Positions 1 through 33,395 of a DNA stretch of 33,395 nucleotides are shown piece after piece (position 1 is the stretch's first letter; each line of letters starts with the position of its first letter). Under the pieces are notes generated by a model. It searched no databases. It saw only the letters and a program-made list of their open reading frames with translations, and had not been told where the DNA came from. The DNA comes from a virus: positions 1 through 33,395 of the IMG/VR virus record IMGVR_UViG_3300034062_004196; one strand, written 5' to 3'. A program made the translations under genes and the position numbers.

Positions 1-235
1 CTAACTCGTAACAAGGATAACAATTAGATCCTGGCTGGTCTTGCAACATACTTTGTTGCGTGTCAGCATTAACAGCACCATGCAAAATTTCTTCTATACT
101 GTTGTTTTTAACATTGCCAATAGGGCCGGCGCTGCGAATACAATTCTTTACTGTACCGTCAAAGTTGTACATCAGTCCCGCCCACGGCATGGGACAAAAA
201 CATTTGTTGGTCAGTACTTGTTTAGCTGTGATCAT
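1..235 (-). CDS. Radical SAM/SPASM-type protein, N-terminal part only (runs off the left edge)
   Basis: I translated this frame by hand. It opens with an ATG at 235 that overlaps the stop of the dehydrogenase gene (ATGA) and stays open for 78 codons to the window edge. The visible part has the N-terminal cysteine module seen in the other two radical SAM proteins here: CFCPMPWAGLMYNFDGTVKNC, then a GN-x(5)-SIEEIL block, then an N-C-x2-C pair. This resembles the auxiliary cluster module (SPASM/twitch-like) that accompanies radical SAM enzymes. The catalytic CxxxCxxC motif would lie further left and is not seen. The closest match in the window is the protein at 9704-10852, which has the same CAAPWRGLHINPRGDVKTC and SIEEIL pattern. 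Last visible gene of the operon running from gp32. Substrate unknown. Confidence 0.8.
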   Translation of the reverse strand, partial: MITAKQVLTNKCFCPMPWAGLMYNFDGTVKNCIRSAGPIGNVKNNSIEEILHGAVNADTQQSMLQDQPGSNCYPCYEL

Positions 236-768
236 GGTCCCAAACTTATATCAGGTATGCGCAAATTATTTTTGGCTGCTAGATCAAAAATTTCATGCAG
301 AGTTGCAGCCCAAACATCAACGTTGGCAGCCGGCGGAACTGTTTTGTCAGGGCTTGTGGCAATGTTGCCTGGTCTCACAATTGTTAGTTTGATTCCCAAC
401 TGCCGATTTCTTATTTGTTGCACAGCTTCTTCTAACGCAACCTTCTGTACTCGATACTGGTCCATGTCAAGTCCTGGTAGAACACTGACTGGACTCTGTG
501 TCATCATGGTAGAAATTACCACAATGTGTTTGCGAGTTCCTTGCCAACGTTGGGCCATTTCAAACAACAGTTCGGTCTGTGCATAACCTGCTTGCGCATT
601 GTTCACAAAAACATCACAAGGTTCAATTTGATCACAGATTTTTAGAACATTTCTTATGTTCCATCCTTCTCGCTTGCTTAATCCCACAATGTCATGGCCT
701 TGATTGGTATACAATCGTGCCAGTGCTTGGCCTATGCCTGCGGTGTGTCCGGTGATTGCAATTTTCAT
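232..768 (-). CDS. Short-chain dehydrogenase/reductase (SDR family)
   Basis: A 178-aa NAD(P)-binding oxidoreductase. The Rossmann glycine motif TGHTAGIG lies at residues 6-13, the structural NNA motif at 56-58, and the catalytic tyrosine and lysine in YRVQK at 105-109, with a serine at 92 in the usual position about 13 residues before the tyrosine. The protein is shorter than the roughly 250 aa usual for SDRs; the C-terminal substrate-binding part is reduced, but the catalytic set is complete. SDRs often interconvert hydroxyl and keto groups on sugars or lipids. It lies between two radical SAM genes with ATGA overlaps on both sides, so translation is probably coupled and the enzymes may act in one pathway. 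The substrate cannot be told from sequence. Confidence 0.85.
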   Translation of the reverse strand: MKIAITGHTAGIGQALARLYTNQGHDIVGLSKREGWNIRNVLKICDQIEPCDVFVNNAQAGYAQTELLFEMAQRWQGTRKHIVVISTMMTQSPVSVLPGLDMDQYRVQKVALEEAVQQIRNRQLGIKLTIVRPGNIATSPDKTVPPAANVDVWAATLHEIFDLAAKNNLRIPDISLGP

Positions 769-1733
769 TTAAAATAATCCCACAAGCGAATGTTCCTTAG
801 CTTATCTTGCTGTGCAGTAAACATCTGTAGTTCAACTGTGTTGTCCTGTTCAGTGGCCACAATTGATTTCAACAAATTGGGCACATCTGCCGTTCTTGTT
901 AGATGGTTGCTGTATTTTACACTCAACACATTAGGGCGTTCTAGCAGTGCCCAGCTGTGTTTTAGTTTATGGTGTTCTACATACTGAAAAATATTTTTGA
1001 GATCGCCAATATTCAACGCACTCACAGTGGTCCAGGTATTAAGGTCCACACCCATGGATTGGTACTTCAACAAATTCTGTTCAAACTCGTTGAATTTTAT
1101 AGGCCAGCGAACATAGTCATGTATTCGACCAATGCCGTCAAGGCTTGCTGTGATGGTGACATTGACACCTTTTTCTAACAATTGGTCAAGTTCAGTGATC
1201 ACAGTGCTGCAATTGGTGTTGATTCTAATACTGCAAACTGTGTCCGGTAAGTTAGCCAACAAGTGTCGATAATTTTTACTAGCACTGGGTTCGCCACCAT
1301 TGACGTCAAGATGCACCACTCTGTTCAATGGCAAGTTCCAAAATTGGTCAGCATTGTTGATTTTGATATAATCTCGCTGATGCAAGCTTCCTATCTTTGT
1401 ACTCAATGTTTCATTGCAGGTTTGGCAGGCGCTGTTGCAAACGTTGTCTAGTACCCCGCCCACTGTGAGATAGTCCAGCTGGCTTTGATTCTTGTGAAAC
1501 GCAATAGAATTTAATCGTATGCTGGTTTGATTCAGTTGCTCAGTTTGTTGGCATCTGATACATTCTTGTGGCCATTGGTCTTGTGAAAATTGTTGTTTTA
1601 TTTGTGCCAACCATTCACTGTTGTCCATACTGTCAATAGAATCAAACTCTGGATTGTTGGTCATGTGACCGCAGCGACTGAGTTTACCGCTGGGATTCAA
1701 TCTAACAAAGTGATCAAGCCGTGGGCAATACAT
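765..1733 (-). CDS. Radical SAM protein with N-terminal cysteine module
   Basis: A 322-aa protein if it starts at the ATG at 1733; a TTG three codons upstream is the alternative. An N-terminal module has cysteines at residues 3, 21, 58 and 61 in the arrangement of the auxiliary-cluster module found in the other two radical SAM proteins here. The radical SAM cluster motif C-N-S-A-C-Q-T-C follows at 99-106 (CxxxCxxC), and GGEP, the SAM-contacting motif, at 146-149. The family cleaves S-adenosylmethionine to a 5'-deoxyadenosyl radical to modify peptides, sugars or nucleotides. Putting the auxiliary module before the catalytic domain is the reverse of the usual SPASM order. The start overlaps the sulfotransferase-like gene by 20 bases and the end overlaps the SDR start. 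Substrate unknown. Confidence 0.85.
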   Translation of the reverse strand: MYCPRLDHFVRLNPSGKLSRCGHMTNNPEFDSIDSMDNSEWLAQIKQQFSQDQWPQECIRCQQTEQLNQTSIRLNSIAFHKNQSQLDYLTVGGVLDNVCNSACQTCNETLSTKIGSLHQRDYIKINNADQFWNLPLNRVVHLDVNGGEPSASKNYRHLLANLPDTVCSIRINTNCSTVITELDQLLEKGVNVTITASLDGIGRIHDYVRWPIKFNEFEQNLLKYQSMGVDLNTWTTVSALNIGDLKNIFQYVEHHKLKHSWALLERPNVLSVKYSNHLTRTADVPNLLKSIVATEQDNTVELQMFTAQQDKLRNIRLWDYFK

Positions 1734-2340
1734 GGGCTGCAATATCAGGAAAATTTGTTCGAAAATACTCTACCAGCGCAGACCATGTCATGGACTGACC
1801 AGCAAGGTTTAACAGTATTTGATCTACATGCCACAAAAATTCTGCATCCTTGTTGTTGTCTAATAATTGTTGTACAAACGCTTGAGTTGGCGGAACAACT
1901 TTGGCTCGATCTCTAATAGATGTAATAGAGCCAAACGTTGAAAAATTTCTAAATCGTAATTCAGCATCAGGTCGTAAAAATCTGCTGAGATTTTGAATCC
2001 AATAAAACTGCGGAAGATAGTGTCTGTTGAGAAACTGATAGCGTTTGGCAAACCAAAACGCTGTGTTGTAATCTAGTTCAGGATAGTCTTTGGTGATGTG
2101 CTGTAGATAAGTGTTGACCCCGCTGACATATCTAGCACGAGGATTTCTTATGTAAACATCAACAAATTCTAATTGCTGAATTTGCTCATTGCGAAGCAAA
2201 GCATATCCATGATGCTTTGCTTCTCTTTTTAAACTACTGTTTCCGTTTTTGTAAATGAGGTAAACCCATTGATTGTGAAGTGGCATTTCTACCACTTCAC
2301 AATTGTCTGGAAACAATTCTGTGTCCAGAATTCCTAACAT
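1714..2340 (-). CDS. Sulfotransferase-like protein
   Basis: A 208-aa protein whose ATG directly follows the gp32 stop (TAAATG), so it is likely expressed by read-through or coupled translation from gp32. Residues about 26-37 read VYLIYKNGNSSL, similar to the 5'-phosphosulfate-binding loop of PAPS-dependent sulfotransferases. Residues about 59-74 contain VDVYIRNPRARYVSG, which matches the RxPxxRxxS pattern of the 3'-phosphate-binding motif. The spacing between the two motifs is short compared with classical enzymes, and the C-terminal half is not recognisable. If functional it would move a sulfate from PAPS onto a hydroxyl or amine of a glycan or small molecule. The motif match is by eye only. 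Confidence 0.6.
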   Translation of the reverse strand: MLGILDTELFPDNCEVVEMPLHNQWVYLIYKNGNSSLKREAKHHGYALLRNEQIQQLEFVDVYIRNPRARYVSGVNTYLQHITKDYPELDYNTAFWFAKRYQFLNRHYLPQFYWIQNLSRFLRPDAELRFRNFSTFGSITSIRDRAKVVPPTQAFVQQLLDNNKDAEFLWHVDQILLNLAGQSMTWSALVEYFRTNFPDIAAHVLPTA

Positions 2341-3342
2341 TTACTTGGTTTGTCGGGCTCGGATCATTGCCAAGATGTCTTGGGCATTACCAGATGGCTT
2401 GGCAGTCTGCACAGGTGCGGATGCTGCCGGTACGTCATCCGCATCAAACGGAGGATCCTCGTCGATCACAGCAGGTTTAGCAACTGTCTTGCTTACAGGT
2501 TGAGCATTGCCGGGGCCATCTACTGCATGTTCAGCTTCCTTGGCGCCAGCAGGTGCTTGAATACCAGCAGGACGGAAATATTGACCCCAACGCTCAGTGT
2601 CGTAAGGTTGTCCGTCTACACTTGCTTCGAACATTTCTTTGATCACACGCAGTTCGACTTCGCCGGGCTTCTTAGGTAAAAAGCTGCTCAAATCATACAA
2701 GCTGTGTTTTTCAATTGCTGCTTGTTCAGCTTCTGTGAGCGGGCTTTCTTTACGTGCCCACTTTGAAGTGTTGTAGTCAGCAAAACCGCCTTTGCTGGTC
2801 TTGCTAACACGGAAGTCCAAACCACGCAGGTAGTCTGTTGGCAATTCTTCCAGTTCAGGATCCATTAGCGCACCTTTGATAGTGGTAAAGATCTGAGGGC
2901 CAATAATGAATCTGCGAATCGGATTTTCTGGAGTCTTGTCATCACTCAAGGGGTTTTCACGAACAAACCCTTGGAAGATGTAGCTGCGCTTTTTCCAGTA
3001 CTTGCGACCCATGTCTTCAAGACTCTTGTCCTTGAACCAAGTACGAACTTCTGCTAGGATTGGACAAGCATCGCCCCACATTTCTACGCAAGGTACTTGG
3101 ACCATGACCTGCTTGCTTTCCATATCTCCTTTGATGCCGTTGAAAGGCAATCGAATCATTGCACGTTCGGCCCAGAAAAAAGTGTTTTTAGAGTTACCAT
3201 CTGGTAGGAATCGAATTGTGGCGCTTTGGCCTTCTTCCATGTTCCAGTGTGGGTAAATGGAGTTGTCTCCACCGGTGGATTGCCCACCTTGTTTTTGTTC
3301 AGCTGCCTGTAGACGTGCTCGAATTTCTGATAAAGATGCCAT
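2341..3342 (-). CDS. 32: gp32 single-stranded DNA-binding protein
   Basis: A 333-aa homologue of T4 gp32, which coats single-stranded DNA during replication, recombination and repair and organises the replisome. The basic N-terminus (MASLSEIRARL) corresponds to the cooperativity domain. Residues about 30-240 are the OB-fold core, with aromatic and basic residues in the usual places and VPCVEMWGDACPI at 83-95. Only two cysteines are seen there (85 and 93), so the T4 zinc site is not obviously intact. An acidic tail near residues 290-300 (DEDPPFDADD) fits the protein-interaction tail, but about 30 residues follow it, ending in ILAMIRARQTK. The start is supported by AAGGAG eight bases upstream of the ATG. 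The gene has a dedicated leader with two promoter types. Confidence 0.95.
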   Translation of the reverse strand: MASLSEIRARLQAAEQKQGGQSTGGDNSIYPHWNMEEGQSATIRFLPDGNSKNTFFWAERAMIRLPFNGIKGDMESKQVMVQVPCVEMWGDACPILAEVRTWFKDKSLEDMGRKYWKKRSYIFQGFVRENPLSDDKTPENPIRRFIIGPQIFTTIKGALMDPELEELPTDYLRGLDFRVSKTSKGGFADYNTSKWARKESPLTEAEQAAIEKHSLYDLSSFLPKKPGEVELRVIKEMFEASVDGQPYDTERWGQYFRPAGIQAPAGAKEAEHAVDGPGNAQPVSKTVAKPAVIDEDPPFDADDVPAASAPVQTAKPSGNAQDILAMIRARQTK

Positions 3343-3361
3343 AGTAATTTCTCCTTGTTAA

Positions 3362-3409
3362 GTTGCCTATGTGTGTTGCCTATCTAACGAATTAGATTTT
3401 TAGTTGCCT
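3362..3409 (-). promoter_or_regulatory. gp32 mRNA leader: UUCG hairpin and three AGGCAAC repeats
   Basis: On the mRNA strand, AGGCAAC occurs three times (3409-3403, 3381-3375 and 3368-3362). Between the first and second lies a perfect 6-bp hairpin ATCTAA-TTCG-TTAGAT (3397-3382) with a UUCG loop. The last repeat ends 13 bases before the AAGGAG of gp32. In T4, gp32 represses its own translation by nucleating on a structured leader and spreading over an unstructured stretch that includes the ribosome-binding site. The layout here fits such an operator, but the function is inferred. Confidence 0.5.
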
Positions 3410-3439
3410 GTGACTCGCAAGCACTTGCAAACACTATGT

Positions 3440-3468
3440 AGTATAAGCTAATGTTTGCTTGCTGTCAA
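3440..3468 (-). promoter_or_regulatory. Sigma-70-type promoter for gp32
   Basis: TTGACA (3468-3463) and TATACT (3445-3440) are separated by exactly 17 bases on the minus strand. This is close to the housekeeping bacterial consensus and points to host-RNA-polymerase transcription early in infection. Predicted start near 3433, giving a leader of about 90 bases that contains the hairpin and AGGCAAC repeats. Confidence 0.75.
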
Positions 3469-3471
3469 TGT

Positions 3472-3479
3472 TATTTAGC
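3472..3479 (-). promoter_or_regulatory. T4-late-type box upstream of gp32
   Basis: GCTAAATA on the minus strand, immediately upstream of the -35 element of the sigma-70-type promoter. It matches the NNTAAATA pattern before gp13, gp19 and other late genes here. It would give gp32 a late transcript as well as an early one. The box is short and could be chance, but it lies in the largest gene-free gap of the window. Confidence 0.45.
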
Positions 3480-3494
3480 AGCGTTAGGCAAAAC

Positions 3495-4433
3495 TTAATT
3501 TTTTTGTTTTTGACTTACAAATCGTTGCCAAGCTTTAGCAGCAGTGTCGTTGACTAAGCCAATGGGTGCCGTATGTGGCCAGGGTGCCTGATCTTTGATG
3601 CCAAGCTGATCAAAAAATCCAAAACTAGCCAGGTGGCGGTAATTGTATTCTATCTGCTGGTGTTGTGTCTCGTACACCTCTTGCCATTGCTCTGTAGTCA
3701 TATGCGAAAAACGATCTAGCATTGCTAACAATGTTTCTAGCCGAGATCGAGAATCCCAAACACTGTCAAAGTTGTAATTAAAACATGAATATAGCTCAAA
3801 CCCAAAAGTTTGATTTATCATTTTATGATAATTGGGCGGTGCCACTGCTACCCATAATCGTCGATTGGCTATAGCATACAAAAATTTTTCTGTGGGGAAC
3901 GGTACCAGGGTGTCTAACGATATAGTTTCTGATACTAGGTTCAAAAAACAATCTTGTATTATTGGAGACAACACAGCAAAATTTTTGTCATGGTCCAATG
4001 GACACACAAAATCAAAGATGTTTACAGACTTTAAAAATGTTGGATCTATAGCATCCGGATTCTTGACAGAATCTTTGATTTGATTAAAATCTATTGAAAA
4101 GTGTTTGGTGCAACATTTCTCATTGTACCAGCCAAGTTCATGTAATCGCGCTAACAATGCGTATCTACTACCGTTTTTAGATCTGTTGAAACAACACAAG
4201 AAATTTTTAAAATTAAGCTCTGGTTTCTGAGTTTGCGCTGCAAGCTCTGACATGTTGTAGGTATGATTGCCATAATTGTATAACCACGCACTAAATCGAA
4301 ACTCAAATTCTGGGTATGCTATTTTCACTTCGTCGGGGAAAAAATACTCAGAGTAAACTGTGTACCCTGGAGGAATCAGATTTAATATTTGATTTTTAAA
4401 ATTCGTTGGAAAATGGCCAAAATGGTCTTTCAA
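3495..4433 (-). CDS. Glycosyltransferase-like protein of a three-member paralogous family (start uncertain)
   Basis: From the TTG at 4433 this gives 312 aa, but the same frame is open to 4580. The upstream part (ELSFWTWHHDPATKSIW) looks like genuine protein, so the real N-terminus is probably longer. No ATG, GTG or TTG lies between 4434 and 4580, only a CTG near 4481. The protein shares two blocks with those at 10860-11903 and 24735-25766. One is a hydrophobic-basic stretch (LCCFNRSKNGSRYALLARLH). The other is a Glu-Lys block (PTEKFLYAIANRRLWVAVA) followed by a TFGFELY stretch. The Glu-Lys block recalls the donor-binding region of fucosyltransferase-like GT-B enzymes, but that is inference. 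The end lies just before the gp32 promoter region. Confidence 0.6.
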   Translation of the reverse strand: MKDHFGHFPTNFKNQILNLIPPGYTVYSEYFFPDEVKIAYPEFEFRFSAWLYNYGNHTYNMSELAAQTQKPELNFKNFLCCFNRSKNGSRYALLARLHELGWYNEKCCTKHFSIDFNQIKDSVKNPDAIDPTFLKSVNIFDFVCPLDHDKNFAVLSPIIQDCFLNLVSETISLDTLVPFPTEKFLYAIANRRLWVAVAPPNYHKMINQTFGFELYSCFNYNFDSVWDSRSRLETLLAMLDRFSHMTTEQWQEVYETQHQQIEYNYRHLASFGFFDQLGIKDQAPWPHTAPIGLVNDTAAKAWQRFVSQKQKN

Positions 4434-4489
4434 CCATATGGATTTTGTTGCTGGATCATGATGCCAAGTCCAGAAACTCAGCTCTTCGC

Positions 4490-6826
4490 TTATTTTTTCA
4501 AGGCCAGCGATTTCAATCTCTCTAATGGGTCTTGAGATTCGTGGTAGCTGCCGGTTATGGCTGCATTGTAGTTGATCGGATCATCAGCCTCCGCCACACC
4601 TTGCTTTCTATTATCCAATTTGGTAAACGCTTTAACAAAATTAGGACCACTTTTCATGCGTTTTGCGTCACTGCGTTTTGTGGGATCCATTCTGTGCTTA
4701 AGGTTATCTTTATCTAATTTTGTTAGATAACTGGTTAGCGTAGCATCACTAACCTCCGCCACACCTTGCTCGCTCTCGCCTATTTCAAGTTCGCCACGAC
4801 TAGCCATTCGGTTTTGTAATTTATCAAGATTGCCTGACTGTAACTGACTGTCAAGTTGTGGTAGCATTTGAGCAAGAGTAGCGGTATTCATTTCAATATC
4901 GAATTTGTCTGCTAGCACCTGTTGCCAATTTAGTATTCTTCTTTTCTCTGGTGTTCCCACAGGAGCCATAACAACTGTCATCAAATATGCCATTGCTAAA
5001 TGTGTTTTGTTTGCTCCCATGCCTTCCGCCATGCCTTGTTTCATGTTGCCCAGCATTTGCTCTACCTGTCGAACCCAACCTGAAACATCACTACTTCCAA
5101 TCTCGTCTACATCGCCCACAAAGTCAGCAACTTCGTCAATAGCACTCATTACTTTTTCTGGACCGTGCTTGGCCAACAGATCTGTACGCTGCATCAAAAT
5201 TCTATTTGTAACAGCTCGTGCAACTGCGCTGTTTTCTTGCCCTGGATTAGCCGGCATGCCTTCAATAAACGTGGCCATGTTATCAGCTTCAGGCAATCGT
5301 GGAGCATAATTACCGGTGCCTAATTCTTGATCTAATTTGTCAGTGATCCACTCATACGGGTCACCGTCCCGACCTTTGGCAATACCATAAGGTATTTCGC
5401 CAGCGTCTGAGTAATAGTCAAACAGTGCATAGTATAAATCATTGTCCAAGTCATCGCCAGTTTCAAATCGCTTGACTTCATTTTTGAATCTACTCAAAAT
5501 ATGGTCCAGTGTTTCACCCGACTCATCAAGAATTCGGCCTTCTGCCACTGTCTTTGGTGCTGTGTCCTGTGCTACATTGGCTGGTTCAGCGGCAGTGCTG
5601 CCAGGAGTTTGAATTCCTAGTTCAGCTAATCGACGTTGAACATCAGTGTCATCCCAAACATTAGCTCTTGGATCGTTTACAGCAAGGTCATGCAATATAT
5701 CAAACAATTGATCATCGCCTACAACATCGTAAAGCTGCTCTGTGGCATTGGTAGCATCAGGGCCAACAATGAGTTCACTACTCATAAGATTGTTTAATGT
5801 AGCTTGTGCTTCAGGTGTGTCCGGCAGTGCCCATGTTCCTTCAGTTAGCTTGTTGATCCAGTTTTCAAATACTTGTATTTCTTTCATTTTAGCACCTTGT
5901 TGTAGTCGAGCCAGTATTGGCACAGCAGCCTCTATTCTAGCATCAATGGTTTGTTCTATGAACATTTGTTTAATATCTTCTACCAGCTGTGTTTCTGAAT
6001 TTATATCAGCAGGGGTCCAAGATTCAAAATAGTCACTGTAACCACGGCGAGTAGCCAAGTGTTTTAGATTTTCTTGCAGTTGTTGATAGTAACCACGAGC
6101 TGATTCTACTAATTCAGCAGTACTACCTTCAAAAATTTTAGAGTGGCTAGCCCGGTTAAAACGGCTCAGCACATTCATCTCTTGCACCATTTCTTTGATG
6201 TGCTGACCCCGGATATCGTAAGTATTACCGCCCTGACGCACATGTTCCAGCATGGCCCTGCCGGCAACCAGTTTAGTAAACGGCAGTTTGAAGCATTCGC
6301 CTTCAGCAGTTTCAATAAACAAACTTTCTACATAGCGATAACGTTTGTCATTTTCGCCTAACATACGGTTGTGCTTGATTACCAATCGCGCTTGAGTTTG
6401 TTCACCCATGTAGCTTGTGCGACGATTGCCATAGTATCCTTCAAACAAGCCTTCTTTGATAGCAGCAATGCCAGACAAAGTATGTTTTAGTTGGTTAATA
6501 TCCAATGGACTAAATGTACCAATGTTGTGTCGGGTAGCAAAATCTTTGAGTTGCTTCATAAAGCCAAACCATGCTTCTTTGTCTCTAGGATCCTCCATGC
6601 TTTTGCCAAGGTTGTCTCCAAAGAAAAGTTGTAGATCATCCTCGTCGCTCAGAACAATCACAGCAGTACCGTAGTTTTTTCTTGTATTTGGGGCGACCCA
6701 ATCAAAAGCAAATACTTTGGCTTCTCCGGGTGCAGAATCTGCACCGCGCTCATCGGTATATTTTACGTCGTAATTTTTGACCGCTAAAAAGTCGCTTAAA
6801 TCTTGTGCTCGGGTTTCTTTTGCCAT
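4490..6826 (-). CDS. Large phage protein of unknown function with QG(V/M)AE repeats (778 aa), probably virion-associated
   Basis: A 778-aa protein directly downstream of gp17. I recognise no catalytic domain. The N-terminal 400 residues look folded; the remainder is acidic and low in complexity. QGMAE ends at residue 601, QGVAE at 691 and again at 746, each starting a new segment, so the C-terminus is modular. The sequence GVAE/GMAE resembles the hydrophobic-x-Glu sites cut by the T4 prohead protease gp21, hinting at a packaged, processed head protein. The final segment contains DDPINYNAAITGSYHESQDP. From memory, similar segments occur in proteins of uncultured marine phages. The ATG at 6826 lies seven bases after a late-type box embedded in the gp17 stop. 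Function unknown. Confidence 0.8.
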   Translation of the reverse strand: MAKETRAQDLSDFLAVKNYDVKYTDERGADSAPGEAKVFAFDWVAPNTRKNYGTAVIVLSDEDDLQLFFGDNLGKSMEDPRDKEAWFGFMKQLKDFATRHNIGTFSPLDINQLKHTLSGIAAIKEGLFEGYYGNRRTSYMGEQTQARLVIKHNRMLGENDKRYRYVESLFIETAEGECFKLPFTKLVAGRAMLEHVRQGGNTYDIRGQHIKEMVQEMNVLSRFNRASHSKIFEGSTAELVESARGYYQQLQENLKHLATRRGYSDYFESWTPADINSETQLVEDIKQMFIEQTIDARIEAAVPILARLQQGAKMKEIQVFENWINKLTEGTWALPDTPEAQATLNNLMSSELIVGPDATNATEQLYDVVGDDQLFDILHDLAVNDPRANVWDDTDVQRRLAELGIQTPGSTAAEPANVAQDTAPKTVAEGRILDESGETLDHILSRFKNEVKRFETGDDLDNDLYYALFDYYSDAGEIPYGIAKGRDGDPYEWITDKLDQELGTGNYAPRLPEADNMATFIEGMPANPGQENSAVARAVTNRILMQRTDLLAKHGPEKVMSAIDEVADFVGDVDEIGSSDVSGWVRQVEQMLGNMKQGMAEGMGANKTHLAMAYLMTVVMAPVGTPEKRRILNWQQVLADKFDIEMNTATLAQMLPQLDSQLQSGNLDKLQNRMASRGELEIGESEQGVAEVSDATLTSYLTKLDKDNLKHRMDPTKRSDAKRMKSGPNFVKAFTKLDNRKQGVAEADDPINYNAAITGSYHESQDPLERLKSLALKK

Positions 6827-6833
6827 AGTTTGT

Positions 6834-6841
6834 TATTTATC
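6834..6841 (-). promoter_or_regulatory. T4-late-type box overlapping the gp17 stop codon
   Basis: GATAAATA on the minus strand; the TAA stop of gp17 (6839-6837) is part of the box (CGA-TAA-ATA). The ATG of the 778-aa protein follows after ACAAACT. With T4 spacing the transcript would begin about two bases before that ATG. Confidence 0.6.
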
Positions 6842-8429
6842 GAAGTAAGCTGATGAACGGCATTGGTTCTACGTAATTGTCCGTGTGATCACGCATGTGG
6901 ACATCTAAATCTTGATGATAAGTTTGCAACATCATCAACATACGCACTGCTAAAAGTGTTGCCATGACCAAATCGTCAGTTTCTCCTGGTTTGGCAGCAT
7001 AGCTAGAACCTGTAGCAACGAAAGATTTGAACTCACTGATTAGCCCCCGACTGTGCACACGCATTCTGTCAGATTCTACTAGAATTTTGAGTTTATTACA
7101 GGCCGTGAGTTTGCTTTTGTTAGTGGTGTTAAACCCTTTGCGCCAGCGTCGACCACTACCAGGAGTAACTGTGGTATCACTTAGAAAATACCCCGGAATG
7201 TTTTGTTCCCCGTACTCATTGATACTGATCAGTGCAGCTTCCCCTAAGGTGTTGTTTTCTACACTGTAGTAAACGTTCTTTTCTTGTTTTACTATAGCAT
7301 GAAGTTCTCGAATAATGTCTACCATAATTCGTACCTGGGTAGGTACATCTGTTTTGTTGTGACGCCACTCGGCTATTTGTTCTGTGGTTTCTGCTTCAAA
7401 TACTTGTATAGCAGCTGGATCACCTCCGGTACCCAAGCTAGGATCCAATGCCACAATGTATTTGCGGTCAGGCACAGGATTCCGATACCAACGAACTTGT
7501 CCTGATTTACGTATGGGCTCCTTGCCTTCCAAATCCAGCAACTTGATAGGACTGATTAGAGTCTCATCATTTATAACAAAATCACAATCCATTTCTCGAC
7601 GGAAACGTTCTTCTCCCAGCTGCGCCCGTTGTTCTGCTGCCCAGGTATCATTCCTATCAGGGTGCTCACGCCAATATGCACGAAATGCCTTGAAGCCATT
7701 GACCCCCAAGCCATTGAGTCTGGGATTGCCGTACTCGTCCTCAACTTTGTTGGCACCTTTCCAAATCAACGCAAACTGATCTTCATCGGAGTTTGGGGTT
7801 GACGTAATAATAGCTTTACCACCAGTTGACAGCGTGGGAGTAATTGACGTCCAGAACTCAGATGCAATGCTGGGACGAACAAACGCAAATTCGTCTAAGT
7901 ATAACAGTGTAATACTCATACCCCGGCCAGTGTTTTCAGTTGTGGTCTGGCTAACAATACGACTGCCGTTTTCAAATTCTATAGAGCCTTTGTTGTAACT
8001 GGTGGCACCTGCACGAATATGGTTAGGACACAATTCATAAGCATAGCGAATACGCTGCATGATTTCTTGTGCACCCAAGTATTTGTGTGCAGCAATTAGA
8101 ATAGTAGAGTCAGGTACAAACATGGCATACCACAAGAGATATCCTGCTGCTGATGTTGACTTGCCAGTTTGTCGAGGCATGAGACTGATTGAAAAACGAT
8201 TGGTGTGGTAGTTTTCAATCAGCCTGCGTTGGTACTCAAACGGATGGTACACCATCTTACCACGCACTGGATGCTGAATGTAGAAGAAGTTGTCCATAAA
8301 GTATATGGGTCCGCCCACAGGGTCAGCACATTTCAAGAACTCGTCAAGCTCTTGTTCTGTGTATACTTGTTTACGGTGCGGTGCTTTGACCAGCACAGTA
8401 TCAAGTGTGTTTGATTTCATTCCAATCAT
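6837..8429 (-). CDS. 17: gp17 terminase large subunit (packaging ATPase and nuclease)
   Basis: A 530-aa homologue of T4 gp17, the motor that pumps DNA into proheads and cuts the concatemer. Walker A is PRQTGKS at residues 85-91 and Walker B is LLYLDE at 175-180, with a coupling motif near 210 (ITSTPNS). The C-terminal RNase H-like nuclease carries acidic residues at D330 (VALDPSLG), E392 (YYSVENN) and D486/D487 (ETDDLVMA). The start is the ATG at 8429, preceded by AAGGA at good spacing, and overlaps the SGNH hydrolase gene by 29 bases. Its small-subunit partner gp16 lies about 8 kb upstream, unlike T4 where genes 16 and 17 adjoin. Confidence 0.96.
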   Translation of the reverse strand: MIGMKSNTLDTVLVKAPHRKQVYTEQELDEFLKCADPVGGPIYFMDNFFYIQHPVRGKMVYHPFEYQRRLIENYHTNRFSISLMPRQTGKSTSAAGYLLWYAMFVPDSTILIAAHKYLGAQEIMQRIRYAYELCPNHIRAGATSYNKGSIEFENGSRIVSQTTTENTGRGMSITLLYLDEFAFVRPSIASEFWTSITPTLSTGGKAIITSTPNSDEDQFALIWKGANKVEDEYGNPRLNGLGVNGFKAFRAYWREHPDRNDTWAAEQRAQLGEERFRREMDCDFVINDETLISPIKLLDLEGKEPIRKSGQVRWYRNPVPDRKYIVALDPSLGTGGDPAAIQVFEAETTEQIAEWRHNKTDVPTQVRIMVDIIRELHAIVKQEKNVYYSVENNTLGEAALISINEYGEQNIPGYFLSDTTVTPGSGRRWRKGFNTTNKSKLTACNKLKILVESDRMRVHSRGLISEFKSFVATGSSYAAKPGETDDLVMATLLAVRMLMMLQTYHQDLDVHMRDHTDNYVEPMPFISLLR

Positions 8430-9186
8430 TTATTATCCTTGTGGCCAATACTTCATGGCCTTGTGGTCCAGCATGCATATAGTCTCTGGCATATCCCACT
8501 TCTTCACGAGATTTGCCAAACCATTCAAATGCATCATATGCTAGCATGGGTACATGGAACTGTCTTCCCAGTGCAACAAATGCCAATCTATTTTTCACAT
8601 TATTTAATTGTTGATTATCTGAGTATGTGAACCAAGTTTTTAAAAATTGGTCTGTTACTGGCTCATGAGATGTATACTCACGTCCGTTGCCTTGATCATC
8701 AGTTACAATCTCTAGTCTTTCGTGCGGCGGTGCCAGCATTACTGACAATATTGGCCTGTTTTTTCGTACCCAATATTGCGCCATTCTAAAGCACCAGTCG
8801 GAGCTTTTCCCACCCATGGAAAAATTAACCACTTGCAGACCTAGTGCCTTTCCTACCAGCCAGGGCCAGGTTTGTTCCTGCTTTAACCCAATGCCCATGG
8901 TAAAACTGCATCCAAAAGTAAACAAACTGGGCTTTGACCAGTCAGGTTCTTGTCCTCGAAATCCCAGGCTATTGAATTGATAAGTTATTCCGCCAAGCTG
9001 ATCCCATCCATACTTGTGAAAGTATTCTCTGTGAGCAGGATCCTGCATCATCTTGTGAAAACTTTCTTCACTATCTGAAGGCCACCAATCTAGCGTTTGA
9101 TTACAGAAACCACAACCCAAACCTGGTTTTATATTCATTTGATATAGTTTAACATTTTGTGATGCAATCATCGTGGCATCACCCAT
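8401..9186 (-). CDS. SGNH/GDSL-type hydrolase
   Basis: A 261-aa protein with the blocks of SGNH esterases/acetylhydrolases. Block I is FGCSFTMG with the nucleophile Ser94. Glycines near 125-126 (NFSMGGKSSDW) correspond to block II. DYMH at 235-238 supplies the DxxH pair of block V. SGNH enzymes remove or transfer acyl groups, often on polysaccharides, lipids or glycans. There is no signal peptide, so it likely acts in the cytoplasm or on virion material. A CxxC pair near residues 25-28 (GCGFCNQ) is extra. The start overlaps the oxygenase gene by 19 bases (ATG 9186; a second ATG five codons in is possible), and the end overlaps gp17. It belongs to the second tailoring cluster. Confidence 0.8.
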   Translation of the reverse strand: MGDATMIASQNVKLYQMNIKPGLGCGFCNQTLDWWPSDSEESFHKMMQDPAHREYFHKYGWDQLGGITYQFNSLGFRGQEPDWSKPSLFTFGCSFTMGIGLKQEQTWPWLVGKALGLQVVNFSMGGKSSDWCFRMAQYWVRKNRPILSVMLAPPHERLEIVTDDQGNGREYTSHEPVTDQFLKTWFTYSDNQQLNNVKNRLAFVALGRQFHVPMLAYDAFEWFGKSREEVGYARDYMHAGPQGHEVLATRIINDWNEIKHT

Positions 9187-9713
9187 GTGTAGGTAGTTAA
9201 TCTAAAAGAATCTGGCGGCACAGTGTCCAGCATAGCATGCCATAACAGTCGACGATACCCTGCGCTGTTGGGTTGATTAATCATAATGTATCCAGCATTG
9301 GGAGTCGGCGGCAACTGGTATCGCAAGGCATCAGGGTTTTTATACCAGTAAAAACTAGTGCCCGGGCCGTGCCAAATCAGATGCAGACTGCCCGGCATTT
9401 CGCCGTCAGTGTGTATGGCACAAGTAAATCCTGGTTCGTCAATCCAAAACGCTGTGTCGGTGTATCCATGTATAGGCACACCTAGTTCACACTCAATGTC
9501 AGGCCATATGCTGCGAAAATGATTGTGCCATTGGTCTATCCATGGAATAGCAGAGTGGTTAATTCGGCGTCGTTGCCAGTTTTCTTGCCCTTCTTGGCGA
9601 GTCCAATCCAAGTCGATCCAGTCCGTTTGATTTACTAGATCAACTATGTGCTGCGGAAACACATTTGTGATTCTAAATAAATTTTGTTCTTGATCAACGG
9701 GTGTTATTTGCAT
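9168..9713 (-). CDS. 2OG-Fe(II) oxygenase-like protein
   Basis: A 181-aa protein with the double-stranded beta-helix signature of 2-oxoglutarate/iron dioxygenases. The metal ligands would be His101 and Asp103 (AIHTDGEMPG) and His159 (LLWHAML), and the 2-oxoglutarate-binding Arg171 follows in DSFRLT. The spacing of HxD to the distal His (56 residues) is typical. Such enzymes hydroxylate proteins, nucleobases or small molecules. The target is unknown. The start at 9713 overlaps the end of the radical SAM gene by 10 bases, and the gene end overlaps the SGNH hydrolase. A second oxygenase domain with a different sequence is in the fusion protein at the right end of the window. Confidence 0.8.
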   Translation of the reverse strand: MQITPVDQEQNLFRITNVFPQHIVDLVNQTDWIDLDWTRQEGQENWQRRRINHSAIPWIDQWHNHFRSIWPDIECELGVPIHGYTDTAFWIDEPGFTCAIHTDGEMPGSLHLIWHGPGTSFYWYKNPDALRYQLPPTPNAGYIMINQPNSAGYRRLLWHAMLDTVPPDSFRLTTYTWVMPR

Positions 9714-10852
9714 AGGAATGCCAGTTCAGGCCACAAGCGTTGAAATTCACCAGCTTTGTCTGGATGATATTTTGTTTCATTATCATGTATGTGTCGCCAG
9801 AAGTCTGTGTCAATTTTGCTAATTTTGTCCACACTCAATCTATTGCGATAAGTGGCCAATGCATTGTCAAAGAACTGGCGTTCAGCAGGTGTTGCAATAT
9901 TCATAGCATAGAAGCGTTCGATCTCTGCTATAGCTTCCTTTGCAACACCTGCACCATGCAAGAACGGATCAAGGTATTCGGGCTGAAACAAGTTTTGCCA
10001 CAGTACTGTGGTTTTGGTATCTTCAGCAAACTGTCTTAACTCGCAAATGCGTGTGGCATTATAAATGTTGTACACAGCATGTATGCCGCCCCACTGTCCC
10101 TGTGTGGTCATTAGATGTTTGATTTTGTTAAGATTTTCTTTGATCAACGCCCAGCTAGCACCGTGTCGCACATATTCTACTCGGTCACCAGTGTTGTCAA
10201 AGCTCATTGACCACCCTACTTTATTGCGGGTTGATAACTTTTGAAATATCTTGTTCGAATCTAAATCTACGTTTAAGTTTGTGATCAGTGTAACAATAGC
10301 ATCTTTGGGTATGACATCTAACAGTCTATTGTTTTCTGGCAGCAATAAAGGCTCACCACCCACAAGTGCTACTTCGTGTATGTGTTCGTAGTGCTGTTCA
10401 ATGAAGTCACATACACTATCATAATAAGGTCTAGCACCAGACTTGAATGGTATGCTTTTGATTCCAGCCCACTTAGAGCTGCAAGCTTCGCCACAGTAGT
10501 TGCAGCTGAGATTGCAAGTGGTGTTCCAACGCACATCCACAATCACAGGATAGTGATACTGATCACCGGCTGTGGCATAATCAAAGCTGGGATTTACATT
10601 GTTGTGCCATTGGCGTTCAGAGTCAGCACCAAATCGTTCAGCACGTACACAATTTGAGCAATATTCATGTGGCTGGCCTTGTGCCAGGCTAGATCTGATT
10701 TCCGTCATGAGTTTGCTGTTTAATATTTCTTCGATACTGTGGTTGTTGAGATTGCCCAGCATGTTGGGGTTGCCGGCACAACAAGTTTTGACATCGCCAC
10801 GAGGATTGATATGCAGCCCTCTCCAAGGAGCAGCACAATAAAAATTATTCAT
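9704..10852 (-). CDS. Radical SAM protein with N-terminal SPASM/twitch-like module
   Basis: A 382-aa protein from the ATG at 10852; the frame is open further upstream, but those codons overlap the preceding gene and the ATG sits just before the conserved cysteine module. Cysteines at 6, 24, 25, 65 and 68 form the N-terminal module (CAAPWRGLHINPRGDVKTCC; YCSNC). The catalytic motif is CNLSCNYC at 113-120, followed by GGEPLL at 165-170. The layout matches the other two radical SAM proteins here, so the three are likely paralogues. The C-terminal 150 residues do not resemble a known substrate domain. The gene starts eight bases after the glycosyltransferase-like gene ends. Expected activity: SAM-dependent radical chemistry on an unknown substrate. 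Confidence 0.88.
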   Translation of the reverse strand: MNNFYCAAPWRGLHINPRGDVKTCCAGNPNMLGNLNNHSIEEILNSKLMTEIRSSLAQGQPHEYCSNCVRAERFGADSERQWHNNVNPSFDYATAGDQYHYPVIVDVRWNTTCNLSCNYCGEACSSKWAGIKSIPFKSGARPYYDSVCDFIEQHYEHIHEVALVGGEPLLLPENNRLLDVIPKDAIVTLITNLNVDLDSNKIFQKLSTRNKVGWSMSFDNTGDRVEYVRHGASWALIKENLNKIKHLMTTQGQWGGIHAVYNIYNATRICELRQFAEDTKTTVLWQNLFQPEYLDPFLHGAGVAKEAIAEIERFYAMNIATPAERQFFDNALATYRNRLSVDKISKIDTDFWRHIHDNETKYHPDKAGEFQRLWPELAFLCK

Positions 10853-10859
10853 GTGGTAT

Positions 10860-11903
10860 TTACAAGCTGTCCAAGGCCTGGCGCAACTTTGGTTCGTAGT
10901 TCTGCCACCATGGACGAGTTTGAAAAGCACCTTGTCTAAAACCAAACCATTTAAAGTTATGTTCTATTTTATCCATGTGCTGTTGTCGATATTCCATGGC
11001 CTGAGATTCTGTGGTGATTGTTCGGCAGATATTCAAGATAGGCTCAATGTTAATATTGAACCCATTGGGCCCACTGCTGAATTCGTCAGCATGATCTGGA
11101 AAAAATCTAGGTTGAAATCCTAAATCTTCCAAAACTTTATAGCCGGCTTCGCTCATGTAAATGCTAAAACAGCTTTTACTCAGAATACCTTTGGCAGTTT
11201 TTTCACAAACAATTGTATCTACACCTGGTTCAGTTTCAGTTATGATTGCTATCCCGGTGTGCCATGCTGGATGATCAATGCTGTAGTCATTGGGGAAATT
11301 ATCAGGGTGTGTGGCTATTCGAGCAGGCCAACGTCGTTGTGCGTCTTTGAACCAGTCAATTCCAATGTCGTGATAGTTATTGGTAAAAATATTAGTAAAG
11401 CTTACACTGTAGACATCTCGGTCGGGATCAATTAACTTTTGCTCCAACAAATGATGCATTAGCCAAACTCTATGTGCAGCATTTCTACGATTCAAACAAC
11501 CTATACGTCCTGACCTAGGGCGAAAATTTAGATCAGGGTAAGGCATCATTAAAAACATTGGGAAATACACGCAGCCTGGAATATTATCGTAGTAATGCTG
11601 TGCTTTGGCACTGAGTACACAAATTTTAGATCTAGGAAAAATTTCGTTAAGATGCTGTCGGGCTTGCGTTATTGCGTTTGTTGACAATCTAAAAGGGTCC
11701 CAACAAGCATCTATAAAGATCCATTCAGGTGCTGTGATTTCTTTTTGTAGTTGGCAACATGCTGACCAAAACAATTCCCAAGGAATGTCGTTCGTAAAGG
11801 GAGTTCTTTGCAGTATGATAGCGTCGGCTGGTAAGACTGATTGGCCGGGCCAATCACCATGACCTAGATAGAATTTACCATCGCTAAAATTAAATATTTG
11901 CAT
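10860..11903 (-). CDS. Glycosyltransferase-like protein, second member of the paralogous family
   Basis: A 347-aa protein from the ATG at 11903 (a TTG one codon upstream is the alternative; no clear Shine-Dalgarno). It shares with the proteins at 3495-4433 and 24735-25766 a central block (GCLNRRNAAHRVWLMHHLLE). It also shares a later block (CEKTAKGILSKSCFSIYMS) followed by an LEDLGFQPRF stretch, where the siblings have LKSLGFETFD and TFGFELY. The conserved Glu-Lys in the second block sits where GT-B enzymes of the fucosyltransferase type bind the nucleotide-sugar donor; this is an analogy, not a proven match. Upstream lies the nuclease gene (27-base gap), downstream the radical SAM gene. Probably cytoplasmic. 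Confidence 0.6.
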   Translation of the reverse strand: MQIFNFSDGKFYLGHGDWPGQSVLPADAIILQRTPFTNDIPWELFWSACCQLQKEITAPEWIFIDACWDPFRLSTNAITQARQHLNEIFPRSKICVLSAKAQHYYDNIPGCVYFPMFLMMPYPDLNFRPRSGRIGCLNRRNAAHRVWLMHHLLEQKLIDPDRDVYSVSFTNIFTNNYHDIGIDWFKDAQRRWPARIATHPDNFPNDYSIDHPAWHTGIAIITETEPGVDTIVCEKTAKGILSKSCFSIYMSEAGYKVLEDLGFQPRFFPDHADEFSSGPNGFNINIEPILNICRTITTESQAMEYRQQHMDKIEHNFKWFGFRQGAFQTRPWWQNYEPKLRQALDSL

Positions 11904-11929
11904 CAATTACTGTAGCGATTAGTTTAATA

Positions 11930-12364
11930 TTAGTTGCACCAGCTGGTTTTAGCCTCGCCGTAGTACTCACGGGCAAAACCATTGGCGATCAGGCCTTGAC
12001 GTAGGCTCTTGCCATCTAGAATGAGGTCGCCCAACACACGGCCGCCAAATTTGTCCCAGGCATACAGCGTAACTTGTCGCGTTTGACTGGCTGCTATTGC
12101 ATTTTTGGTAAATTCAGTGGCTGCTAGACCGCGAGCATTTTCTTGCGGGCACTGAGCACGATGTCCTTTTTCTGGAGTGTCTACACCAAAGATTCTCACA
12201 GCCAGTTCAGGTTTGAGCGGAGCAGGAAGAAAAGGTGCAGAGATCACAACTGTGTCCCCGTCGTTGATGCGCACAATTTGTGCGTCATAGGTTGCACCCT
12301 TTGGTGTTTTTTGTGCCATGACCAAGCATGGAATCAGTAGTAGAGAGAGTAGTAGTTTTTTCAT
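11930..12364 (-). CDS. Secreted staphylococcal-nuclease-like (SNase) endonuclease
   Basis: A 144-aa protein with a clear signal peptide: MKK, then a hydrophobic run (LLLSLLLIPCLVMA), with likely cleavage before QKTPKG. The SNase domain follows: VRIFGVDTPE, a conserved ENARGLA carrying the probable catalytic glutamate, and DKFGGRVLGDL with the second catalytic arginine, then LIANGFAREYY near the end. SNases cut DNA and RNA with calcium. Export to the periplasm, or membrane retention if uncleaved, is unusual for a protein set among virion genes. It may degrade incoming or released DNA, or salvage nucleotides. The end (SWCN) has a single cysteine beyond the domain. Confidence 0.85.
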   Translation of the reverse strand: MKKLLLSLLLIPCLVMAQKTPKGATYDAQIVRINDGDTVVISAPFLPAPLKPELAVRIFGVDTPEKGHRAQCPQENARGLAATEFTKNAIAASQTRQVTLYAWDKFGGRVLGDLILDGKSLRQGLIANGFAREYYGEAKTSWCN

Positions 12365-12368
12365 AATT

Positions 12369-12478
12369 TTAATTTGAGAGTTCTTCCCAGCCCATTTTCC
12401 AAAGCAGGTCAGCGTTGTTGGCTGTGTAGGCCACTGCCAGAGTCAGGGTGCTACTTCTGTTGGATCTGGTATTGCCAT
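12369..12478 (-). pseudogene. Small ORF apparently broken by a one-base shift
   Basis: An ATG at 12478 overlaps the stop of the preceding gene (TAATG), as elsewhere in this operon, but reads only MAIPDPTEVAP before TGA. The -1 frame from that point continues convincingly as LTLAVAYTANN and then ADLLWKMGWEELSN, ending at 12369 four bases before the nuclease ATG. One extra C in the CCC run before the TGA (near 12450) would give a single 36-codon ORF filling the gap exactly. This may be a mutation, a sequencing error or a programmed -1 shift; the CCC-TGA context is not a classic -1 heptamer. Function unknown. Confidence 0.4.
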
Positions 12479-12864
12479 TATCGTGGATATCCCTTGAATG
12501 CGTTTACTGGGCTTTGTGTGTCCACAAAAGTGGGTTCAGTACTAGCAGGTGTTGATACTAGCTTTTTACCGCCTGGTGTGTTGGTCATTTTTAATGCCAT
12601 ATCAATTACTTGAGCAATGCCTGCGTTCATACCAGCAACAACCCCGTGTTCACCAAATGCTGTTTCTGAGTCCCAGGCAGGAAACTTGGCGTTGATACCA
12701 TCTGTGCCAGCATCGCTACGGGCTCGAGCCATGGCCACACCAAATCTATAGTTGTTGTAAGGATCGGCAGCACTGAGGCCAGGAATCACATAGGTGTGCC
12801 GCATAGGAGCAGCCTGCTCCTGCGGCAGTTCTTTTTGTTCCGCAATGAAGTCACGTGCTCTCAT
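12478..12864 (-). CDS. Small protein with MRAxxFIAE start and NAFKGYPR end (copy 2)
   Basis: A 128-aa protein of unknown function. It begins MRARDFIAEQ and ends SPVNAFKGYPR. Its upstream neighbour shares both ends (MRAVEFIAE; SVVNAFKGYPR), while the middles differ, so the two look like a diverged tandem pair under constraint at the termini. FIAE fits the hydrophobic-x-Glu pattern of T4 prohead-protease sites, so an N-terminal propeptide removed in the capsid is possible. The middle is rich in alanine and glycine and has no known motif. The ATG overlaps the neighbour's stop (ATGA). A head-associated role is inferred from context only. Confidence 0.75.
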   Translation of the reverse strand: MRARDFIAEQKELPQEQAAPMRHTYVIPGLSAADPYNNYRFGVAMARARSDAGTDGINAKFPAWDSETAFGEHGVVAGMNAGIAQVIDMALKMTNTPGGKKLVSTPASTEPTFVDTQSPVNAFKGYPR

Positions 12865-13232
12865 CGAGGATAACCTTTGAATGCGTTGACCACACTATTA
12901 GTATTAACTGCTGGATGTTCTTGTGAGTGTAGGTCGCCGTGGTTTAGATCTTGGTGATGACTGCCTATTGCTTGATAGGCTTTTTTAAGCATTTGTTGTT
13001 CTTCTTTTGTGTATGGTGCAGCCACGTTGTTGCGCCCTGACCATGACTCACCATCAACGTTGGGGACAAATGTGCCATCAGTCGAAGCAACAGCCATCAT
13101 GATTCTGTTGAGTTCGTACACGCGGTCAGCAAATTGTTGGTCTCGAAACTTGTTCAAGCCCACTGTGGCATTTTGATTGCGTTTGCTGATCTTGCCTACT
13201 GCATCTTCGGCAATGAACTCAACTGCTCTCAT
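12861..13232 (-). CDS. Small protein with MRAxxFIAE start and NAFKGYPR end (copy 1)
   Basis: A 123-aa protein of unknown function. The N-terminus MRAVEFIAED and C-terminus NAFKGYPR match the next gene. The central region has NATVGLNKFRDQQFADRVYEL and a histidine-rich stretch near residues 91-106 (SHHQDLNHGDLHSQEH) that could bind metal. The start overlaps the stop of the preceding gene (TAATG) and the end overlaps the next ATG (ATGA), so the run is translationally coupled. The FIAE site near residue 9 would fit processing by a gp21-type prohead protease, which is not encoded in this window. Confidence 0.75.
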   Translation of the reverse strand: MRAVEFIAEDAVGKISKRNQNATVGLNKFRDQQFADRVYELNRIMMAVASTDGTFVPNVDGESWSGRNNVAAPYTKEEQQMLKKAYQAIGSHHQDLNHGDLHSQEHPAVNTNSVVNAFKGYPR

Positions 13233-13525
13233 TAGACGCTCCCGTAACCAATCACTCCAGATTGTGCAGAACTTGCTGTGCCTGATGCAACAGCAGTAAA
13301 TGTAGTTCCAACTATGATAAGATAATTTCCTGCACCAACATAAGCGTAGTGTGTTGATCCAGCAGGAACTCCGACTACATTGGCATATAAATTACCCACT
13401 GCATTAGCAGTACCTAGTGCAGTGGCAAAAACTTGATAGGTAACATCATTAGTGACAGCATTAAATTCTACTTTGTCTGTTGTCCATAATACATTGCCTG
13501 CGGTGTTAACAACTTGAGTAGCCAT
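13232..13525 (-). CDS. Small beta-rich protein of unknown function (97 aa)
   Basis: A 97-aa protein, glycine-, alanine- and valine-rich with alternating hydrophobic residues (VTYQVFATALG; HYAYVGAGNYLIIVG), suggesting a small beta-sandwich such as a capsid decoration or virion surface protein. It has no charged catalytic cluster and no signal peptide. The ATG at 13525 has AAGGA upstream and overlaps the stop of the 56-aa gene (TAATG). It sits in a run of small genes between the 641-aa protein and the paired MRAxxFIAE proteins. A structural role is inferred. Confidence 0.7.
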   Translation of the reverse strand: MATQVVNTAGNVLWTTDKVEFNAVTNDVTYQVFATALGTANAVGNLYANVVGVPAGSTHYAYVGAGNYLIIVGTTFTAVASGTASSAQSGVIGYGSV

Positions 13526-13695
13526 TATTTGTTATCCTTGGGAAGGTCACTAACTACTGGTTGAAACAGCTCACGAGTTTGATACATCACTCCGGGAATT
13601 TCCACAGGCGTCTGGCGACCTGTTTGTGGTGCAGGAGCATGCGGGTTCATGATTGGCACAGTGGTCAATACAGATTCTTTAAGAATTTTACTCAT
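13525..13695 (-). CDS. Short 56-aa protein of unknown function
   Basis: I found this gene by translating the gap between the 641-aa and 97-aa proteins. The ATG at 13695 has AAAGGA eight bases upstream. The protein begins MSKILKESVLTTVPIMNPHA and ends in SDLPKDNK, with its stop sharing an A with the next ATG (TAATG). It is proline-rich in the middle (PHAPAPQTGRQTPVEIPG) with no membrane segment, so it is probably extended. The good ribosome-binding site and the exact fit into the coupled gene run support it as real. Function unknown. Confidence 0.7.
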   Translation of the reverse strand: MSKILKESVLTTVPIMNPHAPAPQTGRQTPVEIPGVMYQTRELFQPVVSDLPKDNK

Positions 13696-13699
13696 GATA

Positions 13700-15625
13700 T
13701 TATCCTTTGTAAGCTTTCCACTGGTTAGTCAAGTCAAAGATACTTTCTCGAACTTTTTCCATGTCGCCGTCGCCGTCTAGGTCAGCTTGTTTTTTACCGT
13801 CAGCTCGGGCCTTGGCCAAGTTGCCGGTAAACTTGTTGCCTTCTTCAGTTTTTTCTTCGTCAACTTCTTTTTTCTTGACGCCGGCCATTTCCATCATGCG
13901 GTGCAGTGCATCTTCTTCTTCAGCGGCATAGCTGTCTTGACGGTCGTCTTGGCTAGCAATAACTGGCACTGTGGTCTGTCCTGTTGACTTGGGCTTGTTC
14001 AAGCCGCCTGCGTATTGCAATGCATTATCAGATGTTTCTGTGTTGGTAGGCCAGTCTGGAGAATTCTCGTCGACTACTTCAGCGTTGCTACCACAACTGC
14101 ATGGACTAGAACCGCAGCCGCAGCCGCCCGACTCGCCGCCTATTCCCGACATCTTCAGCAACTTGCCGAGATACACTGCATCTTCGTCTGTGGCTGTAAC
14201 AGTAAGACTCTTTGAAGGGCCACCGTGAGTATCATTGGTCATGTTCATGGAGATATTCATTGACTCAGAAATCATCTGCTCCAGCTCACGATTCATGGAA
14301 TCATAGATGCCTTTACCAAAGCTCATGCTGCCCTTGCCGCCAGCTGACGGAGCCACGCTGCCTGCTGTGGTACTGGATTCGTCGACTTCTTTTTCTTTCT
14401 TCTTGTCTTCAGGCTTTTTCTTTTCTGGTAGGCCCTTGTGCTTGGTGCTAGCAAAGTCTTCGGCATCTTTTTTGCCCATTGACTTGGCTGTTTTGGCAAC
14501 TTCTTTGGACGCAGGCTTTTTGCCTTTTTGTGCGGCATGGACCATGCCCATAAACTTTTGTTGTTTTTTGCTTACTGCTTTTTCGTTGACTTGTTCGTCG
14601 TCATCGTATTGATCTTCGTCTTGGTCGCCTTGAATTCGTTCTAATGCATCTTGTAATGCATTGCCCAGGGCCTTGTTACCTTCAGCAAATGCGTTGTCCA
14701 TAAGGCGTTCAATAACTTCGATATCGTCTTCGCCTACTGCTTCCTTGGTCATCAACTTTGATCGGCCACTTGGGCCTTTGGCTCCGATACTCTTGCCAGC
14801 ACCCTTGCCAGCTGGACGTCCACGTCCACGCTTTTCACCGCTTTGTGCTGCTTCGTCGTCGGCACCAACACTGATACCACTCGGATCAACTCTACGAGTG
14901 ACTCTGCGGCCACCGGGGATTTCTTCCACATCGTGCTTGCTGCCGCGAGTAATTGTGCCCACTGCTGGCTTTTCAATACGAGGACGCTTGTGTGCAGTGA
15001 ATGGGCTGTTGTCTTCTGCTTTGTCAGCAACAACTTTCTTGCCTCTGCCTAGGGCAGACTTCATTGCTTCTGCAGCAACATCGCCTAGCATTTCGTCAAC
15101 TTCTTTTTTGGCACCAGCAATCTTGTCAGCAAAAGTAATTTTGTTTGTAGGAGGAGCAAGTTTAGCAAAGCTCTTTTGCTTTGGACTCATCATTGGTTCT
15201 TCTTCCAATGGGCCGTATTCTTCTTTGGCAATTGGTGTGCGTGGCACTGCCATTGGCTTCTTCCCAGTTTGTGGAGCGCCAGCTTTCTTTTGCATACCAC
15301 GGATTAGATCTTCGTCACTACCGTGGCCCAGTGTATCCAGTGTACGTCCAGCTGCTGACTTGATGCCTTTGCCCATCTTTTGAACTATACTGCCTAGTCC
15401 TTCGTCTACTTCTGTGTTGTCGTACTTGTCAAACTTTTTTCTAATAGGATCAAGAGCCTTGCCTTCACGTCCAGCTTTGGCCAAGGCTTCCATACCTTTT
15501 TCGCCGTACTTTTCATAGCCCTTGGCAGCACGGCTCATGTCACGCTCATTCAATTGTTTGTGCGTAGTTTCTGGCTTGGCACGGATGCTGTTTAATTTGT
15601 CGTTGAGATTGTAAAAAAATGTCAT
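13700..15625 (-). CDS. 641-aa low-complexity virion or head protein with DUF3008-like segment, AT-hook and VDE repeats
   Basis: A long, highly charged and probably largely disordered protein. VDE occurs at residues 73-75, 176-178, 414-416, 518-520 and 588-590, spaced between modules; hydrophobic-x-Glu is the T4 prohead-protease cut pattern. Residues 265-275 (EKRGRGRPAGK) are a canonical AT-hook, a minor-groove DNA binder. Residues 352-402 (SKKQQKFMGMVHAAQKGKK, then FASTKHKGLPEKK) match from memory the DUF3008 family. Residues 501-512 (GCGCGSSPCSCG) form a four-cysteine cluster. Residues 615-623 (DLDGDGDME) resemble a calcium-loop start. Long lysine/glutamate stretches suggest a scaffold or an internal DNA-associated head protein. 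The large antisense open frames across it come from its base composition. Confidence 0.75.
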   Translation of the reverse strand: MTFFYNLNDKLNSIRAKPETTHKQLNERDMSRAAKGYEKYGEKGMEALAKAGREGKALDPIRKKFDKYDNTEVDEGLGSIVQKMGKGIKSAAGRTLDTLGHGSDEDLIRGMQKKAGAPQTGKKPMAVPRTPIAKEEYGPLEEEPMMSPKQKSFAKLAPPTNKITFADKIAGAKKEVDEMLGDVAAEAMKSALGRGKKVVADKAEDNSPFTAHKRPRIEKPAVGTITRGSKHDVEEIPGGRRVTRRVDPSGISVGADDEAAQSGEKRGRGRPAGKGAGKSIGAKGPSGRSKLMTKEAVGEDDIEVIERLMDNAFAEGNKALGNALQDALERIQGDQDEDQYDDDEQVNEKAVSKKQQKFMGMVHAAQKGKKPASKEVAKTAKSMGKKDAEDFASTKHKGLPEKKKPEDKKKEKEVDESSTTAGSVAPSAGGKGSMSFGKGIYDSMNRELEQMISESMNISMNMTNDTHGGPSKSLTVTATDEDAVYLGKLLKMSGIGGESGGCGCGSSPCSCGSNAEVVDENSPDWPTNTETSDNALQYAGGLNKPKSTGQTTVPVIASQDDRQDSYAAEEEDALHRMMEMAGVKKKEVDEEKTEEGNKFTGNLAKARADGKKQADLDGDGDMEKVRESIFDLTNQWKAYKG

Positions 15626-15631
15626 TTTGAT

Positions 15632-16240
15632 TTATCCTCGTGGGTTGGCGCCGGTGGCAGGCTTGGGTTGACGCTTGATATTGGTCATAGGGCTCTTGTT
15701 GCCCTGGGGAAGTTCATTAGTGGTCTTGGCAGCAGGAGTTTTCCCGCCAGCTACTGTGAAATCTGAACGGTATGCATTTTTCAGCACCACGTGATCATGT
15801 GGATCGGCACCGTAATCCTTCTTGAAATTCTTTTGCATTTGATCAGGTGCTGGGTAGTCTGTGTTGGCCAACAAATCTTTGTTTTCAGTTTCGACCTTGT
15901 CAATTTCGTCAACCAGCCCATCTACATATGCCTGTGTTTGCATTACAATAAGATTAGGATCGCCGCCGAGTAATTGAAACAGTTGTTTGATCTGCGGTTC
16001 AATAGCAGGATATTTGAAACTCACATCAAACATTGTCACAGCGTCATTTTGATTGTTTGGAAAATCTGTGAGAATTTTTTGTATGGGAGTGGTCTTGACG
16101 TCGCCCAGCTTGGTTGGGTCAAATTGTCCCAGTTTTGTTTTGAGTTGACGTACAAGATCGTCAGAAATACGACCACACATCTTGACACGGTAGTCGTATG
16201 TGCGTTCGCTCTCTGCTAGATATTTGGCAAATGGTTTCAT
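15632..16240 (-). CDS. Unknown 202-aa phage protein, probable head-associated
   Basis: Starts MKPFAKYLAESERTYDYRVK; the YLAES near residue 10 again gives a hydrophobic-x-Glu site close to the N-terminus. Residues 15-120 look folded, with KMCGRISDDLVRQLKTKLGQF resembling a helix after a beta strand. The C-terminal 60 residues are basic and proline-rich (NIKRQPKPATGANPRG) and probably disordered. The ATG at 16240 has AGGA seven bases upstream. A late-type box in the gp16 stop would start the mRNA right at that ribosome-binding site. It lies between gp16 and the 641-aa protein. I do not recognise a function. Confidence 0.75.
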   Translation of the reverse strand: MKPFAKYLAESERTYDYRVKMCGRISDDLVRQLKTKLGQFDPTKLGDVKTTPIQKILTDFPNNQNDAVTMFDVSFKYPAIEPQIKQLFQLLGGDPNLIVMQTQAYVDGLVDEIDKVETENKDLLANTDYPAPDQMQKNFKKDYGADPHDHVVLKNAYRSDFTVAGGKTPAAKTTNELPQGNKSPMTNIKRQPKPATGANPRG

Positions 16241-16257
16241 GTCGGGTTCCTGTTGTA

Positions 16258-16265
16258 TATTTAGC
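16258..16265 (-). promoter_or_regulatory. T4-late-type box overlapping the gp16 stop codon
   Basis: GCTAAATA on the minus strand; the gp16 TAA stop (16263-16261) lies inside it. With T4 geometry, transcription would start near 16252, giving a 12-base leader that begins with CAGGA, the ribosome-binding site of the 202-aa gene. Confidence 0.55.
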
Positions 16266-16764
16266 CTTTTTCGGTGTTTTGCTTGTTGCCGGCAATGATA
16301 CGTTCTAATAAATCATTGCGACTCAGCAATTGTCCTTGGCCTTGTTGGGGTGTGTCTGCTGCACCTTCGGGGGTGTTTTGATCCAGGCGCATTTTCTTGA
16401 GCTGGAGATCAATCATCTTGAGTTTTTTGTCAAGCTTGGCTGTTTTGGCTGTGATAGCATGCCCCAGCATGTTTGACGCTACAGAAAATATTTCGGCAGC
16501 AAATCTTGAATCAACTTGCATGCCGAGATCTGTTAGATCTCGATAACTGCTTACTGCCATTGCAGCCAGCTCGTCCATTTCTGTGTCAGTAGCTTCAAGA
16601 CCACGCACAATAGGCAGGGCCGCGTCTATCTTATCTATGGTTGCATCTAGTGCAGCCAACGTTTCTTTATTTTGAGGAATGGAAGGTACCGCAGCATCTA
16701 CTTCTTGCTGGGTAGGGGGTAAATCAAACAGCTCTTCAAGTTTGCGGTTAGATGATAAAGTCAT
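16261..16764 (-). CDS. 16: gp16 terminase small subunit
   Basis: A 167-aa homologue of the T4-type small terminase, which recognises packaging sites and stimulates the gp17 ATPase. The N-terminus (LEELFDLPP) matches the usual start. Residues about 45-130 carry the helical core (TIDKIDAALPIVRGLEATDTE, then TAKLDKKLKMIDLQLKKMRLDQ), the coiled-coil oligomerisation region. The C-terminal QLLSRNDLLERI follows a glutamine-rich linker and resembles the tail that contacts gp17. It is separated from gp17 by about 8 kb of other genes, and an HNH endonuclease gene lies directly upstream. Confidence 0.88.
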   Translation of the reverse strand: MTLSSNRKLEELFDLPPTQQEVDAAVPSIPQNKETLAALDATIDKIDAALPIVRGLEATDTEMDELAAMAVSSYRDLTDLGMQVDSRFAAEIFSVASNMLGHAITAKTAKLDKKLKMIDLQLKKMRLDQNTPEGAADTPQQGQGQLLSRNDLLERIIAGNKQNTEKG

Positions 16765-16771
16765 GATATAC

Positions 16772-17434
16772 TTACCTTTTTATTTTCCATCCTTTGTAAT
16801 GATCTAGCTTTCCAGAGTTTACGCTGCTCATCTTAGTATAAATTAGCTTTTGATCATTGCACCCTAACTTAAGACTTTCGTATTCATATTCTATCCCGTC
16901 CGGGGATATAAAAATTGTTTTTTTACAAGGACCTTTCGAGGATCCAGCAAGCCCTTTATTCCACGGTTGGTATCCTGTGCTTTTTAGACGTTCCCATCCC
17001 TGTTTCATTGCTTGTCGGTGTTCTAGTGGACGTTTTTTACCTTTCCACAGAACCGAGAGTTTTTGTTTAGCCTTTTCATTTAAAGGTGGCTGATAGAGTC
17101 CAGTTAACCCTTTGTTCCAAGGAATAACGTTTTCTTTAATCGACTGGTAAATCCTGCCGTTAACAGTTCGATAGTCTTTTACCGCCATCATGTATAACGC
17201 ATTGTACATTTTACGGAGATGTCCTGGGTCAGTTAACATCTTAACTAACAACCTATGGCATACCCAATGTTCTTTCAACGTCAAAGTTGCTAAATTGAAA
17301 TCATCGTCTGTGCCGCCTAATGACCTCGGAACAATATGATGGATTTCGATTTTAATAGTAGAAGGCAAAGTTCTTGACTGGGCCCTGTGAACTATGTCAA
17401 AGTAAATTTTGTAATATTTGTTTTTGGTAAACAT
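16772..17434 (-). CDS. HNH homing endonuclease (free-standing)
   Basis: A 220-aa protein from the ATG at 17434, chosen because a late-type box lies five bases upstream and the protein then begins MFTKNKYYKIYF; the frame is open a further 16 codons into gp4. The HNH fold is visible: IEIHHIVPRSLGG at residues 29-41, N47, and HWVCH at 56-60. The middle has two copies of a WNKGL-containing repeat (IPWNKGLTGL, QPWNKGLAGS) and lysine-rich NUMOD-like DNA-binding segments. The C-terminus ends HYKGWKIKR. It sits between gp4 and gp16, genes usually close in T4-like phages, so it is a mobile intruder that has left its neighbours intact. Confidence 0.88.
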   Translation of the reverse strand: MFTKNKYYKIYFDIVHRAQSRTLPSTIKIEIHHIVPRSLGGTDDDFNLATLTLKEHWVCHRLLVKMLTDPGHLRKMYNALYMMAVKDYRTVNGRIYQSIKENVIPWNKGLTGLYQPPLNEKAKQKLSVLWKGKKRPLEHRQAMKQGWERLKSTGYQPWNKGLAGSSKGPCKKTIFISPDGIEYEYESLKLGCNDQKLIYTKMSSVNSGKLDHYKGWKIKR

Positions 17435-17439
17435 AGCAA

Positions 17440-17447
17440 TATTTACC
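17440..17447 (-). promoter_or_regulatory. T4-late-type box before the HNH endonuclease
   Basis: GGTAAATA on the minus strand, followed by TTGCT and the ATG at 17434. The predicted start falls on the A of the ATG, so the message would be leaderless. The same GGTAAATA precedes gp19. Confidence 0.5.
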
Positions 17448-17459
17448 ATTTCGCATAAT

Positions 17460-17897
17460 TTACTTATTCTTGCCGTTAGCAAAGAGATGATCTTCGGTGA
17501 TTACCCGAAAAGTTAGCCCGTTTTTTCTAGCCCACAGGGTCGCCGAATGCCATTTGGCCATGTTCACAGCAACCACAGCACGTTCACGGGGGCGTTGGCC
17601 CTCAGTAATTTCGCTTTGGCCACGAGGTTTGATTTCTATTAATTCAGCTTTGAGAGTGTTGTCTTTGGTACGATAAGTGACCAAAAAGTCTGGCACATAG
17701 TGAGTAAGCTTTCCGGTCAGCGGATTGCGATAGGGAATTTGTATCGATTCGCTGGCCCACTGTAGAACATTGGGATTGGTGTCGCAAAATCGCATGAAGC
17801 TCATTTCCCATCCTGATCTGTATCTAGGTCTACGATTGCCTACATACTTTTCAGGATGTTGAACTTCGTATATGCCTTGCGCCCAGTTTCTGCTCAT
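17460..17897 (-). CDS. 4: gp4 head completion protein (PD-(D/E)xK nuclease fold)
   Basis: A 145-aa homologue of T4 gp4 (gp50/gp65), needed to finish filled heads so that tails can join. It matches in order: RPRYRSGWEMSFMRF at 23-37, NPNVLQWASESIQIPY at 41-56, VPDFLV at 68-73, IEIKP at 87-91, and a conserved end with LTFRVITEDHLF. D70, E88 and K90 form a PD-(D/E)xK signature, in keeping with an inferred DNA-end-trimming role. The ATG overlaps the stop of the upstream gene (ATGA). Downstream, the HNH endonuclease starts about 26 bases after its stop. Confidence 0.92.
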   Translation of the reverse strand: MSRNWAQGIYEVQHPEKYVGNRRPRYRSGWEMSFMRFCDTNPNVLQWASESIQIPYRNPLTGKLTHYVPDFLVTYRTKDNTLKAELIEIKPRGQSEITEGQRPRERAVVAVNMAKWHSATLWARKNGLTFRVITEDHLFANGKNK

Positions 17898-18259
17898 TGC
17901 AATACGTTTCTAGCAGCGTAGTAGTTGGGCACTACCTGAGAGTTAACTCCCAACAGTGTGGCCCTGCTGCGAATTTGATTGAGATAGTAAGCCATGTTCA
18001 GTGTAAGATCAAGTCCAGTGGCACCTTTGAAGCTGTCCAACAAAGTCAGTGCATCAATGCCTGTGATATCTGCAACTTGAAACAGACTGGCAGTAAAATT
18101 ACCAGCCACGGTTTTATCTTTCATTTCCCTGTTGAAATAGCTGAACACAATGTCGTATTGGTCTGAGGGCACATTGGCATCATAACTGTAAAATGAATCA
18201 AAGATTCTTACTGTTTGATCAATGCTGGTGTTGGTGTAATTTACTGTGTTTTGTGCCAT
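17894..18259 (-). CDS. Conserved small T4-like structural protein (121 aa)
   Basis: Begins MAQNTVNYTNTSIDQTVRIF at the ATG at 18259; a longer frame extends 31 codons upstream, but that part overlaps the previous gene and is low-complexity. AGGGGG lies about ten bases before the ATG. The protein has a repeating aromatic pattern (DSFYSYDANV, YDIVFSYF) and a helical middle (ADITGIDALTLLDSF). It resembles, from memory, a conserved hypothetical protein found next to tail-tube and head-completion genes in marine T4-like phages. Position between the tube paralogue and gp4 suggests a neck or tail-completion role. Not identified with certainty. Confidence 0.7.
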   Translation of the reverse strand: MAQNTVNYTNTSIDQTVRIFDSFYSYDANVPSDQYDIVFSYFNREMKDKTVAGNFTASLFQVADITGIDALTLLDSFKGATGLDLTLNMAYYLNQIRSRATLLGVNSQVVPNYYAARNVLQ

Positions 18260-18261
18260 GA

Positions 18262-19449
18262 TTAAATGCCCCCTGTTCCCTGGCCTGCTGTTCTGTTTAT
18301 GTTGTTTACCACTGCTTGATTGCGTGCCGCAGTTGCTGTGGGGAATACCCAACCATCAGCTTTGTTTATTACAGCGCGAGTAGCGTTTGGACCAAGCTGT
18401 TTGATTGCATCTTTGCCCAGTGCTGTGGCTTCGCTCTGCACCACAGATCGAAGACTTTTACCTTTGAAAGTGTTGTAAGCTGTGCCAGCTTTTTGTGCAG
18501 CGCCTATTAGGCCTGCCACAGAGTCTTTTTCTAAATCTTCTAGGATACCTGTGGCAGTGTTGAGCAAACCACCTTGGCCAAAAATAGTAGAAGTGGATCC
18601 GGGCCGAGACAACGGGCTTGGTTTCATATCATAATGAGCTGTGTCCGGCCATGAAACGTTTTTATCAGGCTTGCCAAGAGCACCATTGAGATATTTCACA
18701 GTTTCGTACTGGATGGTCATTGAGTTTTGCATTACGCCGCCACCATCTTCGTAGCTGTATTGGTCGTGTGACCAGTTGGATATTATAGGATTAATCAGTA
18801 TGTATCTAGCATAATTGTGTTGATCAAAACCAAATATTTGAATGTCTTTGAAGAAAGGCGGTTTGCCCGACGCTGTACTAGCCCCTTGAAGGTAATTTTC
18901 TCCAATGAAGCCCCAGTCGTTAACGTTGCCGCTGCGATCTTGTTCGTATATGTCTCTGGCATTGTAATCAAACCCAGTGGGCTTGACTGTGACGTCGCCC
19001 ATTGACCCATTGGTAGTTGGCGCCGACGCAATGTATTGTTGGCGAGCATCACTGTAATAATAACTGTAATACTGATACCACATTTCACGAACATTGTCCC
19101 CACCGTCGTCATGAAAAGTCACATTGATAGGATCATACTTGATACCTTTTTGTACAATACGTTTGCGATTGTACTGATTTAATATTTCTGAATCTATAGT
19201 GTACTTTGGCAAGTCAATGGTTTTGACCGACAGGCTTAGGTTGGGAAGATTTTGTGTTTGAAAGATTGGTACGTTTTTTAATCCAGGGATCTGGTCAACG
19301 TTGGGAGTGAACAGCACATGAAAAAGGAACTTAAACCTTGGTTTAAGTTCCCATGAGTTAGTCGTAAAGGTTTTGCTTGCGTGAGTGTAATCACGCAAGT
19401 TTTCAAGATTAGTAAACCCTTTGAGGAAGTCCTGGCCGAATGTAGGCAC
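18262..19449 (-). CDS. Tail-tube-like protein, paralogue of gp19 (possibly baseplate tube initiator, gp54/gp48 type)
   Basis: A 395-aa protein starting at GTG 19449, with AAGGAGG eight bases upstream. Residues about 35-270 carry the tail-tube fold pattern: RFKFLFHVLF, an LPNLSLSVKTIDLPKYTIDS segment, then VTFHDDGGDNVREMWYQYYS. gp19 next door has the equivalent segments in the same order. The extra C-terminal 130 residues are basic with helical stretches. In T4, gp54 and gp48 cap the baseplate and nucleate the gp19 tube, and they share this fold; a role like that is the best guess. The first 45 codons contain two strong inverted repeats. The 3' end is followed two bases later by the next ATG. 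Confidence 0.7.
   Translation of the reverse strand: MPTFGQDFLKGFTNLENLRDYTHASKTFTTNSWELKPRFKFLFHVLFTPNVDQIPGLKNVPIFQTQNLPNLSLSVKTIDLPKYTIDSEILNQYNRKRIVQKGIKYDPINVTFHDDGGDNVREMWYQYYSYYYSDARQQYIASAPTTNGSMGDVTVKPTGFDYNARDIYEQDRSGNVNDWGFIGENYLQGASTASGKPPFFKDIQIFGFDQHNYARYILINPIISNWSHDQYSYEDGGGVMQNSMTIQYETVKYLNGALGKPDKNVSWPDTAHYDMKPSPLSRPGSTSTIFGQGGLLNTATGILEDLEKDSVAGLIGAAQKAGTAYNTFKGKSLRSVVQSEATALGKDAIKQLGPNATRAVINKADGWVFPTATAARNQAVVNNINRTAGQGTGGI
19326..19351 (-). repeat. Perfect 12-bp inverted repeat followed by a T run, inside the tube-paralogue gene
   Basis: On the coding (minus) strand, GGAACTTAAACC and GGTTTAAGTTCC flank two A bases, followed by CTTTTTC. It encodes ELKPRFKFL. The shape is that of a weak intrinsic terminator, about 100 bases downstream of the start codon. 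Confidence 0.6.
19376..19399 (-). repeat. Perfect 9-bp inverted repeat inside the tube-paralogue gene
   Basis: CTTGCGTGA and TCACGCAAG flank a 6-base centre. It encodes LRDYTHAS in codons 18-25. Together with the inverted repeat at 19326-19351 it would give the start of this mRNA two stable hairpins. Confidence 0.6.
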
Positions 19450-19458
19450 GGTTTAAAC

Positions 19459-19470
19459 CTCCTTAAGGAG
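19459..19470 (-). promoter_or_regulatory. Palindromic ribosome-binding site joining gp19 to the tube paralogue
   Basis: CTCCTTAAGGAG is a 12-base palindrome that contains the gp19 TAA stop and supplies the AAGGAGG for the GTG at 19449. It abuts another palindrome, GTTTAAAC (19451-19458). The palindrome could mask its own Shine-Dalgarno, so the GTG may depend on ribosomes finishing gp19. Confidence 0.5.
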
Positions 19471-20098
19471 TACTACCAATACCTGTTACAACATCGCCTA
19501 GTGTACGTCCAACTACGCTGCCAATACCGCCGCCGCCTTGATTGCCTTGGTTGGCGTTGTCAAATGCAATAGTCAATGTAATTGCAGCAGCTTCGTTGGT
19601 ACCATAATTCATTGGGCCGTAATCACTGCCTTTGATATAGCAACCATACAGTTCCCAAGATTCCAACACCACTGGTTCGTTGGCACCGTTGCCGCCGTCT
19701 AGTACTTCGAAGCGGGTCAAGAACTTGTAGTCAATACCTGAACTAGCAGAACTCATTTCCAAGAAGTCCATTTGTTTCTGTATTTGCTCACCAATTAGCT
19801 TGGACACATTTCCATTGGCGTCGTCGCGTAGTTCGCATGTGACATCTGGCCAAGTGTGACGGCCTGCTAACTTCACAGTGGAGTTGTAGATTGGTAACGT
19901 AATTTCTTCAAAAGTAAGATTTGGACGTGTGAAACTTACCACTTGTTTGGTTAATTCTGTGGTTGGGGTACTTACGCCTAAATTTTCAAATATCACTCTG
20001 AAGCGATATCTTAATTTAGGCATTAACAAGCCTTGTGTGCTAGACGATTGATCGCTGGCCAAAGGCACTGTCATTTTGTTTAGTGATGAACTTGGCAT
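19463..20098 (-). CDS. 19: gp19 tail tube protein
   Basis: A 211-aa homologue of the T4 tail tube subunit, which polymerises into the hollow inner tube that the sheath contracts around. It contains MPKLRYRFRVIFENLG near residues 26-41, RPNLTFEEITLPIYNSTVKL near 58-77, and an ELRDDANG loop. It also has a DFLEMSSASSG segment like the gp19 insert and a conserved LESWELYGCYIKGSDYG. The C-terminus is glycine- and asparagine-rich. The ATG at 20098 follows AGGAG. A terminator after gp18 and a late-type box upstream make gp19 the start of its own unit. Confidence 0.93.
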   Translation of the reverse strand: MPSSSLNKMTVPLASDQSSSTQGLLMPKLRYRFRVIFENLGVSTPTTELTKQVVSFTRPNLTFEEITLPIYNSTVKLAGRHTWPDVTCELRDDANGNVSKLIGEQIQKQMDFLEMSSASSGIDYKFLTRFEVLDGGNGANEPVVLESWELYGCYIKGSDYGPMNYGTNEAAAITLTIAFDNANQGNQGGGGIGSVVGRTLGDVVTGIGSTP

Positions 20099-20114
20099 TT
20101 GTATCTCCTATGTT

Positions 20115-20122
20115 TATTTACC
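20115..20122 (-). promoter_or_regulatory. T4-late-type box for gp19
   Basis: GGTAAATA on the minus strand, between the gp18 terminator and the gp19 ATG. With T4 spacing the transcript begins at 20109, exactly at the AGGAG ribosome-binding site, with an 11-base leader. Confidence 0.6.
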
Positions 20123-20135
20123 TGCTGCTTGAACC

Positions 20136-20158
20136 AAAAAATAGGGCCGGAGCCCTAT
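20136..20158 (-). terminator. Intrinsic terminator after gp18
   Basis: On the minus strand, ATAGGGC-TCCG-GCCCTAT forms a 7-bp GC-containing stem with a 4-base loop, followed directly by six T bases. It begins two bases after the gp18 stop codon. Confidence 0.85.
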
Positions 20159-20160
20159 CT

Positions 20161-23100
20161 TTATACTCCAGCTGCAATCTCGCCTGTGTTCTTGATACGC
20201 AGAGGAATATAGATGAATTCCACTGCTTTCACTGGTTCAATTGCTACGTCTACCCACAGCTCGTTTCTATCGATTCTAGCAGGAGTGTTGTTACTCAAGT
20301 CACACACAACCAGGTAGTCATAGATGGCTCGTTTTGCTATTAAATCAACCATCAGCGAGTTAATAGTGTTGGTAATTTCATTGCGTGTGATTTGGTCATT
20401 TGGCTCAAACAAGTACAGTTTGCCAATTTCTTCAAGTCTTCCACGCAGGAACGCAACCAAACGAGCAACGTTGATACGGTCAAGTGCTGATGTAGTTGTA
20501 GTTGAGGTCTTGTTACCAAAGTTAGTGATACCAATACCTGGAATAAATGTGATTGGGTTCACATTGTTTTCGTACAGGATATCACGCAAGGCTTGGTTCA
20601 CGCTCAACGGTTGGAATTCTCCAGTAGCACTGTCAATATATCCCAACTGGATAGCATTGTCAACCACACCTCGGCGTGTACCAGCCGGTGCCAACCATGG
20701 ATAGCTTACTTCATCGCTGCGAATAATAGTACGCATCATCATGTGACTTGGCGGCTGCACCACTGTCTGCCCACTGAGGTCTGTGGTTGTGCAGCTTGGA
20801 TAGAATGTAGCGGCATAATTGCTGGTAGCAACTTGGCCGTCTTCGGTTACTAAGCCAAGTCCGTTGTTGTTGGTAGCCCAGGTCACCAAGTCATTACCAT
20901 TACCGGCCAATCGCATTGGAGTGTCACCAACCACAAACAATGTGTTGTTACGCTCGTTGCTGAGTGCAATCATGTTAGGAATCAACTCTGGGTAAGCAGG
21001 TGTAGCAATGATTGTGTACTGAGCTGTTTCTTCTCGTGGTCCAGTTGAAGTGTCAATGCTTGACTTCATTGCTTCAACAATCATTTGTCGTTGAGCCTGG
21101 CGACCTGAGTACATTGAACCATTAGCTTTGTTACCGCTGGCTGTGAGCCAAGTTGCTGTCACTGTTGGGTAAGCTTGAGTTACCCATGCAGGAATGTCAG
21201 GGTAATTAGCTTCAGTCAAGTAGCTTGGTTGATAGCTCTTGACATTGTATCCACTGCGGCGTGTGTTAAACAACAGCATACCTTGTGGATACAGTGCAGG
21301 ATTTGGAGCATCTAAATCAAGATAGTTGCTGGTTAGCAAACTAACAATTGTAGGAATTGGATCAGCAATTGGATCTGTTGCGCCGTTTGGTGCCCAACGA
21401 GCATCAGCAAACAAGATACCGTTGCTGGTTACCTGATCTGTGGTGTCAATCTGCACCCACTGATCTACTGCGTTCACTGGTCCCCAACGATACATCAGTG
21501 GATAGTTCTCTAGGTCACTGGAATCAATCCAGATATCACCGTATTCCAGTGCGCTTTGGCCAGTATCGTTTTGAGTAGTAGGCGCTGTGGCTGCCACAAT
21601 TGGTCCTGTGGCGTTGGTATTGCCCAAATTAAAACCTCTTGTGTCGTTGGCACAGTTTTGATAACCAATCCAAGCACCGTTGTTTTGAATCATGATATCA
21701 ACTTGATCTACAGAACTGTAGTACCACAGACTTCCAGCAGTTGGATCAGTATCAGGTGCAGTGGTGCTGGCTGTGTATTCAAAATTACTGCCACGAGAAA
21801 TAAAGTTACTCAACGCCAAAGTTTCGCCATCAAAAGTTGAGAGTCGAACTTTGTATGTAGATGTAGTGAAGCCTGCTGTTGTAAGTGGAGTTCCTGTGAC
21901 ATTATCAACAGCAATTATTCCCCCTTGGCTATGAGTAAACACAATATTGCCTGCGGAGTTTACACTAGCAGATACATAAGGCACATTAGCAGCACTGACT
22001 GCGGCAACAAAATCAGCCACAGTGCCTGTGCCAAGAACAGTAGCAGTTACAGGCGTAGACAGAGTTGAAGATCCAGCTGATGTGGCTGAGATTGTGAATG
22101 AGTTACCAACAACAAATGCAGTGCCAGTTGGCGTGGTAGTACCAGTAACAACCGTTTGGCCAATTGCTACTTTTTCTACCAGTTCAAAACCACTGCTCAG
22201 ATTAGGCTCGATATTCCAAAAGAACGGATTTGATTGTGCTAGAACTGTGCCAACTGGAATATTGCTGCCGCCGCCCGACGGATCTAATTCATAAATTGCC
22301 TGCGCGAAGTTTGGATAACATAGAACAGTTTGACTCACCCATTCGCCAAGTGTAGCACTGTATTTTTTAAAGCTTAAATTCAGTCCATTGTTGACAGGGC
22401 TTGTGTTGTTCCAAACAGAACCTGTTGGGCGGCCACCCAAGGTATCAGTAGTTCTCCAACGAGGAGCACTCTGATTAGGAGCTGGCAAATATAATGGTGT
22501 TAGATACTCACTGTCTGTAATACCCAGTGTAGACAACAGTGCTGTTCCGCCGTTAGGGCCAGCTTCTACCGAAACTATACCATAGGTAGCAGTAGAAAGA
22601 TCGTTGGTAGCATTGCTGTCAGCATAAAGATATAATTTACCGCTAACAGCGGCTGCTGTAACACCAGGAATTGCTGCGGTGTTGATAACTGCTGCAAAGC
22701 CAGCCACAGTGTTTGTGGCACCTACTGCAACTAGTGTATCGTTGATATAGATATTTTGTCCGTTGGTCAGAGAGGCTGGAGCAGCAGTACCTTGTACTGT
22801 AGGGAAGCTTTGTTGCCATTCTTCACTGCCCAGCAGCACCCAATCATTATCGGTATTTTTGTACCATACTAGATTGTACAAGTTATCAGCGTCGTTGATT
22901 GCTACCACAGCATAATCACCAATGCTACCAATGTCAGTATTGGGAATCCAATATGTAGTACCAGTACCTGGCCAAGCGTTTTGGATAACACTGTCAATAT
23001 CTGTGATTACCAGTGGTGTTTTTACAGTAAAAACATTAGTGGTACGATTCCATTCTTGGATACCCCAAACGCTGGCAGATGTATCAAGCCAATAGGTTCC

Positions 23101-23496
23101 GTCTGCTGGGGTGCCTGTCGGGCGACTTAACGTAGCTGTGAGCTCTGTTAGGTCAATGTTGGCTCGCTGAATATAAGCTCGATTAGAAATGCCCAGCGCA
23201 GAGTAAGCAGCCAACAAGCCGTACTCATTGAGTTCATATCCATTAATTGGAGTACCAGTTGTAGTTTGATAGAAGAAAGGCACACCAAATGTGGCGGCCA
23301 AGTCTCGCTGACTGGTAATGAGATAAGTTTTGTTTGCGTTAGCAGCAGTAGTACCAGCTGCTACCCCAACACCAGTTCCTGATACCTTGTTTTGTGCAGT
23401 GGCAATCAAGAAAAATGGTACTGTGTTTACAGCAGATGGGATGTATTGACTCTCGTCAATTACTGTTACTTCTACGCCTGGTGATACTAGAGCCAT
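20161..23496 (-). CDS. 18: gp18 tail sheath protein (1111 aa, with a large central insertion)
   Basis: The contractile sheath subunit. The start is the ATG at 23496 (MALVSPGVEVTVIDES), with AAGGA seven bases upstream; the longer frame is not needed. The conserved N-terminal motif and a C-terminal third with the sheath core are clear: LAPAGTRRGVVDNA, LYENNVNPITFIPGIGI, LRGRLEEIGKLYLFEPND, and KAVEFIYIPLRIKNTGEI at the end. T4 gp18 has 659 residues. The excess, roughly residues 150-650, is beta-rich. It holds recurring GTYWLDTSASVWGIQEWN / GSLWYYSSVDQ / GDIWIDSSD units and two related segments (NGQNIYINDTLVAVG; VGNSFTISAT), suggesting surface domains. The core assembles around gp19. Confidence 0.95.
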   Translation of the reverse strand: MALVSPGVEVTVIDESQYIPSAVNTVPFFLIATAQNKVSGTGVGVAAGTTAANANKTYLITSQRDLAATFGVPFFYQTTTGTPINGYELNEYGLLAAYSALGISNRAYIQRANIDLTELTATLSRPTGTPADGTYWLDTSASVWGIQEWNRTTNVFTVKTPLVITDIDSVIQNAWPGTGTTYWIPNTDIGSIGDYAVVAINDADNLYNLVWYKNTDNDWVLLGSEEWQQSFPTVQGTAAPASLTNGQNIYINDTLVAVGATNTVAGFAAVINTAAIPGVTAAAVSGKLYLYADSNATNDLSTATYGIVSVEAGPNGGTALLSTLGITDSEYLTPLYLPAPNQSAPRWRTTDTLGGRPTGSVWNNTSPVNNGLNLSFKKYSATLGEWVSQTVLCYPNFAQAIYELDPSGGGSNIPVGTVLAQSNPFFWNIEPNLSSGFELVEKVAIGQTVVTGTTTPTGTAFVVGNSFTISATSAGSSTLSTPVTATVLGTGTVADFVAAVSAANVPYVSASVNSAGNIVFTHSQGGIIAVDNVTGTPLTTAGFTTSTYKVRLSTFDGETLALSNFISRGSNFEYTASTTAPDTDPTAGSLWYYSSVDQVDIMIQNNGAWIGYQNCANDTRGFNLGNTNATGPIVAATAPTTQNDTGQSALEYGDIWIDSSDLENYPLMYRWGPVNAVDQWVQIDTTDQVTSNGILFADARWAPNGATDPIADPIPTIVSLLTSNYLDLDAPNPALYPQGMLLFNTRRSGYNVKSYQPSYLTEANYPDIPAWVTQAYPTVTATWLTASGNKANGSMYSGRQAQRQMIVEAMKSSIDTSTGPREETAQYTIIATPAYPELIPNMIALSNERNNTLFVVGDTPMRLAGNGNDLVTWATNNNGLGLVTEDGQVATSNYAATFYPSCTTTDLSGQTVVQPPSHMMMRTIIRSDEVSYPWLAPAGTRRGVVDNAIQLGYIDSATGEFQPLSVNQALRDILYENNVNPITFIPGIGITNFGNKTSTTTTSALDRINVARLVAFLRGRLEEIGKLYLFEPNDQITRNEITNTINSLMVDLIAKRAIYDYLVVCDLSNNTPARIDRNELWVDVAIEPVKAVEFIYIPLRIKNTGEIAAGV

Positions 23497-23521
23497 AGTG
23501 GGTTCCTTTTCAAGTTGCAGG

Positions 23522-23529
23522 TATTTATT
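23522..23529 (-). promoter_or_regulatory. T4-late-type box for gp18
   Basis: AATAAATA on the minus strand, 25 bases upstream of the gp18 ATG. The predicted leader of about 20 bases contains AAGGA. It is back to back with the TATAAATA that serves the divergent endonuclease gene. Confidence 0.65.
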
Positions 23530-23552
23530 GCATTCGGCCAAAAAGTGTTCGG

Positions 23553-23560
23553 TATAAATA
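23553..23560 (+). promoter_or_regulatory. Consensus T4 late box for the GIY-YIG zinc-finger endonuclease
   Basis: An exact TATAAATA on the plus strand, 19 bases before the ATG at 23580. The predicted start near 23566 gives a short leader containing AAAGG. Confidence 0.75.
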
Positions 23561-23579
23561 CCTTACTAAAGGTTTGCAT

Positions 23580-24230
23580 ATGAATTACGACGGCTTCATT
23601 TACGAGTGGATCAATACTGTTAACAATAAAAAATACATCGGCGCACACATTGGGCACGAAGACGACCATTACACCGGCAGCGGAAAACAGTTTCTCAAAG
23701 ACCTGAAACATTACGGCCTTGTAAATTTTGAACGTAAAATATTAGAATATGTAACAGATAAAAACTTGCTCAAAGACAGAGAAAATTACTACCTTGAACT
23801 AGCAAGCGCCAAAGATGATCCTGCGTATTATAATAGCTCAATGCGATCATCAGGGCTCAAAATATCCAAGACTAAAGTTCAACAACCAAGAAAAATATGC
23901 CCATGTTGTAAACAGCGGCTAGTTGCGGTTAACTTAATAAGAGATGGCATCACATATTATCGAAGCCAGTGCGAATCCTGCATAAAGAAAAAGAAAAAAA
24001 TCAAACCCCCGGTGCCGCGCTGGCAAACTGCGGGTTACAAGAAAAAACCCACATGCGATCGCTGTGGGTTCAGGGCTAGATATGCCAATCAACTATTGGT
24101 GTATCACGTAGACGGTGATCTCAACCACTGCGGGTTGAGAAACTTACGAACTGTGTGTTTGAATTGTGTGGTTGATATTAAAAAGAACGACGATCCTTGG
24201 TGTCCCGGAGATCTCGAACCGGATGCTTGA
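23580..24230 (+). CDS. GIY-YIG endonuclease with C-terminal zinc-finger/HNH-like module
   Basis: A 216-aa protein starting at the ATG at 23580, with AAAGG seven bases upstream. The GIY-YIG nuclease core is at residues 6-30 (FIYEWINTVNNKKYIGAHIG), continuing to the conserved asparagine and glutamate region near 70-80. A lysine-rich linker with two CxxC pairs (CPCC, CESC) follows. The C-terminal module is CDRCGFRA, then a YHVDGD histidine/aspartate and RNLRTVCLNC, a treble-clef HNH-like arrangement. Thus two nuclease-type modules lie in one protein. It is the only plus-strand gene in this stretch. Its 3' end overlaps the convergent kinase-like gene by 53 bases. A mobile homing endonuclease is the likely role; repair is an alternative. 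Confidence 0.8.
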   Translation: MNYDGFIYEWINTVNNKKYIGAHIGHEDDHYTGSGKQFLKDLKHYGLVNFERKILEYVTDKNLLKDRENYYLELASAKDDPAYYNSSMRSSGLKISKTKVQQPRKICPCCKQRLVAVNLIRDGITYYRSQCESCIKKKKKIKPPVPRWQTAGYKKKPTCDRCGFRARYANQLLVYHVDGDLNHCGLRNLRTVCLNCVVDIKKNDDPWCPGDLEPDA

Positions 24231-24741
24231 CCAACAAGTTGTGAACTAATCCTCTGGTATTGCGTCGGAGATCTTCCAGGGTTCCGTTGTTGTCAATTAC
24301 ATAATCAGCCATCCAAATTTCTAAACTCATACTTGAGCGATCTTCCTGAGGCAAATGATCACCGCGATCTACCCAGATAGCATAATCAAATATGTTAGTG
24401 TTACGCATAGCGTGAAATTCTGACTTGTTGCGCAGGCCGCAGTAGATATCATTTTCTGCAAAAATTTCTCTGCCCAACCGGGCAAAGTCTCCATGACAAT
24501 ATTCGTGAATCATGTTGTACCATTCGGCGCGGTGATTATGACGATCGTCAAAACACTGCTGATACGTAGTATACCCATACCGATCTTTAAGTTCTGCATA
24601 GATGAACTTTTCGGCGCAAAAGTCTGAGCTAGATCTAAAACTGTAACCGAATTCTTCGCGCAGTATATCGCATACAGTATCTTTACCGTGCCGGGCGTTG
24701 CCAATGATTAATAATTTAGGTAGATTCATATTTTTTACCAT
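24178..24741 (-). CDS. P-loop kinase, dNMP-kinase-like
   Basis: A 187-aa protein with a Walker A near its N-terminus (IIGNARHGKDTVCDIL, residues 12-27), matching the GxxxxGKD(S/T) of phage deoxynucleoside-monophosphate kinases such as T4 gp1. The rest is helical and acidic, with IFDYAIWVDRGDHLP and WMADYVIDNNG near the C-terminus, the latter placed like the strand and adenine-binding loop of the family. It would phosphorylate dNMPs to supply DNA synthesis. The start is either 24741 (overlapping the preceding stop) or 24729 (MNLPKLL); neither has a strong ribosome-binding site. It follows the glycosyltransferase-like gene in the exonuclease operon. Confidence 0.7.
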   Translation of the reverse strand: MVKNMNLPKLLIIGNARHGKDTVCDILREEFGYSFRSSSDFCAEKFIYAELKDRYGYTTYQQCFDDRHNHRAEWYNMIHEYCHGDFARLGREIFAENDIYCGLRNKSEFHAMRNTNIFDYAIWVDRGDHLPQEDRSSMSLEIWMADYVIDNNGTLEDLRRNTRGLVHNLLVKHPVRDLRDTKDRRSF

Positions 24742-25766
24742 CTGTTGCTTTGTGGGTCAAAACTGCTGACTGCTTGATCAATGTCTACTCCAGTTATGTT
24801 TTCAAATTCTTGTTTTGTTTGCTGTCCCAGTGTTAGGAAGCGACGATAATTATGCTCAACCATATCTGCTACTTGTGTTTTGTTAAAACTGCCCAAAAGC
24901 CATTGCCTAACATGATTCACGACGTGGTCTAGTCTTGCATCTACATTAGAGATATCATCGTAAGTTGGAATATCAAACAATTGATCAAACGTTTCAAACC
25001 CCAAGCTTTTTAAGTATCTGCAACTGTACCGATCACCGGCAATAACAAAAGGGTTTTTATTTACAATTGTCAAATATGTTTTTTCAGTAAGCGCAGGAGG
25101 GCGATGATCCACATTGGTTTCTGACACTACTCTAACAAGAGAATTAGCATACAAGTCAGGGTTATACGGAATACCCCCATAATGCATACTTGTTTCTTGC
25201 ATGTCAGGTACTATGTTGTCCGGGTTGTGTTGGTATTGTTGAACAAAGTCTGCAAACTCACGGTCGGACAAATATTGGACAACCCGTCGAGATGCTTCAT
25301 ACATCCCGGAGTGCATGAATAAACTGTGACTGCATTTGGGCATTAATCCTTGCTGATGGAACTTGTGTAACAACCTAATGCGTTGTGGTTTATTGGGCTT
25401 GCCAGTTAAAAACAAAAATTTCTCAGCGTTGGAATTCCAATACTGGTTAGTAGCATTTAATTTTTTTACTACAATCTGATTATAAGACCGCCAAAATATA
25501 AAATTTAAAAATACCACTGAACACCGAAGCTGTTGCCAAGCTGGATCAGTTTTAGTAATATCCCAAATTACCCAAGTAGTAGGTATACCATGCTGAAACA
25601 AAAAGTCATCTACTTCTAGCATGCTAGGACTAAACTTGTATGCTTCCCAAGCGATATTCAAAAACACATGGCTGGGTTTCTGCTCTAGAATATCATTGCA
25701 AAGCTTTTCTCGATGCCAGCTGCTGCTTGGGTCTAGTACAAAATCCACTACATAATTTGCAATCAT
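24735..25766 (-). CDS. Glycosyltransferase-like protein, third member of the paralogous family
   Basis: A 343-aa protein whose ATG at 25766 overlaps the exonuclease stop (ATGA). It has the clearest family motifs: EKTYLTIVNKNPFVIAG, then RYLKSLGFETFDQLFD, and an earlier LFLTGKPNKPQRIRLLHKFH. These align with blocks in the proteins at 3495-4433 and 10860-11903. The N-terminal 120 residues contain a Rossmann-like VFLNIAWEAYKFS and TTWVIWDITKTD. EKT followed by a hydrophobic strand and a glycine resembles donor-binding motifs of GT-B fucosyltransferase-type enzymes. The match is by pattern only. Located in an early operon, unlike its siblings. Confidence 0.6.
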   Translation of the reverse strand: MIANYVVDFVLDPSSSWHREKLCNDILEQKPSHVFLNIAWEAYKFSPSMLEVDDFLFQHGIPTTWVIWDITKTDPAWQQLRCSVVFLNFIFWRSYNQIVVKKLNATNQYWNSNAEKFLFLTGKPNKPQRIRLLHKFHQQGLMPKCSHSLFMHSGMYEASRRVVQYLSDREFADFVQQYQHNPDNIVPDMQETSMHYGGIPYNPDLYANSLVRVVSETNVDHRPPALTEKTYLTIVNKNPFVIAGDRYSCRYLKSLGFETFDQLFDIPTYDDISNVDARLDHVVNHVRQWLLGSFNKTQVADMVEHNYRRFLTLGQQTKQEFENITGVDIDQAVSSFDPQSNRW

Positions 25767-26287
25767 TTCAGTTCTCGAACATTCAAGTACTGCAATGTAT
25801 TTTGCAACATACCAATTTGTCTGCGGCAGTCTTCTAACGCATGGTGGGTGGTAGGGGGCATGGGTTGATCAGGCCACAGACTAAACACTGTACGACTATC
25901 TCGTACCATGTAGTATTTCCAAGGCAGGGGTTTGTTATAACTCTTGTAGGCATGCTCAAGAATGTTCATGTCATACGTGGGACCTTGCGCCCATATCAGC
26001 TTGGAGTGCCAAATTAGTTTGCCTAGTTCATCCAGTGCTTGATCTAGAGGAATGCGACCATGTTCGTTAAATGCTTCTTCTCGTGCATGAGTGGGCTGAG
26101 TTGCCCACCACTCAATTGTGCTGTCATCAATATGGCGGTCTGGCTGGCTTTCCAACAAAACCCGGGCATAGTAATGCTTGTCATAGTAGCCTTGGCCAAA
26201 GGGATCAAATGCTTGAGCAGCTATAGTGAGGATACAAGTATCTGGGCCAGTTGCTAGCCCTTCTAGGTCGATCATTAGGTGTGACAT
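25763..26287 (-). CDS. dexA: DexA-like DEDDh 3'-5' exonuclease
   Basis: A 174-aa RNase-T/DEDDh-type nuclease. Catalytic acids are D7 and E9 (MIDLEG), D106 (YDMNIL) and the H148-x4-D153 pair (HHALED). STIEWW at residues 56-61 followed by Q and AR is strikingly like T4 DexA. The protein is shorter than T4 DexA. It removes nucleotides from 3' DNA ends, probably helping degrade host DNA. A consensus host-type promoter ends seven bases before its ATG, so the transcript may lack a leader. An alternative ATG is at codon 5. Downstream, the glycosyltransferase-like and kinase genes follow with overlaps. Confidence 0.8.
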   Translation of the reverse strand: MSHLMIDLEGLATGPDTCILTIAAQAFDPFGQGYYDKHYYARVLLESQPDRHIDDSTIEWWATQPTHAREEAFNEHGRIPLDQALDELGKLIWHSKLIWAQGPTYDMNILEHAYKSYNKPLPWKYYMVRDSRTVFSLWPDQPMPPTTHHALEDCRRQIGMLQNTLQYLNVRELK

Positions 26288-26293
26288 GCTGTT

Positions 26294-26322
26294 ATTATAA
26301 CAGCATTACACTACAATGTCAA
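26294..26322 (-). promoter_or_regulatory. Consensus sigma-70 promoter for the DexA-like operon
   Basis: TTGACA (26322-26317), 17 bases, TATAAT (26299-26294): both hexamers match the bacterial consensus perfectly. The predicted start falls at or within a base of the ATG at 26287. A 9-bp inverted repeat (TGCTGTTAT/ATAACAGCA, 26287-26305) spans the -10 box and touches the ATG, and could be an operator. Confidence 0.85.
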
Positions 26323-27090
26323 TTAGCCAATGACCCAAGTCAGGGGCTGGCTAGCATCCACATAATTAACCAATTGACCAATTAACTCGTCTTGAGCAGT
26401 TTTGGCTTCTGATTTCATGGCTACACCGTTTAGAGTGCCGCCACCTTGGGGTCCAGCAATAGTACCAAATTTTTCGCGAGCTTCGCCAATAATCATCTTG
26501 CAAGTGGCTACCATGTAGTCTTTGATCCACTGCTGGATCTGGAAGTCACTCAACAAGTTAATTTCAGGCTTGAGCTGATAAGTCCAAAGTAGCACAGCTT
26601 CGCCAGAGCCTTTTGGGTCACGAATCAGTTGTAATTTCTTGGTCACCTGGTTATAGGTGTAGTTCATAAAACCACCGAACATTTTAGCTGCCAATTCCAC
26701 ATACTGACTGTAGAAATCATAGGTAGCAAGACCGCCGGCTACGTTAAAGTTCATGAGGTAAACCTGCAGGCTGGCTTGAGCAAAGGGGTCAAAGTTTGAA
26801 GCATAAGGTCCTGTGGCATCACCGAATGTTCTGCGGAACACCTGACGCACACTTACTACTTCTTGGGGCAGGGTATAGATGTTTTCGTCTTTGACCAGGT
26901 ACATAAAAATGTATGCCTCTTCGTAGGCATTGTTTGCACGTTGGCGATAAGTGCCAATGGTCTTCTGGTAGGCTATTTCGTAGTGCGCAGGATCTAGTTC
27001 CAAATCAATGATTTGGTCGCCCAGCATGAGTTGGCAATACTCAATTAGGTTTTGTTTAAGTTCACTCAGCATATCTTGTTGTTCAGCCAT
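26323..27090 (-). CDS. 13: gp13-like neck protein
   Basis: A 255-aa neck protein. The N-terminus has MLGDQIIDLELDPAHYEIAY, the pattern of T4 gp13 (LG-x4-NVELTPDQIYDCI). The C-terminal part has IQQWIKDYMVATCKMIIGEAR and then IAGPQGGGTLNGVAMKSEA, matching T4 WVKDYATALAK and LPGGVTIDGQRLIEEA. gp13 with gp14 closes the filled head and makes the platform for the tail. The start codon directly follows a hairpin that carries its GGAG. gp14 and gp15 are encoded on the opposite strand nearby, so the neck genes have been split into two directions. The IVSVRQVFRRTFG-like block in the middle matches marine relatives from memory. Confidence 0.82.
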   Translation of the reverse strand: MAEQQDMLSELKQNLIEYCQLMLGDQIIDLELDPAHYEIAYQKTIGTYRQRANNAYEEAYIFMYLVKDENIYTLPQEVVSVRQVFRRTFGDATGPYASNFDPFAQASLQVYLMNFNVAGGLATYDFYSQYVELAAKMFGGFMNYTYNQVTKKLQLIRDPKGSGEAVLLWTYQLKPEINLLSDFQIQQWIKDYMVATCKMIIGEAREKFGTIAGPQGGGTLNGVAMKSEAKTAQDELIGQLVNYVDASQPLTWVIG

Positions 27091-27118
27091 ACAGGGACTC
27101 CAGGTCCCTGTATTTAGC
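27091..27118 (-). promoter_or_regulatory. gp13 RBS hairpin with a nested late-type box
   Basis: On the minus strand GCTAAATA (27118-27111) runs into ACAGGGAC, a CTGGA loop and GTCCCTGT, a perfect 8-bp stem ending directly before the gp13 ATG. GGAG spans the loop and first stem base. With T4 spacing the late transcript starts at 27105, after most of the left arm, leaving a 15-base leader with GGAG seven bases from the ATG and no stem. Confidence 0.65.
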
Positions 27119-28246
27119 TTACCAAACGCGGAGAATCATCAAGTTCTCAGTGCCGCGAGCGTTCCAGGCTGTTTCTGTGGTTGTAATGTCTTTGAACAAC
27201 TTTCGAGCCGCAGGCTTGCCAGCAGTCATCACAGCCTTGATGGTCTCCGCTGGTTTGCGTACAGTTTTCTGCAGAGTTTCTACAGTACTAACCCCAATCA
27301 CAGCATTGTTTTTTACAGTAAACACCTTGGTATAATCGTCAGCTACAATGTGGATGAGCTTGCGCTTTTTGGTGTCATATAGCCAAGCTTCTGACTTGTC
27401 CACTAGCTGTGCCGCAGGCAGTGATTTGAGTTTGAGTTCAGCAAACTCTGCCTGGATTTTGAACTTGGCTGTTTTCTTCTCTGGTGTCACTGCCTTGACC
27501 GTGCGAGGCTTGCGTTCTACTTTTTTAATTTGAATGTAAGCACCACAATCGCTAATCACAAGCTCACAGAACTTAACACAGGCCTTGAGCTGTGTTTTTG
27601 TCATGTAGTCGTAGGCCTTAGCAATGTCAGCGTCGCGGCCTTCTACTGCTGTTTCGAACTCTGCAAGTTTGCGAGTCCATGTGTCACGAATCCTACTGAT
27701 CATCTGCGGAGCAATGCTCATGCTACGCATCAATACCACAGGTTTGTAGTCAGCATTGAGCTTGGCACCAGAGGTAATAAACTCATCAAAAAGTCCGTCA
27801 AGTTCGCCTAGGCACTCTGATACCTTTTCACGCAACCGGTCCTGGATGGTGATCTTGGGCACTGTGTCCTCTAAGGGTGCTTCCTCTGCCACTTCATCTT
27901 GTTTGGATTCCAGGATCTCTTTTAGCAAGTTATCCAACTTGATCTGCTCGTGCTCTGTAAATTCAAGCCCTACCATGCTCATACGGCACAACCAACCTGT
28001 GGTCAAACGGATTGAGCTGTCCGGGATGCGTTTGAGTGTGCGAACGTCTGCTTTGCGACCGTGCACTTCTAGGTACGCAACAATCATTTCACGGGCATCC
28101 TTTTTACCGTAAAAGTAATTGTACCAGGAAAAAGCATGACTTAATGCACTGATACGATTGTCTGTGGGCTGAGTTTTCCACACGGGTTCCATGCCCATGG
28201 CATTGGTATCTGCACTGCGTGGGTTCAGGGGTTTAACTGGTTTCAT
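27119..28246 (-). CDS. Conserved marine T4-like phage protein of unknown function (375 aa)
   Basis: The start is the ATG at 28246 (MKPVKPLNPRSADTN) with AAGGAG at ideal spacing; the longer frame upstream is not needed. Residues 30-60 have ALSHAFSWYNYFYGKKDAREM, a segment I associate with a family found in many marine T4-like phages. The middle is acidic and helical (DELDGLFDEFITSGAK, KITIQDRLREKVSECL). The C-terminal third is basic with KKVERKPRTVKAV and repeated TVRKPAET elements. No catalytic motif seen. It has its own host-type promoter within the 3' end of the 91-aa gene. gp13 follows eight bases after its stop, so read-through transcripts of gp13 are expected. Confidence 0.8.
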   Translation of the reverse strand: MKPVKPLNPRSADTNAMGMEPVWKTQPTDNRISALSHAFSWYNYFYGKKDAREMIVAYLEVHGRKADVRTLKRIPDSSIRLTTGWLCRMSMVGLEFTEHEQIKLDNLLKEILESKQDEVAEEAPLEDTVPKITIQDRLREKVSECLGELDGLFDEFITSGAKLNADYKPVVLMRSMSIAPQMISRIRDTWTRKLAEFETAVEGRDADIAKAYDYMTKTQLKACVKFCELVISDCGAYIQIKKVERKPRTVKAVTPEKKTAKFKIQAEFAELKLKSLPAAQLVDKSEAWLYDTKKRKLIHIVADDYTKVFTVKNNAVIGVSTVETLQKTVRKPAETIKAVMTAGKPAARKLFKDITTTETAWNARGTENLMILRVW

Positions 28247-28273
28247 GCCGGCTCCTTTTGAATCAATGTTGTA

Positions 28274-28302
28274 ATTATAGCAGTTTTTGATTATTTGGTC
28301 AA
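28274..28302 (-). promoter_or_regulatory. Sigma-70-type promoter for the 375-aa protein
   Basis: TTGACC (28302-28297), 17 bases, TATAAT (28279-28274). Spacer and flanks resemble the promoter at 28573-28601, including AACTGC directly before TATAATT. Predicted start near 28267, giving a leader of about 20 bases with AAGGAG. Confidence 0.8.
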
Positions 28303-28566
28303 GTCGGCACAAAGTAGTACTAAAGTAGCATCTGTTTCGTTGCGGAATGTAATCCAATATGGGCGGCTTGAATTGCTGTTCGGGGCATGTCCAAAACCTC
28401 CCCACCAATCCCCGTTGCGCCCGTACCCATGGCCTGTTAACCGTGCTCTACAAATTTTTTCGTATGCAGCAATTTTTGCTGGTTGATATGAAGCAAACCG
28501 AAAGGCTATTGTGTGCCCATGTTCTTTGAACTGTTTAAAACGACGGTTTAACTTAACTACTTTCAT
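28291..28566 (-). CDS. Small conserved phage protein of unknown function (91 aa)
   Basis: Starts at the ATG at 28566 (MKVVKLNRRFKQFKEHGHT); a TTG two codons upstream lies inside the spacing to the -10 box and is unlikely. The protein is basic at the N-terminus and glycine/tryptophan-rich in the middle (HGYGRNGDWWGGFGHAP), and ends RPYWITFRNETDATLVLLCAD. It resembles, from memory, small proteins in other marine T4-like phages. The promoter's -10 box ends seven bases before the ATG, so it may be translated from a leaderless message. The 3' end contains the promoter of the next gene. Confidence 0.7.
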   Translation of the reverse strand: MKVVKLNRRFKQFKEHGHTIAFRFASYQPAKIAAYEKICRARLTGHGYGRNGDWWGGFGHAPNSNSSRPYWITFRNETDATLVLLCADLTK

Positions 28567-28572
28567 AGCCAA

Positions 28573-28601
28573 ATTATAGCAGTTCAGGATTTATTGGTCA
28601 A
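28573..28601 (-). promoter_or_regulatory. Sigma-70-type promoter for the 91-aa protein
   Basis: TTGACC (28601-28596), 17 bases, TATAAT (28578-28573), then TTGGCT and the ATG. The predicted start is the A of the ATG. Divergent to the CATAAATA box of gp14. Confidence 0.8.
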
Positions 28602-28607
28602 CCTGCC

Positions 28608-28615
28608 CATAAATA
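28608..28615 (+). promoter_or_regulatory. T4-late-type box for gp14
   Basis: CATAAATA on the plus strand, followed by CTAAACT and the gp14 ATG at 28623. The predicted start is two bases before the ATG, and there is no Shine-Dalgarno. Confidence 0.65.
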
Positions 28616-28622
28616 CTAAACT

Positions 28623-29987
28623 ATGCCACGCCTAAGCCTTTACCGCCCCAACAGAACCCGCGATTACCAATTTTTGGATAAGACAATATCCGAAATGTAC
28701 ACCTTAGGCGGCCTTGATATTTTTATACACAAATACATGGGCCCACAAGCCGGAGGCGCTGATTCAGCACTGAGTGGCAACGGCGATGCTACACAACCTG
28801 TGTACGAAGATGTAAATGTACTCAACATCCAAGACCTGCTGTTGCTGGAAAATCGTGATCGAATCTATGATCCAGATATCTATGTCATGCGTGGCGTATA
28901 TCGTACACAAGACGTTGATTTTGACCTTACGCAATTTGGATTGTTTCTGAACACTGATACGCTGTTTATCACATTCCACTACAACGACATGATAGACACC
29001 TTTGGTCGCAAGCTCATGGTAGGGGACGTAATTGAAGTGCCTAACCTCAAAGACTATCATCCACTAAATTCAGCACTGCCTTTGGCATTGCCCAGATACT
29101 ATGTTATACAAGATGCTGCTTTTGCCAGCGAAGGGTTCTCAGTGACATGGCAACCACACCTATGGCGTGTAAAAGCTCAACCGCTGACCAACGCACAAGA
29201 ATACAAAAATATTCTTGACAAACCATTTGTAGCTGAGTACATTTGGGACCCAGATGATTACTATCCATTGGGCAGTATTGTTAACTATGGCGATGTTTAC
29301 TATCGAGCCACACACAATGTTCCTGCTGGTACAGATATTACCAACACCAATTTTTGGGTAGGGTACACTCCGCCTACCATCAGCGACATGCAGAGTACTC
29401 GTCCCAAAGATCAACAAATCAACGATGACATTCTTGCACAAGCCAACGTCGAAGTGCCTGTTTCAGGTTACGATGTTAAAGATTTTTATGTTGTACCTAC
29501 ATTAGAAAGTGGACAACCTGCTGACCCTACTGGTCTCACTGCGGATGGCACCACAACAGTAGATGGCACACAAGGCGGTCAGAGTGTTACACCACGTGCT
29601 GATGGATACACTGCTGGTTACCTAACTGGCGACGGACTGGCTCCCAACGGATTCCCAGTCACACCCGGTGTGAGTTTCCCGTTAGGCGCTGTGGCTGGAG
29701 ATTATTGCCTGAGGCTAGACTACAAGCCCAACAGACTGTTTAGATATGACGGTCGTAGATGGATCAAGATCGAAGAAAAAGTGCGCACTCAGCTGGACAA
29801 TGGACCAACCAACCAAACTTTGCGCTCTGGATTTGTAAACAATACATACACAACCAATACTACAGACCTGGGGGCTATACCTCAACGTCAAAGCTTGAGT
29901 CAAGCTTTGCGTCCCAAAGCCGACAACGGCGACCAAGGTGGGAATTTGCCACCAAACCCGCCACCACCTTACTACGGTAATAGATAA
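28623..29987 (+). CDS. 14: gp14-like neck protein
   Basis: A 454-aa protein resembling gp14 of marine T4-like phages; T4 gp14 has 256 residues. The N-terminus MPRLSLYRPNRTRDYQFLDK and the block LLLENRDRIYDPDIYVMRG, then LTQFGLFLNTDTLFITFHYN and GRKLMVGDVIEVPNLKDYH, match the conserved order. The C-terminal 150 residues are glycine/threonine-rich (GLTADGTTTVDGTQGGQ) and end in a proline-rich stretch (NLPPNPPPPYYGNR), an extension that may face outward. gp14 joins gp13 on the neck and receives the tail. The endonuclease gene separates it from gp15. Confidence 0.82.
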   Translation: MPRLSLYRPNRTRDYQFLDKTISEMYTLGGLDIFIHKYMGPQAGGADSALSGNGDATQPVYEDVNVLNIQDLLLLENRDRIYDPDIYVMRGVYRTQDVDFDLTQFGLFLNTDTLFITFHYNDMIDTFGRKLMVGDVIEVPNLKDYHPLNSALPLALPRYYVIQDAAFASEGFSVTWQPHLWRVKAQPLTNAQEYKNILDKPFVAEYIWDPDDYYPLGSIVNYGDVYYRATHNVPAGTDITNTNFWVGYTPPTISDMQSTRPKDQQINDDILAQANVEVPVSGYDVKDFYVVPTLESGQPADPTGLTADGTTTVDGTQGGQSVTPRADGYTAGYLTGDGLAPNGFPVTPGVSFPLGAVAGDYCLRLDYKPNRLFRYDGRRWIKIEEKVRTQLDNGPTNQTLRSGFVNNTYTTNTTDLGAIPQRQSLSQALRPKADNGDQGGNLPPNPPPPYYGNR

Positions 29988-29999
29988 TGCAACAATTTT

Positions 30000-30019
30000 T
30001 TTATGGCGAGCCATAAATA
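30000..30019 (+). promoter_or_regulatory. Late-type box inside an inverted repeat before the GIY-YIG endonuclease
   Basis: CATAAATA (30012-30019) overlaps the right arm of TTTATGGC-GA-GCCATAAA (30000-30017). AACAC separates it from the ATG at 30025. The predicted start is on that ATG, so late messages would lack the inverted repeat. Confidence 0.55.
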
Positions 30020-30024
30020 AACAC

Positions 30025-30585
30025 ATGCACATATACAAAATCACTAACATTATTAATAACAAAATGTACATAGGTCAGACTATTCAGAAAAACCCCAAGA
30101 TGCGTTGGTATGATCATTGTGCTAGGGCCAGAAAAGACCAAAACAACCATCTATACAACAGCATGAGATTGTACGGGGTAGAAAATTTTGTTTGGGAAGT
30201 TATTGATTCAGCAGATAATCTCAACGACTTGAATCTTAAAGAACAACATTGGTTAGACGAGTATAGAAAAACTACAGAAGTTTATAATCTTAGAGAAGCA
30301 GGGAACAATAAGACTCATAGCAAGCAATCAAAAGAAAAAATGAAAAAGTCCCAGAGACAAGCACATGCACGTCGACGTGCAGAAGGCCGTGACACTTGGA
30401 CTCGTCAAGATGGTGGTGCTATGTTAGGCAAGTCACATCCAAGAAAAGGTACATCAGGATTGTGGTCTATGCCTGATGAAGCAAAAGAAAAACTACGTCA
30501 GGTACAGTTAGAAAAAAGTGGCACCAAAGGAAAAACTTGGAAGCTCATTGACGGTAAACGAACATATATGGAGAAAACACAATGA
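30025..30585 (+). CDS. GIY-YIG homing endonuclease with NUMOD-type tail
   Basis: A 186-aa protein; the ATG at 30025 is chosen because IYKITNIINNKMYIGQT, the GIY-YIG core, starts at residue 3. The frame is open upstream into gp14, but that part is not protein-like. Conserved residues include a Tyr/Arg region near 29-35 (WYDHCARARK), YGVENFVWEVID and E/W residues near 70. The tail has two NUMOD-like helix repeats (SKQSKEKMKKSQ and DEAKEKLRQVQ) and ends GKTWKLIDGKRTYMEK. It ends overlapping the gp15 ATG (ATGA). Inserted between gp14 and gp15, which remain intact. Confidence 0.88.
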   Translation: MHIYKITNIINNKMYIGQTIQKNPKMRWYDHCARARKDQNNHLYNSMRLYGVENFVWEVIDSADNLNDLNLKEQHWLDEYRKTTEVYNLREAGNNKTHSKQSKEKMKKSQRQAHARRRAEGRDTWTRQDGGAMLGKSHPRKGTSGLWSMPDEAKEKLRQVQLEKSGTKGKTWKLIDGKRTYMEKTQ

Positions 30586-32003
30586 GTCAGCAATTTTTCT
30601 ACGACGCACAGATACGTCGATTTCTTTTACAATTTGCCAGAGTATTCACTGGATTCCAAATTGAATACGGCAACGAAACCGACGGTGTCAATGCTGCCAG
30701 CCTGTTGCGTGTACCAGTACGTTATGGCGACGCTAGCCGAAATGCGCAAACCATCATCCAGGAAAACTCAGCAAGTTCGTTGCCATCCACCCCACTGATG
30801 ACATTCTATATCACAGCGTTGGAGTATGATCGCCCAAGAATACAAGAACCATACTTTGTGGACAAAAAATCAGTGCGTCAACGCACCTATGATTCTGCTA
30901 CAGAAATTTTTGAAACCACACAAGGCAATGCGTTTACTATTGAACGACTGATGCCAGTGCCTTACAAACTCACAATCAACTTAGATGTATGGACATCTAA
31001 CACTAGTCAGAAACTTCAATTGTTGGAACAAATTTTAACGCTGTTCAATCCTAGTTTAGAAATTCAAAGCACAGACAACTACATTGACTGGTCAAGTCTC
31101 AGTGTAATGTATCTTGACCGCGTGAACTGGAGCAGCAGAACCATACCACAAGGCACAGAAAACCCTATTGATATTGCTACATTAACTTTTAGCTTGCCAA
31201 TCTGGATATCTAGCCCAGCCAAGATTAAGAAGTTAGGTGTAGTAGAGCGCATTGTAGCTGGCATATTTGATGCACAGGGCGATGCTTCAGATGCTATAAC
31301 CAATAATGATTTGTTGTTGGGCACTAGACAAATGTTCACACCTTGGAATTACAAGCTGGTGGTCGTTGACAACAGAATTCAAATACTGCCTAATCAAGCT
31401 GTGGTACCCAATGGCAGCTACGAAAACCTTGATCCTTCAGAGATGGTCAATGACAGTCCTCTGTTGTGGCCCTCGGTGCTCAATGCATTTGGAGCTTTTA
31501 GACCTGGCATCAGTCAGATTAGACTCAATATGCCACCTATTAATGCCAACGACACAGTGCCTGCTATCATTGGCACCATTGTGGTTGACCCCAACGACGA
31601 ACGTTTGGTATTTTTTACTCCAGATGCAGACACATTGCCACAGAACTCACTAGACGCAATAGATGCTATCATCAACCCTTTGCTGAGTGCGCCCGGTTCA
31701 GGGCTGCCAGTTCCATCAGTGGGCACTCGATATCTACTGACTGAAGACACTGGATCAGCTACCAACACCTACAACCCCACCGCTTGGGCAGGCGCCGACG
31801 GACAACCACTGGTAGCTCAAGCCAACGATATCATTGAATGGGACGGCCAACGATGGCGTGTGGCTTTTGTAAGCCAAGACGAAACTGACCTACAGTATGT
31901 AACTAATATAACTACAGGTATACAATATGAATGGACTGGTAGTCAATGGATAAAAAGTTATCAAGGCGTGTACCCAGCAGGGGCGTGGGCGCTGGTGTTG
32001 TAA
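30582..32003 (+). CDS. 15: gp15-like tail sheath stabiliser / tail terminator
   Basis: A 473-aa protein; T4 gp15 has 272 residues. The N-terminus FFYDAQIRRFLLQFARVFTGFQIEY with LRVPVRYGD matches T4 FYNSSFRRYATLMGDLFSNIQIKR and IRVPITYAS. The middle has ERLMPVPYKLTINLDVWTSN and LEQILTLFNPSLEI, again in gp15 order, and LTFSLPIWISSP. gp15 caps the tail tube and sheath and connects to the neck. The C-terminal 200 residues are extra, with a YEWTGSQWIKSYQG end resembling the Trp/Gly units in the sheath insertion. The ATG overlaps the endonuclease stop. Confidence 0.88.
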   Translation: MSQQFFYDAQIRRFLLQFARVFTGFQIEYGNETDGVNAASLLRVPVRYGDASRNAQTIIQENSASSLPSTPLMTFYITALEYDRPRIQEPYFVDKKSVRQRTYDSATEIFETTQGNAFTIERLMPVPYKLTINLDVWTSNTSQKLQLLEQILTLFNPSLEIQSTDNYIDWSSLSVMYLDRVNWSSRTIPQGTENPIDIATLTFSLPIWISSPAKIKKLGVVERIVAGIFDAQGDASDAITNNDLLLGTRQMFTPWNYKLVVVDNRIQILPNQAVVPNGSYENLDPSEMVNDSPLLWPSVLNAFGAFRPGISQIRLNMPPINANDTVPAIIGTIVVDPNDERLVFFTPDADTLPQNSLDAIDAIINPLLSAPGSGLPVPSVGTRYLLTEDTGSATNTYNPTAWAGADGQPLVAQANDIIEWDGQRWRVAFVSQDETDLQYVTNITTGIQYEWTGSQWIKSYQGVYPAGAWALVL

Positions 32004-32419
32004 AAGCAGTAGGGGTTTGGTTTTTTGCTCGTAACACCCGGTGTTATTTGTATTTGTTACGCAATGACCCCAAACATCCAGATACCTGGGGGTTACCCGG
32101 TGGTAAGGTCGAAGCCGGCGAAACTTTACTAGGGGGTATGGAAAGAGAATGCACTGAAGAACTAGGCTGCTTTCCTGCTTACCAAAGATTAATTCCTCTG
32201 GAACGTTTTACTTCTACCGACATGGGGTTTGAGTACAACACCTGGGTGTGTGTTGTAGATCAAGAATTTCAACCCACACTCAACGATGAACATATTGGTT
32301 ATGCTTGGATTACATCAGGCACATGGCCCAGGCCCATGCACCCTGGTCTATGGAGCACTGTGAATATTGAAGAAGTGCAAAGCAAACTCACTGCGGTTGA
32401 ACGCAGTGAGCTTTTTTAA
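31946..32419 (+). CDS. Nudix hydrolase
   Basis: A 157-aa protein; the start at ATG 31946 overlaps the gp15 end by 58 bases and is not certain, because the Nudix fold proper begins near residue 18 (VVKAVGVWFF). The Nudix box is intact at residues 52-74: GGKVEAGE, then RECTEELG, with the three catalytic glutamates. The family hydrolyses nucleoside diphosphates linked to other groups, such as oxidised dNTPs, NDP-sugars, NADH or capped RNA. Its plus-strand position behind gp15 makes late expression likely. The last codons are encoded by a terminator hairpin. A role in NDP-sugar metabolism would fit the tailoring genes but is inference. Confidence 0.9.
   Translation: MDKKLSRRVPSRGVGAGVVKAVGVWFFARNTRCYLYLLRNDPKHPDTWGLPGGKVEAGETLLGGMERECTEELGCFPAYQRLIPLERFTSTDMGFEYNTWVCVVDQEFQPTLNDEHIGYAWITSGTWPRPMHPGLWSTVNIEEVQSKLTAVERSELF
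32387..32417. terminator. Terminator at the Nudix/FkbM convergence
   Basis: CTCACTGCG, a 6-base loop and CGCAGTGAG form a perfect 9-bp stem followed by CTTTTTT on the plus strand. The stem encodes the end of the Nudix protein and its stop lies in the T run. The minus-strand gene's stop overlaps the same TTAA. Reading the other way, the stem is followed by TTTGCTTTGC, so termination of the minus strand would be weaker. Confidence 0.8.
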
Positions 32420-33395
32420 TCAAAGAAGAACATCTGCCAGAGCCTAGAGTTCTGTTGGTTGAAACCAAAATATTCAGACGCTGAATGTAGATATCCTGCA
32501 TTAAACAGCACAAGTCGGTTGTACACATTGCCAAACACATCCACTGGCTCAAATATAGTGCGATCAAAGTTGCGACTCTCAGGCTGGAAACAACTGTAGA
32601 TGTCAGGATGACTTAGATGCCTGATATCAGTGCCCTTCTTGGCATGTGTTGTTGTGCCGCATTGGTATGGTGCATCAGGGGTAAGATACAGCATTCCTGC
32701 CCACTGTTGAAGGTCGCAATGATAAACCAGCGGATCACCGGCTTCACAAGTTTGGAATCTACCGTTCATGCCATGATCTTCCCAGCGTGTAATTGGTCTA
32801 CCAATGATACGCTCAAACTCTTCTTTGAGTCCCGGGAACAAGAATTGCTTTGCTGTTCGTGTGCCAATGTAACCTTTCTCTCCGTCATTGTTGACTTGGT
32901 ACTCTTGCGCCAATGCAAACTTGCGCATGGCATCAGGATCCGTTAAAAAGTTATCTACAATCCAAGCACCAGGCATGTAATTGGGGTTGACCTTGTCGCA
33001 GCGAATATAGGGTACTGCCGCTAGTTTGACAGGTTCAGTTATCACAGGTGTTGCAACCGGTTGCGCTTTAGTTGGGAACATGTAGTCCGGAGCATACTTT
33101 ATTCCCGACGAAATATCGCGCAGTTGAGCAATTGTGCCAGCATCTACTAATTCAGGATGTACCCACCAATCTTCATAGCTGTGAATTTTGTTGTAAGCAA
33201 CATCGCTGACTACTAATTCGTATCCTTGTTTACGCAGATATTCTCGGCTGGCATCTCGCACAGTTTGATTCCAGTAAAAATCATGTTCAAACGTGACCAC
33301 AGCAAACCGGTGTTTATCAAAAGGAATGCGTTTAAGTATTTCAAATGTAACTTCAGGAGGATCACAGTCTAATTGCAGATAGTCAATGTCTTGCG
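32416..33395 (-). CDS. FkbM-family methyltransferase fused to a 2OG-Fe(II) oxygenase domain, C-terminal part (runs off the right edge)
   Basis: The frame is open from the window edge; the GTG at 33300 is internal, because the 31 codons before it read YLQLDCDPPEVTFEILKRI, the end of an FkbM methyltransferase. That domain continues with FEHDFY and closes with YEDWWVHPELVD. After a proline-rich linker, a second domain begins near PGAWIVDNFLTDP. It has the iron ligands His194 and Asp196 (VYHCDLQQW), His272 (GYLHSAS) and the 2OG arginine Arg286 (NSRLWQM), counting from the GTG. The fusion suggests consecutive O-methylation and hydroxylation of one substrate, perhaps a glycan. FkbM enzymes commonly methylate polysaccharide or polyketide hydroxyls. 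The N-terminal SAM-binding motif is outside the window. Confidence 0.8.
   Translation of the reverse strand, partial: QDIDYLQLDCDPPEVTFEILKRIPFDKHRFAVVTFEHDFYWNQTVRDASREYLRKQGYELVVSDVAYNKIHSYEDWWVHPELVDAGTIAQLRDISSGIKYAPDYMFPTKAQPVATPVITEPVKLAAVPYIRCDKVNPNYMPGAWIVDNFLTDPDAMRKFALAQEYQVNNDGEKGYIGTRTAKQFLFPGLKEEFERIIGRPITRWEDHGMNGRFQTCEAGDPLVYHCDLQQWAGMLYLTPDAPYQCGTTTHAKKGTDIRHLSHPDIYSCFQPESRNFDRTIFEPVDVFGNVYNRLVLFNAGYLHSASEYFGFNQQNSRLWQMFFFD

Follow-up and report, generated by a model that had tools for sequence, protein, structure and literature searches.

The window analyzed here, the whole stretch of 33,395 nucleotides of IMG/VR virus record IMGVR_UViG_3300034062_004196, encodes a 333-aa gp32-type single-stranded-DNA-binding protein on its minus strand (2341..3342; PHROG 1192, E 1.1e-68; PHROG 224, E 1.2e-10). 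The leader of this gene is read on the minus strand from 3494 down to the ATG, and all leader elements described below lie on that strand. A late-type box, CTAAATA (3472..3478), which is mostly ATAAATA in relatives, is followed by a sigma-70 promoter (3440..3468) formed by TTGACA (3468-3463) and TATACT (3445-3440) with a spacer of 17, matching the consensus at 11 of 12 positions. The promoter lies within a 5' hairpin (3411..3467; 59-nt form 3468-3410) with the base UGAC/GUCA, delineated by folding and covariation in 35 sequences. Three copies of the word AGGCAAC come next: copy 1 (3403..3409) is located 67 nt upstream of the AUG, copy 2 (3375..3381) is separated from it by a small hairpin, ATCTAA-TTCG-TTAGAT (3382..3397), and copy 3 (3362..3368) ends 5 nt before the Shine-Dalgarno sequence AAGGAG (3351..3356). 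The near-consensus host promoter, the late-type box, the UUCG-capped hairpin, and the three copies leading to the Shine-Dalgarno sequence had all been named in the original prediction, and each is present as described. Its two classes of promoter are likewise both found, but they do not simply stand side by side, as the host promoter is placed inside a larger covarying 5' hairpin that was absent from that description of the leader. In Rfam, the window has no gathering-level match and the gp32 leader no convincing one even with E raised to 1, and a 178-nt region taken as the plus, non-transcribed strand folded no better than its shuffles (z -0.1).

The AGGCA core of the repeated word is a constant feature of related gp32 leaders. 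Among the candidate stretches of IMG/VR we found 599 relatives of this gp32 and took 80 loci, 74 of which were read together with the window; the remaining six, cut off within the gene start or right at its edge, were left out. This set comprises 71 leaders of 100 nt, including that of the window (69 distinct), and four further leaders too short for the 100-nt counts. With the reservation that these sequences are related, some look recombinant, and their counts are not independent events, AGGCA occurs in 69/69 distinct leaders of the window and its relatives, with two or more copies in 66 and three or more in 48; the best unrelated 5-mer (TTTTT) reaches 20 leaders, and no 5-mer exceeds 19 in 50 sets of shuffled leaders. 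The word is found 184 times in the sense orientation versus 2 in the antisense, a skew that would be expected of sites in single-stranded RNA and not of a symmetric site in DNA. The leader counts against the shuffles, together with this skew, rule out a chance origin of the array. In the window as a whole, AGGCAAC is not overrepresented (6 observed, 5.6 expected), and three of the six copies fall in the gp32 leader; the Poisson probability of three copies in one 152-nt stretch is about 5e-8, with the rate taken from the other three copies and the choice of word and place uncorrected.

The dinucleotide AC directly follows AGGCA in 135 of the 184 copies. The last copy begins 11-37 nt before the AUG, with modes at 12 and 25, and often itself serves as the Shine-Dalgarno position (GAAAGGCAAC). 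At least three copies of some 6-mer composed of three or more letters were observed in 40/69 gp32 leaders of the clade and in 10/42 more distant ones; control leaders of other genes from five genomes seldom have such a 6-mer (42/1966), and thus the repeat array is not a general leader feature. Predicted openness of the AGGCA words is close to that of the rest of the leader across the clade (0.51 vs. 0.48, p 0.06), and in the window's leader the respective values are 0.37 and 0.49. Two gp32 leaders (L067 and L025) look recombinant near the AGGCA hairpin, having the front of one type and the back of another. Among the open-access papers listed in literature searches, none describes this array by title or abstract.

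The small hairpin is less uniform than the words around it. In 39 of the 70 distinct gp32 leaders, a copy is immediately preceded by the stem ATCTA..TAGAT, and 8 others show the pattern TTTAA..TTAAA instead. The 39 stems enclose 24 different inner sequences, that of the window among them, so the UUCG loop is not conserved. The extra-stable UUCG tetraloop is of the type C(UUCG)G. The hairpin of the window has six A/U-rich pairs closed by an A-U pair and hence is not of this type; with the closing pair and the varying loop both against it, this identity was rejected, and the UUCG cap is incidental to the element. The expected persistence of repeats and hairpin in relatives accordingly holds for the repeats and for the stem, but not for the loop.

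In more distant lineages other repeated words were observed at the same place, still before the ribosome-binding site. Examples from 43 new gp32 leaders, 42 of which were used in the 6-mer repeat count, include ATGGCA (L557), AGGCTAATA (L566 and L577), and CTAATA in four copies (L562, L602, and L594). CACAAT is present three times in the gp32 leader of Agrobacterium phage Atu_ph07 (word CACAATT), and TAACAA twice in that of Escherichia phage Sharanji, a cultured relative whose recorded host is E. coli K-12 MG1655. No 6-mer repeat of any kind was found in 11/42 distant leaders. The cultured relatives examined, with gp32 proteins about 42-53% identical, have no AGGCA arrays. A blind scan for GGCTAATA pairs (the AGGCTAATA form alone) yielded gp32 in 15 of 120 loci among the matches listed, and among the same matches we recognized no related gene other than gp32 with that word in the AGGCTAATA lineages.

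This arrangement recalls the gene 32 operator of phage T4. According to the published accounts, the T4 operator consists of a pseudoknot and then UUAAA/UAAA repeats extending up to the ribosome-binding site, both parts are needed for self-repression by gp32, the operators of T4 and RB69 differ in sequence (PMC535899), and the T4 leader is processed by RNase E at -71 (PMC3014915). Compared with the T4/RB69 operator (PMC535899, PMC3014915), the window's leader is alike in having a gp32-family gene, a structured 5' part, short direct repeats running into the Shine-Dalgarno sequence, and a candidate operator sequence that diverges between relatives. It differs in having AGGCAAC for UUAAA/UAAA and the 5' hairpin plus the small hairpin for the pseudoknot; moreover, the AGGCAAC word also precedes other genes, and binding by gp32 is here a prediction. 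The T4 type has an unstructured A+U-rich segment from -1 to about -45; in the window leader the A+T content is 64%, and the predicted openness of the words does not exceed that of the rest.

Of the two parts of the T4 operator, the short direct repeats between a 5' structure and the ribosome-binding site of a gp32-family leader are found in the window, but the 5' RNA pseudoknot that defines the T4 type is not. Leaders were searched with a simple stem-pair finder, each against 40 of its shuffles, and as a control the known T4 pseudoknot was recovered (1/40 shuffles as good). The best score of the window leader (-16.8) was equaled by 7/40 shuffles and is not above them, in agreement with the original prediction that no pseudoknot was obvious. 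Single leaders of the clade score well (L004, 0/40; L055, 1/40) with differing stems, and the interleaved stems vary from leader to leader in the 12 examined from the clade. The gp32 leader of PA5oct, a cultured jumbo phage of the genus Wroclawvirus (L213:1401-1500), has a T4-like predicted H-type pseudoknot (-23.3, 0/40 shuffles). This jumbo phage is similar to the window in its gp32 (about 53% identical) and leader length, but differs in lacking an AGGCA array and in having the strong predicted pseudoknot. By position and order of its parts, the window's element would probably work like the T4 operator without the pseudoknot.

On balance, we favor a reading in which the AGGCAAC copies together act as a translational operator on the gp32 mRNA, a variant of the T4 gene 32 operator that lacks the pseudoknot. 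When in excess of available single-stranded DNA, gp32 would bind the 7-nt words along with the intervening RNA and spread cooperatively over the Shine-Dalgarno sequence and the AUG, so that ribosomes would be blocked; exposed DNA would then draw gp32 off the leader and let translation resume. The small hairpin that separates copies 1 and 2 may space or nucleate binding, standing in for the T4 pseudoknot. We take gp32 as the most likely, putative reader of the words because of the T4 analogy and because the word changes between gp32 lineages while its place is kept. Repression of gp32 translation through the words is what this arrangement suggests.

The same word stands before a small number of other genes. 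In the records of five relatives (300-347 kb, 391-425 predicted genes each), two or more AGGCAAC copies within 90 nt of a start were found only before gp32 (5/5, the count in the circular record G016 resting on a few bases before the gene start and on the hairpin-model scan), a gene of ~110 aa (4/5), and a gene of 558 aa (2/5). The product of the ~110-aa gene begins roughly M..EKLFTVAGTATN, and in one of the relatives (G001) the leader of this gene has AGGCAATT..AGGCAAC instead of a pair. The 558-aa protein, referred to below as DnaE-like, has Pfam matches (PF07733 and PF17657) to DNA polymerase III alpha. All 61 distinct leaders of the ~110-aa gene contain AGGCA, with one copy starting 9-13 nt from the AUG in every one, and 49 of them have it at least twice, mostly at a spacing of 13. 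For the DnaE-like gene (5/80 loci beginning inside the gene and duplicates left out), AGGCA is present at least twice in 25/61 distinct leaders, once in 21, and not at all in 15. A stricter pattern occurred at 14 places in 18 further records: nine before the ~110-aa gene, three before gp32, one before a GIY-YIG-like frame inserted ahead of gp32, and one elsewhere. Among at least 120 loci matching an unbiased scan for two AGGCAAC copies, 8 contain gp32, with the array in its leader in 7; given 8 of the 120 listed loci, most AGGCAAC pairs in viral contigs lie away from gp32. The word is thus not an element of gp32 only, since two other genes also have it in front.

The ~110-aa protein has no convincing Pfam or PHROG family and no match in named phages, and its AlphaFold model (mean pLDDT 70) gave no PDB fold match; a designation as a named regulator was therefore dropped. 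It occurs in jumbo phages of this clade and is highly conserved (L247-L326; in alignment A1 of 36 sequences, 69-90% identical to the first), with a Lys/Ala-rich tail. In one locus (L411:1546-2238), a frame that reads as GIY-YIG-like lies between an AGGCAAC leader and gp32; it adjoins gp32 as T4 SegG, annotated as GIY-YIG, adjoins gene 32.

Arrays before the ~110-aa and DnaE-like genes are not predicted by plain autoregulation and count against the preferred reading; they suggest action of gp32 in trans or else a different regulator that recognizes the word. Under the second option, which we consider rather unlikely, gp32 and the ~110-aa and DnaE-like genes would be controlled together by another factor, be it an RNA-binding protein of the phage, a protein of the host, or a small RNA. 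The presence of the array before several unlinked genes fits such a regulator, as does the fact that, to our knowledge, no other T4 gene is under gp32 control. No candidate was found, however: RegA (PF01818) had no match in 12 records, where the control was likewise silent. In five genomes, moreover, the gene for the family B polymerase has no such array in front (its start being uncertain in one), and the lineages with drifted words show no second gene with the word among the matches listed. As to the claim that repeats and hairpin form an alternative gp32 operator, it is partly supported by these comparisons: the conservation and the missing pseudoknot agree with it, but the word also precedes two other genes and the UUCG loop plays no evident part.

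The 5' hairpin, which begins at the -35 box and stops shortly ahead of the first AGGCA, was found in 40/75 leaders (35 distinct); relative to mononucleotide shuffles, all 35 have folding z values of -3.4 to -9.1. In the alignment of these 35 sequences 87% of the cells pair, both sides are changed in 24 cells (7.4 in shuffles), and the covariation score is 0.184 (0.113 in shuffles; 0/500 as high). Sliding the partners lowers every value except the number of pairs with double changes, which is equaled by two slides, and RNAalifold retains only 8 pairs, 4 of them with double changes. When the hairpin model was scanned over 1.65 Mb of five relatives, the top four matches were the gp32 leaders of four of them (62-72 bits); the fifth has a gp32 leader of another type, and the next independent match (30 bits) precedes a frame that reads as DnaJ-like. 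The model (R1) gives 40.3 bits in the window leader, which is part of it, and at least 40 bits in 40/71 sources, all but one of which belong to the model or are identical to a sequence in it. The sigma-70 spacing is the same in 46/70 distinct gp32 leaders, and the window's site is one of the two best among 34 promoter-like sites in 20 kb, which overall are no commoner than in shuffles (34 vs. 36.1).

Because the -10 box is located inside the hairpin, the latter forms only in RNA begun upstream; by the layout of the leader, only a late-box transcript or read-through would contain it whole. T4-type late promoters have an 8-bp TATA-like box with the consensus TATAAATA, from which the window's CTAAATA departs; the ATAAATA box of the relatives is directional, occurring upstream of genes 194 times in sense versus 51 in antisense in five relatives (31, 36, 43, 38, and 46 vs. 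6, 14, 6, 9, and 16). In T4, late transcription starts about one turn downstream of an AT-rich TATA-like box (PMC2988020), and the window's variant box, as a putative late promoter, would be alike in standing about one helical turn before the expected start and in its kind being directional near genes. Counted in the T4 fashion, the start would be G3466, no more than one base away from the base of the hairpin (3467-3411). We infer a late transcript with this start, whose 5' end would be capped by the 59-nt hairpin, probably stabilizing the RNA, and an early transcript from the sigma-70 promoter that would start near 3434 and carry the array. Structure after most late-type boxes is unremarkable (median z +0.2 to +0.4 in five relatives). 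Behind the box of some other genes, for example frames MTKIT.. and MGRPLKIKK.. (G011, G012, G016, and G018), a hairpin follows within a few bases, and gp32 is thus not alone in having one at the 5' end.

That the 5' hairpin serves instead as an intrinsic terminator of upstream transcription is unlikely. A U run follows the inner stem in many relatives, as a terminator would have, but the window has none, the terminator scan does not list the hairpin, and the conserved outer stem UGAC..GUCA extends beyond the U run.

Two further readings concern the words themselves. As copies beginning with AGG, they might be Shine-Dalgarno-like standby sites that raise ribosome loading rather than repressor sites, and the fixed position of a copy near the AUG of the ~110-aa gene in all its leaders is compatible with this. 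However, AGGCA within 20 nt of the AUG was found for just 8-12 of the 391-425 genes per genome, a count that also rules out a general variant of the ribosome-binding site; other lineages have words without AGG (ATGGCA and CTAATA); and copy 1 of the window is 67 nt upstream, all of which leaves standby sites quite improbable. An operator at the DNA level, where a protein controlling transcription would bind the direct repeats just downstream of the promoter or the palindrome that runs from the -35 box to the start around the -10 box, is very improbable given the 184 to 2 orientation skew and an array that tracks the start codon and not the promoter, the last copy of the small gene keeping its 9-13 nt from the AUG while the distance from -10 to AUG varies more.

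Returning to the translational operator, three gp32 leaders (L032, L055, and L061) contain a segment AGTGTAC with two potential partners, one upstream in the late RNA and the other a downstream GTACACT in the early RNA, where AGGCA is left in the loop; a promoter-dependent switch is possible. A more inclusive, tentative reading, about which we are doubtful, joins these observations. The gp32 of the clade might read a 7-nt RNA word and set the translation of itself and of a small regulon (the ~110-aa gene and, in some genomes, the DnaE-like gene); as the word drifts, gp32 families would carry diverging sequence-specific RNA codes atop sequence-independent DNA binding. The leader would in addition be promoter-dependent, with late RNA beginning where the hairpin around the early promoter has its base and with the segment of the three leaders above switching partners. 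The literature asks how a sequence-independent single-strand binder selects the mRNA that encodes it, and whether gene 32 remains under autoregulation in those T4 relatives that lack the pseudoknot (PMC535899, PMC3014915). A large uncultured clade with a countable word, next to other lineages with other words, turns the preference of each gp32 for its own word into a question of swaps, and nominates the ~110-aa and DnaE-like genes as possibly sharing the control.

Several minor features were observed in addition. A PDB sequence search with the window's gp32 gave no match; the C-terminus of the protein, DILAMIRARQ, resembles its own N-terminus, SEIRARLQ. Three other frames of the window (765-1742, 9704-10945, and 11930-12364) are, by reading, two with radical-SAM-like cysteine motifs and one nuclease-like with a signal-peptide-like start. 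Potential pairing at the start codon, CATAG..CTATG, is present in 34 of the 70 distinct gp32 leaders.
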